DNA from: Clostridia bacterium
GTDB lineage: Bacteria > Bacillota > Clostridia > Oscillospirales > CAG-272
DNA length: 64,000 nucleotides
Direction of reading: 5' to 3'
Assembly: GCA_017420755.1 (NCBI GenBank)
Contig: JAFQOG010000044.1
Span: 1-64,000, forward strand
Below are positions 1 through 64,000 of this stretch, piece after piece. The notes beneath the pieces are model-generated. The model did no database searches and had not been told where the DNA came from. It was given only the letters and a program-made list of their open reading frames with translations. Every line of letters starts with the position of its first letter. Position 1 is the first letter of the stretch. The position numbers were made by a program, and so were the translations under genes.

Positions 1-40
1 TGATTTATCGATGGTGCGCCAACCCGTCCCTTTTATTTTG

Positions 41-3000
41 TTAATCGTTTGCAACAAACACAGAGATTTCACTCCATTGGTCGCTACCATTTGATGGCTT
101 TTCCATTGTTACAACGAATTTAGTAACCGTTGCGTTAACGCTGAATACAGTTGTTTCTGTTCCCTCGTTGCCAAATGTGCTTGAGCCGATAATAGCGGTT
201 TCGCCGTTTTCGTAGTATGCAGTAACATAATATTCAGAGAAGCCAAAGCCGGTAACGGAGAATGCGTTAACAAATGTTGCTTCCTTTGCCTCTATGGTAA
301 CGGAGAATGAACCGGTATCCTTAGGAGCAATTGGCGTGTCGGTGTAGTTGCCGTTGACAAGAGCACCAGCATCTACGCCCCATGCATCACCTTCTGTTAC
401 AGGAGTTTTAAAGCTATCGGTTGCGATGTTTGTAAGAGGGGTTGTTACCTCTTGATTACATACTGAGCAAGTGCTTGTTCCTTGAACGCCCTCCTCAGTA
501 AAGGTAGCTGTCCAATCACCAAAGGTGTGTCCGTATGCTTCCTCAGTTACTTCGTATTCAACGTAACCACAGGTAGCACAAGTGCTTGCAAATTTTGTTG
601 GGTTAGTGCAGTCAGCAACGGAAACCTGTTCCTTTTCGCCAAGATTATGACCCAAAGCATCTACAACAACATTTTCGTTAACAAAGCCACAGAGTGAGCA
701 TGTACCGGTTTTAAGACCAGTATCTGTGCAGGTTGGGGCAACTGTTGTTTCCCAGTTGAAGCTGTGGTTAACTGTACCGTCGGTGCAGAGAATAGCAGGA
801 GTAATAACGATTTCGCCAGCGTCAGGAACGGCGTTTACATAAACCTTACCGTTCTTAATGAAGAATTCGATATCCTCTCCGGCTTGAGTTGCGGCAATTC
901 CAAGATCGAGCCAAGAATCGTCAATATCAACCTCGATTGTAAGTGGGAAGTTGAACATATAGTCATCAAGAGTATCGGTCAAGGAGAGAACGATTTTAGA
1001 ATCTGTTCTTTCAACTGTTGTAAGAGTTGCGTTTAGCTGCTCCTTCATATATTGGATAAGCTCTGTATATGAAGCAACCCAAACACCGGTTTGCTTTAAG
1101 TATTGGAACTTAGAGTTTGTTGATGTGTATGTGGACCAAATTGTACCGCCGTTGCCGATTTCGTGTAAACATTCAACGGTCATACCGCCAACTGACAAGA
1201 TTTCGTTAATACCCTTTTCATAAGAGCCAAGAGCAACGTGGATTATCTTATAGTCGCCACTTGCGTTGAATGAGCCGTCCTCGTTGCACGCGCCGTCTGG
1301 AACCCACTCATAGTAGGAGTCGGTTTGCTTTCCTTTTGCGTCAACTGTTTCAACATATTTATATGAGCCGCTACCTTCAATTCCGATATCCTTGAGTCTG
1401 TTAGATTCAGAATCATATACGTAGTTAACCTTCAAGTCACTGTTTGCAACGTAGAAGTAAGAGCCGGATGGGGACTTAATAAGAGAGTGTGTGCCACCCT
1501 TTTCTGTAAATGTGTAGTTGCCATTTTCGTATGTGTAGCCACCACTTGTTACTTCGTAAGTTGGTGATTCGAGCTTTTCCCAAACGGGATTTCCGTTTTC
1601 ATCAACCTTTTGTTCGCCTGTTGTTTCGTCAATAACAGGCTTTTGAGTAACTATTTTATATTTAGGACTTGCAAGAGTGCCGTCCTTCTTAATTACAACA
1701 TAAGCACCCTCGGTTTGGTCCGCCTTGGAAATATATGAGTTCATGTTACCAAACGCACGTCTGGTTGAAACCCAAACAAGCTCGCCAGCCTTATTGGTAG
1801 ATTGTGTGAAGGTAACCTCGCCGGTTTCCTCATCAACTGTAATTGAACCAACGTAAGGAGATTGACCGTAGCCGTTAGATGCAAGCTCTTCGATTCTATT
1901 GTAGAAGTACTTGGAGTTACCACCGTTACGGGCAGAAGCCATAAGACCTGTTACGTATTCTGATGTGCCTGTTGATGTTTGTCCGTTAGGGGTTGCGAAT
2001 GTAAGGATTCTTTGACCCTTGAAGTAGTTCATAAACCAGTAGTGAGCGTTGTTAACGTCTGAGAGAAGTGAGTTTTCACTAATTACACCAGAGTAGTAGC
2101 CACCGTGAGTATATGAGTGAGAGCCGATGTCGAGTGCGCCGGTTGCCAAGTAGCCTTGCCACTCCTTAACATACATATCACAGAATGTGATAGAGAGCAT
2201 TACAGAAGCCTTCCAACCGTATTGTTGAAGCTTTGGAATAACCCATTCGTATGTGCCAAGGTAGTTACCGTCGTCAAGGGTTTGTGCCCAAGCCGCAGGT
2301 GCATCGTTTCTATATGTTGTGATTTTTGCATCGTCGTAGCCACCGCTGTAAACGGTTGTTCTTACCGCGTCACAGTCGTCCTTTAAACAACGGGATTCCT
2401 TTGTGCCTGTTGAATCTGCAGTTGCAACGGTAGCAATCTCGTAGTTGCCCCACAAGTGACCATATGCGTCAACTGCGTCTGTTGTGCACTTGAAGCCACA
2501 AGCGTAGCATTCCATAACTGTATAACCAGCGGTTGTACAACCAGGAGTTACTGTTTCGAGTGTCTTAAATGAGTTGTGCGCACAGCCTGAGAATGAAGAA
2601 ATTCCGTCCATATTTTCAGGGGATTGAACAACTGCTTGCTCAATGGCTGTATATGGTGTGATTTCGTAAACGCATGCGTTCCATGGCTCACCATCGTTGT
2701 CGATAACAAGCTTTACACCCTTTGTAAACTTGATAATATCACAAGTAAACATTGCACGGCTCTTGCCGGAGCTTGATGTAATCATTGCTCCATCGGAAAC
2801 ACCATCGTTATTTGAGTCGCCCTCTAAGGTAACGCTTGAGCCCTTAACAACCTTATAGGTGCAAGCGTCCACCCAAGTTAAGCCATCCTCTGCAAGATAT
2901 TTAACAGTGAATTGCTTGTTAGTATTTGCATCAACCACAAATTGAAGTGATGTTACAAATGTATCAGAAGGGAAGGACATAGTAGCGTGAACTTCGCCAA

Positions 3001-4618
3001 CTGTTGCCTTGTGGTTGAAGTTTGATTGCCAATATGTGTCTAAAGAGCCATCTGTGAGCTTTTCAGGACCAGGAGCCCATGAGTTATATTTACCTGATGA
3101 TGTAAGGGTTGCCGAGCTGAGAAGGTCAGTGGAAACACGCTCGGTTTTTGCAACTGCAGCCATAACCTCTATCTCGTAAATTGTAGCAGGAGCAAAACGA
3201 GTTGAGTGAGTAACTGTTAATCGTAGGTTGTCTGTATTGATTGGAGCATCAAATTCGCAAATTATAGCACCGGTGCTACCAGCAGCCACTGCATTTTTGT
3301 CAGAAAGGATTCCGACTGTTTGCCATTCGCCATCAATAAGTGCTTCTAATTCGTATGAAACGTAGCAGTCTTCACCCAATTCCCAAGAGGAGTAGTGAGG
3401 AACTGACAATTTAACCATACCGATATCAAACTTTTGAGCAAATTGTAAAGCGATTTCATCGCCTGTGAATTTTGCACCATCAGCCAATGTGTCAGCACAC
3501 CAGAATGAGCCTGCGGAGCCGTCAACTGCGTTCTTTGCTGTACAAACAGTATAGTATGATGTTGATGAAATACCGGCAACTGTTGCAATATTAACGAATG
3601 ATGCGTTTACATATTTACCACCTGTGTAGGTGTAGTTACCGATATCGAGGTGCCAAAGAAGACCATCCATTTCTGCGTATGATGGAATCTTAAAGAGCTG
3701 TTGCGCTCCACAAACCTTACAGGTTTTAGCCTCTTGTCCACCTACATATTGAGTTGGCTCAATAACTGTGTCATAAGAGTCACCCCAAGAGTGGTTGCCT
3801 GTTGCAGGAACAACAGAGTGGGTTCTGTCCTCGTCACAGCCTTCTCTTTGGCAGTAAACACGAGTGTAACCGTCTTCAGCACATGTTACCTCTATAACCT
3901 CTGTTACAAGGTCGTGTCCGAGCTTTGGTGTGTTTGTATAGGTTTCAAGTCCACATTTTGTGCACTTAACCCATTCCTTACCGCCGTTTTCACAATCGGC
4001 AGCTGTTGATTTTTCAGGAAGCGGAATTGTTTCCTCATGTGCACATCCGCCACCACCGATATACCAAGCGGTTAAATTAACGTCGCCTGAAACTGTCATG
4101 GTTTCAAAGTCCCATCTTGATGATGCTGTTGTGCCAGAATACCAGCCATTGAAGGTTTTGCCCTCATATACTGGCTTTGGTGGTTCGGGGATTTTGTCCC
4201 CGCTTTTTACTTGGATTGATGTCTCACCTGTAAATGTACCGCCCTTTGCATTAAAGGTAACGGTGTAGTAAACAGCTGGACCTTCTTCCTCTTGTTCATC
4301 CTTCCAGATAGCAACAAGGTCTGTGTCCTCGGTAAAGGTGAATGGGCTCTTTGCAGGCTTGTCATTAGCTTCCCAGCCGGCAAAAACGTAGCCCTCTTTG
4401 GTTGGGTCGTCAAGGTCGAGCTCCTCGCCCTTTTCGATGGTAAATACTTCACCATCCTCGTATCCCTCCAAAACGCCACCGTCAAGGTATAGACCGATTG
4501 TTATCTCGCCATCATCCTCGTTTGTGTCGGTATCCTTGTTACCGCCACAGGAGGCAAGAGCGAAGATTGAAACAAGACAGAAGATTGATAAAATAAGAGC
4601 AAGTATTTTCTTATTCAT
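41..4618 (-). CDS. Large surface lipoprotein with discoidin and polysaccharide deacetylase (NodB-like) domains
   Basis: The protein has 1525 residues. It begins with a lipoprotein signal peptide (hydrophobic stretch, then LASC lipobox with Cys24), so it should be anchored outside the membrane. Two InlB-type (Flg_new) repeats cover about 38-190. Cys-rich CxxC...GH modules follow (about 193-310). Two F5/8 type C (discoidin-like) domains lie near 338-490 and 499-655, then another Cys module. A NodB-like deacetylase domain spans about 765-960, with TLDDG near 780 and the metal-binding HSYTH near 833. More CxxC modules follow, and a C-terminal discoidin-like domain (about 1394-1525) resembles the end of the neighbouring lipoprotein. 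Known NodB domains deacetylate glycans, so a role on surface or dietary polysaccharide is inferred. The start is supported by an AAGGAG site. The gene lies downstream of the 4702-6183 gene but behind a terminator. Confidence 0.85.
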   Translation of the reverse strand: MNKKILALILSIFCLVSIFALASCGGNKDTDTNEDDGEITIGLYLDGGVLEGYEDGEVFTIEKGEELDLDDPTKEGYVFAGWEANDKPAKSPFTFTEDTDLVAIWKDEQEEEGPAVYYTVTFNAKGGTFTGETSIQVKSGDKIPEPPKPVYEGKTFNGWYSGTTASSRWDFETMTVSGDVNLTAWYIGGGGCAHEETIPLPEKSTAADCENGGKEWVKCTKCGLETYTNTPKLGHDLVTEVIEVTCAEDGYTRVYCQREGCDEDRTHSVVPATGNHSWGDSYDTVIEPTQYVGGQEAKTCKVCGAQQLFKIPSYAEMDGLLWHLDIGNYTYTGGKYVNASFVNIATVAGISSTSYYTVCTAKNAVDGSAGSFWCADTLADGAKFTGDEIALQFAQKFDIGMVKLSVPHYSSWELGEDCYVSYELEALIDGEWQTVGILSDKNAVAAGSTGAIICEFDAPINTDNLRLTVTHSTRFAPATIYEIEVMAAVAKTERVSTDLLSSATLTSSGKYNSWAPGPEKLTDGSLDTYWQSNFNHKATVGEVHATMSFPSDTFVTSLQFVVDANTNKQFTVKYLAEDGLTWVDACTYKVVKGSSVTLEGDSNNDGVSDGAMITSSSGKSRAMFTCDIIKFTKGVKLVIDNDGEPWNACVYEITPYTAIEQAVVQSPENMDGISSFSGCAHNSFKTLETVTPGCTTAGYTVMECYACGFKCTTDAVDAYGHLWGNYEIATVATADSTGTKESRCLKDDCDAVRTTVYSGGYDDAKITTYRNDAPAAWAQTLDDGNYLGTYEWVIPKLQQYGWKASVMLSITFCDMYVKEWQGYLATGALDIGSHSYTHGGYYSGVISENSLLSDVNNAHYWFMNYFKGQRILTFATPNGQTSTGTSEYVTGLMASARNGGNSKYFYNRIEELASNGYGQSPYVGSITVDEETGEVTFTQSTNKAGELVWVSTRRAFGNMNSYISKADQTEGAYVVIKKDGTLASPKYKIVTQKPVIDETTGEQKVDENGNPVWEKLESPTYEVTSGGYTYENGNYTFTEKGGTHSLIKSPSGSYFYVANSDLKVNYVYDSESNRLKDIGIEGSGSYKYVETVDAKGKQTDSYYEWVPDGACNEDGSFNASGDYKIIHVALGSYEKGINEILSVGGMTVECLHEIGNGGTIWSTYTSTNSKFQYLKQTGVWVASYTELIQYMKEQLNATLTTVERTDSKIVLSLTDTLDDYMFNFPLTIEVDIDDSWLDLGIAATQAGEDIEFFIKNGKVYVNAVPDAGEIVITPAILCTDGTVNHSFNWETTVAPTCTDTGLKTGTCSLCGFVNENVVVDALGHNLGEKEQVSVADCTNPTKFASTCATCGYVEYEVTEEAYGHTFGDWTATFTEEGVQGTSTCSVCNQEVTTPLTNIATDSFKTPVTEGDAWGVDAGALVNGNYTDTPIAPKDTGSFSVTIEAKEATFVNAFSVTGFGFSEYYVTAYYENGETAIIGSSTFGNEGTETTVFSVNATVTKFVVTMEKPSNGSDQWSEISVFVAND

Positions 4619-4651
4619 ATTTTTCTCCTTGTGATTGCATGTGAATTATTT

Positions 4652-4691
4652 TGAAAAAAGTTCCCTCGAAAAACTGATTTTTCGAGGGAAC
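4652..4691 (-). terminator. Rho-independent terminator behind the 4702-6183 lipoprotein gene
   Basis: A perfect stem (GTTCCCTCGAAAAA with its complement, loop of four bases) spans 4660-4691. Read on the minus strand it is followed by a run of six T. Confidence 0.9.
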
Positions 4692-4701
4692 AGATAGTCA
4701 A

Positions 4702-6183
4702 TTAATCAGCGGTTGGAACTATAAGGATTGAAACTTCACTCCAGTAGTCAGTACCATTAGCTGGTGATGGTTGTGAAACGACAATCTTAGTAACTACTTT
4801 ATTAACGTTGAACGCCTTAGTAGCGCTGTCACCTGAGCCGAATGCACCAACACCGAGGTCCTTAGATGTACCATCCTCAAAGTAAACAGTAACGTTGTAT
4901 GCAGCTGAACCAAAGCCTGTTACAGCAATGATGTCAACATATGTAGCTTCCTTAGCTTCAATAGTAACTGTCAATGCGCCAGTACCCTTAGCAGCGATTG
5001 GTTTGTCAGTGTAGTTGCCGTCGAATAGGTTAGCGCCTTTGTCACCGCCCCAGCAGTCGCCGTCAATAACAGGTGTTTGGAATTTATCGTATGCGATGTT
5101 TGTAAGTGGATCTGCTTCCTTTTCGTCACATTCAACGCAAATACGTGATCTTACGATACCATTTTCAGTGATAGCAGTTGCCCAGTTACCAAACTTGTGT
5201 CCGGTAGCCTCTTGGGTTGTGTTATACTCTGTGCTACCACAGATGTTGCAAACTCTTGCTTGTTGAGCAGGAGTTGTACATGTAGCCTCAGAGTAGTCTT
5301 GCCATGCGTTCCATTGGTGGTTTTCTGTACCATCGTGGCAGAGAATAACCTTTGTCCAAACAGGTGTAAGACGCATATCAGCGTTTACTGTTGTTGTAAG
5401 TGAAACTCTATTTCCAGTTGCTTCATCCTTCCAGCCAACGAACTTGTTGCCGTCCTTTGTAGCTGTTGGGAGTCTGTCGACAAAGTCAGCGATTTTTTCG
5501 CCTGCAATCATTTCGAAGTAGGTTTTAGCGCCTGCCTCAAGTGTTTCGTCAGCGTTTAAGAAGAATTCAACAGTTACTTCTTCACCGTTTGCTTGCCAAA
5601 GTGCATGAATTTCCATATCGTAGTCTTCAACTTCGGACTTCTTATCAATTGCGTATTGTGTAAGACCGTCTTCATACCAGCCAAGGAATGTGTATCCAGG
5701 TCTTGTTACACCCTTTGGAAGTAATGAGTTAAGCTTTTCGCCAATAACTGCTTCAAATTCTTCCGCTTGGCCTTCCTTTAAAAGACCACCGTTAAGAACG
5801 AGAGTGATTGTAACTGTTGGACCAGCTGGGCCGTCAGGATTTTCCTCGCCACCTTGCCATGAAGCTGTGAGGTATAAATCTTCTTCAATTGTGAATGGGG
5901 CGGTAACCTTTTCGCCGTCATCATTAAACCAGCCAAGGAATTCTGCACCCTCCTTTGTTGGTGTTGCGAGCTTTCTAATCTTTGTGCCAGCCTTGTGGGT
6001 AGCCTCTTCTTCCGCGCCTTCTGGAAGAACGCCGCCATTGGCGTCTAAGGTAAGAGTTACGGTTTCATTCTCATTGTCCTTGTCGCTGTCTTCATTCTTA
6101 TCTCCGCCACATGCAACGAGGGAGAAAATCATGAGAGAAAGCAAAACGAGAGACAAAAGCTTGATTAGTGTTTGTTTTTTCAT
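4702..6183 (-). CDS. Surface lipoprotein with three InlB-type repeats and a C-terminal discoidin-like domain
   Basis: The protein has 493 residues. The N-terminus is a lipoprotein signal (lipobox LVAC, Cys25) followed by an acidic Asp/Asn/Glu linker. Three InlB B-repeat-like units follow, each with the pattern LxxNGG...F.GW. Next is one Cys-rich module with two CxxC pairs. The last 130 residues or so, from NIAYDKFQTPV, match the end of the downstream lipoprotein (NIATDSFKTPV) closely and look like a carbohydrate-binding, discoidin-type fold. No catalytic domain is visible, so a binding or adhesion role is inferred. The ribosome binding site is AAGGAAG. A promoter lies about 90 bp upstream of the start codon. 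Confidence 0.8.
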   Translation of the reverse strand: MKKQTLIKLLSLVLLSLMIFSLVACGGDKNEDSDKDNENETVTLTLDANGGVLPEGAEEEATHKAGTKIRKLATPTKEGAEFLGWFNDDGEKVTAPFTIEEDLYLTASWQGGEENPDGPAGPTVTITLVLNGGLLKEGQAEEFEAVIGEKLNSLLPKGVTRPGYTFLGWYEDGLTQYAIDKKSEVEDYDMEIHALWQANGEEVTVEFFLNADETLEAGAKTYFEMIAGEKIADFVDRLPTATKDGNKFVGWKDEATGNRVSLTTTVNADMRLTPVWTKVILCHDGTENHQWNAWQDYSEATCTTPAQQARVCNICGSTEYNTTQEATGHKFGNWATAITENGIVRSRICVECDEKEADPLTNIAYDKFQTPVIDGDCWGGDKGANLFDGNYTDKPIAAKGTGALTVTIEAKEATYVDIIAVTGFGSAAYNVTVYFEDGTSKDLGVGAFGSGDSATKAFNVNKVVTKIVVSQPSPANGTDYWSEVSILIVPTAD

Positions 6184-6272
6184 TTTTGTTTCTTCCTTTC
6201 AGAATATTATTAATCAATTTTGGTGCATCTTATATAAAATAAGACTATAAGAGATATTCTCTTTGCTATATA

Positions 6273-6301
6273 ATTATATCATTTTAAAAAAATAAAGTAA
6301 A
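6273..6301 (-). promoter_or_regulatory. Predicted promoter for the 4702-6183 lipoprotein gene
   Basis: On the minus strand the sequence reads TTTACT (6301-6296), a 17-bp spacer, then TATAAT (6278-6273). This leaves an untranslated leader of about 80 nt. The surrounding 6184-6473 stretch is otherwise AT-rich and holds no gene. Confidence 0.55.
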
Positions 6302-6360
6302 TAGATAAATTGTTAAATTGGGCAATTCTACATTTTGCACAAAAATTGGCAAAAAACAGG

Positions 6361-6390
6361 AAAGTGCACAACCCAAAAATTGTGCACTTT
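6361..6390 (-). terminator. Perfect 11-bp inverted repeat, probable terminator of the DUF4886 gene
   Basis: AAAGTGCACAA and its exact complement are separated by 8 bases. On the minus strand a T-rich stretch (TGTTTTTT) follows a few bases later, about 85 bp after the stop of the SGNH-like gene. The symmetry would also fit an operator; the two readings cannot be separated here. Confidence 0.55.
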
Positions 6391-6473
6391 AACTATTATA
6401 ATATAATAAAATATGAAGAAATTTTTAAAAATTTAAGATTTAAAATTAATAAATTAATTTTATCAAAAAATTC

Positions 6474-7199
6474 TTACACTTGCTCCTTGAAGGTTAACTT
6501 TTTGGCAATTTCCTTGAGCTTTTTGTTGATTTGGGGGTCGGTTTCCTCCGGCTCGTAGGTAACCAAGGTTGCATCCTTGCCGGTAAAAAATCCGAACATT
6601 GTAAGACCGGCTAAGTACCTGCCATAGTCAAGAGAGAGGTGGAAGCCGTCACGATTTATGTTTAGCTCGCCTTGAAATTCTGAAAGCTCACGCGCCATTT
6701 CAATGGCTTCGCCATTTGGGATGATACGAAGATTGTGAGCTTCGGCAAAGTGGTTTGTTGTTTGGGTTATTGCATCAAACATTTTCTTTCTGTCGTTATC
6801 GTAGTTTACAAATCCACCGTGAGTGCTGTTATCATCGTATGCCCAGGTTCTATGGAAGACAATCTCCGTCTTTGGACATTTTTCGCGTATATAGTTTAAA
6901 ATATTTGTAAGAAAAGGCTCGTATGTATGTGGCATACCGGAGTCATGAGATACTTGCTGAATGGTAATATAATCCCATTTTTTCTTTGTAAGTGCCTTGT
7001 TGATAGAGGTCATAGAGCGCATTCTGCCATTTTTTTGGTATTCATAAATCTCGTTTGCCTCAACTATATTGTTCCAGTGTGTTTCGAGGGAGCATCCTCC
7101 AATATATAGGTTGCGAACGTAAAGCTCCTCGTCTGAGATTTGATGCAAATATCTTGTGGCATCCTGAGAAAAGCTGTTTCCAATGCAAAGTATGTTCAT
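6474..7199 (-). CDS. DUF4886 / SGNH-hydrolase-like protein
   Basis: The protein has 241 residues when started at the ATG at 7199, which has an AAGGAGA site. A longer reading frame would run back into the upstream gene and is not supported. The N-terminus MNILCIGNSFSQDATRYLHQI holds the GNS block I motif of SGNH hydrolases, with Ser as presumed nucleophile. A DGFHLS segment near the C-terminus supplies the Asp and His of block V. There is no signal peptide, so the protein is probably cytoplasmic. The family is often found near glycoside hydrolases and may deacylate sugars; that role is inferred. It lies 10 bp downstream of the radical SAM gene and is probably cotranscribed with it. Confidence 0.8.
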   Translation of the reverse strand: MNILCIGNSFSQDATRYLHQISDEELYVRNLYIGGCSLETHWNNIVEANEIYEYQKNGRMRSMTSINKALTKKKWDYITIQQVSHDSGMPHTYEPFLTNILNYIREKCPKTEIVFHRTWAYDDNSTHGGFVNYDNDRKKMFDAITQTTNHFAEAHNLRIIPNGEAIEMARELSEFQGELNINRDGFHLSLDYGRYLAGLTMFGFFTGKDATLVTYEPEETDPQINKKLKEIAKKLTFKEQV

Positions 7200-7209
7200 A
7201 AATGTCTCC

Positions 7210-8184
7210 TTATTCTTTGACAAAATTATCTGTTTTATAAAAAATCCCTTGATACGTGTCGCGTTTTGCAAGCTCCTTGTCGATATCATTAATGACAGAA
7301 ACCTTCTTTTTTGACCACTCAGGCGCTAAAAGTAAATCTCCGAGTCCGTCGCCCGTGACACGCTCAATTACGATGCTTGGGGGCATAATTTCAAGCTGAT
7401 CGCACACAATATTAACATATTCTTCTTTTTCAAGAGGAGTATATCTGCCCGACTCATAAAGTGAGGCAAGAGGCGTACCCTTCAAAACGTGCAAAAGGTG
7501 AATTTTTAATAGATCTGGATGTAAATTCCGTACACTTGTCGCGGTGTTTTTCATATCCTCGGCGGTTTCGCCAGGTAGTCCATTTATTATGTGAATCCCT
7601 ATTTTTACTTTCGGAGCGCCGCTTCTTAGCCTATAAAAAGCATCCTCAAAGACATCAAATGAGTGACAACGATTGATTCTTTTTGCGGTTTCATCATTTG
7701 AGCTTTGTAAGCCGAGCTCAACCGTTAATGGTATTCCTTCTGAAATGCGAGAGAGAACCTCGATTTTTTCATTTTCCAAGCAATCGGCACGTGTAGCTAT
7801 GTCAATCATAACTGCGCCCTCAAATTTAGACACGTGGTCGAGGATTTTTTCAAGATTTTCGGGGGAAGTGTGCGTATTTGAGTATGCTTGCAGATATGGG
7901 ATATACTCATTTGTCTGCCATTTTCCCTTCATCACCTCAATGCCTTGTCTATACTGCTCCTCTAATGGCAGCACTCCTCGCGTTTGTCCCCATGAGCTTC
8001 CGCCGGAGCAGTAAATACATCCTCCGTGACCGACCGTGCCGTCGATGTTGGGGCAGGAAAGCCCACAGTCAAGGGGAATCTTTGCGACCTTGTGCCCAAA
8101 GCGATGCTTAAGGTAATAATCATATGTATGGTATCTTTTATTTGTGTCCGAAAACTTAAAAGGGTTCGTATCAACCTGCGACAT
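7210..8184 (-). CDS. YhcC-type (TIGR01212) radical SAM protein
   Basis: The protein has 324 residues from the ATG at 8184, preceded by an AAGGAGG site; the six extra upstream codons overlap that site and were dropped. The iron-sulfur cysteines appear as C-P-N-I-D-G-T ... GGCIYC, the wide-spaced CxxxC-type pattern with CxxC end that is typical of the YhcC/TIGR01212 family. Further family blocks are YLQAYSNTHT, ELGLQSSNDET and HIINGLPGET. Members are elongator-protein-3-like radical SAM enzymes of unsettled substrate, so no reaction is assigned. The gene is first in a two-gene minus-strand operon with the DUF4886 gene. Confidence 0.9.
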   Translation of the reverse strand: MSQVDTNPFKFSDTNKRYHTYDYYLKHRFGHKVAKIPLDCGLSCPNIDGTVGHGGCIYCSGGSSWGQTRGVLPLEEQYRQGIEVMKGKWQTNEYIPYLQAYSNTHTSPENLEKILDHVSKFEGAVMIDIATRADCLENEKIEVLSRISEGIPLTVELGLQSSNDETAKRINRCHSFDVFEDAFYRLRSGAPKVKIGIHIINGLPGETAEDMKNTATSVRNLHPDLLKIHLLHVLKGTPLASLYESGRYTPLEKEEYVNIVCDQLEIMPPSIVIERVTGDGLGDLLLAPEWSKKKVSVINDIDKELAKRDTYQGIFYKTDNFVKE

Positions 8185-8214
8185 AATTACCTCCTTAACC
8201 ATTTAGCTTCCTAT

Positions 8215-8243
8215 ATTTTACTACAAATGCAGTTCCAAATCAA
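8215..8243 (-). promoter_or_regulatory. Predicted promoter for the radical SAM/DUF4886 operon
   Basis: The minus strand reads TTGATT (8243-8238), a 17-bp spacer, then TAAAAT (8220-8215), about 30 bp upstream of the start codon. Confidence 0.55.
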
Positions 8244-8272
8244 TATCGCAATTAACAAATTTAAAAAATTGC

Positions 8273-8301
8273 TTGACAAAGCACTTTTCTTTTGTTATAA
8301 T
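8273..8301 (+). promoter_or_regulatory. Consensus promoter of tRNA-Thr
   Basis: TTGACA (8273-8278), a 17-bp spacer and TATAAT (8296-8301) match the sigma-70/sigma-A consensus exactly. The -10 box ends 12 bp before the mature tRNA. Confidence 0.9.
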
Positions 8302-8313
8302 TATTTCGCAAAT

Positions 8314-8389
8314 GCTACTATGGCTCAGTTGGTAGAGCACATCCTTGGTAAGGATGAGGTCATCGGTTCGATTCCGATTAGTAGCTCCA
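8314..8389 (+). tRNA. tRNA-Thr (anticodon GGT)
   Basis: This is a 76-nt tRNA with a 7-bp acceptor stem (GCTACTA/TAGTAGC), a D-arm containing GGCTCAGTTGGTAGAGC, and an anticodon stem CATCC/GGATG with loop TTGGTAA (anticodon GGT at 8347-8349). The T-arm contains GGTTCGATTCC. The 3' CCA is encoded. It has its own consensus promoter and terminator, so it is a monocistronic tRNA. Confidence 0.97.
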
Positions 8390-8418
8390 AAAAAGCGACC
8401 CGAAAGGTCGCTTTTTTT
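8389..8418 (+). terminator. Terminator of tRNA-Thr
   Basis: AAAAAAGCGACC and GGTCGCTTTTTT flank a CGAAA loop directly after the tRNA. The T-run follows on the plus strand. Confidence 0.95.
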
Positions 8419-8420
8419 AT

Positions 8421-8565
8421 CCAAGCCGCAGGCTTGGTATATCATCACGACTTGTCGTGCATCTCATCACCGAAGGTGTATATCATCACGCTTTGGCGTG
8501 CGTTTTAAGCGCCTTGATGAGATATAATTCTATGAAATTGATGATATGCAACACTATGTGTTGAT
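8421..8565. repeat. R4: array of short hairpins joined by TATATCAT linkers
   Basis: Four small perfect hairpins follow one another: CCAAGCC/GGCTTGG (8421-8437), CACGAC/GTCGTG (8446-8459), CACC/GGTG (8468-8478) and CACGC/GCGTG (8487-8500). They are joined by near-identical 8-base linkers TATATCAT, CATCTCAT and TATATCAT. After 8500 the linkers return in reverse complement (TTGATGAGATATA, TTGATGATAT), next to a further hairpin CAACAC-TAT-GTGTTG (8549-8563). The two halves could therefore pair and give a multi-branched structure. It lies after the tRNA terminator and before the convergent gene. It has no coding content. Confidence 0.75.
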
Positions 8566-8584
8566 TTCTATTCTGTAGCTAACA

Positions 8585-8613
8585 AAAAAGAGGTATCAAT
8601 CTGATACCTCTTT
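8585..8613 (-). terminator. Terminator of the methylglyoxal-synthase-like gene
   Basis: A 12-bp stem, AAAGAGGTATCA with its complement, has a 3-base loop (8587-8613). On the minus strand it continues into TTTTTTG. Confidence 0.9.
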
Positions 8614-8622
8614 GCTTTTCTC

Positions 8623-9102
8623 TTATAGTACGAAGTCGTCAGGAACAGGAAGCTTAGCATCCAGCTTTTTCTTTAGATTATATTCTGACCTTGGATTTAT
8701 AAGCTCACGGTAGTCGAGGTCGCCTCTATCAAGGGCGGTGACGATTGTTTCTGCAGTTGCGATATTTGTTGCTAAAAGGGTGTTGTGCACATCACATAAA
8801 CGAAGTAGATTTTGCTCAACTGCATAGTGACCATTATAAAAAGAATCGTTTGTTGGGTTGGTTGAACGGAAATAGAAAAGAATATCAATCTCGTCATAGG
8901 CGATGCGGGAAGCGATTTGTTGCTCGCCACCAAGCTCACCAGAGAGGAACTTTTCGATTTTTAGTCCGGTAGCCTCGGAAATGTATGCACCTGTTGTGCT
9001 TGTTGCGCAAATAGAATGCTTACTTAAAATACCGCAATAAGCAATACAAAATTGTGTAATTAATTCTTTTTTAGTATCATCGGCAATGATGGCAATTTCC
9101 AT
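8623..9102 (-). CDS. Divergent methylglyoxal synthase-like protein
   Basis: The protein has 159 residues, the usual length for MgsA, which turns dihydroxyacetone phosphate into methylglyoxal. Family segments are clear: IAIIADD at the start, TSTTGAYISEATGL (phosphate-binding loop), SGELGGEQQIASRI, and LLRLCDVHNTLLATNIATAE. Several catalytic positions differ, however. Compared with remembered E. coli MgsA, His19 of AHD is Asp8, the catalytic Asp71 of GGDQQ is Glu, and the FFxDP...PHxPD block is replaced by YFRSTNPTNDSFYNGHY. It may be an altered-function paralogue, or an MGS-fold regulatory protein. It is monocistronic, with its own promoter, an AGGAGGG site and a terminator. Confidence 0.75.
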   Translation of the reverse strand: MEIAIIADDTKKELITQFCIAYCGILSKHSICATSTTGAYISEATGLKIEKFLSGELGGEQQIASRIAYDEIDILFYFRSTNPTNDSFYNGHYAVEQNLLRLCDVHNTLLATNIATAETIVTALDRGDLDYRELINPRSEYNLKKKLDAKLPVPDDFVL

Positions 9103-9139
9103 AATATCCCTCCTAAAAACAAATTCTTCCGTTTTTTAT

Positions 9140-9167
9140 ATTATCACAAATATATGTGCCGTGTCAA
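9140..9167 (-). promoter_or_regulatory. Predicted promoter of the methylglyoxal-synthase-like gene
   Basis: The minus strand reads TTGACA (9167-9162), a 16-bp spacer, then GATAAT (9145-9140). The rest of 9170-9350 is AT-rich and carries a near-identical pair AATATGTACAAAATT / AATATGCACAAAATT (9232-9246, 9264-9278) of unknown meaning. Confidence 0.6.
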
Positions 9168-9356
9168 TAATTTTTGTAATTTTTGCCAAAAAAGATATCA
9201 AAAATTTACATTAAATCGAACCCTTTTCGTCAATATGTACAAAATTCGTTCGTCATACTTGTAAATATGCACAAAATTTGAATTTGCGTTAAAAAACGGG
9301 AAAATGAGGTAGTATAAATCTTTCATTAAAAAATTTAAATATAGTTAAAAATAATA

Positions 9357-9385
9357 TTGACAAATTAGATATACTTTGATATAAT
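9357..9385 (+). promoter_or_regulatory. Consensus promoter of the pyrimidine operon
   Basis: TTGACA (9357-9362), a 17-bp spacer and TATAAT (9380-9385) match the consensus exactly. Transcription should start near 9392, giving a leader of about 125 nt before pyrC. Confidence 0.9.
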
Positions 9386-9399
9386 ATTAAAAAATAAAT

Positions 9400-9487
9400 C
9401 TTCGAGAGTTCTCGACAAGATTTTATGTCGTTTACGACATAAGTATAGTTATAAAAGCTCCTGTCTTGTCTCAAGATAGGATTTTTT
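9400..9487 (+). promoter_or_regulatory. Terminator/antiterminator leader of the pyr operon
   Basis: The leader ends in an intrinsic terminator: CCTGTCTTG (9460-9468) pairs with CAAGATAGG (9472-9480), followed by ATTTTTT. GACAAGA at 9414-9420 is complementary to TCTTGTC at 9464-9470 inside the terminator's 5' arm, so it could form a competing antiterminator. A perfect hairpin TTATGTCG-TTTA-CGACATAA (9423-9442) would sit inside the antiterminator loop. An upstream CGAGA-GT-TCTCG hairpin (9403-9414) overlaps the edge of the GACAAGA strand and could act as the anti-antiterminator. This is the layout of PyrR-type attenuation, but I do not recognise the classical PyrR binding loop, so the effector is not assigned. 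Confidence 0.65.
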
Positions 9488-9516
9488 ATGGAAAAGCAAA
9501 GGTTGGAGGTTCACAA

Positions 9517-10716
9517 ATGAAAGCTTATACAAGATTTAAGATTGATGAACATTTTCTAAGTGCCGCTTTGGGTAGCACAGCTTTTGGTGTTTCAAACGAT
9601 AATATTGTTATTTTTCCCGGTTTTTGTGATGTACATGTACATTTCAGAGAGCCGGGTTTTTCTTATAAGGAAACAATAAAGACAGGCTCTCTTTCGGCTG
9701 CTAATGGTGGCTACACGGACGTTTGCACAATGCCAAATTTAAAGCCTGTGCCGGACTCGATTGATAATTTACAGGCACAGCTTGATATTATAAAGCAGGA
9801 TGCTAAAATCGGAGTTCATCCATACGGCTCAATAACAGTTGGGCAAATGGGCGAGGAGCTTTCGGACCTTGATGGTATGAAGGATTTGGCTATTGCCTTT
9901 TCCGATGACGGGCGCGGAGTGCAGAGCGATTCTATGATGGAATCGGCTATGAAAAAAGCGAAGGAGCTTGATAAAATCATTGTTGCACACTGTGAAATAA
10001 ACGAGCTGCTAAGAGGTGGCTACATTCACGACGGAGAGTTTGCAAGGCTACACGGTATGAAGGGCATTTGCTCTGAAAGCGAGTGGGGGCAAATCAAGCG
10101 CGACATTGAGCTTGTTAAGAAAATAGGATGCAAATATCACGTTTGCCACATCTCGACTAAGGAGAGTGTTGAGCTTATCCGTCAGGCTAAAAAGGACGGA
10201 GTTGACATCACCTGCGAGACAGGACCTCATTATCTTGTGTTTAACGACATGATGATAAAGGACGAGGGCAGGTTTAAAATGAACCCACCTATAAGAAGTG
10301 AAGAGGACCGTCTCGCGCTTATAGAAGGAATAAAGGACGGCACCATTGATATGATTGCCACAGATCACGCACCTCATTCATTTGAGGAAAAAAGCAAGGG
10401 TCTTTCGGGCAGTAATATGGGTGTTGTCGGACTTGAAACTGCGTTTGCAGTAATGTACACGCACTTTGTAAAAACAGGCGAAATCACTATGGAAAAGCTG
10501 CTTGAGCTTATGTGCTATAACGCAAGAAAGCGCTTTGGAATAGAGCTTGGTGAGTCATACACGGTGTTTGACCTTAGTAAAAAATTCAAGGTTGACCCAA
10601 GCAGGTTCTTGTCAATGGGCAAGGCAACACCATTTGAGGGCTGTGAGCTTTATGGTGAGTGCTTAGCAACCGTCAAGGACGGAAAAATAGTTGTTAAAAA
10701 TCACAACGAATGTTAA
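9517..10716 (+). CDS. pyrC: Dihydroorotase (class I)
   Basis: The protein has 399 residues and catalyses the third step of UMP synthesis, cyclising carbamoyl aspartate to dihydroorotate. Metal ligands are visible: DVHVHFREPG (HxH), SDDGRGVQ with the Asp used in class I enzymes instead of a carboxylated Lys, VAHCE, HVCHIST, and TDHAPHS with the catalytic Asp. The start chosen is the ATG at 9517, 7 bp after a GGAGG site. The longer frame begins with a TTG inside the attenuator stem and is rejected. It is the first gene of the pyr operon. A 19-bp tandem duplication covers its stop codon. Confidence 0.95.
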   Translation: MKAYTRFKIDEHFLSAALGSTAFGVSNDNIVIFPGFCDVHVHFREPGFSYKETIKTGSLSAANGGYTDVCTMPNLKPVPDSIDNLQAQLDIIKQDAKIGVHPYGSITVGQMGEELSDLDGMKDLAIAFSDDGRGVQSDSMMESAMKKAKELDKIIVAHCEINELLRGGYIHDGEFARLHGMKGICSESEWGQIKRDIELVKKIGCKYHVCHISTKESVELIRQAKKDGVDITCETGPHYLVFNDMMIKDEGRFKMNPPIRSEEDRLALIEGIKDGTIDMIATDHAPHSFEEKSKGLSGSNMGVVGLETAFAVMYTHFVKTGEITMEKLLELMCYNARKRFGIELGESYTVFDLSKKFKVDPSRFLSMGKATPFEGCELYGECLATVKDGKIVVKNHNEC

Positions 10717-10729
10717 AAATCACAACGAA
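10692..10729 (+). repeat. 19-bp tandem duplication across the pyrC stop codon
   Basis: TGTTAAAAATCACAACGAA occurs twice in direct succession (10692-10710, 10711-10729). The first copy encodes the last codons of PyrC; the second begins with the final Cys codon and the TAA stop. Confidence 0.95.
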
Positions 10730-10791
10730 ATTTAAATTAGATTATTAAAATTAAAATAAACAAACAAGGACTATTACGAAGGAGTAAAAAG

Positions 10792-13700
10792 ATGGCAAAA
10801 AGAACAGACATCAAAAGAGTAATGATTATTGGCTCAGGTCCAATTATTATCGGTCAAGCGGCAGAGTTTGACTATGCAGGAACACAGGCGTGTCTTGCAC
10901 TTAAGGAGGAGGGATATGAGGTTATACTTGTAAACTCCAACCCTGCTACAATTATGACCGACACAACAATTGCCGATAAGGTATATATGGAGCCTTTGAC
11001 ACTTGAATATGTTGCAAAAATTATAAGACACGAGCGTCCAGACGCTATCGTTCCCGGTATCGGTGGACAAACAGGTCTTAATCTTGCTATGCAGCTTGAA
11101 AAGAAGGGTATTCTTAAGGAAAACGGCGTTGAGCTTTTAGGTACAAGCTCAAAGAGTATTGAAAGAGCCGAGGACAGAGAATTGTTTAAGGAGCTTTGTG
11201 AGGAAATTGGTGAGCCTGTTATTCCTTCCGAGATTGCTAACAATATGGAGGAGGCAATGGCAGCCATTGAAAAAATCGGCTTCCCAGTTGTTCTTCGTCC
11301 TGCATTTACCCTTGGTGGTACAGGCGGTGGCTTTGCTTACAATATGGAAGAATATGTTGTTCTTGCCGAGGGCGCATTGGCAGCATCCCCTGTTCATCAG
11401 GTTCTTGTTGAAAAGAGTGTAAGAGGCTACAAGGAAATTGAATTTGAGGTTATGCGCGACGGTGAGGATAATGCTATCACAATTTGTGGTATGGAAAACA
11501 TCGACCCTGTTGGCGTTCACACCGGTGACTCTCTTGTTGTTGCTCCTATCTTGACTCTTAACGAGAAAGACCACAAGATGCTAAACGATAGTGCAATTAA
11601 GCTAATTAAAGCACTTAAGATTTCTGGTGGATGTAACGTTCAGTTCGCACTCAACCCAGAAACAAGCGAATATTATCTTATCGAGGTTAACCCAAGAGTT
11701 TCTCGTTCCTCCGCTCTTGCATCTAAGGCAAGTGGCTACCCAATTGCAAGAGTAACTGCTAAGGTTGCTTTGGGTATGACTCTTGACGAAATAGAGGTTG
11801 CAGGTGCTAAGGCATCACACGAGCCAAGACTTGACTATATTGTTGCTAAGTTCCCACGCTTCCCATTCGATAAGTTTACAACCGTTCCAAATAAGCTCGG
11901 TACACAAATGAAGGCAACTGGTGAGTGTATGGGCATCGGCTCCAACCTTGAGGAATGCTTGCTTAAATCAGCACGTAGCTTGGAAATCGGTGTTTGCCAT
12001 CTACATATGGCAAAGTTTGACGAGCTTTCAACTGACAAAATCAAGGAATATATAAATGAATTTCACGACGACAACGCATTTGCAATCTGCGAGCTTCTTC
12101 GTCGCGGTGTAACAACTGCCGAGCTACACGAAATTACAAAGATTACTGAATATTTCTTAAAGTCCTTTGAGAAAATCGTTAAGATGGAAAAGGCTCTTAT
12201 AGAAAACAAGGAAAATGCTACTATTGTTAGAGAAGCAAAGGAAATGGGCTTTTCAGACAAGTATATTGCTAAGCTTTGGAATTCTTGCGAAAAATGCGTA
12301 TATAAATTCCGTCACGATAACGGCATTATCCCAAGCTTCAGAATGGTTGATACTGCTCACGTAGGAGCTTATACACCATATTTCTACTCATCATATCAAG
12401 GAAAGAACGAGTCAGTTCACACAGATAAGAAGAAAATTATCGTTCTTGGCGCAGGTCCTATCCGTATCGGTCAGGGCGTTGAGTTTGACTATTCAACAGT
12501 TCACGCAGTAACCACAATCAAAAAATGTGGCTACGAGGCTATCATTATTAATAACAACCCAGAAACAGTTTCAACCGACTACACAACCTCAGACAAGCTC
12601 TACTTTGAGCCACTTACTGTTGAGGATGTTATGGAGGTTATCGAGTTTGAAAAGCCAGATGGTGTTATTGCATCACTTGGCGGACAAACAGCTATCAACT
12701 TAGCAGCTCCACTTTATGAGCGCGGAGTTAAGCTTATCGGTACTGACTGTCAAGCAATTGACAGAGCCGAGAACCGTGACACCTTTGAAAAGATTCTTGA
12801 GGAGTTAGAAATTCCTCAGCCAAAGGGACAAGCAGTTACTAATATTCCGGATGGAGTAAGAGTAGCAAAGGAGGTTGGCTACCCAGTTCTTGTTCGTCCA
12901 AGCTTTGTTCTTGGTGGACGTGCAATGCAATTGGTTTCTAACGAAAACCAACTCCGTCAATACCTAAGAACAGCCGTTGAAATCGACGAGGATAAGCCGG
13001 TTTTGGTTGACCACTATATAAGAGGTAAAGAGGTTGAGGTTGACGCAATCTGCGACGGACACGACGTATTTGTTGCAGGAATTATGGAGCTTGTTGAAAG
13101 AACAGGCGTTCACTCCGGAGACTCAATCAGCGTTTACCCAGCGTTTAGCATTTCCGACAAGGTTAAGGGCAAGATTCTTACATATTCTAAGAAGCTCGGT
13201 CTTGGCATTGGCATTATTGGTCTATTTAACATTCAATTTATCGTTGACTCAAACGAGGATGTTTATATTATCGAGGTTAACCCACGTTCATCAAGAACCG
13301 TTCCATTCCTCTCAAAATCAACAGGCTATAGCCTTGCTGATATTGCAACAGAGGTTATCCTTGGAAAATCCCTCAAGGAGCTTGGAATTTTCGACCTCTA
13401 CCCACAAGAAAAGAAGAGATGGTACTGCAAGGTTCCTGTATTCTCATATAAGAAAATCAGCGGAGTTGATGCTTACTTAAGCCCTGAAATGAAATCAACC
13501 GGTGAGGCAATCGGCTACGACGATACACTCAACCGTGCATTCTATAAGGCGCTTCAAGCATCAGGTATGCAGGTTCAAAACTATGGCACAGTTTTAGTTA
13601 CTGTTGCTGATAGCGATAAGGAGGAGGCACTCCCACTTATCCGTCGCTTCTACAACCTCGGCTTCAATATCGAAGCAACTGAGGGCACAGCTAAGTTCTT

Positions 13701-13965
13701 AAAGGAGCACGGCATCAGAACCAGAGTTAAGGCGAAGATTGGCTCAGGCTCAAGCGATATTCCGGAGTCTATGCGTCAAGGACATGTTGCTTATGTAATC
13801 AACACAAGCGACCTTGATACCGACCAAGGAAAGAAGGACGGCTACCAAATCAGACACTTGGCAATTGAAAACAACATTTCACTCTTTACATCGCTTGATA
13901 CAGTAAGAATCTTGCTCGACGTACTTGAGGAAATCACAATTACAATTTCAACAATCGACGCTTAA
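10792..13965 (+). CDS. carB: Carbamoyl-phosphate synthase large subunit
   Basis: The protein has 1057 residues, full length for CarB. It makes carbamoyl phosphate from ammonia, bicarbonate and two ATP, feeding pyrimidine and arginine synthesis. The two homologous halves each start with an IIIGSGPIIIGQ- or IVLGAGPIRIGQ-type motif (near residues 10 and 553) and contain ATP-grasp signatures such as EVNPRVSRSSALASKA and EVNPRSSRTVPF. The last 130 residues or so form the MGS-like allosteric domain. The site GAAGGAG precedes the ATG. The glutaminase subunit carA is not in this operon or window. It follows pyrC by 75 bp. Confidence 0.97.
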   Translation: MAKRTDIKRVMIIGSGPIIIGQAAEFDYAGTQACLALKEEGYEVILVNSNPATIMTDTTIADKVYMEPLTLEYVAKIIRHERPDAIVPGIGGQTGLNLAMQLEKKGILKENGVELLGTSSKSIERAEDRELFKELCEEIGEPVIPSEIANNMEEAMAAIEKIGFPVVLRPAFTLGGTGGGFAYNMEEYVVLAEGALAASPVHQVLVEKSVRGYKEIEFEVMRDGEDNAITICGMENIDPVGVHTGDSLVVAPILTLNEKDHKMLNDSAIKLIKALKISGGCNVQFALNPETSEYYLIEVNPRVSRSSALASKASGYPIARVTAKVALGMTLDEIEVAGAKASHEPRLDYIVAKFPRFPFDKFTTVPNKLGTQMKATGECMGIGSNLEECLLKSARSLEIGVCHLHMAKFDELSTDKIKEYINEFHDDNAFAICELLRRGVTTAELHEITKITEYFLKSFEKIVKMEKALIENKENATIVREAKEMGFSDKYIAKLWNSCEKCVYKFRHDNGIIPSFRMVDTAHVGAYTPYFYSSYQGKNESVHTDKKKIIVLGAGPIRIGQGVEFDYSTVHAVTTIKKCGYEAIIINNNPETVSTDYTTSDKLYFEPLTVEDVMEVIEFEKPDGVIASLGGQTAINLAAPLYERGVKLIGTDCQAIDRAENRDTFEKILEELEIPQPKGQAVTNIPDGVRVAKEVGYPVLVRPSFVLGGRAMQLVSNENQLRQYLRTAVEIDEDKPVLVDHYIRGKEVEVDAICDGHDVFVAGIMELVERTGVHSGDSISVYPAFSISDKVKGKILTYSKKLGLGIGIIGLFNIQFIVDSNEDVYIIEVNPRSSRTVPFLSKSTGYSLADIATEVILGKSLKELGIFDLYPQEKKRWYCKVPVFSYKKISGVDAYLSPEMKSTGEAIGYDDTLNRAFYKALQASGMQVQNYGTVLVTVADSDKEEALPLIRRFYNLGFNIEATEGTAKFLKEHGIRTRVKAKIGSGSSDIPESMRQGHVAYVINTSDLDTDQGKKDGYQIRHLAIENNISLFTSLDTVRILLDVLEEITITISTIDA

Positions 13966-13973
13966 TTTCAAGG

Positions 13974-13991
13974 CAAGGGGAATTCCCCTTG
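13974..13991. repeat. Perfect palindrome between carB and the MORN gene
   Basis: CAAGGGGAATTCCCCTTG sits 8 bp after the carB stop and about 25 bp before the MORN start. There is no T-run, so it is not a normal terminator. An RNA-processing or stability hairpin is possible. Confidence 0.7.
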
Positions 13992-14016
13992 CTTGCCTAC
14001 GGGCAAAAGGAGAAAA

Positions 14017-15363
14017 ATGCAAAGACTTGAACTTGATGACGGAAGCATTTTCGATGTGTATATGACCACACCTAAGGGTGAGCTGGTAGGAAAAAAAGAG
14101 TACTCAAACGGCGACTATTATCAAGGCGTTTTTAATTCCTCTTATGATTTAATAAACGCACCGGGCGCAAAAATAAGGGTTACAATCGACGATGGCACAG
14201 TTTATGAAGGCGAAGCAAAGGGTTACACGCCTCACGGAAACGGAAAGATTTTTTTCCAAAACGGCGACTTTTATGAGGGCTATTTTTTAAACGGAGCACG
14301 CACAGGCGCGGGTCGAGGGAAGCGTGTTTATCCCGACGGAAGCGTTTACGAGGGTAGCTTTCTAAACGGAGAGCGCTCGGGCAAGGGAAAAATCACTTGG
14401 GCAAGCGGAAATAGATACGAGGGCGATTTTGTAAACGGCGAGCTTATGGGTAAGGGAAAATTGACTTACGCCAACGGCTGCATTTACGAGGGCGACTTTG
14501 TAAACGGTGAGCGTACAGGTAAGGGCGTTTATACTTTAGCTGAGGGCTGTGTTTATACCGGTGACTTTGTAAAAGGAGTAGCTATTGGTCAGGGAAAGCT
14601 TGTTTGGCCTGATGGTGAAATCTACGAGGGTGACTTTGTAAATGGTGAGCGCACAGGTAAGGGAAAATCTACTCGTGCCGACGGAAGCACCTATGAGGGT
14701 GAGTTTTTAAACGGGAAAAGGCACGGCAAGGGTAAAGCTTGTGATATAGGTGAAATTACAGTAATAGGAGAAGGCATGTTTTTTGAAAACGAGCTTTCAG
14801 ATGGCGAAGAAACAGTATATTTGCCCAATGAAAAAATAGTAAAATTAACATATCAAAATAAAGAAGTCACAAACACCGAAATATATCGTGATAACGGAAA
14901 AACGGAGTATATAGGCGAGTTGGTCGATGGCTACTGTAACGGTGTGGGAATGTGTAAATTCGAAAACGGAAATGTATATGTCGGCGGCTTTAAAAATGAT
15001 AAATTTGACGGTTATGGTGAATATACCTGTCCAAGCGGAGACTCCTATAAGGGAGGCTGGGAAAACGGAAAAAGGCACGGATTTGGTACATTTACTTGGG
15101 CAAACGGTACGGTTTATGAGGGCGAATATAAAGACGGTGTCCGTGCAGGATATGGAAAATATACTTGGTCGGACGGAAACACTTACGAGGGACCTATTTT
15201 AAAGGAGAATGAAACCGGATTTGGCAAATTTACCTGGGCAAATGGTGATGCTTACGAAGGAGAGTTTGTCGGCCTTGAAATGACGGGCTATGGCGTAAAG
15301 ACATTTGCAAGTGGCGCGCTCTCGAAGGTTGGAAAATGGAAAAACGGAGAGTTTATTGGTTAA
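14017..15363 (+). CDS. MORN-repeat protein encoded inside the pyr operon
   Basis: The protein has 448 residues from the ATG at 14017, which follows an AAAGGAG site. It consists almost entirely of 23-residue MORN repeats (YEGDFVNGERTGKGKLTYANG type): about eight in residues 60-240, then a non-repeat linker of about 50 residues (near 240-290), then six or seven more to the C-terminus. There is no signal peptide or membrane segment, so it should be cytoplasmic. MORN repeats form curved beta-sheets used for protein or lipid binding; no enzymatic residue is evident. The gene lies between carB and pyrK in the same direction, with a 9-bp gap to pyrK, so it is expressed with the pathway. A scaffold or regulatory role is only a guess. 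Confidence 0.9.
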   Translation: MQRLELDDGSIFDVYMTTPKGELVGKKEYSNGDYYQGVFNSSYDLINAPGAKIRVTIDDGTVYEGEAKGYTPHGNGKIFFQNGDFYEGYFLNGARTGAGRGKRVYPDGSVYEGSFLNGERSGKGKITWASGNRYEGDFVNGELMGKGKLTYANGCIYEGDFVNGERTGKGVYTLAEGCVYTGDFVKGVAIGQGKLVWPDGEIYEGDFVNGERTGKGKSTRADGSTYEGEFLNGKRHGKGKACDIGEITVIGEGMFFENELSDGEETVYLPNEKIVKLTYQNKEVTNTEIYRDNGKTEYIGELVDGYCNGVGMCKFENGNVYVGGFKNDKFDGYGEYTCPSGDSYKGGWENGKRHGFGTFTWANGTVYEGEYKDGVRAGYGKYTWSDGNTYEGPILKENETGFGKFTWANGDAYEGEFVGLEMTGYGVKTFASGALSKVGKWKNGEFIG

Positions 15364-15372
15364 GGAAAAAAG

Positions 15373-16101
15373 ATGAAAGACGTACTATTAACTATAAAAT
15401 CTAATGAAAAAATCGCCAAGAATACCTATTTAATGGTGCTTCTTGGTGACACTGAGGGAATAAAGGCTGGTGCTTTTGTTAATTTAAAGCTCGACGGCTT
15501 TTTCCTTCGCCGTCCTATCTCGGTTTGCGAGGTTGATGGTGATAAATTAACTCTTATCTACAAGGTTGTGGGTGAGGGAACTGAAAAAATGTCAAAAATG
15601 GCAGAGGGCGAAAAAATTTGGACTCTCACTGGTCTTGGCAACGGCTACGACCTATCAAAGAGCGGAGAAAGACCCCTCTTAGTTGGTGGTGGCGCAGGCG
15701 TGCCCCCAATGTATGAGCTTTGCAAGGAGCTAATAGCTGAGGGCAAAAAGCCAGCAGTAATTCTTGGCTTTGGCGCAAGTGATGAAATCTTTTTTGAAAA
15801 TGAATTTAAAGCGCTTGGTGCTGACACCTACGTGACAACAGTAGATGGCTCATATGGCACAAAGGGCTTTGTAACTGACGCCTTTGACAAGGTGGACTAT
15901 ACATACGTATATACCTGTGGTCCTGAGCCAATGCTAAAGGCTGTTTACAACAAGAGCACAACAAGTGGTCAATATAGCTTTGAGGAAAGAATGGGCTGTG
16001 GCTTTGGCGCTTGCATGGGATGCTCATGTAAAACTAAATATGGAAATAAGAGAATCTGCAAGGACGGACCTGTGCTTGAAAAGGAGGAAATCATATGGTA
16101 A
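15373..16101 (+). CDS. pyrK: Dihydroorotate dehydrogenase B electron-transfer subunit
   Basis: The protein has 242 residues. PyrK carries FAD and a [2Fe-2S] cluster and passes electrons from dihydroorotate, through PyrD-1B, to NAD+. The FAD-binding motif RRPISV and the NAD-binding GGGAGVPPMY stretch are present. The cluster cysteines appear in CGFGACMGCSCKT and the following RICKDGPV. The last codons overlap the start of pyrD by 7 bp, consistent with translational coupling of the two subunits. Confidence 0.95.
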   Translation: MKDVLLTIKSNEKIAKNTYLMVLLGDTEGIKAGAFVNLKLDGFFLRRPISVCEVDGDKLTLIYKVVGEGTEKMSKMAEGEKIWTLTGLGNGYDLSKSGERPLLVGGGAGVPPMYELCKELIAEGKKPAVILGFGASDEIFFENEFKALGADTYVTTVDGSYGTKGFVTDAFDKVDYTYVYTCGPEPMLKAVYNKSTTSGQYSFEERMGCGFGACMGCSCKTKYGNKRICKDGPVLEKEEIIW

Positions 16102-17006
16102 GCTTGAAAACCGAGCTCTGTGGAATTGAGCTTGATAACCCATTAATTCCTGCCTCTGGTACATTCGGCTTCGGCTACGAATTTGCAGAAATTTATGATA
16201 TAAATTGTCTTGGTAGCTTTTCCTTTAAGGGTACAACTAAGGACCCTCGCTTTGGAAACCCAACACCAAGAATCGCAGAATGTAAAGATGCAATGATTAA
16301 CTCCGTGGGACTTCAAAATCCGGGAGTTGAAAATGTTATAAAAAATGAGCTACCTAAATTAAGGAAATGCTTCCACAAGCCTGTTATGGCAAATGTTAGT
16401 GGATTTTCCGTTGACGAGTATGTTTACACAGTTGAAATGCTTGACAAGGAAGAGGGCATTGGTTGGTTTGAGGTAAATGTAAGCTGTCCAAACGTACACG
16501 GAGGTGGAATGAGCTTTGGCACATCCCCTGAGGCTGCCGCTGAGGTGACACGCGCAGTAAGAAAGGTAACAAATAAGCCACTTATTATTAAGCTATCTCC
16601 AAATGTAACAGATATCGTTTCTATCGCTAAGGCGTGTGAGGAGGCGGGTGCTGACGGCATCAGCTTGATTAACACACTTCTCGGTATGAAAATAGATTTA
16701 AAGACCAAAAAGCCGGTTATTGCAAACAAAATGGGAGGCTTTTCCGGCCCTGCTATCAAGCCTGTGGCTATTAGAATGGTATATCAGGTTTACGACGCAG
16801 TTAAAATTCCAATCGTGGGTGGTGGCGGAGTTGCCACAGCTGAGGACGTTATTGAAATGATGCTTGCAGGTGCAAGTGCGGTTCAGGTTGGTGCACAAAA
16901 CCTTGTTGACCCAATGGCGTGTCCAAAAATCATTGCTGATTTGCCTCGAGTAATGGAAAAATACGGTATTAAAAATTTAAAGGATATAATAGGAGGTGCC
17001 CACTAA
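16095..17006 (+). CDS. pyrD: Dihydroorotate dehydrogenase catalytic subunit (class 1B)
   Basis: The protein has 303 residues and oxidises dihydroorotate to orotate using FMN. The FMN-barrel motifs [14 protein letters not shown] and NSVGLQNPG are present. [11 protein letters not shown] carries the Cys that acts as base in class 1 enzymes, and the C-terminal phosphate site contains GGGGV. Pairing with PyrK marks it as class 1B. The ATG lies within the end of pyrK, and its own stop shares one base with the pyrF start (TAATG). Confidence 0.96.
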
Positions 17007-17704
17007 TGGGAAAGGACGTAATTATCGCTTGTGATTTTGCAAGCAAGGAGCAAGTGTTTTCATTCCTTGATAAATTTGAAAACGAAAAGCCATTTGTAAA
17101 AATCGGTATGGAGCTGTTTAATGCAGAAGGACCAGACATTGTAAGAGAGATTAAGAAAAGAGGCCATAAAATATTCCTCGACCTTAAGCTCCACGATATT
17201 CCAAACACAGTAAAAAAGGCAATGGCAGTGCTTTCGCGCCTTGATGTTGATATGACAAACGTACACGCGAGTGGTACTATTGCTATGATGGAGGCAGCTC
17301 TTGAGGGCTTAAGACGTGAGGATGGCACATGCCCACTTCTTATAGCAGTTACTCAGCTTACCTCTACAAGCGAGGAGAGAATGAGAGACGACCTTCTTAT
17401 TAACGAGCCAATGGATAAGGTTGTTATGCACTATGCAATGAATGCAAAGAAGGCAGGACTTGCCGGTATTGTTTGCTCACCACTTGAGGCAGAGAAGGTA
17501 CACGCTACCTGTGGCAAGGACTTTGTTACAGTTACCCCAGGCGTTCGCTTTGCTGATGGCGACAAGGGCGACCAGGTAAGAGTTATGACTCCGGCTGAGG
17601 CAAAGAAAATAGGCTCTGACTATATCGTTGTTGGAAGACCTATTACAGCAGCTGCCGACCCAGTTGCAGCATACCGTCGTTGCGTTGACGAGTTTATTGA
17701 CTAA
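17006..17704 (+). CDS. pyrF: Orotidine 5'-phosphate decarboxylase
   Basis: The protein has 232 residues and converts OMP to UMP. The signature [13 protein letters not shown] holds the Lys/Asp catalytic array, and the N-terminal VIIACDF and C-terminal [12 protein letters not shown] phosphate-binding motifs are intact. It is the compact group 1 type. Its start overlaps the pyrD stop by one base. A short R1-type palindrome follows the stop. Confidence 0.95.
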
Positions 17705-17710
17705 AGAGAA

Positions 17711-17730
17711 GCTCCCTTTACAAAGGAGCC
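17711..17730. repeat. Short R1-type palindrome between pyrF and pyrE
   Basis: GCTCCCTTTACAAAGGAGCC matches the outer hairpin of the R1 family (compare 25968-25989). The inner hairpin and the GAGGGATTG end are absent. A 9-bp direct repeat, GAGTTTATT, lies on either side (17690-17698 and 17739-17747); it could be a duplication or chance, since the second copy overlaps the pyrE ribosome binding region. Confidence 0.6.
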
Positions 17731-17747
17731 TTGAAAAGGAGTTTATT

Positions 17748-18398
17748 ATGGAAGCATACAAGAGAGAATTTATTGAGTTTTTACAAAACGCAGGAGTTTT
17801 AAAGTTTGGTGATTTTACAGCTAAAAGCGGTAGAAAAATCCCATATTTTATTAACGCAGGCGAAATCAAAACAGGCGAGAACATTGCAAAGCTTGGCGAG
17901 TTCTACGCAAAGGCATATTTTGACAAGGTAGGCAAAAAGCAAACTGCGCTTTATGGCCCAGCATACAAGGGTATTTCAATTGCAGTTTCTACATCTATAG
18001 CACTTGCAAAGGAAGGACTAAACCTCCCATTCTTCTTTAACCGTAAGGAAGCAAAGGACCACGGTGAGGGTGGCGTTTTTGTAGGCTACAAGCCACAGGC
18101 AGGCGAGGAGGTAGTTATCGTTGAGGACGTTATTACCGCAGGAACTGCCATTCGCGAAACTATGGAAATTATGAAGAGCGTAGAGGGCATTAAGGTTGCC
18201 GCTTGCTTTGTAATGGTTGACCGCAAGGAAAAGGGCAAGGGCGAAAAGGGCGCAATGGTTGAAATCGAGGAGGAGTTTGGCTTCCCTGTATATTCAGTTG
18301 TTGACGTTTACGATATTATTGAGTACCTTGAAGAAGATTCTATAAACGAGGAAAATGTTGCAAGAATTAAGAACTATCTAACAGTTTACGGCGCTTGA
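17748..18398 (+). CDS. pyrE: Orotate phosphoribosyltransferase
   Basis: The protein has 216 residues from the ATG at 17748, behind an AAAGGAG site; a longer frame overlapping pyrF is rejected. It joins orotate and PRPP to give OMP. The PRPP-binding motif VVIVEDVITAGTAIRE is clear, and the orotate side includes SGRKIPYFINAGE. It follows pyrF by 43 bp with an R1-type palindrome between, and its stop overlaps the 5' edge of the R3 repeat. Confidence 0.95.
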   Translation: MEAYKREFIEFLQNAGVLKFGDFTAKSGRKIPYFINAGEIKTGENIAKLGEFYAKAYFDKVGKKQTALYGPAYKGISIAVSTSIALAKEGLNLPFFFNRKEAKDHGEGGVFVGYKPQAGEEVVIVEDVITAGTAIRETMEIMKSVEGIKVAACFVMVDRKEKGKGEKGAMVEIEEEFGFPVYSVVDVYDIIEYLEEDSINEENVARIKNYLTVYGA

Positions 18399-18571
18399 TG
18401 GTGAATAATGAGCGAGAACGAAAGGCAAAAGTAACCCCAAAAAGAAAATAAGGTAGAAATTTGTAAACAAATTTCATTTAATTGCCTTTCTAAACGCGAC
18501 CGCTCGTACTGTCGTACAAAGTACGCCGACGACTTCGCGTTCACGCTTTCTCATCTCCTTATTCCCTCATC
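18397..18571. repeat. R3 repeat, copy A (pyrE-pyrB intergenic)
   Basis: This is a structured 175-bp element. The outer ends are imperfect inverted repeats (GATGGTGAATAATGAG... against ...CTCATCTCCTTATTCCCTCATC). A second pair is AAAGGCAA (18421-18428) with TTGCCTTT (18482-18489), enclosing the perfect hairpin GAAATTTG-TAAA-CAAATTTC (18456-18475). A third stem, AACGCG/CGCGTT (18493-18498, 18536-18541), encloses the conserved core GTCGTACAAAGTACGCCGAC. It lies inside a transcribed operon and has no coding content. Confidence 0.7.
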
Positions 18572-18598
18572 AAAATCTTTCTAAATATGGGAGAAAAT

Positions 18599-19510
18599 AT
18601 GAGAAGTTTAATAGATATTAAAGAGCTTTCAGTTGAAGAAATTGATTCATTGATTGAAACGGCACTTGATATAATTGACAACCCACAAAAATATAGCGAA
18701 AAATGTAAGGGCAAGAAGCTTGCAACATTGTTCTTTGAGCCTTCGACAAGAACAAGACTAAGCTTTGAGGCTGCTATGTATGAGCTTGGTGGAAATGTGC
18801 TCGGCTTTTCCGAGGCGCAAAGCTCATCGAGTGCAAAGGGCGAGAGCGTTGCGGATACAGCTAAAATGATTTCCTGCTATGCAGATATTATCGCAATGCG
18901 CCATCCAAAGGAGGGAGCTCCTTTAGTTGCGTCAATGAATGCGTCAATTCCGGTGGTCAACGCAGGCGACGGTGGGCACAACCACCCAACACAAACACTT
19001 GCCGACCTTCTAACAATTAAGCGCAAGAAGGGTAGATTTAACAACCTAACAGTTGGTCTTTGTGGAGATTTAAAGTTTGGCAGAACCGTGCACTCACTAA
19101 TAAACGCACTCAATAGATACGAGGGCATTAAATTTGTGCTTATTTCCCCTGAGGAATTAAGGGTGCCAAGCTATGTAAAGAACGAAATCACAAAGGCTGG
19201 CAAGGAATACGTTGAAACTAAAGACTTAGTTTCCGCTATGCCTGAGCTTGATATTCTTTATATGACAAGAGTACAAAAGGAGCGCTTCTTTAACGAGGAG
19301 GATTACCTACGCTTAAAGGACAGCTATATCTTAGACCCTGCAAAATTAGCAAACGCAAAGAGCGATTTGTCTATTATGCATCCACTACCAAGGGTTAATG
19401 AGATTAGCGTAAAGGTGGATTCTGACCCACGCGCACACTATTTTGAACAAGCCTTGAACGGAAAATATATGCGTATGGCATTGATTTTAATGCTTTTGGG
19501 CATTAAATAA
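18599..19510 (+). CDS. pyrB: Aspartate carbamoyltransferase catalytic chain
   Basis: The protein has 303 residues and condenses carbamoyl phosphate with aspartate. Motifs include [13 protein letters not shown] (carbamoyl-phosphate site), the loop [24 protein letters not shown], and HPLPRVNEI. The start is placed at the ATG at 18599 because GGGAGAA precedes it; an ATG 12 bp upstream lacks a site. It pairs with pyrI directly downstream, so the enzyme is probably the allosteric catalytic/regulatory complex. Confidence 0.95.
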
Positions 19511-19522
19511 GGGAGGTAACAT

Positions 19523-19939
19523 ATGAGAATTGAAGAAATCAAAAATGGTATAGTTATCGACCATATAACTGCTGGCAAGGGTGAGGAGCTTTATAAGCTT
19601 TTAAGCCTTGAAAAGCTTCAAATTCCTGTTGCTATTATGAAAAATGTAAACAGCAAAAAGACAGGCAAAAAGGATATAATCAAAATTGATGGTGAGATAG
19701 AATTAAACACCGATATAATTGGATATATTGACCCATGTGCAACTGTTAATATAATAAAGGAAGGAAAAACTGTAAATAAGTATGGTGTTTCCTTGCCACG
19801 CGAATTAAAGAATGTAATTTCCTGCAAAAACCCAAGATGCATCACATCCTGTGAGCAGGAATTAGACCAAATTTTTAAATTAACAGACGAAGAAGCACGT
19901 GAGTATAGATGTCTATACTGTGAAACAAAGGCAAAATAA
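19523..19939 (+). CDS. pyrI: Aspartate carbamoyltransferase regulatory chain
   Basis: The protein has 138 residues. PyrI binds nucleotides in its N-terminal domain and docks on PyrB through a zinc domain. The zinc ligands are visible as CKNPRCITSCEQE and YRCLYC. The site GGGAGG precedes the ATG. It is the last gene of the pyr operon and is followed by a terminator. Confidence 0.94.
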   Translation: MRIEEIKNGIVIDHITAGKGEELYKLLSLEKLQIPVAIMKNVNSKKTGKKDIIKIDGEIELNTDIIGYIDPCATVNIIKEGKTVNKYGVSLPRELKNVISCKNPRCITSCEQELDQIFKLTDEEAREYRCLYCETKAK

Positions 19940-19965
19940 AAAGGGAGGCAATGCCTCCTTTTTTA
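19939..19965 (+). terminator. Terminator of the pyr operon
   Basis: GGAGGC and GCCTCC flank the loop AAT at 19944-19958, followed by TTTTTT, directly after the pyrI stop. Confidence 0.85.
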
Positions 19966-20005
19966 AATACTATTGAAAAAATTATTTAAAGATGTTAAAA
20001 TAAAT

Positions 20006-20032
20006 TGTAACCTTTTCTTTAGAAAATCCGTT
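20006..20032 (+). promoter_or_regulatory. Candidate ECF-type promoter for the sigma factor operon
   Basis: TGTAACC (20006-20012) and CGTT (20029-20032) are separated by 16 bp. This is the AAC...CGT pattern of ECF promoters and would allow autoregulation. No good housekeeping promoter is seen at this position. Confidence 0.45.
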
Positions 20033-20090
20033 TTTATAGATGAAGGTACCTTAAAATTCTTTTGTAAGCCAAGAAAGAGAGGTGGAATCT

Positions 20091-20636
20091 GTGGACGACT
20101 CAAAAATAGTTAATCTTTTTCTTAAAAGAGATGAAGAGGCGCTAAAGGAAGCAGAGAAGCAATATGGAAGGCTATGCCATTATATTGCAAATAACATATT
20201 AAATTCACCTCTTGACGCACAGGAATGTGTCAATGACACGCTTTTGCGCGCTTGGAATTCAATTCCGCCGGCAAAGCCAAAAAGGCTTGGCGCATACCTT
20301 TCAAAAATTGCGCGCAATTTAGCAATTGACAAGTATAAGGCGGAAAAGAGTCAAAAGCGCTCCAAAAACAAAGATGCTTTGCCACTTGATGAGCTTGAGG
20401 GATGTCTTTCGGGCACTGATTCACTTATTGACGAGGCAATTTTAAAGGATTTTATAAACTCGTTTTTGCGCTCGCTCACAAAAGAAAAAAGAATTGTTTT
20501 CGTGCAAAGATATTTCTATAACGCATCTGTTAGCGAGATAGCGAAAAGCAACGACTTGACCGAAAACAATGTTAAGGTCATGCTCCTAAGACTTAGAAAC
20601 GTCTTTTCGGAGTACATAAAGAAATACGGATTATAG
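20091..20636 (+). CDS. ECF-type RNA polymerase sigma factor
   Basis: The protein has about 181 residues. Sigma region 2 includes DAQECVNDTLLRAWNSIP and IARNLAIDKYKAE. Region 4 includes VQRYFYNASVSEIAKSNDLTENNVKVMLLRLRNVF, a helix-turn-helix for the -35 element. The start is taken at the GTG at 20091 (GAGGTGG site); a GTG three codons upstream is possible. The gene is followed 14 bp later by a transmembrane beta-propeller protein whose short cytoplasmic N-terminus may act as anti-sigma. The regulon is unknown. Confidence 0.9.
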   Translation: MDDSKIVNLFLKRDEEALKEAEKQYGRLCHYIANNILNSPLDAQECVNDTLLRAWNSIPPAKPKRLGAYLSKIARNLAIDKYKAEKSQKRSKNKDALPLDELEGCLSGTDSLIDEAILKDFINSFLRSLTKEKRIVFVQRYFYNASVSEIAKSNDLTENNVKVMLLRLRNVFSEYIKKYGL

Positions 20637-20650
20637 GAAAGGGGGAAATT

Positions 20651-22978
20651 ATGAAAAGAAAAAATCTTGAAAATATGTTCAATCTTATAGATGATGACAT
20701 ATTAGAGGAGGCAAGCCCTATAAAGCCCCAAAAAGCGATTACCTCGAAATTTAGATTATTACAAATTGCAACGATTGCCGCTTGCCTTATTTTAACACTT
20801 AATATAGCTATTACGATTCCACTCTTGCTTATGAAGGGGAATGATTTTAATGGTGGGGGCAAAGGTGGCTCACTTGACAAGGATGAAAATAAGCAATTTG
20901 AGGTGATTGAGCTTCCAAACTTGACAGACAAGGAAAACCCAAGCGACAAGGAAGACCCAACCGACAAGGAAGACCCAACCGACAAGGATGAGGATGACAA
21001 GGTTGAAAAGCCACAAAATGTAACAAACATCCAAATAAATGTTCCCGGAAAGCCATCAAATATAATCACATTAACCTCGCCACTTCTCGGCGCACCGAGT
21101 GAATATGATAAAATAGTTGCTTTAATGAAGGATAAAATTGGCAGCTTTGGCGGTAGCTATGGTGAATTGGATGGTGCACTTGACGAAGAAATAGAAGACA
21201 GCTCCAGTAATAAAAATGAGCAAGATTCTGAATACAAGGAAACAACAGACAATCAGGTGGCGGGAGTTATAGAGGGCGATATTATAAAGCGCTCGGGTAG
21301 TTATATTTACTATCTCAGTGGCTCCACCTTGAAAATTTATCCAATGAAGGGCATTGGCTCGACACTTCTTGAACAGTTTTCAATAAGCGACTATATTTCA
21401 GAAATTGAAAAGGTTCTTGATATAAAAATAGGAAAAGAATCAAAGGCATTAAGGCCGATAGAAAGACCGATAACGCCAATATTCCCAGATTTAACGCCTG
21501 ATTTTGATGTGATGCCGGACATAGACATTATAGAACCGGATTTTGTTGAGGAAATTCCTAACTACTCATATGTTGAGGAAATGTTTTTGTCAGTTGACTG
21601 TAAAACGGTGACTATTGTTGTACAGCACCAAATTTATATGACACGCCAAGATGGAAGCACATATAAGGGTGAAATTATGGTGCCATACACCTCACTAATT
21701 TCGCTTAGCGTTGAGGACCCAAATAACGTATATCTAAAGAATATAACCACGCTTTCTGGCACATACGAAAGTGCGAGGTTGGTTGACGGAGAATTTTTGG
21801 TGTTCACAAGATTTGCCCCGAGAACAGAGGAATTGATAATCCCTCAGTATAACGACGGCGAGGGCTTTAAGCATATTCCAATTGAGCAAATTTATTCTCC
21901 AAGCGTATATAAAAATTCAACATATCTTTTAGCATTTAGAATGGATGAGGACACCTCAGAAATTCTTGATTTGGGCGCAATAGCCTCCTTTGATGGCGAG
22001 ATTTACGTGACGAATGAAAATATCTATGTCACACGTCAATATCGCGACGAATTAAAGGAAGAGGTTGAAAAATATCCACTAATAAATTCCTCTGGCATAA
22101 TAGAGGGATTTGGCACAAAGTATAACGTTTATGCTTTAACTGTTACTGAAATTCTAAAAATAGAATATTCAAGCGGTAGGTTTTTACCGGTTGGCACAGC
22201 CAAGGTGAACGGATATATTAAGGACAGATACTCCCTTAGCGAAAATGACGGATATTTGTATGTTGTTACAACTGACCAAAGGGTGCTTACAAGAACTGAA
22301 TATGACGAGGGCGATATTGGCGCAGAAGAGGACTGGGTTGGTTTTCGTAATACCACCAGCGCAAGTATTTTTATAGTTGACATAGCTACTATGGAAAATG
22401 TAAGCTGTGTTGAAAGATTTGCGTCGGTTGGAGAAACCGTGCGCTCCGTTAGATTCGACGGCTACACGGCTTATGTTTGTACAGCCATTGAGGTTACTGA
22501 CCCTGTGTTCTTCTTCAATTTAGAAAATGTAAACAACATCACATATAGCGACACCGGCACAATTCCTGGCTTTTCAACTCAGCTGATACAGCTTAATAAT
22601 GGAGAGCTTCTTGGCATTGGCGTTGATGAAAACGGCTATGTAAAAATTGAAACATACCGCTTAGGTGAAAATGGTGCAGTTTTAGTTGTTGATACCTATT
22701 TAATTAAGGGAAGCTACTCATTAGATTATAAATCCCACTTTATAAATAGAGAAAACGGACTTATCGGTCTTGGAATAAAGAATGATGCGCTGTCTGACTC
22801 TGAAAGATACGTTATGCTACAATATAAAAACGGATATTTCAGCCTCGTGTTTGACTGTGTGCTTCGTGGAGCAAATGAATCCAAGCGTGCAGTTTACGAC
22901 GAGAAATATGGATTTTTCTACTTAGTATCAAATAACGATTTTGCAGTTTTGCTTCCCGTAGGCAAGGTTCAAAAATAA
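20651..22978 (+). CDS. Membrane-anchored beta-propeller domain protein (sigma-factor partner)
   Basis: The protein has 775 residues. A cytoplasmic N-terminus of about 35 residues (MKRKNLENMFNLIDDDILEE) precedes one transmembrane helix (about 36-60). An acidic low-complexity linker with repeated DKEDPT units (18-bp DNA repeat near 20945-20980) follows, then a large extracellular region of the secreted C-terminal beta-propeller type (PF09826-like). That region contains NQVAGVIEGDIIKRSGSYIYYLSG and many beta-rich segments. Such proteins are commonly cotranscribed with ECF sigma factors and are thought to sense the cell surface; the ligand is unknown. A GGGGGAAATT site precedes the ATG. Confidence 0.85.
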   Translation: MKRKNLENMFNLIDDDILEEASPIKPQKAITSKFRLLQIATIAACLILTLNIAITIPLLLMKGNDFNGGGKGGSLDKDENKQFEVIELPNLTDKENPSDKEDPTDKEDPTDKDEDDKVEKPQNVTNIQINVPGKPSNIITLTSPLLGAPSEYDKIVALMKDKIGSFGGSYGELDGALDEEIEDSSSNKNEQDSEYKETTDNQVAGVIEGDIIKRSGSYIYYLSGSTLKIYPMKGIGSTLLEQFSISDYISEIEKVLDIKIGKESKALRPIERPITPIFPDLTPDFDVMPDIDIIEPDFVEEIPNYSYVEEMFLSVDCKTVTIVVQHQIYMTRQDGSTYKGEIMVPYTSLISLSVEDPNNVYLKNITTLSGTYESARLVDGEFLVFTRFAPRTEELIIPQYNDGEGFKHIPIEQIYSPSVYKNSTYLLAFRMDEDTSEILDLGAIASFDGEIYVTNENIYVTRQYRDELKEEVEKYPLINSSGIIEGFGTKYNVYALTVTEILKIEYSSGRFLPVGTAKVNGYIKDRYSLSENDGYLYVVTTDQRVLTRTEYDEGDIGAEEDWVGFRNTTSASIFIVDIATMENVSCVERFASVGETVRSVRFDGYTAYVCTAIEVTDPVFFFNLENVNNITYSDTGTIPGFSTQLIQLNNGELLGIGVDENGYVKIETYRLGENGAVLVVDTYLIKGSYSLDYKSHFINRENGLIGLGIKNDALSDSERYVMLQYKNGYFSLVFDCVLRGANESKRAVYDEKYGFFYLVSNNDFAVLLPVGKVQK

Positions 22979-22982
22979 AACA

Positions 22983-23011
22983 AAAGGAGCGAATTAATTC
23001 GCTCCTTTTTT
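22983..23011. terminator. Bidirectional terminator shared by convergent genes
   Basis: The stem AAAGGAGCGAA / TTCGCTCCTTT has runs of A before and T after it. It serves the beta-propeller gene on the plus strand and the glycerate kinase gene on the minus strand. The glycerate kinase stop codon (22994-22996) lies inside it. Confidence 0.9.
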
Positions 23012-24124
23012 TATGTCATAGAATAGTTCTTTTGCTCTTTCAATATAAACACCCTCGGCATTATTTATTGCTTCATCCAGTGTGGTTTTGTCATTTGCGA
23101 GCGTATAGATTTTTGTAACGCCTACATTATATATATCCTCGTAGCCGTCGCCCAGGCATCCAGCTATACAAATGAGGGGAACACCGTGTAAAAGGCACCT
23201 TTTTCCAATTCCCGAAAGAACCTTGCCACTTGCACTTTGTGAGTCGATTCGCCCCTCACCCGAGATAACAAAATCGGCATTTTTAAGATAAGAATCAAAA
23301 TCAACAAGGTCAAGAAGCGTTTCAATACCCGATGTCATTTTAGCATCGAGAAAGCAGGAAAGAGCAGCGCCAATACCACCGGCGGCACCGCCACCGACAA
23401 TGTCGTTTGCATCTATATCGAGGTCGCGCTTAATTACACGTGCATAATTTTGCATACCCTTTTCAAGACAAGATGCAATTTCAGGGGTTGCACCCTTTTG
23501 TGGGCCATAAACATATGTTGCTCCGTTTTCGCCTGTAAGTGGATTTGTCACGTCGCACATAACAGTAAAGGTCGCTTCGCGAGCTGATAAAACAAGGCAG
23601 GACGTGTCTATTTTTGCAATTTTTTCAAGACTTTCACCCACCCCGTGTACGCTTTTTCCGTCTTTATCTAAGAACTTTACACCGAGTGCGCTCATGCATC
23701 CGGTACCACCATCGTTGGTTGCCGAGCCACCAATGGCAACGACAATGTTGCGATATCCGTTTTTTAAGGCATCAAGGATAAGCTCGCCAGTTCCATAGGT
23801 GGTTGTATATAATGGGTTTTGCTCACTTTTTTGGAGAAGCGTAAGACCGCTTGCCTCGGACATTGAAACAACAGCGGTATTTCCAAAGGTGATGTAAGAG
23901 GCTTTGATTTTTCTAAATAGAGGGTCAAAGACGGTCACGAAATTACGACGTGCGCCATCCTTTACCATAAAAGCATCAAGCGTACCCTCGCCCCCGTCAG
24001 CAATCAAAAACGACTTTGCTTTTGCCTCTGGTATAATGCTTTTTAATTCCTTTTCTAAAAGCTTGCCGATTTGTAGGCTTGAAAGTGAGCCCTTAAAAGA
24101 GTCTGATGCAAAAATGAAATTCAT
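22994..24124 (-). CDS. Glycerate kinase (GarK/GlxK family)
   Basis: The protein has 376 residues from the ATG at 24124, behind an AAGGGGGGA site; 21 extra upstream codons are rejected. The family phosphorylates D-glycerate. Characteristic segments are FASDSFKGSLSS, IADGGEGTLDAF, AIGGSATNDGGTGCMSALG, NPLTGENGATYVYGPQKGA and ISGEGRIDSQSASGK. There is no signal peptide. It is a single gene convergent with the sigma operon and divergent from the glycan operon. Whether the product is 2- or 3-phosphoglycerate cannot be told from sequence. Confidence 0.92.
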   Translation of the reverse strand: MNFIFASDSFKGSLSSLQIGKLLEKELKSIIPEAKAKSFLIADGGEGTLDAFMVKDGARRNFVTVFDPLFRKIKASYITFGNTAVVSMSEASGLTLLQKSEQNPLYTTTYGTGELILDALKNGYRNIVVAIGGSATNDGGTGCMSALGVKFLDKDGKSVHGVGESLEKIAKIDTSCLVLSAREATFTVMCDVTNPLTGENGATYVYGPQKGATPEIASCLEKGMQNYARVIKRDLDIDANDIVGGGAAGGIGAALSCFLDAKMTSGIETLLDLVDFDSYLKNADFVISGEGRIDSQSASGKVLSGIGKRCLLHGVPLICIAGCLGDGYEDIYNVGVTKIYTLANDKTTLDEAINNAEGVYIERAKELFYDIKKGAN

Positions 24125-24194
24125 AAAATCCCCCCTTCCCTTAGTGTCTAAATTTATATTACCATATTTTGCTCCCACGGTCAACAAAAATTAC

Positions 24195-24250
24195 TTTACT
24201 TTAATAATATTATATGATACAATGAAAATAGTCAAGATGTGAACATCTTG
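24195..24250 (+). promoter_or_regulatory. Promoter and palindromic operator of the glycan operon
   Basis: TTTACT (24195-24200), a 17-bp spacer and TACAAT (24218-24223) form a plausible promoter. The perfect inverted repeat CAAGATGTGAACATCTTG (24233-24250) lies at about +3 to +20, a position typical of a repressor operator. The regulator is not in the window. Confidence 0.5.
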
Positions 24251-24280
24251 AAAATACGCCAAGGGCATATAGGAGATTTT

Positions 24281-25900
24281 ATGAAAATACGTGTTCCCGA
24301 TTACGCTTGTCTTATAAATGAGACAAAGGACGAATTTTATAACGAGGAGCAAAAAACCTCTTTAAAATCAGAAAACGGAGAGATTAAATTCCTTTTAGAT
24401 GGAGATAAATTGACCGTTTGCGCAACGACCTATGAAAAGGGCATTAGATACGTTATGCTCCGTTGGAATAACGAAATGCGCAAGGATGTAAAGGTGCTTG
24501 GTGATGCTTATGAGCGTGGCTATGGCGATTTAGCATGGGACACAATTCGCCCAGAAAGAATGATGCCTTGGTATATTGCTGTATCAAACGGAAGCGACTC
24601 TGATTTTGATTATAGGAACAGACTTACCGAATGCTTTGGCGTTATGGTTCAGCCAAATGCGATTGCCACTTGGCAATACGACACAAAGGGAGTTACTCTT
24701 TGGCTCGATGTAAGAAATGGCGGAAATGGTACATATTTAAGCGGCAGAATGCTCGAATGTGCAACTGTTATATTTAAGGATTACGCTAAGGTTAGCGCAT
24801 ATAAAGCCGTTCAATCATTTTGCAAGGAAATGTCACCAAATCCATATACTGTGCCACACAAGGTTTACGGCTCAAACAACTGGTATTATGCATACGGCAA
24901 AAGCTCACACGAGGAAATAGTTGCCGATACTAAGCTGGTTGCCGAGATGTGCAAGGGCCTGCCTAACATACCATATATGGTGATTGATGACGGATGGCAA
25001 CCAAATTCTGTTGACGCTCCTTGGGATAGAGGAAATGAGCGCTTTCCTGATATGAAGGGATTAGCCGACCAAATGCGCGCTCTCGGTGTTCGACCAGGAA
25101 TTTGGGTGCGCTATTTAATAAACGGCAGAGATGACACCGAAAGAAAGATTGAAAAGCCAGAATACTGGTATATTGAAAGAAACAAAAAGGTCTTTGACCC
25201 ATCACATCCTGAGGTTTTAGATTATGTTGCTAAAACAACTGAGCGCTTGACGAAGGAATGGGGCTACGAGCTTATAAAGCACGACTTTTCCACCTTTGAT
25301 ATCTTTGGCTGGTGGGGCTTTGAAATGCCAGGCAAGATAACCTGGGATAAGTGGTCATTCTACGACAAAACAAAGACCAGCGCCGAGATTGTAAAGAATT
25401 TTTATAGGGTTATAAAGGAGCACTCAAACGGCGCAGTCATTATCGGCTGTAACTGTATAGGGCATTTGTGCGCAGGACTTCACCAGCTCAACCGAACAGG
25501 TGATGACACAAGTGGTTACGAATGGTCAAGAACTGCAAGAATGGGTGTTAACACCTTAGCGTTTAGAAACGCACAAAACGGCACCTTCTTTATGAGCGAC
25601 GCCGACTGTGTTGGTATAACCGGCGCAATTTCATGGGAGAAAAACAGAGAATGGCTAATGGCGCTTTCAAGAAGTGGCTCTCCACTTTTCGTTTCCTGCA
25701 AGCCGGGGATTTTAAACGAAAAGGAGCTTGAAGAATTAAAAGAGGCTTATAGGGTTGCATCTTATCAAGCAGATGAATTTATTCCGGTCGATTGGATGGA
25801 AACGACAACGCCTGAAAGATACCTTTTAAATGGCAAGGAAATTACATTTAACTGGTACACCAAGCGCGGAAACGAAAGCTTTCTCGATACGATAAAATAG
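24281..25900 (+). CDS. Clan GH-D alpha-galactosidase-like glycoside hydrolase
   Basis: The protein has 539 residues from the ATG at 24281 (GGAG site); a GTG-started longer frame would run through the palindromic operator and is rejected. A beta-sandwich-like N-terminal half is followed by a TIM barrel with MVIDDGWQPN, the presumed nucleophile Asp in YELIKHDFSTFD (near residue 333), and a candidate acid/base Asp in NRTGDDTSGYEW (near 408). These fit the GH36/GH27 clan, whose members remove alpha-galactosyl residues. Exact specificity is uncertain. There is no signal peptide, so it acts on imported oligosaccharides. It is the first gene of a four-gene operon. Confidence 0.8.
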   Translation: MKIRVPDYACLINETKDEFYNEEQKTSLKSENGEIKFLLDGDKLTVCATTYEKGIRYVMLRWNNEMRKDVKVLGDAYERGYGDLAWDTIRPERMMPWYIAVSNGSDSDFDYRNRLTECFGVMVQPNAIATWQYDTKGVTLWLDVRNGGNGTYLSGRMLECATVIFKDYAKVSAYKAVQSFCKEMSPNPYTVPHKVYGSNNWYYAYGKSSHEEIVADTKLVAEMCKGLPNIPYMVIDDGWQPNSVDAPWDRGNERFPDMKGLADQMRALGVRPGIWVRYLINGRDDTERKIEKPEYWYIERNKKVFDPSHPEVLDYVAKTTERLTKEWGYELIKHDFSTFDIFGWWGFEMPGKITWDKWSFYDKTKTSAEIVKNFYRVIKEHSNGAVIIGCNCIGHLCAGLHQLNRTGDDTSGYEWSRTARMGVNTLAFRNAQNGTFFMSDADCVGITGAISWEKNREWLMALSRSGSPLFVSCKPGILNEKELEELKEAYRVASYQADEFIPVDWMETTTPERYLLNGKEITFNWYTKRGNESFLDTIK

Positions 25901-25915
25901 AATTAAAGGAGCTAT

Positions 25916-26008
25916 ATGCTAACTAAAAAGAATCCAATATTAACAGGCTTTCATCCAGACCCTAATAGGCTCCTTTGTGTAAAGGGAGCTGTCAGCATAG
26001 CTGACTGA
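25916..26008 (+). pseudogene. Truncated 5' remnant of a second GH43 gene
   Basis: An ATG with its own AAAGGAG site encodes MLTKKNPILTGFHPDP, clearly homologous to the start of the intact downstream gene (MLVRKNPVLPGFHPDP) but different in DNA and protein. Homology ends at the outer edge of the R1 repeat at 25968; the frame then runs into R1 and stops at TGA 26006-26008. So only about 17 codons of a diverged GH43 allele or paralogue remain. Confidence 0.85.
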
Positions 26009-26015
26009 GGGATTG
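25968..26015. repeat. R1 palindromic repeat between GH43 remnant and GH43 gene
   Basis: The outer hairpin GGCTCCTTTGTGTAAAGGGAGC (two arms of about 9 bp) is followed by the inner hairpin GTCAGC-ATA-GCTGAC and the end TGAGGGATTG. The outer edge abuts the gene remnant; the inner edge faces the intact GH43 gene. It is nearly identical to 57174-57221. Confidence 0.9.
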
Positions 26016-26030
26016 AGGAAAGGAGAAATT

Positions 26031-27641
26031 ATGTTAGTTAGAAAAAACCCCGTTTTACCGGGCTTTCATCCAGACCCTTGCATTTTAAGGGTAGGAAGCG
26101 ATTACTATCTTGCGACCTCAACCTTTCAATGGTTTGGAGGAGTGGAGCTATATCACTCTAAGGATTTAATAAATTGGGAGCAGCTGCCGTGCCCACTAAC
26201 AAGAAAAAGTCAGCTTGATTTGGAGGGATGTCCAAATTCGGGAGGAGTGTGGGCTCCGTGCCTTTCATATTCTGACGGAGTTTTTTACCTAATCTATACA
26301 AACGTGAAAAACTTCCACGGTATTTTTAAGGACACCCATAACTATCTTGTCACAACAACTGACCTTTATGGTGAGTGGAGTGAGCCAATTTATCTAAATT
26401 CCAGTGGCTTTGACCCATCGCTTTTCCACGACGATGATGGAAAGAAATATCTTGTCAATATGCGTTGGGACCATCGAATGGAGCATCACGATTTTGCTGG
26501 TATTTTAATGCAAGAATATGACCCTATGGCAAAAAAGCTTGTGGGAGAAATCAAAACGATATATAAGGGGACAGAAATAGGCGCGACAGAAGCGCCACAC
26601 CTATATAAAAAGGACGGCTACTATTATTTAATTGTTGCCGAGGGTGGCACAATGTATAACCACGGTGTGCGCTTAGCTCGCTCAAAAAGCATTTGGGGAG
26701 AGTACGAAAGCGACCCACAGCCGTTGCTTACAACAAGAAATAACCCCGAAAAATATATGCAAAGAACAGGTCACGCATCGTATATCGAGGCTGAAAATGG
26801 TCAAGGCTACCTCGCTTATCTTTGTGCAAGACCATTAAGAGAAAAAAAGGTAGTCGATTGGGCAGAGGGATGCTCAATTTTAGGGCGTGAAACCTGTATT
26901 GCTCCCGTAAAATGGGAAAACGGCTGGCTAAGGCTTGAAAATGGCGGAGAAGTACCACCAGAGGAATATTTTTCCAACCTTAAAGAGGTAAAATACGCAG
27001 AGAAGCCAGTGTGCGATAGCTTTAATACAGGCGTTTTGCCATTACATTATAAAACATTGCGCTCACCCTTATCCGACTTTGCAAATCTTAACGAGCGCGA
27101 GGGCTTTTTGCGCATTTATGGGCGCGAGGCAATCACCTCGTGCAACAAGCAAAGTATGGTTGCAAGAAGGCTTGATGCATTCAAGGCGGAAGCGACAACC
27201 GCGCTCGAATTTAGCCCCAAAACGCTACAAGAAATGGCAGGACTTACTGTATTTTACGATACCTACAACTTTTTCTATCTCTATATGTCACATAACGAGG
27301 AGATAAACGAAAACTGTCTTAGAATTATCGTTCGCGACAGCTTAAAATTCTATAATCCAATAGATAGTGGCAGAATTTTAATAGGAAAGAATGAAAAGGT
27401 GTGGCTACGCGCTAAGATAAATAGGCTAAATTTAGAATTTTACTATTCCTTAGATGGTGTTGATTATTTACCGATAGGTGGCTTACTTGATATGTCAAAT
27501 TTATGTGATGAGGCATATGGACTAATAGGTCACGAGGGGCATACAGGTACATTTATCGGTATGTGCTGTCAAGATTTGACTGGTCAAAAATCACACGCAG
27601 ACTTTGACTTTTTTGAATATAAAACAGAAGAAAACAGGTGA
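26031..27641 (+). CDS. GH43 family glycosidase (beta-xylosidase type)
   Basis: The protein has 536 residues. The five-bladed propeller holds the catalytic residues expected in GH43: Asp in GFHPDPC (base), Asp in GFDPSLFHD (pKa modulator) and Glu in TEAPHLY (acid). A C-terminal beta-sandwich domain (about 330-536) is like that of XynB-type beta-xylosidases. Known members act on xylo-oligosaccharides or arabinosyl side chains. There is no signal peptide. The ATG at 26031 has an AAAGGAG site. The gene lies 130 bp after the GH-D gene, with an R1 repeat and a remnant of another GH43 between, and 4 bp before the GH78 gene. Confidence 0.92.
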   Translation: MLVRKNPVLPGFHPDPCILRVGSDYYLATSTFQWFGGVELYHSKDLINWEQLPCPLTRKSQLDLEGCPNSGGVWAPCLSYSDGVFYLIYTNVKNFHGIFKDTHNYLVTTTDLYGEWSEPIYLNSSGFDPSLFHDDDGKKYLVNMRWDHRMEHHDFAGILMQEYDPMAKKLVGEIKTIYKGTEIGATEAPHLYKKDGYYYLIVAEGGTMYNHGVRLARSKSIWGEYESDPQPLLTTRNNPEKYMQRTGHASYIEAENGQGYLAYLCARPLREKKVVDWAEGCSILGRETCIAPVKWENGWLRLENGGEVPPEEYFSNLKEVKYAEKPVCDSFNTGVLPLHYKTLRSPLSDFANLNEREGFLRIYGREAITSCNKQSMVARRLDAFKAEATTALEFSPKTLQEMAGLTVFYDTYNFFYLYMSHNEEINENCLRIIVRDSLKFYNPIDSGRILIGKNEKVWLRAKINRLNLEFYYSLDGVDYLPIGGLLDMSNLCDEAYGLIGHEGHTGTFIGMCCQDLTGQKSHADFDFFEYKTEENR

Positions 27642-27645
27642 AATT

Positions 27646-29628
27646 ATGGCAAAATGGATATGGCATCCCGGTAGCTTTGAATTGTACCATTCTATGCTAC
27701 TTCATAATAGGCGCACAACCTCAAAAACGTACCCTGACGGTACAAGAAAAAGCGTTTATTACTACCCAATGTGGAGAATTGATTCGCCCAGCTTAAACGC
27801 AATTTTAGAGAAAAAGGCGACAATTTCTGTGGCAGAAACGCTTGAGTTTTATTCAAACACCGATACTGCCAATATGGTCGTTGATGGAATCGCATACGGC
27901 GTTGGCGCAAGGGTGAAAATTGAGCCTGGCGAGCATACGGTTTGCCTTCAAGGCTTTAAGGAAAGTGGCTTTGTTGCATTTTACGTAAAGGGTGATGTCT
28001 TTCAAACGGATAGAACCTATATAGTAAAGGGTGACGAGGGCAAAAATAGACACGCAGGGTATAGTGATTATTATACCGACCCTGCCGACAACCCCGAGGT
28101 TTTCAAGTTTTCATATAAAAGGCTTTATCCTGTGTCCAAAAAGCAAATAAACGGTGGCGTTTTGTTCGATTTTGGCAAGGAAATCTTTGGCAAGGTGAAT
28201 CTAAGCCTTCTTGATGGCAAGGAAAGATATGTCTCACTTGGCGAAAGCTATGAGGAGGCGCTTGATACAGCCTACTCAGAAATAGGCTTAAACGTAAACG
28301 GAAAAGAGCATACAAGTGGGTCTGTGGCATTTAGATACATATTTGTGCCCGATATAGAAAATTGCGAAGCATCCGTCGATTTTGAGTATTTACCGCTTGA
28401 AAATCGTGGCTCATTTGAGTGCGATAACGAAATGGTAAATAAGCTTTGGGATGTTTGTGCATACACAATGCTTTTAAACTCTCGCGAGGCGTTTTTTGAC
28501 GGAATTAAAAGAGACCGATGGGTTTGGTCGGGCGATGCTTACCAATCTTATTTTGTAAACTATTACCTTGCATTTGACTCCGACATTGTAAGAAGAAGCG
28601 TGCGTATGCTTCGCGGTGGCGACCCAATCAAAAAGCATATAAACACAATCTCTGATTACACATTTTTGTGGATTTCCTCAGTTTGGGATTACTATTTATA
28701 CACAGGTGACGAGGACTTTGTGCGCGATATTTACCCTGAAATACTTGATGTATGGGAATTTGTTGAGTCGCGACTTGATAGTGACGGAATGTATAAAAGA
28801 CAACCCGACGACTGGGTGTTTATCGACTGGTCGAGCTTTGATTCAAACGGACCTATCTCGGCAGAACAGATGCTTCTTGCCAGAGCCTATGAGACAACCA
28901 AAAAATTTGCATCATTGGTGGGCGATAGCGCTTGGGAAAAGCACGCGACAGAGCAATTTGAAAAAATAGTAAAAAAGACAAATGAGCTATACTGGAATGA
29001 AGAAAAGGGCGCATTTGTTGACGACTATAAGTCAGGCAAGGAAAACGTGACTCGCCACGCAAATATCTTTGCGCTTTTATTTGACTATACAAGCGAGGAA
29101 AGAAAAGAAAAAATCATTAAAAACGTGATTTTTAATGACGAAATAACAAAAATCACAACCCCATATTTTGAGTTTTATGAGCTTGATGCTATGTGCAAAA
29201 TCGGAAGCTTTAAATATATGACCGATATGTTAAATAGCTACTGGGGGGAGATGCTTCGTCTTGGTGCTACCACAATTTGGGAGGAGTTTGACCCAACAAA
29301 GAAGGGAATAGAGCACTACGAAATGTATGGCGGAAAGTACGAAAAGAGCCTTTGTCACGCATGGGGCGCATCCCCGATTTACTTGCTTGGCAAATACGCC
29401 CTTGGCGTTTATCCAACCGAAAATGGATATAAAAAATACGAGGTCAAGCCAAGCTTGATGTGCTTCGGTAAAATAAAGGGCACAGTTCCTACACCAAATG
29501 GCGATATTTTTGTATCGCTTGATGGTGAAAAGGTAGAGGTGCTCTCAGAAATTGATGGCGGAACACTGATTTTAGGCGAGAATAAATACGAAATAAAGAA
29601 AAACGAAAGGTTAGAGATAGCATTATGA
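27646..29628 (+). CDS. GH78-type alpha-L-rhamnosidase family protein
   Basis: The protein has 660 residues from the ATG at 27646. N-terminal beta-sandwich domains precede an (alpha/alpha)6 barrel beginning near residue 270. The barrel contains the family block FFDGIKRDRWVWSGD, with the Asp/Arg region of the active site, and ATTIWEEFDP with a candidate catalytic Glu. A C-terminal beta domain follows. Related enzymes release rhamnose from pectic or glycoside substrates, but the family is broad. It lacks a signal peptide. It sits between the GH43 gene (4-bp gap) and the FGGY kinase (ATGA overlap), so the three are translationally linked. Confidence 0.85.
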   Translation: MAKWIWHPGSFELYHSMLLHNRRTTSKTYPDGTRKSVYYYPMWRIDSPSLNAILEKKATISVAETLEFYSNTDTANMVVDGIAYGVGARVKIEPGEHTVCLQGFKESGFVAFYVKGDVFQTDRTYIVKGDEGKNRHAGYSDYYTDPADNPEVFKFSYKRLYPVSKKQINGGVLFDFGKEIFGKVNLSLLDGKERYVSLGESYEEALDTAYSEIGLNVNGKEHTSGSVAFRYIFVPDIENCEASVDFEYLPLENRGSFECDNEMVNKLWDVCAYTMLLNSREAFFDGIKRDRWVWSGDAYQSYFVNYYLAFDSDIVRRSVRMLRGGDPIKKHINTISDYTFLWISSVWDYYLYTGDEDFVRDIYPEILDVWEFVESRLDSDGMYKRQPDDWVFIDWSSFDSNGPISAEQMLLARAYETTKKFASLVGDSAWEKHATEQFEKIVKKTNELYWNEEKGAFVDDYKSGKENVTRHANIFALLFDYTSEERKEKIIKNVIFNDEITKITTPYFEFYELDAMCKIGSFKYMTDMLNSYWGEMLRLGATTIWEEFDPTKKGIEHYEMYGGKYEKSLCHAWGASPIYLLGKYALGVYPTENGYKKYEVKPSLMCFGKIKGTVPTPNGDIFVSLDGEKVEVLSEIDGGTLILGENKYEIKKNERLEIAL

Positions 29629-31154
29629 AAAAAATATTAGGTGTTGAGTTTGGCTCAACAAGAATTAAATCCGTTTTGATTAACGAAAAGGGCGAGGTTT
29701 TGGCAAGCGGTGCGCACGACTGGGAGAACCAGCTTGAGGGTGGCTTTTGGACATACTCCCTTGACGCAGTTTGGGCTGGTATGCAGGATTCATACGCTGA
29801 CCTTGTTAAAAATTACGGAGAGAAAATAGAGAGCCTTGACGCTATCGGTGTTTCTGCAATGATGCACGGCTATCTCGCGTTTGACAAGGATGACAATCTT
29901 TTGGTTCCGTTCAGAACCTGGAGAAACACAACAACTGCCGAAGCGCAAAACGAATTGACTCGCGAAATCAGCTTCAATATGCCTCAAAGATGGAGTGGTA
30001 CACACTTTTATCAAGCCGTTTTAAACAAAGAGGAGCATGTTAAGGATGTTGCATTTTTAACGACCTTAGCCGGCTATGTTCATTGGAAGCTAACAGGCAA
30101 AAAGGTGCTTGGCATTGGCGATGCTGCCGGTATGTTCCCAACAATTGAGAACGAATATGACAAGGAAAAGCTTGCAATTTATAATGGTCTATTAAAGAAG
30201 CACGGCGTTGATAAGAAATTAGAGAATTTACTCCCAACACCACTGATGGCAGGCGAAAACGCAGGCGTATTAACCTGTGAGGGTGCGCGCTTAATCGACC
30301 CAACTGGCACACTTAAATGTGGCGCTATTATGTGCCCACCGGAGGGCGATGCCGGTACTGGAATGGTTGCAACAAACGCAGTTAGAGTAAAGACAGGTAA
30401 CGTTTCAGCAGGAACAAGTGCCTTTGCTATGGTGGTTCTTGAAAAGCCACTTTCTCGTGTTAGCACAGAGATTGACGTTGTGGCAACACCATCAGGCAAA
30501 ACTGTTGCAATGGTACACGCAAACAACTTTACCTCTGAAATTAACGCGTGGGCTTCACTCTTTATGGAGGTTATCGAGCTTGCTGGTGGCAAAATAGGCA
30601 AGGGCAAGCTATATGATGCGCTTTATGAGGTTTCATTAAAGAGCGATTCCCAAGTTGGTGGACTTGTTGGCTACAACTTCTTATCTGGTGAGCCACTTGT
30701 TGGAATGGAAAGCGGTATTCCTATGGTAATGCGCAAGCCTGACGGAAAAATGAATCTTTCTAACTTTATGCAAATGCAATTATATTCAGCGCTTGGCGCT
30801 ATGAGCATTGGTATGGAAATCTTAGCTGAGGAAAAGGTTGAGATTGACGCAATTTGTGGTCACGGTGGATTTTTCAAATACCCATTTGTTGGCGCAAATG
30901 CAATGAGCGCGGCACTTTCTGCCCCTGTTACTGTTATGAAAAACGCAGGCGAGGGTGGTGCTTGGGGTGTTGCTCTCTTAGCTCTTTACGCAACTGAAAA
31001 CGAAAAGCCACTTGAAGACTTTCTTGATATGCAGTTTGCTTCGTGCGAAAAGGAAACAACGATTGCAAGCGACGAGGAAAAAGCAAAATTTGCACGCTTT
31101 ATGGTTGAATATAAAAAGGGCTTGGCTGTTGAAAAGTTGGCAACCGAGATATAA
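29625..31154 (+). CDS. FGGY-family carbohydrate kinase
   Basis: The protein has 509 residues. The N-terminal LGVEFGSTRIKSVLI is the phosphate-1 loop of the FGGY/actin-like fold, and GHGGFFKYPFVGANAMSAAL plus GEGGAWGVALLAL form the C-terminal nucleotide side. The family includes xylulokinase and ribulokinase, and GH43 and GH78 neighbours suggest a pentose or deoxysugar substrate, but I cannot assign which. The start overlaps the GH78 stop (ATGA). It is the last gene of the operon and is followed by a terminator. Confidence 0.88.
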   Translation: MKKILGVEFGSTRIKSVLINEKGEVLASGAHDWENQLEGGFWTYSLDAVWAGMQDSYADLVKNYGEKIESLDAIGVSAMMHGYLAFDKDDNLLVPFRTWRNTTTAEAQNELTREISFNMPQRWSGTHFYQAVLNKEEHVKDVAFLTTLAGYVHWKLTGKKVLGIGDAAGMFPTIENEYDKEKLAIYNGLLKKHGVDKKLENLLPTPLMAGENAGVLTCEGARLIDPTGTLKCGAIMCPPEGDAGTGMVATNAVRVKTGNVSAGTSAFAMVVLEKPLSRVSTEIDVVATPSGKTVAMVHANNFTSEINAWASLFMEVIELAGGKIGKGKLYDALYEVSLKSDSQVGGLVGYNFLSGEPLVGMESGIPMVMRKPDGKMNLSNFMQMQLYSALGAMSIGMEILAEEKVEIDAICGHGGFFKYPFVGANAMSAALSAPVTVMKNAGEGGAWGVALLALYATENEKPLEDFLDMQFASCEKETTIASDEEKAKFARFMVEYKKGLAVEKLATEI

Positions 31155-31164
31155 TATCAAAAAT

Positions 31165-31193
31165 AAAAGGGCACGATTTTCGTGCCCTTTTTA
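31165..31193 (+). terminator. Terminator of the glycan operon
   Basis: AAAAGGGCACG and CGTGCCCTTTTT flank the loop ATTTT, 10 bp after the kinase stop. Confidence 0.92.
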
Positions 31194-31221
31194 CTATTTT
31201 GCATTGTCTGAATGGGGATAA

Positions 31222-31251
31222 AGAAAAAAGGTGTCACGAATGTGACACCTT
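31222..31251 (-). terminator. Terminator of the HdeD-like gene
   Basis: AAGGTGTCAC and GTGACACCTT flank a 4-base loop. On the minus strand a run of T follows. Confidence 0.88.
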
Positions 31252-31264
31252 CCCTTTGTTTTAC

Positions 31265-31735
31265 TTAGTCTTTCTTACTCTTCAATGCGCCAACAAGACC
31301 GATAATGCCGTTGATAGCGAGAAGAATTCCAGCAATAAGGATAATAATGTTAGCAAGAGGACCAAATGCGATACCGATACCAACAATAATAGCCAAGATT
31401 GGGAAAACAAGCTCGAGTGCGTTCTTCATTCCACGCTTAATAACGTCAATAAGAGCGATAACACCCTTAACAGCGATCAATACGCCGAGAATGATTAAAG
31501 CAAGCCAAAGAACAGCCCAACAGAGTGCAACAAGTGCAATACCTATAACAAGGCTGATAGCGCCGCCTGCCCAGTTCTTCTTAACAAGCTCAAGAACGCC
31601 TGTAACGATGAACAATACGCCAACAGCAATCATTACCCATTTAAGTGTCTCTGATTGGAAAATCGCGAGAAGAACTCCAACAACAATGTAAAGGATTGAG
31701 GAGAAAAGCTCGTTATTACCTATTTTCTTCAACAT
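31265..31735 (-). CDS. DUF308/HdeD-like membrane protein
   Basis: The protein has 156 residues, nearly all hydrophobic, with about six short transmembrane segments in Gly/Ile/Val-rich pairs (for example LYIVVGVLLAIF and IAVGVLFIVTGVLELV). This is the DUF308/HdeD pattern, a family linked in some bacteria to acid or envelope stress. The function here is unknown. It starts with an AAAGGAG site and lies 29 bp downstream of the heparinase-like gene, probably in the same transcript. Confidence 0.8.
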   Translation of the reverse strand: MLKKIGNNELFSSILYIVVGVLLAIFQSETLKWVMIAVGVLFIVTGVLELVKKNWAGGAISLVIGIALVALCWAVLWLALIILGVLIAVKGVIALIDVIKRGMKNALELVFPILAIIVGIGIAFGPLANIIILIAGILLAINGIIGLVGALKSKKD

Positions 31736-31764
31736 AGTAAAACTCCTTTCTTTAATATTTATTA

Positions 31765-33462
31765 CTATTTATTCAAAAAGCTGATTTTTAATTCGAAATT
31801 GCGCTCGCCCTTATAAAGGGTGTAGTCAAGGCAATAACAAATTTGGTCATATGAACCGTTTTCGTCAGGGAATTGAGCCGAATATGGAACCTCGATAACC
31901 TTTAAAACGGAGTTTCTTGAGCCCTCAAGAACAGTGTCGTCAAGAGTAACCTTGTTTCCGTCAACAATTGGCTTTGTAGTTGTAACAAAGCGCTCTGTTG
32001 CGATGGTTGGTGCGTTAAATCTAAACTTGTCGTGCATTATTATTCCGTCGTCCTTGAAATAGAAGATTCTTTCTGCCTTTTCAAGGGTCTCAACGCCATA
32101 GCCAGCCTTGATGTCCATACTAACTGAGTCGTTTTCCTTGTTATATTTAGCGAAAACGATTTCACGTCTAACACCATCCTGTGGAATTCCGTTAAAGAAA
32201 GGAATATTGTGGGAAAGGGCAGATGGGTTGAAATTTGAATATCTGTCGTTTCCGTGATAGTTTTTCGTTTTAGCAGTTGGTCCTGGGTAACCAAGGTCGC
32301 AAAGAATTTGCTTGTTGTTTCTTGCTAAAATGAACGAGCCAACATCGTTATGGTTGTGGCTCTCGCCATTGTCACCGCCCTTACAGGTGAAGCCGTAATT
32401 ATCAGTACGCTTGGTAAAGTACGCACAGTTTTCTGCGTAGAACGAGCCGTTTTCAAGCTTGTCGGTCACGTTTTCTTGTTTAAAATACAAGAAGGTTCTT
32501 AAGCCGAATGAGAAGTGAACATAGCTGAAAAGGTTAACGTCAAGCATAGGAAGCTTTTGTACGTCATTTGGATAAACCTGACGAAGCATATGGGCAAGAC
32601 CATACCAGTAAACCTCCTTGAAGTTGCAGTCGCTATATGACGCAACAACCTTTGGTTGGAGGTACATTCTTTGAATATATGTAGAAATTGCCTTAACCTT
32701 GTCACGCTTGAACCAGTCAACCTCACCATTTGTGAATTCGCGCTCAAGCATAGCATAGTTACAGAAGAAGCCAAATCCAAAGCCCCAATACGCTGTACCC
32801 TCAACGCACATGCCGTCGTCGCGATAAGGCGCTAAGTAACATTCCATAGCGTCGTGTAGGCGCTTTTGGTATTTATAGTAAAGGTCTGGCGCTTCGTACA
32901 TAAGAACAGCACCGACTGATCCGTTGCAAACGGCTGTCCAGTTGTTATCGTGTGTTTCCCAGAAGAATTTTCTATTTACGTATGGCTCTATGGTTCTGCG
33001 TCTTATCTCTGCTGTCATACGGTCAACTAAAAGACGTGGGAATCTTTCTTTAAATAGGTGCTTGATTTCTGCCATCGAAAAGCCAACAGAGCAGGCAAAT
33101 ATATCAAGAAGCCCTGGGTCGTAGTCAGATGGCTTTCTTTGGTAGTAGTCGTTATAGTGGCCAAGAGGCGCCCAGGAATATTCGTTACAATAAGCCCAAA
33201 CAACCTGTAAAAGATTCTTATAGTATTCCTCGTTGTCAGGATAAATAAGAGCCATAAGGGCTGAATATTCAAGCTGATTGATAAGTCTGAAGTATGACTC
33301 GTGGTCGTTGTTGCCAATGACGTCAAAAACAGTTCTTGGCGCAATAATCTTACCATTGAAATATTTATCATACTCCGATTTTAGGTCGTCACGAAGACGA
33401 GCATAGTCGTCACTTGTTCGTACATTTTCCCAAAACTTTTCATCTTTTGCAAATTCAAACAT
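31765..33462 (-). CDS. Heparinase II/III-like protein
   Basis: The protein has 565 residues from the ATG at 33462 (GGAG site). The first 330 residues or so are an alpha/alpha toroid (DNNWTAVCNGSVGAVLM, GMCVEGTAYWGFGFGFF). The remainder is the beta-sandwich heparinase II/III domain with GDNGESHNHNDVGSFILARNN, whose His-Asn-His-Asn region binds metal or substrate in the family. Members are polysaccharide lyases for uronate-containing glycans. No signal peptide is seen, so short imported substrates are likely. A palindromic operator overlaps its promoter. Confidence 0.85.
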   Translation of the reverse strand: MFEFAKDEKFWENVRTSDDYARLRDDLKSEYDKYFNGKIIAPRTVFDVIGNNDHESYFRLINQLEYSALMALIYPDNEEYYKNLLQVVWAYCNEYSWAPLGHYNDYYQRKPSDYDPGLLDIFACSVGFSMAEIKHLFKERFPRLLVDRMTAEIRRRTIEPYVNRKFFWETHDNNWTAVCNGSVGAVLMYEAPDLYYKYQKRLHDAMECYLAPYRDDGMCVEGTAYWGFGFGFFCNYAMLEREFTNGEVDWFKRDKVKAISTYIQRMYLQPKVVASYSDCNFKEVYWYGLAHMLRQVYPNDVQKLPMLDVNLFSYVHFSFGLRTFLYFKQENVTDKLENGSFYAENCAYFTKRTDNYGFTCKGGDNGESHNHNDVGSFILARNNKQILCDLGYPGPTAKTKNYHGNDRYSNFNPSALSHNIPFFNGIPQDGVRREIVFAKYNKENDSVSMDIKAGYGVETLEKAERIFYFKDDGIIMHDKFRFNAPTIATERFVTTTKPIVDGNKVTLDDTVLEGSRNSVLKVIEVPYSAQFPDENGSYDQICYCLDYTLYKGERNFELKISFLNK

Positions 33463-33497
33463 AGGTATATCTCCATTTTGATAGCGTAAATTGCTAC

Positions 33498-33547
33498 AAA
33501 TTGTCCTAAGACAATTTAAGTATATCACCTATTTAATAAAAAATCAA
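33498..33547 (-). promoter_or_regulatory. Promoter and operator of the heparinase-like operon
   Basis: The minus strand reads TTGATT (33547-33542), a 17-bp spacer and TATACT (33524-33519). Immediately downstream lies a perfect inverted repeat, AAATTGTC-CTAA-GACAATTT (33498-33517), over the expected start of transcription. Its TTGTC-N4-GACAA form resembles GntR-family operators, which is an inference. Confidence 0.6.
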
Positions 33548-33598
33548 TTACTTAGCGCAAATTTAAGATGTAAAATATGACCAAAAACGACAATTCTC

Positions 33599-33628
33599 TT
33601 GACAAAGGGTGCGTAAAGGGTGTATAAT
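33599..33628 (+). promoter_or_regulatory. Promoter of mscL
   Basis: TTGACA (33599-33604), an 18-bp spacer and TATAAT (33623-33628). Confidence 0.8.
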
Positions 33629-33686
33629 TTTCTTGTATTTCACTGTGCAAAGCTCGGTGAATAAAATAAAAAAGGAGAAAACAAAA

Positions 33687-34310
33687 ATGAAGAAATTTTT
33701 TGGCGAGTTTAAGACCTTTATAACTCGTGGCAACATTGTTGACATGGCTGTCGGCGTTATTGTCGGCGGTGCGTTCACCGGCGTTGTTAATGGTCTATCT
33801 AACTTTATTCTAAAACCGATTATCAACTGGATTCTTTCACTCATGTTACCTGGCGAGGGACTTGCTGCGGCACTTACATTCTTCCCAGATTGCAAGGTTT
33901 ACAAGGACGTTGTAGATGAAGCCGGCGTTGTTATCGGTCAAGAGGTTGACCTGGCAAATTCAATTTACATAGACTGGGGCTCATTCATCAGTGCAATCAT
34001 CAACTTCATTCTTATCGCACTTGTTCTCTTTATGATTGTTAGAATCATCAATAGAGTAAGAGCAAAGCACGAAAAGATGGCAAACCTCGTTGTAAACGGC
34101 AAGGTTACAAAGGAAGAAAAGAAGGAAATGAAGGCGCAAGGCCTTAACTACAGAAGCACAGCAGACGTTGAGGTTTTCCGTGCTCAAAAGCAAGCAGCAG
34201 CTGACAAGGCAGCAAAGGAAGCCGCGGAAGCAGCAGCTCTTGAAAGATTAAACAACCCAACAACAGAGGATCTGCTTAAGAAGATTTGCACAATTCTTGA
34301 AAACAAGTAA
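33687..34310 (+). CDS. mscL: Large-conductance mechanosensitive channel
   Basis: The protein has 207 residues from the ATG at 33687, which has an AAAGGAG site. The N-terminal helix and first membrane segment FKTFITRGNIVDMAVGVIVGGAFTGVVNGL are diagnostic of MscL, the osmotic safety valve. The second membrane segment is SAIINFILIALVLFMIVRI. The family is usually 130-150 residues; here the periplasmic loop is somewhat long and the cytoplasmic C-terminus carries about 60 extra charged, Ala-rich residues (coiled-coil-like) before the final TEDLLKKICTILE bundle. It is monocistronic. Confidence 0.95.
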   Translation: MKKFFGEFKTFITRGNIVDMAVGVIVGGAFTGVVNGLSNFILKPIINWILSLMLPGEGLAAALTFFPDCKVYKDVVDEAGVVIGQEVDLANSIYIDWGSFISAIINFILIALVLFMIVRIINRVRAKHEKMANLVVNGKVTKEEKKEMKAQGLNYRSTADVEVFRAQKQAAADKAAKEAAEAAALERLNNPTTEDLLKKICTILENK

Positions 34311-34341
34311 GACTGCGACCTAAGGGCATAACCAAAATTAA

Positions 34342-34523
34342 AAGGCGAAAAAGAGGTACATCGTTTGTCGGTGCGCCTCTTTTGTTTATATAAGGTTGAA
34401 AAGCAAAGGCTTTTCTTCCAAGGCTAATGCCTTTTAATTTTTATCGGCGATTTTTACCTCTCGACGTACGTAAGTACGCCTTCGGATAAAAATCACCAAT
34501 TTCTGCTCCTTATCTCTTCGCCT
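34342..34523. repeat. R3 repeat, copy B (mscL-RAYT intergenic)
   Basis: The ends AGGCGAA-AAAGAG and CTCTTCGCCT (34514-34523) are inverted. An inner stem GATTTTTA / TAAAAATC (34449-34456, 34487-34494), extended by GG/CC and AT/AT, encloses the conserved core with CGACGTACGTAAGTACGCC (near 34462-34480). The following TTTCTGCTCCTTATCT box is shared with copies A and C. The mscL terminator lies within the element. Confidence 0.65.
34349..34386 (+). terminator. Terminator of mscL
   Basis: AAAAGAGG and CCTCTTTT with an interrupted inner stem are followed by a T-rich run, about 40 bp after the mscL stop. Confidence 0.75.
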
Positions 34524-34566
34524 GCTTGGAGTGCACAAGAACGGGTAAAACCGAAATCACCAAAAA

Positions 34567-34597
34567 CAAAAATCACACCGTCAAGGTGTGATTTTTT
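34567..34597. terminator. Terminator at the 3' end of the RAYT gene
   Basis: AAATCACACC and GGTGTGATTT flank GTCAA. T-rich stretches lie on both sides; the RAYT stop codon (34596-34598) abuts it. Confidence 0.8.
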
Positions 34598-35096
34598 AAT
34601 TGTAAAATTCATCCGTTTCCCGGTTTGTCGGGTTTTCGTAGATGTATCTTGAAATTTCCTCGTAGTCCTTTTTGTTGCGAATTACGTGGTCGTGAAAGGA
34701 GCGTTGCCACAGCTTTCCTTCATAACCTAATTTTCTTGATTCTCTTACGCATTGAGATTTAAACGCACAAACAACATTTGGTATTGTAGGGGAGGGGCTT
34801 GCTCCTCCCGTTTCCATAAGCAAAGAAAATATTATATGCATATGATTGGGCATAATAACATAATTTTCTATCTTTAAATTAGGGAAACGAGGCTCTAACA
34901 ATAGTAATTGTTTTTCTACAATATCACCTATTTGTGTTGTTTCTATTTCGGGAGGAGCAAGCCCCTCCCCTACGGAAATGTTTGATAATATGTGCGCTCT
35001 GTCTTGTGTACATATCGTTATAAAATAAGAATATCCTGCACCGTAATCAAACTCTTTTAATCTATTCGGTTTTCTTTTGGGTAAATCGTTTCCCAT
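34596..35096 (-). CDS. REP-associated tyrosine transposase (RAYT, IS200-like Y1)
   Basis: The protein has 166 residues. It holds the RAYT core YFITICTQDR, the HUH metal site in NYVIMPNHMHII, and the C-terminal block WQRSFHDHVIRNKKDYEEISRYIYENP containing the candidate catalytic Tyr. Y1 transposases nick single-stranded DNA next to hairpins; RAYTs are thought to move REP palindromes. Unusually, two segments of the protein (VGEGLAPPE and GGASPSPT) are encoded by a perfect 25-bp inverted repeat of REP type. The ATG directly follows the ansA stop, so translation may be coupled. An R3 repeat lies just downstream. Confidence 0.9.
   Translation of the reverse strand: MGNDLPKRKPNRLKEFDYGAGYSYFITICTQDRAHILSNISVGEGLAPPEIETTQIGDIVEKQLLLLEPRFPNLKIENYVIMPNHMHIIFSLLMETGGASPSPTIPNVVCAFKSQCVRESRKLGYEGKLWQRSFHDHVIRNKKDYEEISRYIYENPTNRETDEFYN
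34786..34810. repeat. R2 REP-type palindrome inside the RAYT gene, copy 1
   Basis: GTAGGGGAGGGGC...GCTCCTCCCG, itself an imperfect palindrome, is the exact reverse complement of 34949-34973. It encodes part of GGASPSPT in the transposase. Confidence 0.92.
34949..34973. repeat. R2 REP-type palindrome inside the RAYT gene, copy 2
   Basis: This is the exact reverse complement of 34786-34810 over 25 bp, 138 bp away. It encodes VGEGLAPPE in the transposase. Confidence 0.92.
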
Positions 35097-36107
35097 TTAC
35101 TTTGTTAATTCTCCGCAAAGGTCGGTTTCCATAAGCTCCTTGATTTTTTCACTTGAATAGCCCTTTGAGAAAAGGTAGTAGAGCTTGGCAACGGATGCCT
35201 CAGTTGTCATATCATATCCACTAACAGCACCTGCCGAAACAAGAGGGGAGCTTGTCGCGTATGCACCCAAGGTAACTGTTCCTTGCGGACATTGCGAGCA
35301 GACAGTAACAATTGAACCAGCCGAGAACGCCTTTTTAATGATAGGCAAAAGCGTGTGTCCCTCGCCAGGGATGTTGCCGGCACCAAAGGTTTCAAGAACG
35401 ATGCCCTTTAATTTTTCGGTCATAAGCGTATCAAAAATAGGGAAGGAAATGCCTGGGAAAATTTTGAGAACTCCGATAGGCACGCTTTCTAATTTGCAAA
35501 GAGAAAACGGCAAATTGGATTCTTCTTTTGAGGTGAAGGGTAAATACCTTATGCTAATTCCTGCCTCGGCAAGTCGTGGGCAGTTAGGAGAATCGAAGGC
35601 TAAAAGTCCGTCAGCTGACATTTTCGTTGCGCGATTTCCACGGAGCAATCTGCCACCAAAGTAGAGGCAAACCTCGTTGATTTTGCCACTTCCGGCAATT
35701 AAAAGCGAGGTTATCAGATTGTCACGTCCGTCACTTCTGATTTCACAAAGTGGGATTTGTGAGCCTGTAAGAATCACAGGCTTGGTTAAGTTTTCAAGCA
35801 TAAAGGAAAGAGCAGAGCTTGTATATGCCATTGTGTCGGTTCCGTGTAATATCACAAATCCGTCATAGGAATCATAGCGCTTTGCAACCTCAAGGCCGAT
35901 TCTGTTCCAGTCATCAACTGCCATATCGGAAGAATCAAGAAGTGGTGACATTTCATAAAAATCAACAAGTGGCATATCATCCGATTTTAAGTCGGCAATG
36001 CCATCAAGAATTGTTTCAAGGTAACCCTCCTTGGGGTAGTAGCCCTTTTCACCCTTGACCATGCCGATGGTTCCACCTGCGTGAATTAAGCAAATATGTT
36101 TTTTCAT
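35097..36107 (-). CDS. ansA: Type I (cytoplasmic) L-asparaginase
   Basis: The protein has 336 residues from the ATG at 36107. It hydrolyses asparagine to aspartate and ammonia. The first catalytic Thr is in HAGGTIGM, the second in LHGTDTMAYTSSALSF, and GSQIPLCEIRSDGRDNLI is the family block with the conserved Asp/Arg. No signal peptide is present, which separates it from the periplasmic type II enzymes. Aspartate made here could feed PyrB, although the genes are far apart. It has its own minus-strand promoter and is followed without a gap by the RAYT gene. Confidence 0.93.
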   Translation of the reverse strand: MKKHICLIHAGGTIGMVKGEKGYYPKEGYLETILDGIADLKSDDMPLVDFYEMSPLLDSSDMAVDDWNRIGLEVAKRYDSYDGFVILHGTDTMAYTSSALSFMLENLTKPVILTGSQIPLCEIRSDGRDNLITSLLIAGSGKINEVCLYFGGRLLRGNRATKMSADGLLAFDSPNCPRLAEAGISIRYLPFTSKEESNLPFSLCKLESVPIGVLKIFPGISFPIFDTLMTEKLKGIVLETFGAGNIPGEGHTLLPIIKKAFSAGSIVTVCSQCPQGTVTLGAYATSSPLVSAGAVSGYDMTTEASVAKLYYLFSKGYSSEKIKELMETDLCGELTK

Positions 36108-36139
36108 AAACACCTCATAAGACGTCTTTTTTCAAATCT

Positions 36140-36168
36140 ATTTTAACACAAGGTGTCCGTTTTGTAAA
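36140..36168 (-). promoter_or_regulatory. Promoter of ansA
   Basis: The minus strand reads TTTACA (36168-36163), a 17-bp spacer and TAAAAT (36145-36140). Confidence 0.6.
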
Positions 36169-36176
36169 CAAAAAAC

Positions 36177-36205
36177 TTGACATATATATAAAATGGTGAT
36201 AAAAT
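36177..36205 (+). promoter_or_regulatory. Promoter of the FMN riboswitch/ribU transcript
   Basis: TTGACA (36177-36182), a 17-bp spacer and TAAAAT (36200-36205) with an upstream TG. Confidence 0.75.
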
Positions 36206-36223
36206 ATTAACGTAAAAAATATA

Positions 36224-36333
36224 ATATCTTCGGGGCAAGGTGAAATTCCTTATCGGCGGTAAAGTCCGCGAGCGCGATGGCGCAGACTCGGTGAGATTCC
36301 GAGACCGGCAGTATAGTCTGAATGGGAGAAGGT
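36224..36333 (+). promoter_or_regulatory. FMN riboswitch (RFN element)
   Basis: The conserved RFN blocks are present in order: ATCTTCGGGGCAAGGTGAAA, the TCGGCGGTAAAG and CCGCGAGCG blocks, GCAGACTCGGTGAGATTCCG, GACCGGCAGTATAGTCTG and ATGGGAGAAGGT. It precedes ribU and an intrinsic terminator, so FMN should switch off riboflavin uptake. Confidence 0.96.
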
Positions 36334-36367
36334 AAAATTATGGTGCATTTTTGCGCCCTTACTTGCT

Positions 36368-36394
36368 TCCGCCTTGATTTTGGCGGATTTTTTA
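36368..36394 (+). terminator. Expression-platform terminator of the FMN riboswitch
   Basis: TCCGCC and GGCGGA flank TTGATTTT, followed by TTTTTTATTTT, between the aptamer and ribU. Confidence 0.8.
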
Positions 36395-36447
36395 TTTTCT
36401 TTTCCTGCCCCTGCGTTTTAAGCCACCCGTGGCTGGAAAGAGAAAAA

Positions 36448-37017
36448 ATGAACACAAAAACTAAAAAAATAGTGATGCTTGGCTTGTTTTCAGCTATTGC
36501 ATTTGTTTTTACAGTAATCGGCAATGTTATTCCTATTAGATTTGCCGGATTTTTAAGCTTCGACCCAAAGGATGCAATAATTGTTATTGCCGGCTTTGCC
36601 CTTGGCCCCTTAGCAACCATAATAATTAGTGTCTTGGTTGCCCTTATTGAGCTTATTACAATTAGCGGAACCGGACCTATCGGCTTTTTAATGAATATTC
36701 TTGCAAGTGTCAGCTTTGCGCTTTTGCCAGCGATTGTTTATAATAAAAAACGCACCTTTAAAAATGCAATGCTTGCACTTCTTGCCTCGTCTATAATGAC
36801 GGTAGCAATTATGCTACTTTGGAATTGGCTGGTAACCCCGCTATATTTACACGTGCCTCGCGAGGCAGTGGTAGGACAGCTTTTGCCTGTGTTTTTACCA
36901 TTTAACGCGCTAAAATGTGCAATAAATGTGGTGCTTATAGCAGTCCTTTATAAGCCCTTTGTTCGAATTTTAAGAAGGGTTAAGCTGCTTGAGCCGTCAA
37001 AGAAGGATGAAAAATAA
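36448..37017 (+). CDS. ribU: Riboflavin ECF transporter substrate-binding subunit
   Basis: The protein has 189 residues from the ATG at 36448; upstream frame codons lie in the riboswitch platform and are rejected. It is a hydrophobic protein with about six transmembrane helices, beginning MLGLFSAIAFVFTVIGNVIPIRF and containing FDPKDAIIVIAGFALGPLA, as expected for an S-component of energy-coupling-factor transporters. The upstream FMN riboswitch identifies riboflavin as the substrate. The energising EcfA/EcfT proteins are not in the window. A small AGCCAC-CC-GTGGCT hairpin (36421-36434) sits just before a weak ribosome binding site. Confidence 0.92.
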   Translation: MNTKTKKIVMLGLFSAIAFVFTVIGNVIPIRFAGFLSFDPKDAIIVIAGFALGPLATIIISVLVALIELITISGTGPIGFLMNILASVSFALLPAIVYNKKRTFKNAMLALLASSIMTVAIMLLWNWLVTPLYLHVPREAVVGQLLPVFLPFNALKCAINVVLIAVLYKPFVRILRRVKLLEPSKKDEK

Positions 37018-37020
37018 AGA

Positions 37021-37043
37021 AAAGCGCCAACAGGCGCTTTTTT
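37021..37043 (+). terminator. Terminator of ribU
   Basis: AAAGCGCC-AACA-GGCGCTTTTTT, three bases after the stop codon. Confidence 0.92.
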
Positions 37044-37095
37044 GATTGATTTTTGAAAATATGTGTGGTAACATAAAAGTATAGGGGGTGTTAAA

Positions 37096-38895
37096 ATGAG
37101 GGCACTTAAATACTTATTTACAATAATTTCTTTCGCACTTGTTTTGCTTGCTTGTGCGTGTGGGAGCAATGATGCAACGGTTTGCCACCACGAAAATATA
37201 AAAACGGAAGATGCACAAAATGCAACCTGTTTAAAAAATGGCTTGACAGAGGGCAAAAAATGTCTTGATTGCGGTCAAATCCTCAAGGCGCAGGAGTCTA
37301 TAAAAAAGATTGACCACAGCTATACGCTTGTAAAGACTACTCCAGCCTGCACAGGAGAGGGTGAGGCAACATATAAATGCGACGTATGTGGAGAGGAATA
37401 TAAGGAAGCGCTTGAAAAAACAGCCCACGACCTTGAATTTTATATGCTTGTGTCAACGGTTAGCTGTGAGCTTGACGGACTTGAGGTAAACAGCTGTAAA
37501 AGCTGTGGACATAAAGAGGAAGTATTAACCTTAAAGCTTGGCCATATGCTTGGAGAGGCGACAAAGGAGATTATCGGCGGAAAAGAATATATGGTAAAAT
37601 CGTGCTTGCGCGACGGATGTGATTATCAGGAGTTTGATAGGCTTAATGAAGACACCGATGATGATACAAATCCTGATGACAACCAAAAGCCTGAGCCTGA
37701 GCCGGAAGAGCCAACAGAATCAAAGCCGATTGACCAAGATATAACTGTAATTATCGAAAAAACAAGCGAATATATTATAGTTTATGAAAGAGGTAACGAG
37801 GCGCAAAAGGGATATGCCGAGGATTTATCGAAGCATATTAAAAATAAATACGGAGTCGAAATTCCCGTTTACCAATTTGGCGATGCATCATCAAAGCGCA
37901 CGAAAAGAATAGTCATAGGTGAAGCGCACGCAAATGCAAAATTTCCGCTTGGCGATATAGAGAAAGCAGGGGACTTCACAGTTGACGTTGTAGAGGATGA
38001 CCTTTTCCTTGTCGCATCAACCGAATATATGTATAAATATATGATTGACATAATAAAGAGGGATTTAATAACAGGCCAAAGCAAGGATGAGCTTTCGTTC
38101 AGCGCCGACTATCAGTACGTTTTCAGCCAAGGCGAATATAAGGATTTGAATTACGCAGAATATTTAAAGCTTAAGGACGGTAGCTTCACATATGAATCGC
38201 TTTTAAATATATTTGAAGCAAGAGTACACACAGCCTATGGCAATTTGCCGTATAGAATTTACGTGCCATCCGATTACGATAGCACAAAGGAGTACCCACT
38301 TATAACGATTTTGCACGGGGCGGGTGAGAGAGGCAACGACAACAAGAGCCAGCTCAAAAATTTAGTGGTTAATTTGTTCAACCAAAAGGATTCGAAATAT
38401 CTCGATGCAATTATAATTTGCCCACAATGCCCAACTAACGAGCAATGGGTTGATACCCCTTGGGCAGAGGGAAGCTACAGCACGAGCAAGGTTTATGAAT
38501 CGGACGAATTAAAGGCTGTTATTGATATTGTTGGTTCGGTTGGTGAGCTTCTTTCAACCGACAAGGCAAGCTACACCGTAATGGGTCTTTCAATGGGTGG
38601 CTTTGGCGCTTGGGATATGATAATGCGACACAACGACATCTTTTCAAAGGCGGTTTGCCTTTGCGGTGGCGCTGACCCGTCGCGCGCACCCGAGCTTATA
38701 AACGTTCCTATTTGGATTGTTCATAGCTCAAATGACAACATAGTTCCATATAGCGGAAGCGAGGAAATGTACAACGCAATTGTTGACGCAGGAGGAGAGA
38801 GTTGTATTTTTGAAACCAAGAGCAGTGGACATAACGTTTGGGGATATGCAGGAGATAGTGAGGATATTGCCAACTGGATATTCACTAAACCATGA
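37096..38895 (+). CDS. Surface lipoprotein with Cys-rich modules and an esterase/peptidase alpha/beta-hydrolase domain
   Basis: The protein has 599 residues. A lipoprotein signal (LLACAC) is followed by three CxxC modules (about 30-185), each ending in a DH or GH motif as in the other surface proteins of the window. An acidic PEPEPEEP linker and an alpha/beta region (about 215-330) of the kind found before carbohydrate esterases come next. The C-terminal third is an alpha/beta-hydrolase with ILHGAGERG (oxyanion), nucleophile Ser in GLSMGGFGAW, Asp in SSNDNIVP and His in SGHNVW. Related CE1/PHB-depolymerase-type enzymes cleave feruloyl or acetyl esters on plant glycans; the substrate here is inferred. 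A GGGGG stretch forms the ribosome binding site. Confidence 0.87.
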   Translation: MRALKYLFTIISFALVLLACACGSNDATVCHHENIKTEDAQNATCLKNGLTEGKKCLDCGQILKAQESIKKIDHSYTLVKTTPACTGEGEATYKCDVCGEEYKEALEKTAHDLEFYMLVSTVSCELDGLEVNSCKSCGHKEEVLTLKLGHMLGEATKEIIGGKEYMVKSCLRDGCDYQEFDRLNEDTDDDTNPDDNQKPEPEPEEPTESKPIDQDITVIIEKTSEYIIVYERGNEAQKGYAEDLSKHIKNKYGVEIPVYQFGDASSKRTKRIVIGEAHANAKFPLGDIEKAGDFTVDVVEDDLFLVASTEYMYKYMIDIIKRDLITGQSKDELSFSADYQYVFSQGEYKDLNYAEYLKLKDGSFTYESLLNIFEARVHTAYGNLPYRIYVPSDYDSTKEYPLITILHGAGERGNDNKSQLKNLVVNLFNQKDSKYLDAIIICPQCPTNEQWVDTPWAEGSYSTSKVYESDELKAVIDIVGSVGELLSTDKASYTVMGLSMGGFGAWDMIMRHNDIFSKAVCLCGGADPSRAPELINVPIWIVHSSNDNIVPYSGSEEMYNAIVDAGGESCIFETKSSGHNVWGYAGDSEDIANWIFTKP

Positions 38896-38908
38896 AACTA
38901 TTATAGTT

Positions 38909-38938
38909 AAAAACGCACACCGATTGGTGTGCGTTTGT
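38909..38938. terminator. Bidirectional terminator between the esterase and sulP genes
   Basis: AAACGCACACC-GATT-GGTGTGCGTTT has A-rich and T-rich flanks on both strands; the sulP stop lies just beyond. Confidence 0.9.
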
Positions 38939-40207
38939 TTATTTTAGCTTTTCTCTTTTCTCGGTCTTTGGAGATTTGATTAGATAGAATAAAAGTGCGA
39001 AGGCAAGACCAACCGCAATTGCGACAAGGAGGTCGAAAATAATTGTCAGAACGAATGTGATAATGAGGACGATAACGTCTGTTTTCGGTGCGGTTTTGCA
39101 TATGTGGAAGAAGTGCTTATATTCGCACATATTGTAAGCAACCATCAAAAGAACGGCAGCAATAACGGGCATAGGGATATACGATGCAAGAGGCATAAGG
39201 AAGAGAAGAACAAGGAGCAAAACAATGGCGTGGACGATGCCGGAAATTGGAGAGCGGCCACCGTTTTTTACGTTTGCTGAGGTTCTTGCAATTGCGCCTG
39301 TTGCGGGGATACCACCGAAAAGACCAGACGCGATGTTTCCAAGGCCTTGTGCAATAAGCTCGGTGTTTGAATTGTGCTTGTCGTCTATCATTTTGTCGGA
39401 AACAACGCAGGAAAGAAGTGATTCGATTGATGCCAAGAGCGCGATTGTAAATGCACTTGGAATTAGTGAAACCACCTTGTCCATGCTGAATTCGGGGATT
39501 GTGAATTTAGGGAAGCCGGATTCTATTGTATAAAGGTCACCTATTGTCATAACGTCAAGCTTGCAAATTGCAACAATAAGCGCACCAAGAATAACAACTA
39601 TTAGTGAACCGGGGATTTTTTTGCTAATCTTTGGCCACAAGAATAAAATTGCAAGTGCGACAGCGCCAACTATAAATCCAACGGGGTTAAATGTTGAAAC
39701 GTTTTCTATTAAAGCCTCGATTTTTTCCATAGCCTCGATAGGCGATGCGCCACCAAATGACATACCGAAAAAGTCCTTCAATTGTCCGATAACGATGGTT
39801 ACGGCAATGCCTGCGGTAAAGCCAACGGTTATTGTGGTTGGAATAAATTTAATTAGTGAGCCGATATGTAAAATTCCGAAAAGAATCAAAATAATACCTG
39901 CCATAATAGTTGCAATAATCAGTCCGTCAAAGCCCTCGGTTGCGATAATTCCGGCAACTATTGTTGCAAAAGCCGCGGTTGGACCTGAAATATTAACACG
40001 GCTGCCGCCGAAAAAGGAAATGACAAAGCCGGCAACGATAGCGGTATAAAGACCTTGTGCAGGCTCAGCGCCCGAGGCAATAGCCAAGGCGATAGAGAGC
40101 GGCAGAGCGATTATTGCCACGATAACTCCGGCAACTAAATCGTTTGTGAATTGTTTGCCATTGTAGCCCTTCAAGGATGTGAAGAGCTTAGGCTGAAAAG
40201 TTTTCAT
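38939..40207 (-). CDS. SulP-family anion transporter lacking a STAS domain
   Basis: The protein has 422 residues. The N-terminal sequence LVAGVIVAIIALPLSIALAIASGAEPAQGLYTAIVAGFV and the following GSRVNISGPTAAFATIV are the SulP signatures. Ten or more membrane segments follow, with the family block GIPATGAIARTSANVKNGGRSPISGI. Most SulP proteins are about 550 residues or longer and end in a cytoplasmic STAS domain; here the chain stops shortly after the last helix (IKSPKTEKREKLK). Sulfate, bicarbonate or dicarboxylates are possible substrates. The gene is monocistronic with a consensus promoter. Confidence 0.9.
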   Translation of the reverse strand: MKTFQPKLFTSLKGYNGKQFTNDLVAGVIVAIIALPLSIALAIASGAEPAQGLYTAIVAGFVISFFGGSRVNISGPTAAFATIVAGIIATEGFDGLIIATIMAGIILILFGILHIGSLIKFIPTTITVGFTAGIAVTIVIGQLKDFFGMSFGGASPIEAMEKIEALIENVSTFNPVGFIVGAVALAILFLWPKISKKIPGSLIVVILGALIVAICKLDVMTIGDLYTIESGFPKFTIPEFSMDKVVSLIPSAFTIALLASIESLLSCVVSDKMIDDKHNSNTELIAQGLGNIASGLFGGIPATGAIARTSANVKNGGRSPISGIVHAIVLLLVLLFLMPLASYIPMPVIAAVLLMVAYNMCEYKHFFHICKTAPKTDVIVLIITFVLTIIFDLLVAIAVGLAFALLFYLIKSPKTEKREKLK

Positions 40208-40263
40208 AAAGCACCTCGAATATACAAATGACGAAAATGTCGAATTTTATTAATAACGAGGAT

Positions 40264-40292
40264 ATTATACAGCGGCATATACATTTTGTCAA
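40264..40292 (-). promoter_or_regulatory. Consensus promoter of the SulP gene
   Basis: The minus strand reads TTGACA (40292-40287), a 17-bp spacer and TATAAT (40269-40264), exactly consensus. Confidence 0.85.
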
Positions 40293-40320
40293 TGTCTTTA
40301 ATTAAGAATTAATTAAAATC

Positions 40321-40349
40321 TTGATTCGAATGAAAAAATCGGCTATAAT
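40321..40349 (+). promoter_or_regulatory. Promoter of the GH92 gene
   Basis: TTGATT (40321-40326), a 17-bp spacer and TATAAT (40344-40349), about 30 bp before the start codon. Confidence 0.75.
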
Positions 40350-40378
40350 TAAAATAATGAATCATCAAGGAGAACGGC

Positions 40379-42298
40379 ATGAGATATTTAGATTACGTTA
40401 ATATAAGGATGGGCACGGACTCGAAACCGGAGTTTTCAAGGGGGAACACACTGCCGCTTTGTCAGCTTCCCTTTGGAATGTGCGCGTTTTCCCCGCAAAC
40501 TGATGTAAAAGAAAAGAACAGCGAGTGGTTTTATGACCCGAAATCTAACGAGATGGACGGAATAAGACTAACTCACCAGCCAAGCCCTTGGATTGGCGAT
40601 TTTGGAACTTTACTTTTTTCACTCGACAAGAAAAAAGCGCACTTTGACACCGAAAAATCAGCACTTATGCCAAATTACATAAGCGTGTATTTTGATGGTC
40701 TTGGCGCAAGATTTGAAATTGCGCCAAGTGAGCGTGGCGGCATATTTAAAATTGAATTTGAAAACGAGGGCGGATATCTATATTTATCGAGCCCACACGG
40801 AAACACAGACTTTCGTTTAGATAACGAAAGCAAGGTTCTATACGGAACAAACGATTTCATTCGAAACGGAAACTGCAAGAATTTTAAAATGTATTTTGCA
40901 ATATCTATTGACGATGCTGATTTTGTTGCGCCAGAAATAGAAAATGGCGTTGCAAAAATCAAGCTTTGCTCCAAAAAAGCCGAGGGACGTGTCGGAATTT
41001 CGTATATAAGCTACGAAATGGCACTGAAAAATCTTGAAAAAGAGCTTGGTGGCAAGAGCTATGTAGAGCTAAAGAGCGAGGGTGAAGAAATTTGGGATCA
41101 AAGGCTTGGCAGAATCACAATAGAATCGAGTGATGACGAGCAAAAAAGAATCTTCTATTCCTGTATGTATCGTGCGGTTTTGTTCCCAAATAAGGCATAT
41201 GAAATTGATGATAATGGAGAAGCTATGCACTATTCACCATTTACTGGATGCGTGCACAAGGGAAAAAGATATACAAATAATGGCTTTTGGGATACATATC
41301 GCACATCATATACACTCTTTTCGATGATTGCAAGAGAAGAATTTGCCGAGATGCTTGAGGGCTTTGCCTCTGATTACGACGAGAGTGGATACTTGCCACG
41401 GTGGACAGCAATGGGAGAGGCTGGATGTATGCCAAGCACCTTGATTGACGCAGTAATTGCCGAGGCTGTTTGCCAAGGCATTGGCGACAAAAAGCTTCAC
41501 GAGCGACTTTTTAATGGAATGCTTCACCACGCAAATATAGCTTCAAAAGATTTGCGCTTTGGCAGAAAAAACATCGACCAGTATCTAAAATTTGGATACG
41601 TTCCTTATGATTTTTCTGATGAGAGTATAAATTTATCGCTTGATTTTGCCTATGGTGACTGGTGCATTGCTAAGGTTGCTAAGAGCTTGGGCAAGGACGA
41701 AATAGCTCGCGAGTATTTTGAACGATCAGAGAATTATAAATTGCTTTTCGATAAGAAAACCGGATTTTTCCGTGCAAAAAGCTCACTCGGAGAGTGGAGA
41801 GAGGATTTTGACCCGTTTGTTTGGGGATATGACTACACCGAAAGCTCGGCTTGGCAAAATGTTTTCGGCGTTCCACACGCACTTGATGCAGTAGCAGAAA
41901 TGCTTGGCGGAAAAGAAAAGGCAAGAGAAAAGCTTGACGAAATTTTTGACACTCCACCGAAATTTGTCTATGGTAGATATGGCGCAGAAATTCACGAAAT
42001 GAGCGAAATGGCAGCGTGTGACCTTGGTCAATGTGCAATTTCCAATCAGCCATCGTTTACTATTCCGTTTCTTTATGCCTACTATGGAGATAAGAAAAAA
42101 AGCGATGATGTGATAAAAAAGATAACCAGGGAATATTTCACCCCCGACTCCTATCCGGGAGATGAGGATAACGGTTCTATGAGCGCTTGGTATATTTTTG
42201 CAACAATAGGAAAATACCCGACTTGTCCGGGCACCGGTGAGTTTACTGAAACGACTCCGCTTGTTAAAAATTATAAAATAAAAAAAGAGCAAGTTTAA
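40379..42298 (+). CDS. GH92-family alpha-mannosidase-like glycosidase
   Basis: The protein has 639 residues. GH92 blocks are clear: GNTLPLCQLPFGMCAFSPQT, LTHQPSPWIGDFG, NNGFWDTYRTSYTLF, YTESSAWQNVFGVPH, and PGDEDNGSMSAWYIF with the conserved catalytic Glu/Asp region. GH92 enzymes are calcium-dependent exo-alpha-mannosidases. The protein is somewhat shorter than the usual 700-750 residues: after CPGTGEF it ends within about 20 residues, so the last beta-strands seem missing. There is no signal peptide, implying imported N-glycan-derived sugars. It has its own promoter and an AAGGAG site. Confidence 0.9.
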   Translation: MRYLDYVNIRMGTDSKPEFSRGNTLPLCQLPFGMCAFSPQTDVKEKNSEWFYDPKSNEMDGIRLTHQPSPWIGDFGTLLFSLDKKKAHFDTEKSALMPNYISVYFDGLGARFEIAPSERGGIFKIEFENEGGYLYLSSPHGNTDFRLDNESKVLYGTNDFIRNGNCKNFKMYFAISIDDADFVAPEIENGVAKIKLCSKKAEGRVGISYISYEMALKNLEKELGGKSYVELKSEGEEIWDQRLGRITIESSDDEQKRIFYSCMYRAVLFPNKAYEIDDNGEAMHYSPFTGCVHKGKRYTNNGFWDTYRTSYTLFSMIAREEFAEMLEGFASDYDESGYLPRWTAMGEAGCMPSTLIDAVIAEAVCQGIGDKKLHERLFNGMLHHANIASKDLRFGRKNIDQYLKFGYVPYDFSDESINLSLDFAYGDWCIAKVAKSLGKDEIAREYFERSENYKLLFDKKTGFFRAKSSLGEWREDFDPFVWGYDYTESSAWQNVFGVPHALDAVAEMLGGKEKAREKLDEIFDTPPKFVYGRYGAEIHEMSEMAACDLGQCAISNQPSFTIPFLYAYYGDKKKSDDVIKKITREYFTPDSYPGDEDNGSMSAWYIFATIGKYPTCPGTGEFTETTPLVKNYKIKKEQV

Positions 42299-42316
42299 GC
42301 TTGCTCTTTTCTTTTA
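42283..42316. terminator. Bidirectional terminator between GH92 and the large membrane protein
   Basis: AAAAGAGCAAG and CTTGCTCTTTT flank a 6-base loop that contains the GH92 stop codon. T-runs lie on both sides. Confidence 0.88.
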
Positions 42317-42320
42317 GCTA

Positions 42321-45300
42321 TTAAAGACTAAATGTTTCGTCATCGCTTGATTCGCCTAAATCAAAGGCTTCATCATCACTTGGTGCACCTAAGTCGAAGG
42401 TTTCATTTTCCTCGATGCCCTCACCTTGATCGGTTGGCGTGCCGGAAAGCGAAACATCAACAACGGTGTCAGCCATTAATTCAGCCAATGACTTATCCTC
42501 TGCTTGATTGTTAATAGTGAATTCCATTGTTTGCTCGTAGTCTCTGTTGATTGCCTCAACATAAGCCTCCCACGCGTTTGCGTTGTCTGGCTTAACCTCG
42601 TCAACGCTTGAATCTTCCTCGATTTCCTTTTGGAGATTCATTTCAATTGTGCGAGTATAGTCATTGTTCAAGGCGTCAACGTACGCAGTCCATGCTGCCT
42701 CGTCGTCACGAATTCCATTTTCATCAAACTCGACATCTGGCGGCAATTCGTCAACAAGATTCATATCGTGAAGCTGCTCGGAAACAGACTTGTTTGATGT
42801 TGCGTTGCCTTTCTTGAGTGTGTTGAAACGGAACTTGTAGCCAGCTGATTTGCTCTTTTTCTTTGTAAATGTGAAGATGAAGGTTAAAAGAACGCCGGCG
42901 ATAAGCGGAATTGCTGCAAAAATAGCAATAAGAGTGATTGTAAATGTGCGCTTGGTTGTGTTGACTTTGATATTTAAAAGCGGAATAGTGAAGGAGAAGC
43001 TGTTGTCAACCTTTGGAATCTCCTCGAATATATCTGCACCACAGTCCTTACATTGGAAGCGTCTGATGCCCGCGTGCTCTGATGACGGCTCGGCAACTAC
43101 AACGCCTTGGTCATTAATCTTCTTTGCGTGAACCTTGTCATTATATTTATCTCTGATCTCATATGGCTTTTCGTCGCCGCAAAGAGTGCATTTATAGATA
43201 CCGGATTCGAAAACAGAGCAGGTTGCTGATTGCATAATTATTTGCTCACGCGTGTGTTGTAGCACAGGGCTAACAGCTTCAACCGGTGGCTCATATCTAC
43301 AATCAAGACAAACGCGCTTAACCATACCCTCAACGCATGTGGGCTCAACAAGAATGGTTTCCTTATAATTGTGCTTTGCGTTCGATGCAGGAATGAAAGC
43401 GTTTAAGCGAGAGCCTATTGAAATTTCAACGGTGAAGCTATATGTCGAGCCGAACCTCGCTGTATAAGTGCCGGAAAGAGTATCACCCTCCTTACCACTT
43501 CCGGACACCTTCGTTAGTGTACAGGTGTAACCCGCGTGGGTAAGTGTTTTAAATGCACCATCTAATGTTGTGAGCGAAGCGGTTGATTTGCTTGTGATTC
43601 TTTGTCCGTTTTTATAAATAAGGAATTCGCCGTTTTCAAGAAGGAAAATTTCCCACTTGGTTTGGGATTCATCCCCAGGGAATGTAAACGTTGCAAAGCT
43701 TTCTGTCATTGGCTCAATCTTGCCACATTCACAAAGTCTTAATGTGTAGTATGGGTCTGTGCAGAAGTACGTGCCGCTTTTGATTGGATATTTAACAACT
43801 CCGGCTGCGTACATATGGTTGTTTTTGTCAATTGGAAGGTCGCCGCCAACCTCTTTTTTAACCTTGAGCTCGCAAACGGTACACATAAATCCGTCAAAGC
43901 CGTACTGCTGACATGTGGAAGGAACAACGTGCTCAATGTAATCGTGGTCGCTAAAGTGCATTACGAAATTATCTTGATATTCGGCAAAGCAACGCGAGCA
44001 CTTGTTTAGGTCGTGTCCGTAGCTGATACAGGTTGATGGGATAGTGGTTTTAATATAATCGTGACCGGTATAAACGATTGGCATATCGGAGAACTGGTGA
44101 TATCCACCCATGTTCGTTTTTGCCATGCCTAATTTAACGCCATTGTAAATCTCGTTGCCCTCGATAAAGATTTCTTTGATTCTATCCTTTGGGTCAACGG
44201 TAATTTCTGGGTCTAACGCAAAGGCGTAGTTGCTGATTTGTTCAACATTCTTGCCAATGGTGAGCGTGTTTTTGATAATAATGTTTCTAAACGCGCTGCT
44301 TCCAATCTTTTTTGCATTTAGTTCAAGATGATCAAAGCTAAGCTTGGTTTTTGCAGATTGCATAAACGCTTCTGTTCCAATATTACCGGTGATATATTCA
44401 ACACCTGTGATTTTCTCAATGCTATTCATATTATAAAATGCATAGTCATTGACATTTACAATGGAAATTGGAAGAGCAACCTCTTTAAGGTAATAGTCGT
44501 TAACGAAGACGCCAACCTTGGTAGGTGTGTTGTTTGCGTTCATCATTTCACCATAAAGGTCGGTTGTTCCAAGAGGAACCTCAACAAAGAAGATTGATTC
44601 TGGTGAAATTTGCTTCTTTTCGCCATCCTCGTCAAGAGTGTAAACACTATCGACAGAGAAGGAGATGATTTTTGTTTTTAAGGTTTCATCAAATGAGTAA
44701 ATATCAAGCGAAGGGATACGAACGGTTTTTTCTTCCTCGCCGTCCATATATTTAACTGTTACATAAACTGAGGATGGGTCTGGGAATGCGTACTCAAGTC
44801 TTTCGTAGTCACCTCTTGTACAATATGTTTTGTAACGAGCAGCTTGAGTTTCCTCAGGAGTATTTATAGGAGGTTGAACAAGCTCCATTCTGAAAGAGTG
44901 TCCAACGCCATTGGGGTACTCAACCTCGTAGAGCTGATTGCAGTAAATGCAACGATGAGTGAGCTTGCGAGGGGTATCGCAGTGGAAATGGTCTGTGTGA
45001 TTAGTTAAGCTCAAGCATTGGCAGTGCGTGTGGTCTAATTTACACTCGCAGTGAACGTGGCTTGGGTCTGTTATGGCACAATTTTCATCGCAGTGCTGAT
45101 GCGCGATTGTACATGTGCAGTGGTCGTGCAATTTGTCGCAGTCCTCATCGCAGGAAACGACATTTTGGGAAAGAGGACCTTGGTGCGCGCAGCCCTTGAA
45201 AACGAAGAATCCAGAGGAATCCTTCTCAAATTTGAAGTTGCTATTTATAAACAGCTCGGAAACATCCTTTGAGAATCGGCCTCCATAAATCAATGGGGTC

Positions 45301-46256
45301 ATACGAACAGCGTTCTTTATAAACCCAACGTTTAAGGTAATGTCGCCACCGTAAATGTTGAGTGTGACAACATTGTTAGTATCTGGAATGATGTCCTCAA
45401 ACATATATTCAGAGGAAGCAGAAACCTTAGCACCTTCGTAAATTTTAACATTTGCGTTTTCAAGTCCGTTAGAGCGGAGAAGCCTGCCGCAGTCAACCTC
45501 GCCGTGAATAGAAAGATTCAAGGCACCTGGGTTCTCAGAAATGTCGGTTTGAACCGATAAAAGGTTCATGTTTGTATCAATAGCAACGTTTTCCTTAACA
45601 ACAAAGGTTAAGTTTTTAGCGCTTGCATCGGGGGAGACTGAAACGAGTGAGTTAACAAGGAAGTCGGCGTTTCCACCTGCTGTGTGGCTAATGGTAGATT
45701 TCGTAGCCGATGAGTTTGCAAAGATCACGCCGGAGTTTTGTCCGACAAAAGCGCCAACAGGAATTTCCTCGCCGGTTTCGGAATCATAAGAAGCCTCGGT
45801 TGTAAGAGAAATATTGTTGCCGTTTAGGTCGATGAAAAGAATCTTGTTGTTTGGTAATGTAATAGGAGAATCAAGTGAAATGCTTGATTTTAGCTTGACA
45901 TATGTATATCCCTTTTGACAGTAGATAGGCAAGGATGCGCTAAGAGCGAACTCATCACCTTCTGCGCGATAAAGGGTTAAGTCCTCGGTTGGACGAATTT
46001 TTTGGCCGGGCTCGTAGAGGTTGCCCTCTTTGTCAAACCATCCATATATAACCCCACCGATAGAGTCATTCTCGTTAGGGTCTGGGAGCTCAAGCTCGCT
46101 GCCCTTCAAGATTGCCTTTTTATAAGAGGATGAGTTTTCGACGAATGTAATTTCCGCATAATTTTCGCCCGCAAAAGAAATTATAGTAAAGACGGTGGCA
46201 AGAAGCATAATAGCTACTAAAACCGTCGCAAGAATTTTAAAATGAGTCCTTTTCAT
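42321..46256 (-). CDS. Giant single-pass surface protein with His/Cys-rich segment and repeated cytoplasmic tail
   Basis: The protein has 1311 residues from the ATG at 46256 (GGAG site). A signal or anchor helix is followed by an InlB-type repeat, a beta-rich region (about 100-340), and a segment packed with His and Cys (CDEDCDKLHDHCTC..., about 350-440). BspA-like Leu-rich segments (AFYNMNSIEKI, SSAFRNIIIKNTLTIGKNVEQISNYAF) and several CxxC modules follow. One transmembrane helix (about 1102-1129, TFTITLIAIFAAIPLIAGVLLTFIF) leads to a cytoplasmic tail of about 180 residues. The tail has two AW.AYV.A.N.DY..T.E repeats (near 1190 and 1225) and three [ET/EA]FDLG-like acidic repeats at the end. 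I recognise no enzyme domain. The layout suggests a receptor or adhesion protein linked to something inside the cell. Confidence 0.8.
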   Translation of the reverse strand: MKRTHFKILATVLVAIMLLATVFTIISFAGENYAEITFVENSSSYKKAILKGSELELPDPNENDSIGGVIYGWFDKEGNLYEPGQKIRPTEDLTLYRAEGDEFALSASLPIYCQKGYTYVKLKSSISLDSPITLPNNKILFIDLNGNNISLTTEASYDSETGEEIPVGAFVGQNSGVIFANSSATKSTISHTAGGNADFLVNSLVSVSPDASAKNLTFVVKENVAIDTNMNLLSVQTDISENPGALNLSIHGEVDCGRLLRSNGLENANVKIYEGAKVSASSEYMFEDIIPDTNNVVTLNIYGGDITLNVGFIKNAVRMTPLIYGGRFSKDVSELFINSNFKFEKDSSGFFVFKGCAHQGPLSQNVVSCDEDCDKLHDHCTCTIAHQHCDENCAITDPSHVHCECKLDHTHCQCLSLTNHTDHFHCDTPRKLTHRCIYCNQLYEVEYPNGVGHSFRMELVQPPINTPEETQAARYKTYCTRGDYERLEYAFPDPSSVYVTVKYMDGEEEKTVRIPSLDIYSFDETLKTKIISFSVDSVYTLDEDGEKKQISPESIFFVEVPLGTTDLYGEMMNANNTPTKVGVFVNDYYLKEVALPISIVNVNDYAFYNMNSIEKITGVEYITGNIGTEAFMQSAKTKLSFDHLELNAKKIGSSAFRNIIIKNTLTIGKNVEQISNYAFALDPEITVDPKDRIKEIFIEGNEIYNGVKLGMAKTNMGGYHQFSDMPIVYTGHDYIKTTIPSTCISYGHDLNKCSRCFAEYQDNFVMHFSDHDYIEHVVPSTCQQYGFDGFMCTVCELKVKKEVGGDLPIDKNNHMYAAGVVKYPIKSGTYFCTDPYYTLRLCECGKIEPMTESFATFTFPGDESQTKWEIFLLENGEFLIYKNGQRITSKSTASLTTLDGAFKTLTHAGYTCTLTKVSGSGKEGDTLSGTYTARFGSTYSFTVEISIGSRLNAFIPASNAKHNYKETILVEPTCVEGMVKRVCLDCRYEPPVEAVSPVLQHTREQIIMQSATCSVFESGIYKCTLCGDEKPYEIRDKYNDKVHAKKINDQGVVVAEPSSEHAGIRRFQCKDCGADIFEEIPKVDNSFSFTIPLLNIKVNTTKRTFTITLIAIFAAIPLIAGVLLTFIFTFTKKKSKSAGYKFRFNTLKKGNATSNKSVSEQLHDMNLVDELPPDVEFDENGIRDDEAAWTAYVDALNNDYTRTIEMNLQKEIEEDSSVDEVKPDNANAWEAYVEAINRDYEQTMEFTINNQAEDKSLAELMADTVVDVSLSGTPTDQGEGIEENETFDLGAPSDDEAFDLGESSDDETFSL

Positions 46257-46316
46257 AGTTTTCTCCTTCAATGTGGCACGCTTGAATTTGCAATTTGGCG
46301 CCACCTATACAACATA

Positions 46317-46345
46317 ATTATACATCATTGACAAAATAAAGTCAA
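46317..46345 (-). promoter_or_regulatory. Promoter of the large surface protein gene
   Basis: The minus strand reads TTGACT (46345-46340), a 17-bp spacer and TATAAT (46322-46317). Confidence 0.75.
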
Positions 46346-46373
46346 TATAATATATAAAATTAATTATAATGCA

Positions 46374-46398
46374 CAAAAAAGCCGACGGAAAAAGTCGG
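46374..46398 (-). terminator. Terminator of the mnmM-mnmE-RNHCP-radical SAM cluster
   Basis: AGCCGAC and GTCGGCT flank a GAAAAA-type loop. On the minus strand TTTTTT follows, directly after the radical SAM stop. Confidence 0.88.
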
Positions 46399-46399
46399 C

Positions 46400-47272
46400 T
46401 TATTTATCAAATTTTGGTGTGAAGAATGATGAGGCGGATGACTTTTCTTGTATATATCCGTCATAGCCAAGCTCAATGGCACGCGAAACCACAGAGTTAT
46501 ATTCAAAGGAGGTTACTCTCCTTTTTAATTCCTTAATTTCGCCATCATAAAAGTCGGGGGTGTATTGACTCATTAAGGAAAGCTTAAAGCTGGAAACATC
46601 GAAATCCTTGCTTATGTCCTCTAAAATTGCAATTGAATCGAGTCGGCATGAGGGCAAAACAAGGTGTCTTAAAATAACGCCCTCGGTCATTATTCCGTTT
46701 TCGTCAAAAACGCACCTTGGCTTAGCAAGCAGCATCCTTTGAAACGACGCCTTTGCATAACTATAATAATCCTTGCATTTTGAATATTTTTCTGAAAGCT
46801 CGGGTGAAAAATATTTGATGTCAACTAAAAAAACAGACACGTGGTCGGCTATTTTTTTAATTATTTCGGGTTTTTCATAGCCCGAGGTGTTATACACCAC
46901 AGGGATTTTCAATTCGTTTTTTATAAGAGAGAGCGCCTCTATGATTTGCTCTGAAAAATGCGTTGGGGTAACTAAATTTATATTGTGTGCACCCCTCTTT
47001 TGTAAGTCGAGTATGGCATCTGCCAGCTCGGAGGCTGTATATTCCTTGCCAATACCACCATGGCTAATTTCTTTGTTTTGGCAATAAACGCATTTCAAAG
47101 GACAGCCACCAAAAAATATGGCACCGCTGCCGTTTGTGCCACTGATTGACGGCTCCTCCCACATATGTAGCATAATCTTTGAAATTATTATTTTATTGCC
47201 CGTGCCACAGAAGCCGTTCGATATTGAACGGTCGATTTTACATTCGCGTGGGCAGAGAGTACATTTATTCAT
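46400..47272 (-). CDS. PflA-like radical SAM protein
   Basis: The protein has 290 residues. The radical SAM cluster motif is CPLKCVYCQN (CxxxCxxC), preceded by an N-terminal CTLCPRECKIDR segment with extra cysteines and FCGTG, as in the pyruvate-formate-lyase-activating-enzyme-like group. Other blocks are GAIFFGGC and HNINLVTPTHF. It presumably activates or modifies a protein by radical chemistry, but no glycyl radical enzyme lies nearby. Its start overlaps the end of the RNHCP gene, so the two are translationally coupled. Confidence 0.88.
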   Translation of the reverse strand: MNKCTLCPRECKIDRSISNGFCGTGNKIIISKIMLHMWEEPSISGTNGSGAIFFGGCPLKCVYCQNKEISHGGIGKEYTASELADAILDLQKRGAHNINLVTPTHFSEQIIEALSLIKNELKIPVVYNTSGYEKPEIIKKIADHVSVFLVDIKYFSPELSEKYSKCKDYYSYAKASFQRMLLAKPRCVFDENGIMTEGVILRHLVLPSCRLDSIAILEDISKDFDVSSFKLSLMSQYTPDFYDGEIKELKRRVTSFEYNSVVSRAIELGYDGYIQEKSSASSFFTPKFDK

Positions 47273-47601
47273 TAAAAGCCACCAGCGGTTAATTTAATGA
47301 TTTTTTTAATGTCGTCCGGTTGAACCTTCGCCTCTGTTGCAGCTCTGTTACGCTTGATTTCACCACATTTGCGACATTTATGTATAATAACATATCCTTT
47401 TTTAGGGTCTGGCTCTACCTTTATTGCGTCCATAACGCCCCCGCAAGGGTTTTGACGGTCGCCGGGCATAACATCGACGTGCTTAGATGCTAAGCATTTT
47501 GGACAATGATTTCTTGAGGTGTAGCCGAGAGGCAAAACCTCGTGCCCACAGTTCTCGCAAATAAAGCCGCTATCGTTTTTTGTAAATCTTTTGTTTTCCA
47601 T
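47272..47601 (-). CDS. RNHCP-domain zinc-ribbon protein
   Basis: The protein has 109 residues. It carries the RNHCP signature (SRNHCPKCLASKHVD) and paired cysteines FICENCGHE and HKCRKCGEIKRNR that should bind zinc. The function of the family is unknown; an RNA-related role fits the zinc ribbons and the tRNA-modification neighbours, but this is inference. It lies about 90 bp downstream of mnmE, with a variant R1 palindrome between, and overlaps the radical SAM gene. Confidence 0.85.
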   Translation of the reverse strand: MENKRFTKNDSGFICENCGHEVLPLGYTSRNHCPKCLASKHVDVMPGDRQNPCGGVMDAIKVEPDPKKGYVIIHKCRKCGEIKRNRAATEAKVQPDDIKKIIKLTAGGF

Positions 47602-47640
47602 ATTACCTTACCAAATATGCAAATTAGTGCAAAACGGGAA

Positions 47641-47687
47641 CAATCCCTCCGTCGCATTTAGCGACATATCCCTTTGCACAAGGGATG
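47641..47687. repeat. Variant R1 palindrome behind mnmE
   Basis: CAATCCCTC is followed by the hairpin GTCGC-ATTTA-GCGAC and the hairpin TCCCTTTGCACAAGGGA, the same order of parts as in R1 but with changed inner stem sequence. It abuts the mnmE stop codon. Confidence 0.7.
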
Positions 47688-47689
47688 TG

Positions 47690-49057
47690 CTATTTTCCAA
47701 CGCAGAAGCGGGAAAAGATTGCAGAAACAACCTCCTCGCTAACCTCACGCTTGTCAATCATATTAAGCTCACTAAGAGCGCTTTCTAAGGAAAAGCAAAT
47801 AATGTCCGGCGTTTGACCGAAGAGAAGTGCTTCCTTTGCTTCAAGTGCTTTTTCAAGTGCCAACGCAACTGACGCAAATTGACGTGCGTTTGCCACAACA
47901 GCATCGCTTGACAGGTCTATTTCGCCGAGGTTGTACATCCTTTCAAGAACGCTGGCAAGCTCGTCCATTCCGGTCTGGTTTTTTGCGCTTAAACAAACTG
48001 TTTTTTGGCACCCTGTGTTGATTTTTTGCATAAATTCGGGGGATAGCTTGTTTTCCTTATCGCTCTTGTTTATTATGGCAATTGATGGCTTTTCACTCGC
48101 TAATTCGAGGATAAATTCATCCTCGCTTGTTTCCTTTTCTGACGAATCGAAAACGCAGAGAAGAAGCTCGGAGCTTTCCACCTTTTTTCTCGCTCTTTCG
48201 ACACCTATTTTTTCAACAGTGTCAAAGGTTTCGTGTATGCCGGCGGTATCAGCGAGATTTAAGGTAACCCCTCCAACGCTTGCTGTGTGTTCAATAACAT
48301 CACGTGTTGTTCCAGCAATGTCGGTAACGATTGCAAGCTCCTCACCAAGGAGCATATTGTAAAGTGAGCTTTTTCCGGCATTTGGCTTGCCAATAATTGC
48401 TGTCTTTATTCCCTCACAAACAGCGCGACCGGTTCTGTATGTGCCCTTTAGCTTATCAAGAGAGGAAATGACAAAATCAAGGCAGTCGTTGATTTCACCG
48501 ATTTCAGCCTCGGAAATATCCTCGTCTGGGTAGTCAATGGTCGCATACGCATGTGAAATGCAATCAAGAATTTTTTCTCTGATTTTATCAACGCTTTTTG
48601 TTAGTGTTCCACGCGCTTGAGATGAAGAAAGGCGCAGCTGAGAGTCTGTTTTCGCATCGATAATTTGCCCAATTGCTTCGGCATGCGAAAGAGTCAGCTT
48701 TCCGTTGATATAGGCGCGCTTGGTAAATTCGCCAGCACCGGCAGGATATGCACCTGAGGCAAAAGCCGACTCGAGCACGGCTTGTGTAACGTAGAGTCCA
48801 CCGTGACAGGCAATCTCACAAACATCCTCACCGGTAAATGAGGCAGGAGCCTTAAAGTAGGTGAAAACACCATCGTCAATTATTTCCTCACCGCGCAAAA
48901 TGTCGCAGTAGTACGATTTGCGTGGCTCTATATTGCTTGATTTTAGGCGGAGCATTTTTTGGGCAATTGAGAGAGCCTCATCACCGCTGATTCTGATTAT
49001 TGCAACACCACCCTTACCCTTAGCGGTGGAGATTGCAGCAATGGTTTTATTTAACAT
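47690..49057 (-). CDS. mnmE: tRNA modification GTPase
   Basis: The protein has 455 residues. MnmE, with MnmG, installs the aminomethyl or carboxymethylaminomethyl group on U34 of tRNAs. It has the N-terminal folate-binding domain, the GTPase motifs GKPNAGKSSLYN (G1), DIAGTTRD (G2), DTAGIHE (G3) and NKSD (G4), and the invariant C-terminal FCVGK with the catalytic Cys. It is encoded 49 bp downstream of mnmM, the enzyme acting later in the same pathway. A variant R1 palindrome abuts its stop. Confidence 0.97.
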   Translation of the reverse strand: MLNKTIAAISTAKGKGGVAIIRISGDEALSIAQKMLRLKSSNIEPRKSYYCDILRGEEIIDDGVFTYFKAPASFTGEDVCEIACHGGLYVTQAVLESAFASGAYPAGAGEFTKRAYINGKLTLSHAEAIGQIIDAKTDSQLRLSSSQARGTLTKSVDKIREKILDCISHAYATIDYPDEDISEAEIGEINDCLDFVISSLDKLKGTYRTGRAVCEGIKTAIIGKPNAGKSSLYNMLLGEELAIVTDIAGTTRDVIEHTASVGGVTLNLADTAGIHETFDTVEKIGVERARKKVESSELLLCVFDSSEKETSEDEFILELASEKPSIAIINKSDKENKLSPEFMQKINTGCQKTVCLSAKNQTGMDELASVLERMYNLGEIDLSSDAVVANARQFASVALALEKALEAKEALLFGQTPDIICFSLESALSELNMIDKREVSEEVVSAIFSRFCVGK

Positions 49058-49106
49058 AAATAATTCCTTTTTAACTGTAGTTTTCTAAAAAAGTGCCACC
49101 CCGTGT

Positions 49107-49661
49107 CTATTTTTTCTCGACTATAAAGAAGTAAGGAGATGTGGGCGAGTTGATGATTTGAAACCTTGAAATGCTCATTTCAAAACGGCTTATTGTTTTA
49201 AAATATTCCTCGAGCATAAGACCCTCAAGATAGCCCTCCTCGTGACCGGGATAAACGGCGATTAGCAAAATTCCGTCGCTATCAAGCATTGAAATTGCGT
49301 TTTGGACGGCAGGCAGAGTAGTTTCACGCTTGGTGGTGAGGGCTTTGTTGCCAGCCCCAGGTAAATAACCAAGATTGAACATGCCAGCCTTGATTTTCTT
49401 ATCAATGTAATTTATTGCGTTGTGGTGCGAATCTAAAATCAAGGTGTAGTTTTCGGGACAACCCTCTTTTTTTAAAGTTTGCTTGGTGCTTTCAAGGGCG
49501 CTTTCTTGAATATCAAAGGCGAAAACATGACCACTTTTTCCTACTGTTTTGGATAGAAAAGCAGTGTCGTGCCCGTTGCCCATAGTGAAGTCGGCACAAA
49601 TGTCACCCTCCTTTAGGTGCGACAAAATGAAGCTTTTTTGCAAGGTTAATAGGTCGGTCAT
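49107..49661 (-). CDS. mnmM: tRNA U34 methyltransferase of the MnmM/YtqB type
   Basis: The protein has 184 residues from the ATG at 49661 (AAAGGAG site); an upstream in-frame start lacks support. The SAM-binding segment is ADFTMGNGHDTAFLS, with FAFDIQ after it, and the family block is NLGYLPGAGNKALTT. This matches the rRNA_methylase-like PF06962 family, whose YtqB members were shown to be MnmM, converting nm5s2U to mnm5s2U in Gram-positive bacteria. The position directly upstream of mnmE supports this. It has a consensus promoter. Confidence 0.85.
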   Translation of the reverse strand: MTDLLTLQKSFILSHLKEGDICADFTMGNGHDTAFLSKTVGKSGHVFAFDIQESALESTKQTLKKEGCPENYTLILDSHHNAINYIDKKIKAGMFNLGYLPGAGNKALTTKRETTLPAVQNAISMLDSDGILLIAVYPGHEEGYLEGLMLEEYFKTISRFEMSISRFQIINSPTSPYFFIVEKK

Positions 49662-49694
49662 TTTAGTCTCCTTTGTTTTTGTTCTCATACGAAA

Positions 49695-49723
49695 ATTATA
49701 CCTCTATATTTAATCTTTGTCAA
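49695..49723 (-). promoter_or_regulatory. Consensus promoter of the mnmM-mnmE cluster
   Basis: The minus strand reads TTGACA (49723-49718), a 17-bp spacer and TATAAT (49700-49695). Confidence 0.88.
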
Positions 49724-49737
49724 GTTTTAAATATTTC

Positions 49738-49766
49738 TTGACAAAATTATATAATAATGTTAGAAT
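49738..49766 (+). promoter_or_regulatory. Promoter of alaS
   Basis: TTGACA (49738-49743), a 17-bp spacer and TAGAAT (49761-49766). It is divergent from the mnmM promoter, with the -35 boxes 14 bp apart. Confidence 0.8.
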
Positions 49767-49802
49767 GTATGTGTTTTTAGAATGTCTTGGAGGATTTTTA
49801 CT

Positions 49803-52421
49803 ATGAAATGGACTTCACTAAATGATTTAAGAGAGAAATATCTTGCGTTTTTTGAGAGCAAGGGACACCTTCGTCTTGGCAGCTTTTCGCTCGTTCCAAA
49901 TAACGACAAGTCACTTCTATTGATAAACTCAGGTATGGCACCGATGAAGAAATTCTTTACCGGTGAGGTTACCCCACCATCAAAAAGAGTTACCACCTGC
50001 CAAAAGTGTATAAGAACACCTGACCTTGAAAGAGTTGGTCACACAGCTCGTCACGGTACATTCTTTGAAATGCTTGGTAACTTCAGCTTTGGTGATTACT
50101 TCAAGGAAGAAGCAATCGAGTTTGCTTGGGAATTTTTAACCAAAACACTTGAAATTGACGGCGATTTGCTCTGGCCATCAATTTATGAAAATGACGAGGA
50201 AGCGTATGATATTTGGGTTAACAAAATTGGTGTAAACCCTGCGCACGTTGTTCGTCTTGGTAAGGCTGATAACTTCTGGGAGCACGGCTCTGGCCCTTGT
50301 GGTCCTTGCTCCGAGATTTACTTTGACCGTGGAATCAAGTATGGCTGTGGTTCGCCTGACTGCAAGCCTGGATGCGATTGCGACAGATACATGGAAATCT
50401 GGAACAACGTGTTCTCACAATTCAACAACGACGGACAAGGCAACTATACAGAGCTTGCACAAAAGAACATCGATACCGGTATGGGTCTTGAGCGTCTTGC
50501 TTGCGTTATGCAAGGTGTTGACAATATGTTTGAGGTTGACTCGGTTAGAAAAATCCTCGACACTGTGTGCGAAATTTCGGGTAAAACATACGGTGATAAT
50601 GCAGAAAACGATATATCAATTCGTGTAATTACCGACCATACAAGAAGCGCTATGTTTATGATTTCCGATGGCGTTATTCCTTCAAACGAGGGTCGCGGAT
50701 ATGTTCTTCGTCGTATCATTCGTCGTGCTTGCCGTCATGGTAAGCTACTCGGCATAGAAAGACCTTTCCTTGTGGATATGTGCGAGGTTGCTATCGGCGA
50801 GAGCAAGGACGGATATCGTGAGCTTGAGGAAAAGGCGGATTATATTAAGAAGGTGCTCGCGCTTGAAGAGGAGCGCTTTGATGCAACAATCGACCAAGGT
50901 CTTTCAATCCTTGAAAATGTAATAAAGGAAGCAAAAGAATCAGGCAAGAAGGCTATTGACGGCGCTGATGCGTTTAAGCTTTATGATACATTCGGCTTCC
51001 CAATTGACTTAACTCGCGAAATTGCTGAGGAAAATGGACTTGACACAGATATGGACAAGTTTACTGAGCTTATGCAGGAGCAAAAGCAGAGAGCAAGAAG
51101 TGCGCGTGCAAACATCAGCGGTTGGCAAGACAAGGAAAAATCACTTGAGCTTCCAAAGACCAAGTTTGAGGGCTACACAACACTAAATGCAAGTGGCAAG
51201 GTTATCGCTATTATTGACGAAAACGGAGAGAGCGTTGAATCAGCCTCCGAGGGAGAATGCTCAATTGTTCTTGACGCTACATCCTTCTATGGCGAGGGTG
51301 GTGGACAGGTGGGCGACACCGGTACACTTTCAAACGATGGTGTTGAGATTGAAGTAGTTGATACTAAAAAATCAGACGGTGTATATATTCATATGTGCAA
51401 AATTGCAAGTGGTGAGGTTAAGGTAGGCGATACCGTTAACTGCCAGGTTGACAAGGCAAGAAGAAATGCAATCGCGAGAAACCACTCGTCAGTTCATATG
51501 CTTCAAGCAGCTTTACGTGAGGTGCTTGGCACACACGTTGAGCAAGCCGGCTCTTATGTTGATGAAAGAATTGGTCGCTTTGACTTTACTCACTTCCAAG
51601 CACTTACAAAGGACGAAATCAAGCGCGTTGAAGCTCTTGTTAATGAAGCAATTTTGTCAGGAATTTCTGTTGATACAGTTGAAACAGATATAGAAACCGC
51701 ACGTAAAAACGGTGCTATGGCTCTCTTTGGCGAGAAGTATGGCAAGGTTGTTCGTATGGTTAAAATGGGAGATTTCTCAACCGAGCTTTGTGGTGGTACT
51801 CACCTTGATAATACCGCAAAGGCTGGTATGTTTAAGATAATTTCAGAAATCGGTGTTGCTGCCGGTGTTCGTAGAATTGAGGCAACAACAGGCTATGGCG
51901 TTCTTTCCCTTCTTGAAAACAAGGAAGCACTTCTTGAAAAGACGGCAAGTGAATTGAAATGCCAAAATGTAAACGATATCGCTAAGCGCGCGGGAGCAGT
52001 TAACGAAGAGGTTAGAGCCTTGAAGCGCGAGATTGAGTCACTCAATTCCAAGATGGCTTCCTCTCGTGTAAACGATTTAATTGCTTCTGCTAAAAGGGTT
52101 GGCGCATTCAATGTTATTACCTGCGACTTGGGTGATATGGGCGCAGATGCTGTTCGTTCACTCGGAGACGTTATCAAGGACAAGGACGCAAACGCAGTTG
52201 CAGTATTTGCAATCCATTCTGGCGAAAAATTAAACTTTATCTCAGTTTGTGGTAAGGATGCTGTTAAAAATGGTGCACACGCAGGAAAAATTCTTGGCGA
52301 GGTTAGTGCAGTAACAGGTGGTAAGGGCGGCGGACGTCCTGACAGCGCTATGAGTGGTGGCAAGGAAATTGCCAAAATCGGCGAGGCTTTAAATCTTGTA
52401 GAGAGCTTGCTAAGCAAATAA
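49803..52421 (+). CDS. alaS: Alanyl-tRNA synthetase
   Basis: The protein has 872 residues, full length. The class II catalytic core includes HTARHGTFFEMLGNFSFGDYFK, and GMGLERLACVMQG is present. The editing domain has the zinc ligands HSSVH and CGGTH, and a DHHA1-type C-terminal domain follows. The start at 49803 is set by a GGAGGA site. The C-terminus reads EALNLVESLLSK. Directly after the stop come an R1 palindrome and a second, diverged version of the alaS end (REALALVETLLK), followed by the terminator, so the 3' end of this gene seems to have been exchanged. Confidence 0.97.
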   Translation: MKWTSLNDLREKYLAFFESKGHLRLGSFSLVPNNDKSLLLINSGMAPMKKFFTGEVTPPSKRVTTCQKCIRTPDLERVGHTARHGTFFEMLGNFSFGDYFKEEAIEFAWEFLTKTLEIDGDLLWPSIYENDEEAYDIWVNKIGVNPAHVVRLGKADNFWEHGSGPCGPCSEIYFDRGIKYGCGSPDCKPGCDCDRYMEIWNNVFSQFNNDGQGNYTELAQKNIDTGMGLERLACVMQGVDNMFEVDSVRKILDTVCEISGKTYGDNAENDISIRVITDHTRSAMFMISDGVIPSNEGRGYVLRRIIRRACRHGKLLGIERPFLVDMCEVAIGESKDGYRELEEKADYIKKVLALEEERFDATIDQGLSILENVIKEAKESGKKAIDGADAFKLYDTFGFPIDLTREIAEENGLDTDMDKFTELMQEQKQRARSARANISGWQDKEKSLELPKTKFEGYTTLNASGKVIAIIDENGESVESASEGECSIVLDATSFYGEGGGQVGDTGTLSNDGVEIEVVDTKKSDGVYIHMCKIASGEVKVGDTVNCQVDKARRNAIARNHSSVHMLQAALREVLGTHVEQAGSYVDERIGRFDFTHFQALTKDEIKRVEALVNEAILSGISVDTVETDIETARKNGAMALFGEKYGKVVRMVKMGDFSTELCGGTHLDNTAKAGMFKIISEIGVAAGVRRIEATTGYGVLSLLENKEALLEKTASELKCQNVNDIAKRAGAVNEEVRALKREIESLNSKMASSRVNDLIASAKRVGAFNVITCDLGDMGADAVRSLGDVIKDKDANAVAVFAIHSGEKLNFISVCGKDAVKNGAHAGKILGEVSAVTGGKGGGRPDSAMSGGKEIAKIGEALNLVESLLSK

Positions 52422-52422
52422 A

Positions 52423-52473
52423 CAATCCCTCCGCTTCGCAAAAGCTCAGCACCTCCCTTTACACAAAGGAGGC
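52423..52473. repeat. R1 palindromic repeat behind alaS
   Basis: The inner end CAATCCCTC (two bases after the alaS stop) is followed by a degenerate inner hairpin (GCTTCGCAAAAGC) and the outer hairpin CCTCCCTTTACACAAAGGAGG. The outer edge abuts the alaS 3' remnant. Confidence 0.82.
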
Positions 52474-52513
52474 ACGCGAGGCGCTTGCACTCGTTGAAAC
52501 ACTACTTAAATAA
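52474..52513 (+). pseudogene. Diverged 3'-end remnant of alaS
   Basis: After the R1 outer edge the sequence reads CGC GAG GCG CTT GCA CTC GTT GAA ACA CTA CTT AAA TAA, encoding REALALVETLLK-stop. This parallels the real AlaS end GEALNLVESLLSK-stop, with many synonymous differences. It is followed by the terminator that would have served alaS. Confidence 0.75.
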
Positions 52514-52517
52514 AATT

Positions 52518-52544
52518 AAGGCACGGAAAAATCCGTGCCTTTTG
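52518..52544. terminator. Terminator between alaS and the RHH gene
   Basis: AAGGCACGGA-AAA-TCCGTGCCTT has a T-rich end on the plus strand and T-rich sequence on the minus strand, so it can serve both convergent genes. Confidence 0.85.
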
Positions 52545-52546
52545 CT

Positions 52547-52729
52547 TTATTTATCTTGTGGAAGCTTTATTTCTCCCTCTGCGTTTTCAAATTCTTTAAT
52601 TGCCTGTCTTATGAGAAATAATATTTCTCCATTTGCAGAGCGACCATAGTATTTTGAAATATAGTGGAGCTTGTAGTGTAGTTCCTTGTCAACCTCTATT
52701 CCTAAATGCTTGTTATCTTTGTTTCTCAT
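52547..52729 (-). CDS. Small Arc-like ribbon-helix-helix protein
   Basis: The protein has 60 residues from the ATG at 52729. The pattern HLGIEVDKELHYKLHYISKYYGRSANGEILFLIRQAIKEFE fits an Arc/MetJ-type ribbon-helix-helix: a short beta-strand, helix A, and the SANGE turn before helix B. Such proteins are DNA-binding repressors or antitoxins. It is transcribed away from the SLOG gene, with a palindrome over the SLOG promoter that could be its operator. No adjacent toxin is seen unless the SLOG protein has that role. Confidence 0.75.
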   Translation of the reverse strand: MRNKDNKHLGIEVDKELHYKLHYISKYYGRSANGEILFLIRQAIKEFENAEGEIKLPQDK

Positions 52730-52778
52730 AAACACCTCAAAAATCTTAATCTAAGTATATTTTAAGATTATTTTGTGC

Positions 52779-52815
52779 TATAATGTTGTTGGTATACTTA
52801 AAATGAGTATACCAA
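52779..52815 (+). promoter_or_regulatory. Extended -10 promoter with palindromic operator before the SLOG gene
   Basis: TGCTATAAT (52776-52784) is an extended -10. The inverted repeat TTGGTATAC-N9-GTATACCAA (52789-52815) covers the expected transcription start, so binding there would block the promoter. Confidence 0.65.
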
Positions 52816-53264
52816 ATTTGTTATACGAGGAAGATGTTTATGAATTGTACGTTTTTGGACATAGAGATGCGCCGAGCAATATAAAATCAAATCTTGAGAG
52901 GGAAATTATGAGTCTTTCGAACAAAGGTGTCAAACATTTTTATGTTGGAAACAATGGGAATTTTGATTTTTTAGTACAAACGACACTGAATAAATTGGCT
53001 AATCAGAATCCTAATGTGAAATATAGTATAGTTTTGTCTCATATAAGCGAAACGGCTTTAAACGGCGAGCAAGAGAAAACCGTTTTTCCTGAGGGACAGG
53101 AGCTGGCTCTTCCAAAATTCGCTGTTTCCAAAAGAAATGAATGGCTTTTAAAGAATTCATCGGTCGTAATTGCATACGTAATAAATCACTCTTCAAATTC
53201 TTATAGAATTATAGAAAAGGCAAGAAGAAAGGGGCTTAAAATTATCAATTTGGCAGAAACGTAA
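52803..53264 (+). CDS. SLOG-superfamily (YpsA/DUF1273-like) protein
   Basis: The frame from the ATG at 52803 gives 153 residues, but that ATG lies inside the palindromic operator. A TTG at 52845, 11 bp after GAGGAAG, would start the protein at LYVFGHRDAP, where homologues usually begin, so the start is uncertain. Visible motifs are FGHRDAP, VKHFYVGNNGNFDFLV, the YSIVLSHI strand, RNEWLLKNSSVVIAYV and KGLKIINL, a Rossmann-like fold that in the SLOG group binds nucleotide-derived ligands. The precise role is unknown. The divergent ribbon-helix-helix gene may regulate it. Confidence 0.7.
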   Translation: MSIPNLLYEEDVYELYVFGHRDAPSNIKSNLEREIMSLSNKGVKHFYVGNNGNFDFLVQTTLNKLANQNPNVKYSIVLSHISETALNGEQEKTVFPEGQELALPKFAVSKRNEWLLKNSSVVIAYVINHSSNSYRIIEKARRKGLKIINLAET

Positions 53265-53324
53265 AATCACACGCTTTGTTTTATCAATGTAAGAAATTTT
53301 TTACATTTAATATATAATATACCC

Positions 53325-53353
53325 TTTACTTTTTAGGTAAATTATGCTAAAAT
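53325..53353 (+). promoter_or_regulatory. Candidate promoter of the oxaloacetate decarboxylase operon
   Basis: TTTACT (53325-53330), a 17-bp spacer and TGC-TAAAAT (53348-53353) about 70 bp before the first gene. Confidence 0.5.
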
Positions 53354-53425
53354 AATGTAAAATGGGTTAGAATGGGGTTTTAGGTAAACACATCCTAATC
53401 CAAAGAGCAAAAAAGGAGTGAAAAA

Positions 53426-53746
53426 ATGGGCAATTCAATGTTTTTATTTGCAGCTGAGGGCGAAATTCACTGGGCAATCGTGTGCCTTATAGGTGTTTCG
53501 GTTGTGTTTCTCGGTCTTGCTTGCATTATCGGTCTTGTTGAGCTTATGACATTTGTCTGCAACAGGATTTTAGAAAAGGGCGACAAGAAAAAGCCAAGCA
53601 CAAAAGCTCCATCGGTGGCTAAACCAGCACCAAGCGGTGTGACTCAAAACCGTGGAGAAACTTTGGCAGCAGTTTGCGCTGCAGTTGCAGAGGAAGAGGG
53701 TACGGACATTTCCGCTATCCGCGTTATCTCATTTAAAAAGTTATAA
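53426..53746 (+). CDS. Sodium-pump decarboxylase gamma subunit (OadG family)
   Basis: The protein has 106 residues. One N-terminal transmembrane helix (about 17-45, WAIVCLIGVSVVFLGLACIIGLVELM) is followed by a charged Lys/Pro linker and a C-terminal part. This is the OadG layout: the small subunit that holds the membrane decarboxylase complex together. The start has an AAAGGAG site. It is the first gene of the operon, 21 bp before the biotin carrier gene. Confidence 0.82.
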   Translation: MGNSMFLFAAEGEIHWAIVCLIGVSVVFLGLACIIGLVELMTFVCNRILEKGDKKKPSTKAPSVAKPAPSGVTQNRGETLAAVCAAVAEEEGTDISAIRVISFKKL

Positions 53747-53767
53747 TTTGAAAGGAAATATATAGAA

Positions 53768-54121
53768 ATGAAAGCATACAAGGTTAATGTTAACGGAAAT
53801 GTTTATGAAATCACTTTAGAGGTTATTGACAAGGCTGATATTAAAGCTCCAGCAGCACCAGCTCCTGCAGCAGCACCAGCTCCAGCGGCAGCACCAGCTC
53901 CTGCCGGCGCACAAACAATTTCAGCTCCAATGCCTGGTACAATTTTGAAGGTTAATGTTTCAAACGGTCAAGCTGTAAAGAAGGGTGATGTTCTCATGAT
54001 TCTTGAGGCTATGAAGATGGAAAACGAAATTTTAGCTCCAAACGACGGTACAGTTTCTTCAGTTGGCGTTGCACAAGGTGCAAGCGTTGAGGCTGGAACA
54101 GTTCTTTGCTCACTCAACTAA
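53768..54121 (+). CDS. Biotin carboxyl carrier subunit of the decarboxylase
   Basis: The protein has 117 residues. It has a short N-terminal domain, an Ala/Pro linker (about 27-48, encoded by near-repeats of GCACCAGCTCC), and a biotinyl domain with the attachment Lys in EAMKMEN. It carries CO2 as carboxybiotin from the carboxyltransferase OadA to the membrane subunit OadB. Here it is a separate protein rather than the C-terminus of OadA, which agrees with the short OadA encoded downstream. Confidence 0.93.
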
Positions 54122-54139
54122 TTTAGGAGGCAACTCTAA

Positions 54140-55333
54140 ATGGAAAAGGTACTTAATGCGTGTCTCGACTTTTTAAAGAGCACGGGTGTAGGTCAAGCTA
54201 TCACAAATGGCGAATGGAAATGGATGATAATGATTCTTATCGCTTGTGTGCTTTGCTACCTTGCTATTGTTAAAAAATTCGAGCCGTTACTTCTTTTACC
54301 TATCGCAATAGGTATGTTGCTCACAAACTTGCCTGGCGCAGGGGTTTACCACGAGGAGCTATTCTCGGGTGGACATATCCATTGGGAAATGTTTATGCAA
54401 GATGGCTTTGCCGCGGGACTAATTGATATACTTTATCTCGGCGTTAAGCTCGGTATTTATCCTTGCTTAATCTTTATCGGTGTCGGCGCAATGACCGACT
54501 TTGGTCCACTTATCGCAAATCCAAAGAGCTTGTTCCTTGGTGCGGCGGCACAAATTGGTATTTTTGCTACATTTGCTGCGGCTATTGCATTCTTTGACCC
54601 GGCAGAGGCGGCTTCGATTGGTATTATCGGTGGCGCAGACGGTCCAACAGCTATCTTTGTCACATCTAAGTTAGCGCCTCATCTCCTTGGTCCTATTGCA
54701 GTAGCAGCTTACTCGTATATGGCGCTGGTTCCGGTAATTCAGCCGCCGATTATGAAGCTTCTAACAACCAAGAAGGAAAGAGCCATCAGAATGGACTCAC
54801 TCCGTCCAGTTTCAAAGAAGGCAAAGATTATTTTCCCAATAGTAATTATTGTATTCTGTGCACTCTTAGTTCCTGATGCAGTTGCACTTGTTGGTTGCTT
54901 GATGTTTGGTAACCTACTACGCGAATGTGGTGTTGCTGAGCGTCTATCTAAGACTGTTCAAAACGAGCTTATGAATATAGTAACAATATTCTTAGGCGTT
55001 TCAGTTGGTGCAACAGCAACAGCAGCAACCTTCCTCTCACTAAAGACAATCCTTATTATTGTAATGGGTGTTATCGCATTTGGTGTTGCGACAGCAAGTG
55101 GCGTTCTCATTGCAAAGCTAATGAACCTATTCTTGCCAAAGGGCAAGAAAATCAACCCACTTATTGGTTCAGCAGGCGTTTCTGCAGTTCCAATGGCGGC
55201 GCGTGTTTCACAAAAGGTTGGACAAGAGGCAGATCCTGGCAACTTCCTCCTTATGCACGCAATGGGTCCAAACGTTGCAGGCGTTATCGGCTCTGCAATT
55301 GCGGCGGGTGTGCTTATTTCACTCGTAGGTTAA
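54140..55333 (+). CDS. oadB: Sodium-translocating decarboxylase beta subunit
   Basis: The protein has 397 residues with about ten membrane segments. Family blocks are [27 protein letters not shown] (functional Asp of the sodium path), [17 protein letters not shown] and [13 protein letters not shown]. OadB decarboxylates carboxybiotin and exports sodium ions, building a sodium gradient. The same family includes the methylmalonyl-CoA and glutaconyl-CoA pumps; OadA in the same cluster points to oxaloacetate. An AGGAGG site precedes the ATG. An R3 repeat separates it from oadA. Confidence 0.94.
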
Positions 55334-55340
55334 AATCCAC

Positions 55341-55542
55341 AGGGTAACACATTAAGGCATAAGCATAAACCACACAGAAACATAAAATAACGCAAAGCGT
55401 TAATTGTTTGAGATAAAATAATGTTGAAAAACTTCGTTTTTCTTCTTAATTGTGGTTTATTATCGTCGTTTAATGAACTCTCGACGTACAAAGTACGCCT
55501 TCGGTCGCAAACAACGATTTCTGCTCTTAATCTGTCAACCCT
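55341..55542. repeat. R3 repeat, copy C (oadB-oadA intergenic)
   Basis: Outer ends AGGGTAACACATTAAGGCA and TGCTCTTAATCTGTCAACCCT are imperfect inverted repeats. A second stem is ATAAACCACA / GTGGTTTAT. Inside are the hairpins AACGCAAAGCGTT and GAAAAACTTCGTTTTTC. A third stem ATCGTCGTTT / AAACAACGAT encloses the core CTCGACGTACAAAGTACGCC, which matches copies A and B. It has no coding content. Confidence 0.7.
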
Positions 55543-55564
55543 AATATAAACGAAAGGTAATAAA

Positions 55565-56962
55565 ATGGCTAAAAAAGTTTTAATTACAGATACAATACTT
55601 CGCGATGCACATCAATCTCAAGCTGCTACCAGAATGAGAATTGAGGATATGCTCCCAGCTTGTAAGGCGCTTGACGAGGCAGGCTATTGGTCGCTCGAGT
55701 GCTGGGGTGGAGCAACATTTGACTCATGTATGCGTTTTCTTGGTGAAGACCCATGGGAAAGATTACGTGCGCTTCGTCGCGCGATGCCAAATACAAGACT
55801 CCAAATGCTTCTTCGTGGTCAAAACCTTTTAGGCTACAAGCACTATGCTGACGACGTTGTTGAGGAGTTTGTTAAGAAATCAATCGAAAACGGTATCAAT
55901 GTTGTTCGTATCTTTGACGCACTAAACGATGTTAGAAACATCGAGGCTGCAATGAAGGCAACAAAGAAATATGGTGGACACGTTGAGGCGGCTATTTCTT
56001 ATACAGAAAGCCCAGTTCACAATCTTGAATACTTTGTTAAGCTCGCAAAGGAGCTTGAAAACAGAGGTGCTGACACCATCTGCGTTAAGGATATGGCTAA
56101 CTTGCTTTTACCTTACGACGCATACGAATTGGTTAAGGCATTAAAGAAGGAAATAAAGGTTCCAATTCACCTTCATACCCACAATACAACCGGTACAGGT
56201 GATATGACATACCTAATGGCAATTCAAGCTGGCGTTGACATTATCGACACTGCCTTGTCCCCACTTGCAAATGGTACATCACAGCCATCAACCGAGGCTA
56301 TGGTTGCTACCCTCCAAGGCACAGAGTACGACACCGGAATTGATTTAAATAAGCTTTCCGATGTTGCTGCGCACTTCCGTGAGGTTGCGAAAAAGCTCAA
56401 GGAGCAAGGCTCACTTGACCCTAAGGTATTAAATGTTGACCCTAACACACTTCTATACCAAGTACCAGGTGGAATGCTTTCAAACCTTATATCACAATTA
56501 AAGCAGGCTAAGGCAGAGGATAAGTATTACGAGGTGCTTGCCGAGGTTCCAAGAGTTAGAAAGGACTTCGGTTACCCACCACTTGTAACTCCTACAAGCC
56601 AAATTGTTGGCTCACAGGCTGTGCTTAATGTTCTTTCAGGCGAGCGCTATAAGATGGTAACTAAGGAATCCAAGGGACTTTTGAAGGGCGAATACGGCCG
56701 TGTTCCTGGTGAGGTTAACGAAGAGGTTAGAAGGAAGGCAATAGGTGACGATGAAATTATCGAGTGCCGTCCCGCTGACTTAATCGCCCCTGAGCTTGAA
56801 AAGTATAGAGAAGAAGCAAAGGACTTAGCAAAATGCGACGAGGACGTATTATCATACGCACTCTTCCCACAGGTTGCAACAAAGTTCCTTAGCGAAAGAA
56901 ACAAGCCAAAGGCTGACCCAAATGCAGTACGTGAGCTTTTTGTTGAAGACTTAGGAAACTAA
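55565..56962 (+). CDS. oadA: Oxaloacetate decarboxylase alpha subunit (carboxyltransferase)
   Basis: The protein has 465 residues. The HMGL-like TIM barrel starts with ITDTILRDAHQSQAATRM and has metal ligands in DTILRDAHQ and HLHTHNTTGTG, plus CWGGATFD and the carboxylated-Lys region ICVKDMANLL. The C-terminal conserved carboxylase domain follows (FGYPPLVTPTSQIVGSQAV). The usual biotinyl domain is absent; the separate carrier at 53768 provides it. The enzyme transfers CO2 from oxaloacetate to biotin, giving pyruvate. It is the last gene of the operon and is followed by a terminator. Confidence 0.95.
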   Translation: MAKKVLITDTILRDAHQSQAATRMRIEDMLPACKALDEAGYWSLECWGGATFDSCMRFLGEDPWERLRALRRAMPNTRLQMLLRGQNLLGYKHYADDVVEEFVKKSIENGINVVRIFDALNDVRNIEAAMKATKKYGGHVEAAISYTESPVHNLEYFVKLAKELENRGADTICVKDMANLLLPYDAYELVKALKKEIKVPIHLHTHNTTGTGDMTYLMAIQAGVDIIDTALSPLANGTSQPSTEAMVATLQGTEYDTGIDLNKLSDVAAHFREVAKKLKEQGSLDPKVLNVDPNTLLYQVPGGMLSNLISQLKQAKAEDKYYEVLAEVPRVRKDFGYPPLVTPTSQIVGSQAVLNVLSGERYKMVTKESKGLLKGEYGRVPGEVNEEVRRKAIGDDEIIECRPADLIAPELEKYREEAKDLAKCDEDVLSYALFPQVATKFLSERNKPKADPNAVRELFVEDLGN

Positions 56963-56969
56963 TAAAAAT

Positions 56970-56997
56970 AAAAGACACCCAAAAGGGTGTCTTTTTT
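56970..56997 (+). terminator. Terminator of the oad operon
   Basis: AAAGACACCC-AAAA-GGGTGTCTTTTTT. Confidence 0.93.
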
Positions 56998-57019
56998 ATA
57001 TAATAATTTGTGCGCACAG

Positions 57020-57039
57020 TCGGGGGCCTTCGCCCTTAC
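57020..57039. repeat. Possible degenerate REP palindrome behind nadE
   Basis: TCGGGGGCCTTCGCCCTTAC, followed by AGAAAT, recalls the R2 units in the RAYT gene (CGGG...CCCCTACGGAAAT). The similarity is weak. Confidence 0.3.
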
Positions 57040-57047
57040 AGAAATTG

Positions 57048-57173
57048 TTATTTGTTTTCATCAAGCTCCTCTAAAAAGGCCTTATAAGAAAAATCGCTGA
57101 CCATATCAAAATCAGATTTTGAAAGGGAAACCGAACCGATTCGTACACCATCAGGAGAGCAAGAGCGCTTTAT
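57048..57173 (-). pseudogene. Left-over original 3' end of nadE
   Basis: Read on the minus strand this encodes IKRSCSPDGV...KAFLEELDENK-stop, the natural end of NadE (stop at 57050-57048). It begins exactly at the outer edge of the R1 copy at 57174. Its last part (57060-57163) matches the working gene at 57620-57723 in 103 of 104 bases. The first four codons differ, partly by synonymous changes (AAG/AAA, CGC/AGA). Confidence 0.88.
57060..57163. repeat. 104-bp direct repeat, left copy (nadE 3' end)
   Basis: It matches 57620-57723 with a single difference (G at 57078, A at 57638). The offset is exactly 560 bp. The two copies flank the DUF559 cassette. Confidence 0.95.
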
Positions 57174-57221
57174 GGCTCCTTTGTGCAAAGGGAGCTGTCA
57201 GCGTAGCTGACTGAGGGATTG
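57174..57221. repeat. R1 repeat, left boundary of the DUF559 cassette
   Basis: The outer hairpin (GGCTCCTTTGTGC with AAAGGGAGC), the inner hairpin GTCAGC-GTA-GCTGAC and the end TGAGGGATTG differ from the copy at 25968 by only two bases. Confidence 0.95.
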
Positions 57222-57566
57222 CTGAACCAACGAGTCAATGTGCCTACAAATTGCATTGAAGTTGTGCCAAATTTCGCGGTTTGGTATCCTTATAACTTGT
57301 ATATTGTACTTTGAAAGCTCAATATCGCGAGTTGCATCGGCTTTTGCATTTTCTTCTTCGCCGTGCTGCGAGCCGTCAAGCTCTATAACAAGCTTTGCTT
57401 TTGCACAGTAAAAATCTACAATGTACCCATCTATTATTTTTTGTCGAATAAATCTTACAGGATAGGTTCGTAAAAAATCATACCATAAGTGCTTTTCTTC
57501 GTCGGTCATGTTTTTGCGTAGTTCTTTTGCAAGAGGAACAATAAACTTGTTGTGACGACCACTCAC
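57198..57566 (-). CDS. DUF559 (Vsr-like, PD-(D/E)xK) endonuclease-domain protein
   Basis: The protein has 122 residues when started at the GTG at 57566, which lies 6 bp after GGAGGG, the conserved inner end of the right R1. The TGA of nadE overlaps this start (GTGA), so translation may be coupled. Family blocks are KELRKNMTDEEKHLWYDFL, VRFIRQKIIDGYIVDFYC and LVIELDGSQHGEEE, with Asp and Glu-x-Asp residues placed as in the very-short-patch-repair-like nuclease fold. The C-terminus QQSLSQLR and the stop are encoded by the left R1. DUF559 proteins are presumed DNA nucleases; a role in spreading the R1 element is inferred. Confidence 0.85.
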   Translation of the reverse strand: MSGRHNKFIVPLAKELRKNMTDEEKHLWYDFLRTYPVRFIRQKIIDGYIVDFYCAKAKLVIELDGSQHGEEENAKADATRDIELSKYNIQVIRIPNREIWHNFNAICRHIDSLVQQSLSQLR

Positions 57567-59470
57567 TTCAATCCCTCCACCACAAGTGGTCCCCCTCCCT
57601 TTGCACAAGGGAGGCTGGAATCAAGCTCCTCTAAAAAAGCCTTATAAGAAAAATCGCTGACCATATCAAAATCAGATTTTGAAAGGGAAACCGAACCGAT
57701 TCGTACACCATCAGGAGAGCAAGCTCTTTTGAATTGCTGGGTAAAGAATCTTTTTATAAATACGGTTAGCCATTTATAAATTGTTTTTTCGCTATATTTG
57801 CCGTCAAAGGCATAGAGCGCTAAGCGATAAATTTTAGATGGAGCAAATTTTTTGCCAACAAAATTATAAATGAAGAAATCGTGCAGCTCATAAGGGCCAA
57901 CTATATCCTCTGTCTTTTGCTCAATCTCGCCGTTTTCCTTGGCAGGCAAAAGCTCAGGAGAAACCGGTGTATCTAAAATATCCAAAAGAATATTCTTTAC
58001 GTTTTCCTCTGTGTTTTGGGCAAAATGTGCCACCACGTGTCTAATTAACGTTTTTGGAAGCGCTGAATTTACATTGTACATTGACATATGGTCGCCATTA
58101 TAGGTTGACCAGCCAAGCGCAACCTCGGAAAGGTCGCCTGTGCCGACAACAAGGGCGCCCAAGGAGTTAGCCACGTCCATAAGAATTTGCGTGCGCTCTC
58201 TTGCTTGTGCATTTTCATAAACGACATTGTGGTTCTCCTCGTCGTGACCAATGTCCTTGAAGTGAACGCGAGTCGCTTCGAAAATATCAATTTCCTTAAG
58301 GGCGACACCAAGAGCTTTGCAAAGCTCAGTGGCATTTGACTTTGTACGATTAGTTGTGCCAAAGCAGGGCATAGTAATAGCAGTAATTTTGTTTCTGTCC
58401 CAGCCGAGATAATCGGCACATTTAACGCATACTAAAAGTGCAAGGGTGGAGTCAAGCCCACCGGAAATTCCAAGCACCATACCGCTTGAATAGGATGCAG
58501 TCAGTCTTTTGGCAAGGGAGCGTGACTGCATTGTGAGAATTTTCTCACATCTATTTGCTAATTCTTCCTTGCCCTTCGGAAAAAAAGGATGGCTTGACAC
58601 CTTTCGAGTTAAGGATGTTTTTGTTAATTCAAGCTTGAAATTGACAGAGGTTAAGGCTGGGTTAGACTCATACTTTGAAAGTCTTTTGCTCGCCAAGTAG
58701 TTTACATCAATTTCAGACACACAGTCGCCTGTTTTTGACTGAAAAGGCTTACTTTCTGCCAAAATTTCTCCATTTTCCACAATCAAATTGTGGCTTGAGT
58801 ATATATTTTTTGAGGTTGATTCAGTTTCGCTTGGATTAGAAACAATATAAGCGGAAGCCGTTGCGTAGGATTTGGAAGTGAACGAGGCACGTCTCATTTC
58901 GTCGCTTGTAACAAGCTCAAAGGAAGAAGAGGGGTTAACTATAACAGTTGCGCCAAGCTCGGAGAGGAAAAAGCCCTTTGGCGATGGGGTCGAAACAGCA
59001 TCCCCGACAACAACACCAATTGTTAAGTTGGGCATATTGGAGGCAGAGAACAATATGTCCGTTCCAAGAGGATATTTTTCACCATTCAAGGTGATGTAAT
59101 CCTTCAAAAACGGCATTTTGCCAATCTTCGGAACAACACCTAAAATCTCGCCTGATTTTATTGCAATAGCACAGGAATATACTGTTCCGCTATATGAAAG
59201 AGGTGCACCAACAAAAACCAAAACATCGCTATCCTTAGTTGCGAATTTGATGTTTGAAAGCTCCTTTTCGCAAGCGCTTAATATAACGCTGTTATTTGAC
59301 ATATCTCCAATGGTGACGCCGGTTAAAGAAAGCTCTGGCAGAACAAGAATTTTTACACCCTCGCCCTCGGCTTTTTTTATTTCCTTTATAATTTCCGATT
59401 TGTTAAAGGCGACATTTCCTACCTCAATGCTTGGGGAAACGGCCTTAACCTTGATAAATCCGTCCTTCAT
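57563..59470 (-). CDS. nadE: NAD+ synthase with an N-terminal nitrilase-type domain, 3' end altered by insertion
   Basis: The protein has 635 residues. Residues about 1-270 are a carbon-nitrogen hydrolase domain; about 290-620 are the synthetase domain with the ATP loop LGISGGLDSTLALLV. It makes NAD+ from deamido-NAD+. In the amidase triad the Glu (LPELSLTG) and Lys (VVPKIGK) can be placed, but the Cys expected in an ICEDxW motif is absent: the segment reads IGVVVGDAVSTPSP. So glutamine use is doubtful. The last 18 residues, SSLPCAKGGGPLVVEGLK, come from the inserted R1; the natural end (DENK) lies stranded downstream. It is divergent from pncB, another NAD pathway gene. Confidence 0.9.
   Translation of the reverse strand: MKDGFIKVKAVSPSIEVGNVAFNKSEIIKEIKKAEGEGVKILVLPELSLTGVTIGDMSNNSVILSACEKELSNIKFATKDSDVLVFVGAPLSYSGTVYSCAIAIKSGEILGVVPKIGKMPFLKDYITLNGEKYPLGTDILFSASNMPNLTIGVVVGDAVSTPSPKGFFLSELGATVIVNPSSSFELVTSDEMRRASFTSKSYATASAYIVSNPSETESTSKNIYSSHNLIVENGEILAESKPFQSKTGDCVSEIDVNYLASKRLSKYESNPALTSVNFKLELTKTSLTRKVSSHPFFPKGKEELANRCEKILTMQSRSLAKRLTASYSSGMVLGISGGLDSTLALLVCVKCADYLGWDRNKITAITMPCFGTTNRTKSNATELCKALGVALKEIDIFEATRVHFKDIGHDEENHNVVYENAQARERTQILMDVANSLGALVVGTGDLSEVALGWSTYNGDHMSMYNVNSALPKTLIRHVVAHFAQNTEENVKNILLDILDTPVSPELLPAKENGEIEQKTEDIVGPYELHDFFIYNFVGKKFAPSKIYRLALYAFDGKYSEKTIYKWLTVFIKRFFTQQFKRACSPDGVRIGSVSLSKSDFDMVSDFSYKAFLEELDSSLPCAKGGGPLVVEGLK
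57569..57616. repeat. R1 repeat, right boundary of the DUF559 cassette
   Basis: CAATCCCTC, an inner hairpin (ACCAC-AA-GTGGT) and the outer hairpin CTCCCTTTGCACAAGGGAG, then GCT. It is inverted relative to 57174-57221. It encodes the novel C-terminus of NadE and the ribosome binding site of the DUF559 gene. Confidence 0.9.
57620..57723. repeat. 104-bp direct repeat, right copy (within nadE)
   Basis: It matches 57060-57163 in 103 of 104 bases and lies within the reading frame of nadE. Confidence 0.95.
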
Positions 59471-59575
59471 ACTTCCTCCAATTTTAAAAAAGTACTTGAA
59501 TTTTCATTTCATTTACTTTATTATATAATTATATTAGCGAAATTTCAACAAAAATCTTTAAAAGGGAGATTTTTT

Positions 59576-61030
59576 ATGAATATTAGTGAAAGAAAGCTGA
59601 CACTTCTTTGCGATTTTTACGAGCTAACAATGGCTCGTGGCTATTTCAATAGTGAAATCAAAAACAAAATTGCATACTTCGATGTTTTCTTCCGTCGCGT
59701 TCCTGATGGTGGTGGATATGCAATCGCTGCCGGACTTGAAAGTGTAATTGAATATATAAAATCCTTGAAATTTGAGGATAGCGATATTGAATATCTCCGC
59801 TCGAAGGGTATATTTGACGAGGAATTTCTATCTTATTTGAAGGGCTTTTCCTTTACTGGCGATATTTGGGCAGTGCCTGAGGGTACGGTTGTTTTTCCAA
59901 ACGAGCCCATTATGATTGTTCGCGCCCCTTTGGTTGAGGCGCAGTTTATCGAAACCTTTGTGCTTTTGGCACTCAACCACCAAAGCCTGATTGCAACCAA
60001 GGCATCGCGCATTGTAAGAGCGGCACAGGAAAGAGCCGTTTCCGAGTTTGGCGCTCGTCGTGCGCATGGAGCAGATGCATCCGTTTATGGCGCACGTGCT
60101 GCATATATTGGTGGTGTTAATTCAACCTCGTGCGTTCTTGCCGACAAAATGTTTGGCGTGCCAGCGGGGGGAACAATGGCGCACTCTTGGGTTCAAATGT
60201 TTGATACCGAATATGAGGCATTTGAAACATATTGTAGGCTATACCCAAAGGCACCAACGCTTTTGGTTGACACATATGATGTATTAAAAAGTGGAGTTCC
60301 GAACGCAATAAAGGCTTTTAAGGCAGCTTTAAGTGAAGAAGAACAGAAAAGCTGTGCAATCAGAATAGATTCCGGCGACCTTACGTACCTATCTAAAAAG
60401 GCGAGAAAAATGCTTGACCAAGCAGGGCTTACTCACTGTAAAATAGTTGCATCAAATGCGCTTGATGAGTATCTAATTCGCGACTTACTTTTACAGGGCG
60501 CGCCGATTGACGTTTTTGGCGTTGGTGAACGACTTATAACTGCGAAAAGCGAGCCTGTTTTTGGCGGGGTTTATAAATTGACTGCTATCGAGGACGAAAA
60601 TGGCAACATAACTCCAAAAATTAAGATTAGTGAAAATGCAATAAAGATAACAACACCGAATTTTAAAAATCTTTATCGCTTCTATTCGAAGGAAACAGGC
60701 AAGGCAGAGGCGGATTTGTTAACCGTTTACGACGAGGAAATAAACGAAAACGAGCCATATGAGCTTTTCGACCCTAACCACGTGTGGAAAAGAAAGACTA
60801 TGGAAAATTACACCTTGCGCAAGCTATTGGTTCCTGTTTTTAAAAATGGTGAGTGCGTTTACCAAACACCTACCGCTATGGAAATAAGAAGGAATTGCCA
60901 AAACGAGCTTTTTACAATGTGGGATGAGGTTTTGCGCTTTGAAAACCCACACAACTATTATGTTGACCTTTCAGAAAGGCTGTGGCAAGAGAAAAATGCG
61001 CTTCTAAAAAGTGCAAAAAGCAAGAGGTAA
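59576..61030 (+). CDS. pncB: Nicotinate phosphoribosyltransferase
   Basis: The protein has 484 residues. It joins nicotinate and PRPP to nicotinate mononucleotide, the salvage entry to NAD. Typical blocks are TLLCDFYELTMARGYF at the N-terminus, FRRVPDGGGYAIAAGLE, EFGARRAHG (with the phosphorylatable His region), GGVNSTSCVLADKMFGVPAGGTMAHSWV, and RIDSGDLTYLSKKARKML. The site AAAGGGAG precedes the ATG. It is divergent from nadE, so two steps of NAD salvage share one intergenic region. Confidence 0.95.
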   Translation: MNISERKLTLLCDFYELTMARGYFNSEIKNKIAYFDVFFRRVPDGGGYAIAAGLESVIEYIKSLKFEDSDIEYLRSKGIFDEEFLSYLKGFSFTGDIWAVPEGTVVFPNEPIMIVRAPLVEAQFIETFVLLALNHQSLIATKASRIVRAAQERAVSEFGARRAHGADASVYGARAAYIGGVNSTSCVLADKMFGVPAGGTMAHSWVQMFDTEYEAFETYCRLYPKAPTLLVDTYDVLKSGVPNAIKAFKAALSEEEQKSCAIRIDSGDLTYLSKKARKMLDQAGLTHCKIVASNALDEYLIRDLLLQGAPIDVFGVGERLITAKSEPVFGGVYKLTAIEDENGNITPKIKISENAIKITTPNFKNLYRFYSKETGKAEADLLTVYDEEINENEPYELFDPNHVWKRKTMENYTLRKLLVPVFKNGECVYQTPTAMEIRRNCQNELFTMWDEVLRFENPHNYYVDLSERLWQEKNALLKSAKSKR

Positions 61031-61076
61031 TTTTTTAAAATTAGCGCTAAATGGCGCATAGATTGGATTTAAAAAC

Positions 61077-61874
61077 TTGAAAAACACATTTAAAATTTTG
61101 GCACTTGGCGACGTTTGTGGGCCAAGAGCAACAGAGTATTTATCAAAAAATCTTTGGGCGCAAAGAAAAAAATACGGGGCTGACTTGGTAATTGTCAATG
61201 GCGAAAATTCAGCCGAGCCAAATGGAATTGACAAAAACAGCGCAAAAATGCTCTTTGAAGCGGGCGCAGACGTTATAACAACCGGCAATCACGTTTTTAG
61301 AAAGACAAGTGTTTTTTCTTATCTTGATGATGAAGAAAACATTCTTCGCCCGCTCAATTTTCCGTCTGAATGTCCGGGTCACGGAGAAACGATAATTAAA
61401 ATCAACGGCTACAAAATTTTGGTTCTAAACGTGATGGGGCAGGCTTATTTAGATGTTGGAGAGTCACCCTTTGAAGCAGTTGAAAAGGCGCTTTTGAGAA
61501 ACAAAGGAGAATATGATTTTTGCGTGCTCGATATTCACGCCGAGGCAACGGGAGAAAAGAAGGCAATAGCTTATAATTTTGCTGACAAAATCGCAGTTGC
61601 TTTTGGCACACACACCCATGTTCAGACAAACGATGCTCAAATTCTAAACGGCTCCTGCGCCTATGTTACCGATCTTGGTATGTGTGGAGCAGAGGATAGT
61701 ATTTTGGGCGTGAAAAAGGAAGCCGTTATTTACAAATTAAAAACAAAAATGCTATCAAAATTCGATTTTGCCGAGGGTGAGATTGAAGCACAGGGCGCAA
61801 TTTTTGAAATTGATTTAAATACTTTCAAGCCAACAGGCTGTGAGCTTATAAAATTTAAGGGAGAAACAAGATGA
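61077..61874 (+). CDS. YmdB-family metallophosphoesterase
   Basis: The frame starts with a TTG at 61077 and gives 265 residues; the N-terminus FKILALGDVCGPRA fits the family start (usually MKILFIGD), so a TTG slightly downstream is also possible. Metal-binding motifs are GDVCG, VNGENSAEPNGI, TTGNHVFR, DIHAEAT and GTHTHVQTND. This is the TIGR00282/YmdB family, which hydrolyses 2',3'-cyclic nucleotides and affects RNA turnover in Bacillus. Its end overlaps the galactokinase start (ATGA). Confidence 0.9.
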   Translation: MKNTFKILALGDVCGPRATEYLSKNLWAQRKKYGADLVIVNGENSAEPNGIDKNSAKMLFEAGADVITTGNHVFRKTSVFSYLDDEENILRPLNFPSECPGHGETIIKINGYKILVLNVMGQAYLDVGESPFEAVEKALLRNKGEYDFCVLDIHAEATGEKKAIAYNFADKIAVAFGTHTHVQTNDAQILNGSCAYVTDLGMCGAEDSILGVKKEAVIYKLKTKMLSKFDFAEGEIEAQGAIFEIDLNTFKPTGCELIKFKGETR

Positions 61875-63151
61875 AAACAACACAACTTTTAAGCTATATT
61901 CAAAACAAGGGGGCAGATAATGCGCTCTTGCGTATTTATGGTGAAGAAAATCTTTGCGCGCAAAGAGAAAGATATATTGGCGCAGTAAAAGAGTTTTATG
62001 AAAATTATGGTGAGCGCGAGGTTAGTGTTTTCTCCGTTCCCGGAAGAAGTGAGCTTTCTGGTAACCATACTGACCACAACCACGGTAAGGTAATGGCAGG
62101 CTCAATTGACCTTGATATTATCGCTATCGCATCAGAAACAGATGACGGAGTTATAAGAATTAAAAGCCAAGGCTTTCCTGAGGATGTTGTCAATATAGAA
62201 ACATATAAAACACCAAACGAAATGGACTTTTTTAAGTCAAGCGCGTTAATTGCTGGCATGTCCCGTGCTTTTGAAAATTATGGTGCAAAAACAGGTGGCT
62301 ACGTTGCATATACCACCTCAAATGTGTTTAAGGGCTCAGGACTTTCATCCTCTGCTGCATTTGAGGTTATGGTTGGAAATATTTTGAACTATTTCTATAA
62401 TGACGGAGAGGTTGATAATGTCGAGATTGCAAAGATGGCGCAATACTCTGAAAACGTTTTCTTTGGCAAGCCTTGCGGACTTATGGACCAAATGGCGTGC
62501 GCCGTTGGTGGCTTCGTTTACATAGATTTTGAGGATACTAAAAATCCAATAATTGAAAAGATTCCATTTGACCTAAGCGGCGCAGGATATGCACTTTGTA
62601 TAGTTAATACAGGTGGCAACCACGCAGACCTAAACGATGACTATGCTTCCGTTCCTTATGAAATGAAGAGTGTTGCAAGGTTTTTCGGCAAGGAATATCT
62701 AAGACAACTTGACAAGGAAGCTGTACTTTCAAACGTAGAAAAGCTACGCGAGGCAACTGGTGACCGCGCAATTTTACGTGCAATCCACTTCTTTAACGAG
62801 AACGAAAGAGTAACAACGCAAGCAGATGCTTTGCGCGCTGGCGATGTTTCAAAATTCCTTGAATACGTTATAAAATCAGGTAATTCCAGCTTTATGTACC
62901 TACAAAACGTGTTCACCACAAAGAATGTAAGCGAGCAGGGTCTTTCCTTGGCACTTGCAATAACAGACTCCACCCTTAACGGTAAGGGCTGTGCATACAG
63001 AGTTCACGGTGGTGGCTTTGCTGGAACAATACAAGCATTTGTTAAGACTGAATATGTAGAAGAATATAGAAAAGCAATTGATGGCGCATTTGGACAGGGT
63101 GCTTGTCACGTGTTAAGAATCCGTCCAGACGGCGCAATAAAGGTTCTCTAA
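61871..63151 (+). CDS. Galactokinase-family GHMP kinase
   Basis: The protein has 426 residues. It has the galactokinase signature GRSELSGNHTDHNHGKVMAG (usual form GRVNLIGEHTDYNDG), the GHMP ATP loop KGSGLSSSAAFE, GLMDQMACAVGG with the catalytic Asp region, and the C-terminal VHGGGFAGTIQAFV. It should phosphorylate galactose or a related sugar at C1. The first motif differs from the norm (SEL for VNL, Asn for Glu), so a related substrate is possible. It overlaps the upstream gene by 4 bp and shares one base with rsmG. Confidence 0.9.
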   Translation: MKTTQLLSYIQNKGADNALLRIYGEENLCAQRERYIGAVKEFYENYGEREVSVFSVPGRSELSGNHTDHNHGKVMAGSIDLDIIAIASETDDGVIRIKSQGFPEDVVNIETYKTPNEMDFFKSSALIAGMSRAFENYGAKTGGYVAYTTSNVFKGSGLSSSAAFEVMVGNILNYFYNDGEVDNVEIAKMAQYSENVFFGKPCGLMDQMACAVGGFVYIDFEDTKNPIIEKIPFDLSGAGYALCIVNTGGNHADLNDDYASVPYEMKSVARFFGKEYLRQLDKEAVLSNVEKLREATGDRAILRAIHFFNENERVTTQADALRAGDVSKFLEYVIKSGNSSFMYLQNVFTTKNVSEQGLSLALAITDSTLNGKGCAYRVHGGGFAGTIQAFVKTEYVEEYRKAIDGAFGQGACHVLRIRPDGAIKVL

Positions 63152-63879
63152 TGGCTGATTTTACAAGCAAGCTAATAATGGTTGCCGAGCAAAATGAAGT
63201 AACCAAGGGTATAATTGCCGAGGCAAGCGCGCAGAAATTAGAAGCTTTAACCTCTCATATGCTAAAGGTCAACGAGCATCTTAATTTAACAGCCATTCGT
63301 GATGAGGATGGGGTTATACTAAAGCATTTGGTTGACTCATCAGCCTGCGTGCCATATATACCTTTTGGTGCGAAGGTGGCAGATGTTGGCTGCGGTGGAG
63401 GCTTTCCAAGCCTTGTAATTGCAATTTTGCGCGAGGACGTGTCTGTTTTTGGCGTTGACAGTGTAGCAAAAAAGGTTAAATACGTGGATGAAACAGCACA
63501 TCTTTTGGGGCTCGACAACGTGTCCGTTTCCAGTCGTCGCGCGGAGGAGCTTGGGCAGGACAAAAAATATAGAGAAGCCTTTGATATTGTAACTGCTCGC
63601 GCTGTTGCTCGACTCAATATTTTGTGTGAGCTTTGCGTTCCTCTTTTAAAGGTTGGTGGCAAATTTATCGCAATGAAGTCCTTAACAACCGAGGAAGAGC
63701 TCGAGGAAGCAAAAAATGCAATTTTGCAGGTCGGGGCAGAGGTGAAAAGTGTCGATAGATACACCTTGAAAAATGACACAGAGATTCTTGATAGAACTAT
63801 AATAGTTATTGAAAAGGTTAAGCAAACTCCCTCAAAATACCCAAGAAACAACTCGCAAATAGCTAAAAAACCGCTTTAA
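63151..63879 (+). CDS. rsmG: 16S rRNA (guanine527-N7)-methyltransferase
   Basis: The protein has 242 residues from the ATG at 63151, which overlaps the galactokinase stop (TAATG); the longer frame is rejected. RsmG blocks are HLNLTAIRDEDGVILKHLVDS, the SAM motif VADVGCGGGFPSLVIAI, and FDIVTARAVARLNILCEL. It methylates G527 in the 530 loop of 16S rRNA. The C-terminus (KYPRNNSQIAKKPL) runs into the terminator. Confidence 0.95.
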   Translation: MADFTSKLIMVAEQNEVTKGIIAEASAQKLEALTSHMLKVNEHLNLTAIRDEDGVILKHLVDSSACVPYIPFGAKVADVGCGGGFPSLVIAILREDVSVFGVDSVAKKVKYVDETAHLLGLDNVSVSSRRAEELGQDKKYREAFDIVTARAVARLNILCELCVPLLKVGGKFIAMKSLTTEEELEEAKNAILQVGAEVKSVDRYTLKNDTEILDRTIIVIEKVKQTPSKYPRNNSQIAKKPL

Positions 63880-63893
63880 CACGGGCGGTTTTC
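63866..63893 (+). terminator. Terminator of the pncB-rsmG gene run
   Basis: AAAACCGC and GCGGTTTT flank a 10-base loop that includes the rsmG stop. The remaining 63894-64000 is AT-rich and I see no gene in it. Confidence 0.7.
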
Positions 63894-64000
63894 GGCTTTT
63901 CTAAGTATAATTATAAAAAAACATAATTTTTTTTGCAAAAATTCACAATTTATTCATAATCATATGATACAATAAACTATATTTTTTATTTTATCGCTTT

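Follow-up and report, generated by a model that had tools for sequence, protein, structure and literature searches.

A DUF559 nuclease gene between two-hairpin repeats at the end of nadE: a probable family of very small mobile elements in Clostridia

Why does a working nadE gene run into a small nuclease gene, with its own old end standing again on the far side? This arrangement occurs in the window analysed here (the whole 64,000-nucleotide stretch of DNA from a gut Clostridia bacterium). A first-pass annotation read it as a self-contained mobile unit, bounded by inverted copies of a repeat (R1), that enters gene ends and repairs them with a copied 3' end. Here we examine the locus, its counterparts in related genomes, and the known systems that it resembles.

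The nadE locus

The features of the locus are as follows.

57563..59470, minus strand: nadE (NAD+ synthase), a 635-aa frame whose last codons come from the R1 of the element
57620..57723, minus strand: nadE 3' end copy 1, inside the working gene, from direct-repeat comparison
57569..57615, minus strand: R1, left (5') element end, with two hairpins (hairpin 2 read by eye) and a GGAGGG tail
57198..57566, minus strand: DUF559 (Vsr-like PD-(D/E)XK) nuclease gene of 122 codons, starting at GTG and with its stop codon within the right R1
57174..57221, plus strand: R1, right (3') element end, inverted, encoding the DUF559 C-terminus QSLSQLR-stop
57164..57173, minus strand: right junction, a few filler bases and then copy 2 codons, from comparison with G004, G001 and G010
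57048..57163, minus strand: nadE 3' end copy 2 (57060-57163) and the old stop, ELDENK-stop, beyond the element, from the sequence

The element spans 57174-57615 and holds one small nuclease gene between R1 ends, whose inverted arms lie at 57176-57194 and 57595-57613. Its extent here is 442 bp; the first-pass annotation gave 443 bp. The nadE frame matches NF002730 in a profile search (674 bits, residues 2-619) and is open to 57563, acquiring the R1-encoded tail previously described. The remaining layout is also as first reported. The GGAGGG tail of the left R1 sits six bases before the GTG (57566) that starts DUF559, a spacing suited to ribosome binding; the other R1 supplies the last DUF559 codons and TGA (57198-57200). 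The original NadE end is found at 57048, and the direct repeats 57060-57163 and 57620-57723 are identical at 103/104 positions. The four diverged codons noted beyond the repeat are real, but only two of them (K, R) are synonymous, the others being F/I and A/S. Right-junction codons of copy 2 match those of G004, G001 and G010 (one base off in G010).

The nuclease

Proteins of the DUF559 type are widespread, and most carry no label beyond the domain name. The protein of the nadE locus matches PF04480 at 94 bits. Besides DUF559, Pfam gives only a sub-cutoff match to REase_MTES_1575, and it recognises neither a transposase domain nor, within the 122 residues, an accessory DNA-binding domain. Purifying selection acts on the nuclease gene at nadE (dN/dS 0.15, G000 against G004). 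Across 52 sequences, E38, D65 and H82 are invariant and D91 nearly so (numbering of a 136-aa frame); we assign these four as putative catalytic residues. Homing-endonuclease profiles match weakly (E 4.5e-4 and 3e-4; 3r3p, E 0.27), and better profile matches are DpdF (E 1e-7) and an HNH-named phage family (8e-8).

The literature searched, which held few subscription papers or preprints, contained no title or abstract naming DUF559, and among the titles listed none linked DUF559 to terminal repeats. Full-text mentions exist (e.g., PMC8836110, PMC12907096). At least one of six DNA-motif strings of 10-13 letters occurs in 74 papers; judged by title, the matches listed look unrelated and due to chance.

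The R1 repeat

R1 is about 48 bp long, comprises two hairpins and a purine-rich tail, and is found alone, as short inverted pairs, and in arrays. Hairpin 1 shows two-sided changes at 5/8 pairs among 50 sequences, a covariation biased by the requirement of a stem when those sequences were chosen. Hairpin 2 is absent from the consensus fold and was read by eye. A known RNA family was considered and rejected, there being no Rfam match over either R1 up to E 5 within positions 55000-60000.

Outer ends start with GCC or GGC in 91/100 cases (profile-found ends of 50 elements, from a profile built on G[CG]C-pattern picks). Neither GTAG nor CGTC occurs in the first 6 nt of these 100 ends; in the last 6 nt, GTAG occurs in 3 and CGTC in 0. 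Per-genome R1 numbers are lower bounds, covering at most about 63 candidates per genome. Elsewhere in the window we find the following.

25968..26015, plus strand: lone R1, 48 bp, without a gene, flanked by direct copies of a GH43 gene start that have diverged (46/60)
52423..52473, minus strand: R1 found by profile (16.9 bits), 2 nt past the alaS stop codon (52421)
47641..47689, minus strand: R1-like sequence directly 3' of the mnmE stop (47690), found by fuzzy pattern only

The GH43 (glycosyl hydrolase family 43) gene-start copies lie at about 25905-25963 and 26019-26078. No clear duplication was seen at the alaS R1, and the mnmE sequence was not found by the profile at 12 bits.

DUF559 and R1 occur together

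Among 96 related genomes, R1 is present in 42/43 that carry DUF559 and in 23/53 that do not (p 2e-9). The genomes are related, so the p-values given here and below overstate independence. Inverted, model-detected R1s flank 50 of the 89 distinct DUF559 places on both sides; 22 have one R1-model end only, and 17 have none. A terminal inverted repeat score of at least 14 is reached by 51/85 loci, compared with 0/154 neutral stretches and 33/300 mismatched pairings, and the other 34/85 fall below it. In the phylum sample, 19 lower-scoring DUF559 loci score 7-10, and two strong relatives (L230, L251) score 12 and 11, where the neutral maximum is 11. In one clade the DUF559 gene is adjacent to an R1 pair instead of being enclosed by two ends. 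The first-pass annotation held that DUF559 genes without paired R1s would count against a mobile unit. This applies only in part: because the 17 places have no R1-model end and the 19 distant DUF559s have no terminal repeats, R1 pairing belongs to one DUF559 subfamily.

Could another enzyme, either a Y1 transposase acting in trans or one not yet recognised, move R1, with DUF559 a passenger between two R1s? The R1-bearing genomes without detected DUF559, and the DUF559 genes outside R1 pairs, are what such a passenger would predict. However, protein and ends change together, with protein distances correlating with those of the ends (Mantel r 0.63 and 0.63; left-right 0.71; p 2e-4), and the DUF559 gene takes its ribosome-binding site and stop from R1 ends. 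Inspection by eye of 40 loci chosen for R1 alone revealed no inward R1 pair that enclosed some other gene. Y1, the transposase family tested, does not track R1 (Y1_Tnp, p 0.82), and PF01797 (Y1) was not found in the incomplete genomes G000 or R1-rich G003, G019, G024 and G067. A RAYT/Y1 transposase is not supported as the mover, and we consider another enzyme unlikely overall. The match of lone R1s to the DUF559 ends of their own genome is weak (permutation p 0.02; 52 R1s from 9 genomes, first 22 nt).

Insertion at gene ends and long duplications

DUF559 with paired R1s recurs at the ends of unrelated genes, one of the tests proposed at first pass. These genes, named by Pfam, are nadE, a histidine kinase, dnaJ, a pfkB-type kinase and one without a Pfam match; a lone R1 lies at the end of nadA. 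Empty sites were likewise sought in relatives and found. The host gene lies upstream and co-directional in 41/55 assessable elements (p 1.6e-9) and is divergent in 3. Lone and array R1s are enriched at stop codons: of 45 with a facing stop, 20 lie within 25 nt of a stop, against 114/865 for random intergenic positions. Short inverted R1 pairs, unlike these, are not enriched at stop codons (2/16 with a facing stop, p 1.0) and so may follow another route.

Gene ends are duplicated where R1 is present. At three host genes, 10/13 loci whose gene end carries R1 show the duplication, compared with 0/50 of those lacking R1 there (p 2e-9; 63 loci judged, 8 set aside); by our reading, the 10 represent about six independent insertions. 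R1s at these ends start either 2-22 nt past the stop or a short way within the frame, and independent R1 families occur at one and the same stop codon. The 23 curated duplications measure 25 to 109 nt, 21 of them 38-109.

Flanking direct repeats at the set score are present in 21/66 DUF559 loci and absent from the other 45. Controls at the same score gave 0/377 for same-locus windows and 5/600 for cross-locus pairs, and chance is excluded as the source of these repeats. At least four of the 21 (L043, L044, L063, L064) are wholly or mainly R1 copies, not host DNA, and three (L002, L004, L005) are one nadE site in three species. Lone R1s have flanking repeats in 5/30 cases, one of them an R1 copy (control 10/643). 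In the 40 loci chosen for R1 alone, 3/38 scored clusters have a flanking repeat at a score of at least 20.

These long duplications might instead arise outside insertion, by later slippage or hairpin-provoked tandem duplication around R1. Tandem arrays of R1 plus flank (L198, L199, L072) are consistent with this. Yet the 50 gene ends without R1 show no duplication, R1 lies between the two copies, and the left copy ends 0-4 nt from the element in 15/23 curated cases. Later duplication is thus improbable, and we favor duplication at insertion.

Age and later exchange of the nadE insertion

Deep conservation of the nadE arrangement, which had been named as evidence against mobility, was not seen: the arrangement was found in three of the five closest species (G000, G004, G012). 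The insertion itself is old. G012 probably carries the same ancestral insertion, going by its left junction; its right junction is eroded. The nadE copies agree at 103/104 positions within G000, at 84/104 between G000 and G004, and at 97/106 within G012, whose copy 1 was left out of the within- versus between-genome comparison. The best explanation for copies that are alike within genomes, but not between them, is that gene conversion acted later on an old insertion. A recent insertion was rejected as the source of the 104-bp identity, since G004 and G012 share the arrangement and the identity holds within, not between, genomes. The first-pass annotation had taken the sharp switch from identical to diverged sequence as a sign of recombination or gene conversion instead of a short target duplication. 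In our reading conversion came later, and the 104-bp copy itself most likely arose at insertion as a long target duplication. We prefer this to a special repair of the gene with a copied 3' end.

Part of the element was exchanged recently between G000 and G004. The tract comprises R1 and DUF559 codons 1-80, with third positions at 71/80 compared with 338/582 in nadE (p 3e-8).

Comparison with known systems

Target duplications of DDE-type insertion sequences and MITEs are usually a few bases. The R1 family resembles these elements in its terminal inverted repeats and non-autonomous derivatives, but its curated duplications are far outside that size and its element has no recognised transposase domain.

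It also resembles REP/REPIN/RAYT systems (REPtrons), in which, according to PMC3733652, small palindromes occur alone or in inverted pairs and beside a DNA-processing enzyme gene that they flank. In contrast, the R1 family has a DUF559 nuclease of the PD-(D/E)XK type where REPtrons have a Y1 HUH transposase. Each R1 forms two hairpins and lacks at its outer end the GTAG or CGTC tag described for REP palindromes in the same paper, and gene ends are duplicated, mostly over 38-109 nt.

A third comparison is with homing. The nuclease could be a free-standing EDxHD/Vsr homing endonuclease specific for the nadE end (motif name from PMC3943268). It would then bring a replacement 3' end, as do fungal mitochondrial mORFs (Allomyces atp6; Glomus atp6, atp9, cox2 and nad3), for which PMC3630166 describes an endonuclease at a gene 3' end, two copies of the C-terminus, and a displaced old end. 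The nadE element shares this layout, and the exchange tract inside it would suit homing. DUF559 is also distantly related in sequence to I-Bth0305I, with a similar catalytic residue order by our assignment. However, the inserted mORF C-terminus is diverged from the native one and is read as foreign, whereas in G000 and in G004 the two ends of nadE are nearly the same. The R1 family, moreover, has two-hairpin terminal repeats, sits in many unrelated genes instead of one allele, and includes nuclease-free lone R1s that accompany the same gene-end duplications. No accessory DNA-binding domain is recognised in the 122 residues of the nuclease. We consider homing quite unlikely.

Finally, R1 hairpins might be terminators or RNA-stability elements with DUF559 an ordinary repair or defence nuclease among them, as their strength and position at gene ends, the Vsr-like nucleases counted among DUF559 proteins in PMC12907096, and DpdF as best defence-library match would allow, but empty and occupied sites at orthologous genes, the duplications, and the independent R1 families that share one stop codon make this very unlikely.

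A proposed mobile-element family

The nadE unit probably belongs to a family of tiny mobile elements, with a Vsr-like DUF559 nuclease and two-hairpin R1 ends, that inserts at gene ends. The mobile unit of the first-pass annotation thus survives in its paired inverted ends and its recurrence at unrelated genes; that DUF559 itself moves the element is what we infer from these patterns.

We propose that read-through transcription from the host gene expresses DUF559 via the ribosome-binding tail of R1. The nuclease would recognise R1 hairpins, nick or cut, and join an R1-ended copy to a stop-codon region in which breaks lie far apart on the two strands. Filling of the gaps would duplicate the gene end, leaving the upstream gene whole. 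Lone R1s and R1 pairs may be moved in trans. Gene conversion would later act between the gene-end copies, and a clean loss of the element could follow if they recombined.

On balance, we lean toward a new class of DNA that moves itself by means of a Vsr-like DUF559 nuclease: roughly 0.44 kb long, with two-hairpin ends, lone 48-bp ends moved in trans, stop-codon targeting, and long duplications that spare the invaded gene and supply the element's own transcription. It would perhaps be the smallest autonomous element known, to our knowledge, and the family is widespread and apparently undescribed. At roughly 440 bp, the unit should lend itself readily to reconstitution in vitro. If one DUF559 subfamily transposes, a nuclease fold joins the short list of DNA-moving enzymes, and the long, variable target duplications with their filler bases would suggest that strands are joined by a chemistry that known transposases do not use. 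It would also account for the many hairpin repeats without a name in gut Clostridia and show how an element can enter the end of a working gene without breaking it.

The nadE locus

R1, an end repeat of about 48 bp with two hairpins and a purine-rich tail, bounds a DUF559 gene inserted at the 3' end of nadE.

Features of the nadE locus
ATG at 59470, minus strand: nadE, matching NAD+ synthase models and reading through copy 1 into the inverted-repeat unit
57723-57620, minus strand: copy 1 of the nadE 3' end (direct repeat)
57615-57174, minus strand: inverted-repeat unit holding a single DUF559 gene
57163-57060, minus strand: copy 2 of the nadE 3' end, beyond the unit
57048, minus strand: old nadE stop, beyond copy 2

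The layout claimed in the first-pass annotation (nadE, R1, DUF559, inverted R1, copy 2) is borne out, with one mismatch between the two 104-nt copies. The gene matches PF04480 (94 bits). As also claimed, one R1 supplies its ribosome-binding sequence, and the other R1 encodes its final codons and stop.

A DUF559 subfamily paired with R1

R1 pairing belongs to one DUF559 subfamily, not to DUF559 generally. A search found DUF559 protein in 20/29 genomes of the genus, and most of the loci listed show, by eye, hairpin repeats of several sequence families around the gene. Across 89 distinct DUF559 places, drawn from searches of relatives (genus, family, and order) and of genome contigs, an R1 sequence profile matched both ends in 50, one end in 22, and none in 17. 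R1 ends and DUF559 proteins co-vary (Mantel r 0.63 and 0.63; left versus right end, 0.71; p 2e-4). Terminal inverted repeats scored at least 14 in 51/85 DUF559 loci, compared with 33/300 mismatched pairings and 0/154 neutral stretches. In a phylum-wide sample, 23/299 genomes carried DUF559; the 19 DUF559 loci there below 65 bits had terminal repeat scores of 7-10, like neutral DNA (maximum 11), which argues for the restriction to one subfamily. Three stronger loci scored 19 (L231), 12 (L230), and 11 (L251); R1-like sequence is visible by eye at the latter two despite their low scores. The first-pass annotation said that DUF559 genes without paired R1 ends would count against a mobile unit; such genes exist (the 17 places with no profile match and the distant loci at neutral scores) but count against it only in part.

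R1 was present in 42/43 DUF559-bearing and 23/53 DUF559-lacking genomes among 96 relatives (p 2e-9), p-values that overstate independence because the genomes are kin and the R1 model derives from DUF559-linked loci. The R1-less exception, G042, has DUF559 within a 799-codon frame. Y1_Tnp showed no link to R1 across 96 relatives (21/30 vs 44/66, p 0.82). There is one genome per species, and most of those with a name were assembled from metagenomes. R1 counts are lower bounds, and the repeats often lie at contig ends.

Duplicated host gene ends

Flanking direct repeats scored at least 30 in 21/66 DUF559 loci (at least 4 of the 21 consisting mainly of R1 copies), against 0/377 same-locus and 5/600 cross-locus control pairs. 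Junctions were measured in 29 loci chosen for visible repeats, 6 of which had no clear host duplication. In the remaining 23, the duplication spans 25-109 nt (38-109 in 21) and stops within 0-4 nt of the left element end in 15; at the right end, 3-7 filler bases intervene in 13 loci and 0-1 in 6. Recurrence in unrelated genes, named in the first-pass annotation as a check on mobility, was found.

Examples of host genes with duplicated ends (Pfam assignment)
L042: histidine kinase
L068: dnaJ
L061: pfkB-type kinase
L037: xylose-isomerase-like gene
nadA

Pfam gave no match for the host gene of the second element in the source genome, G000. In an orthologue survey of this gene, nadA, and nadE (63 loci judged, 8 set aside), the duplication was present in 10/13 loci with R1 at the gene end and in 0/50 without. 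Sister species share some of the 10, which thus represent about six independent insertions. Solitary, gene-less R1s also occupy sites and accompany duplications: in G012 and G010, a single R1 lies past the nadA stop; G018 nadE has a lone R1, oppositely oriented and from a different family, with its own duplication; and in 7/24 loci of the second G000 host gene, R1s of differing families and orientations stand at its stop.

R1 starts 2-22 nt past the stop in the three surveyed genes, or inside the frame (nadE, three species); the only others in the loci listed, up to 400 nt downstream, are additional members of those clusters (L359, L363). Among loci fetched for R1, 20 of the 45 lone or array R1s that had a facing stop lay within 25 nt of a stop, compared with 114/865 random intergenic points (p 8e-7). 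Short inverted R1 pairs were not enriched near stops (2/16 with a facing stop lay within 25 nt). Forty-one of 55 assessable elements followed a gene downstream in the same orientation, 3 were divergent, and 11 neither. In the window, R1 follows the alaS stop at 52421 by 2 nt (52421-52473), and an R1-like repeat directly follows the mnmE stop (47641-47690). At 25905-26078, the start of a glycosyl hydrolase family 43 gene is present in two diverged copies with a lone R1 between them. This duplication covers the ribosome-binding site and ATG. The open gene is the downstream copy; thus, a 5' gene end can survive insertion too.

A probable old insertion with homogenised copies

The same nadE-element arrangement is present in G004 and G012, and the search for empty sites in close relatives found an undivided nadE end in G001 and G010. 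The nadE tree places G000 and G004 as sisters (support 99/98) and gives no firm order for G012, G001, and G010. Copies 1 and 2 agree at 103/104 positions in G000, 98/98 in a contiguous tract in G004 (96/104 over a wider stretch), and 97/106 in G012, while the copies of G000 and G004 agree at only 84/104. From this contrast we infer an old insertion whose copies were homogenised afterwards; recurrent insertion at this one site is a less likely alternative. Homogenisation stops at a four-codon switch, where the far copy retains G004-type codons and the working copy is altered. The first-pass annotation read this sharp switch as recombination or gene conversion, not a short target duplication; the former part remains the best explanation of the near-identity.

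The DUF559 gene at nadE evolves under constraint (dN/dS 0.15, G000 vs G004), with synonymous sites saturated or nearly so against G012. Between G000 and G004, R1 (54/54) and third positions of DUF559 codons 1-80 (71/80) are much more alike than third positions in nadE (338/582) or the remainder of DUF559 (25/42). This reads as a recent exchange within an old insertion.

Proposed mechanism and variants

DUF559 is a probable active nuclease, given five residues invariant in 52 sequences (E38, D65, E76, D78, H82) and a structure match to 3hrl ("Endonuclease-Like Protein", E 6e-11). Homing-endonuclease profiles and 3r3p (E 0.27) match weakly. In Caulobacter, a DUF559 protein is reported to cause an SOS response (PMC12907096). 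DUF559 may recognise the R1 hairpins, and the element would be joined near stop codons where widely staggered breaks have opened the DNA, with subsequent gap filling; read-through would express DUF559, and lone R1s would be mobilised in trans. Lone R1s are slightly closer to their own genome's DUF559 ends than to others' (weak, p 0.02).

Other arrangements occur. One clade (L066, L067, L069, L048, L186; in G004, G013, G015, G063) has a DUF559 gene with its own promoter-like region, no left R1, and an R1/R1' pair overlapping the gene's 3' end, a layout reminiscent of RAYT genes beside REPINs. By eye, the gene-less R1 pairs L210, L211, and L213 are preceded by a similar upstream segment, and in other families R1-like ends (L175, L181, L183, and L231) appear reversed relative to DUF559, hairpin 1 inside and tail outside. 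R1 with a fixed flank forms tandem arrays at L198, L199, and L072 (period about 54-97 bp, up to 5 copies). Hairpin 2 has three styles by eye (GGTG..CGG, GGGGGACC..GGTGG, GCTG..CTG), which swap between left and right ends; hairpin 1 and tail are mostly matched within an element.

DUF559 genes also occur on viral contigs (L265, L264, and L266 from IMG/VR; L343 and L344 from human faecal phage records). The R1 profile matches both sides of L265, with weaker matches near L264, L343, and L344; R1-like sequence at L266 is seen by eye only. Viral contigs are a possible vehicle between species. A DUF559 gene is also reported upstream of mam in Faecalibacterium prausnitzii A2-165 (PMC8836110), a cultured host.

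The DUF559-R1 element works like REP/RAYT but is without the defining Y1 enzyme and tags; it is similar to fungal mORFs, although their diverged inserted C-terminus is missing. Among the papers listed by literature searches of incomplete coverage, none describes DUF559 with terminal repeats. Together, these differences and the absence of a description suggest that DUF559-R1 is a categorically new kind of element, putatively mobile.
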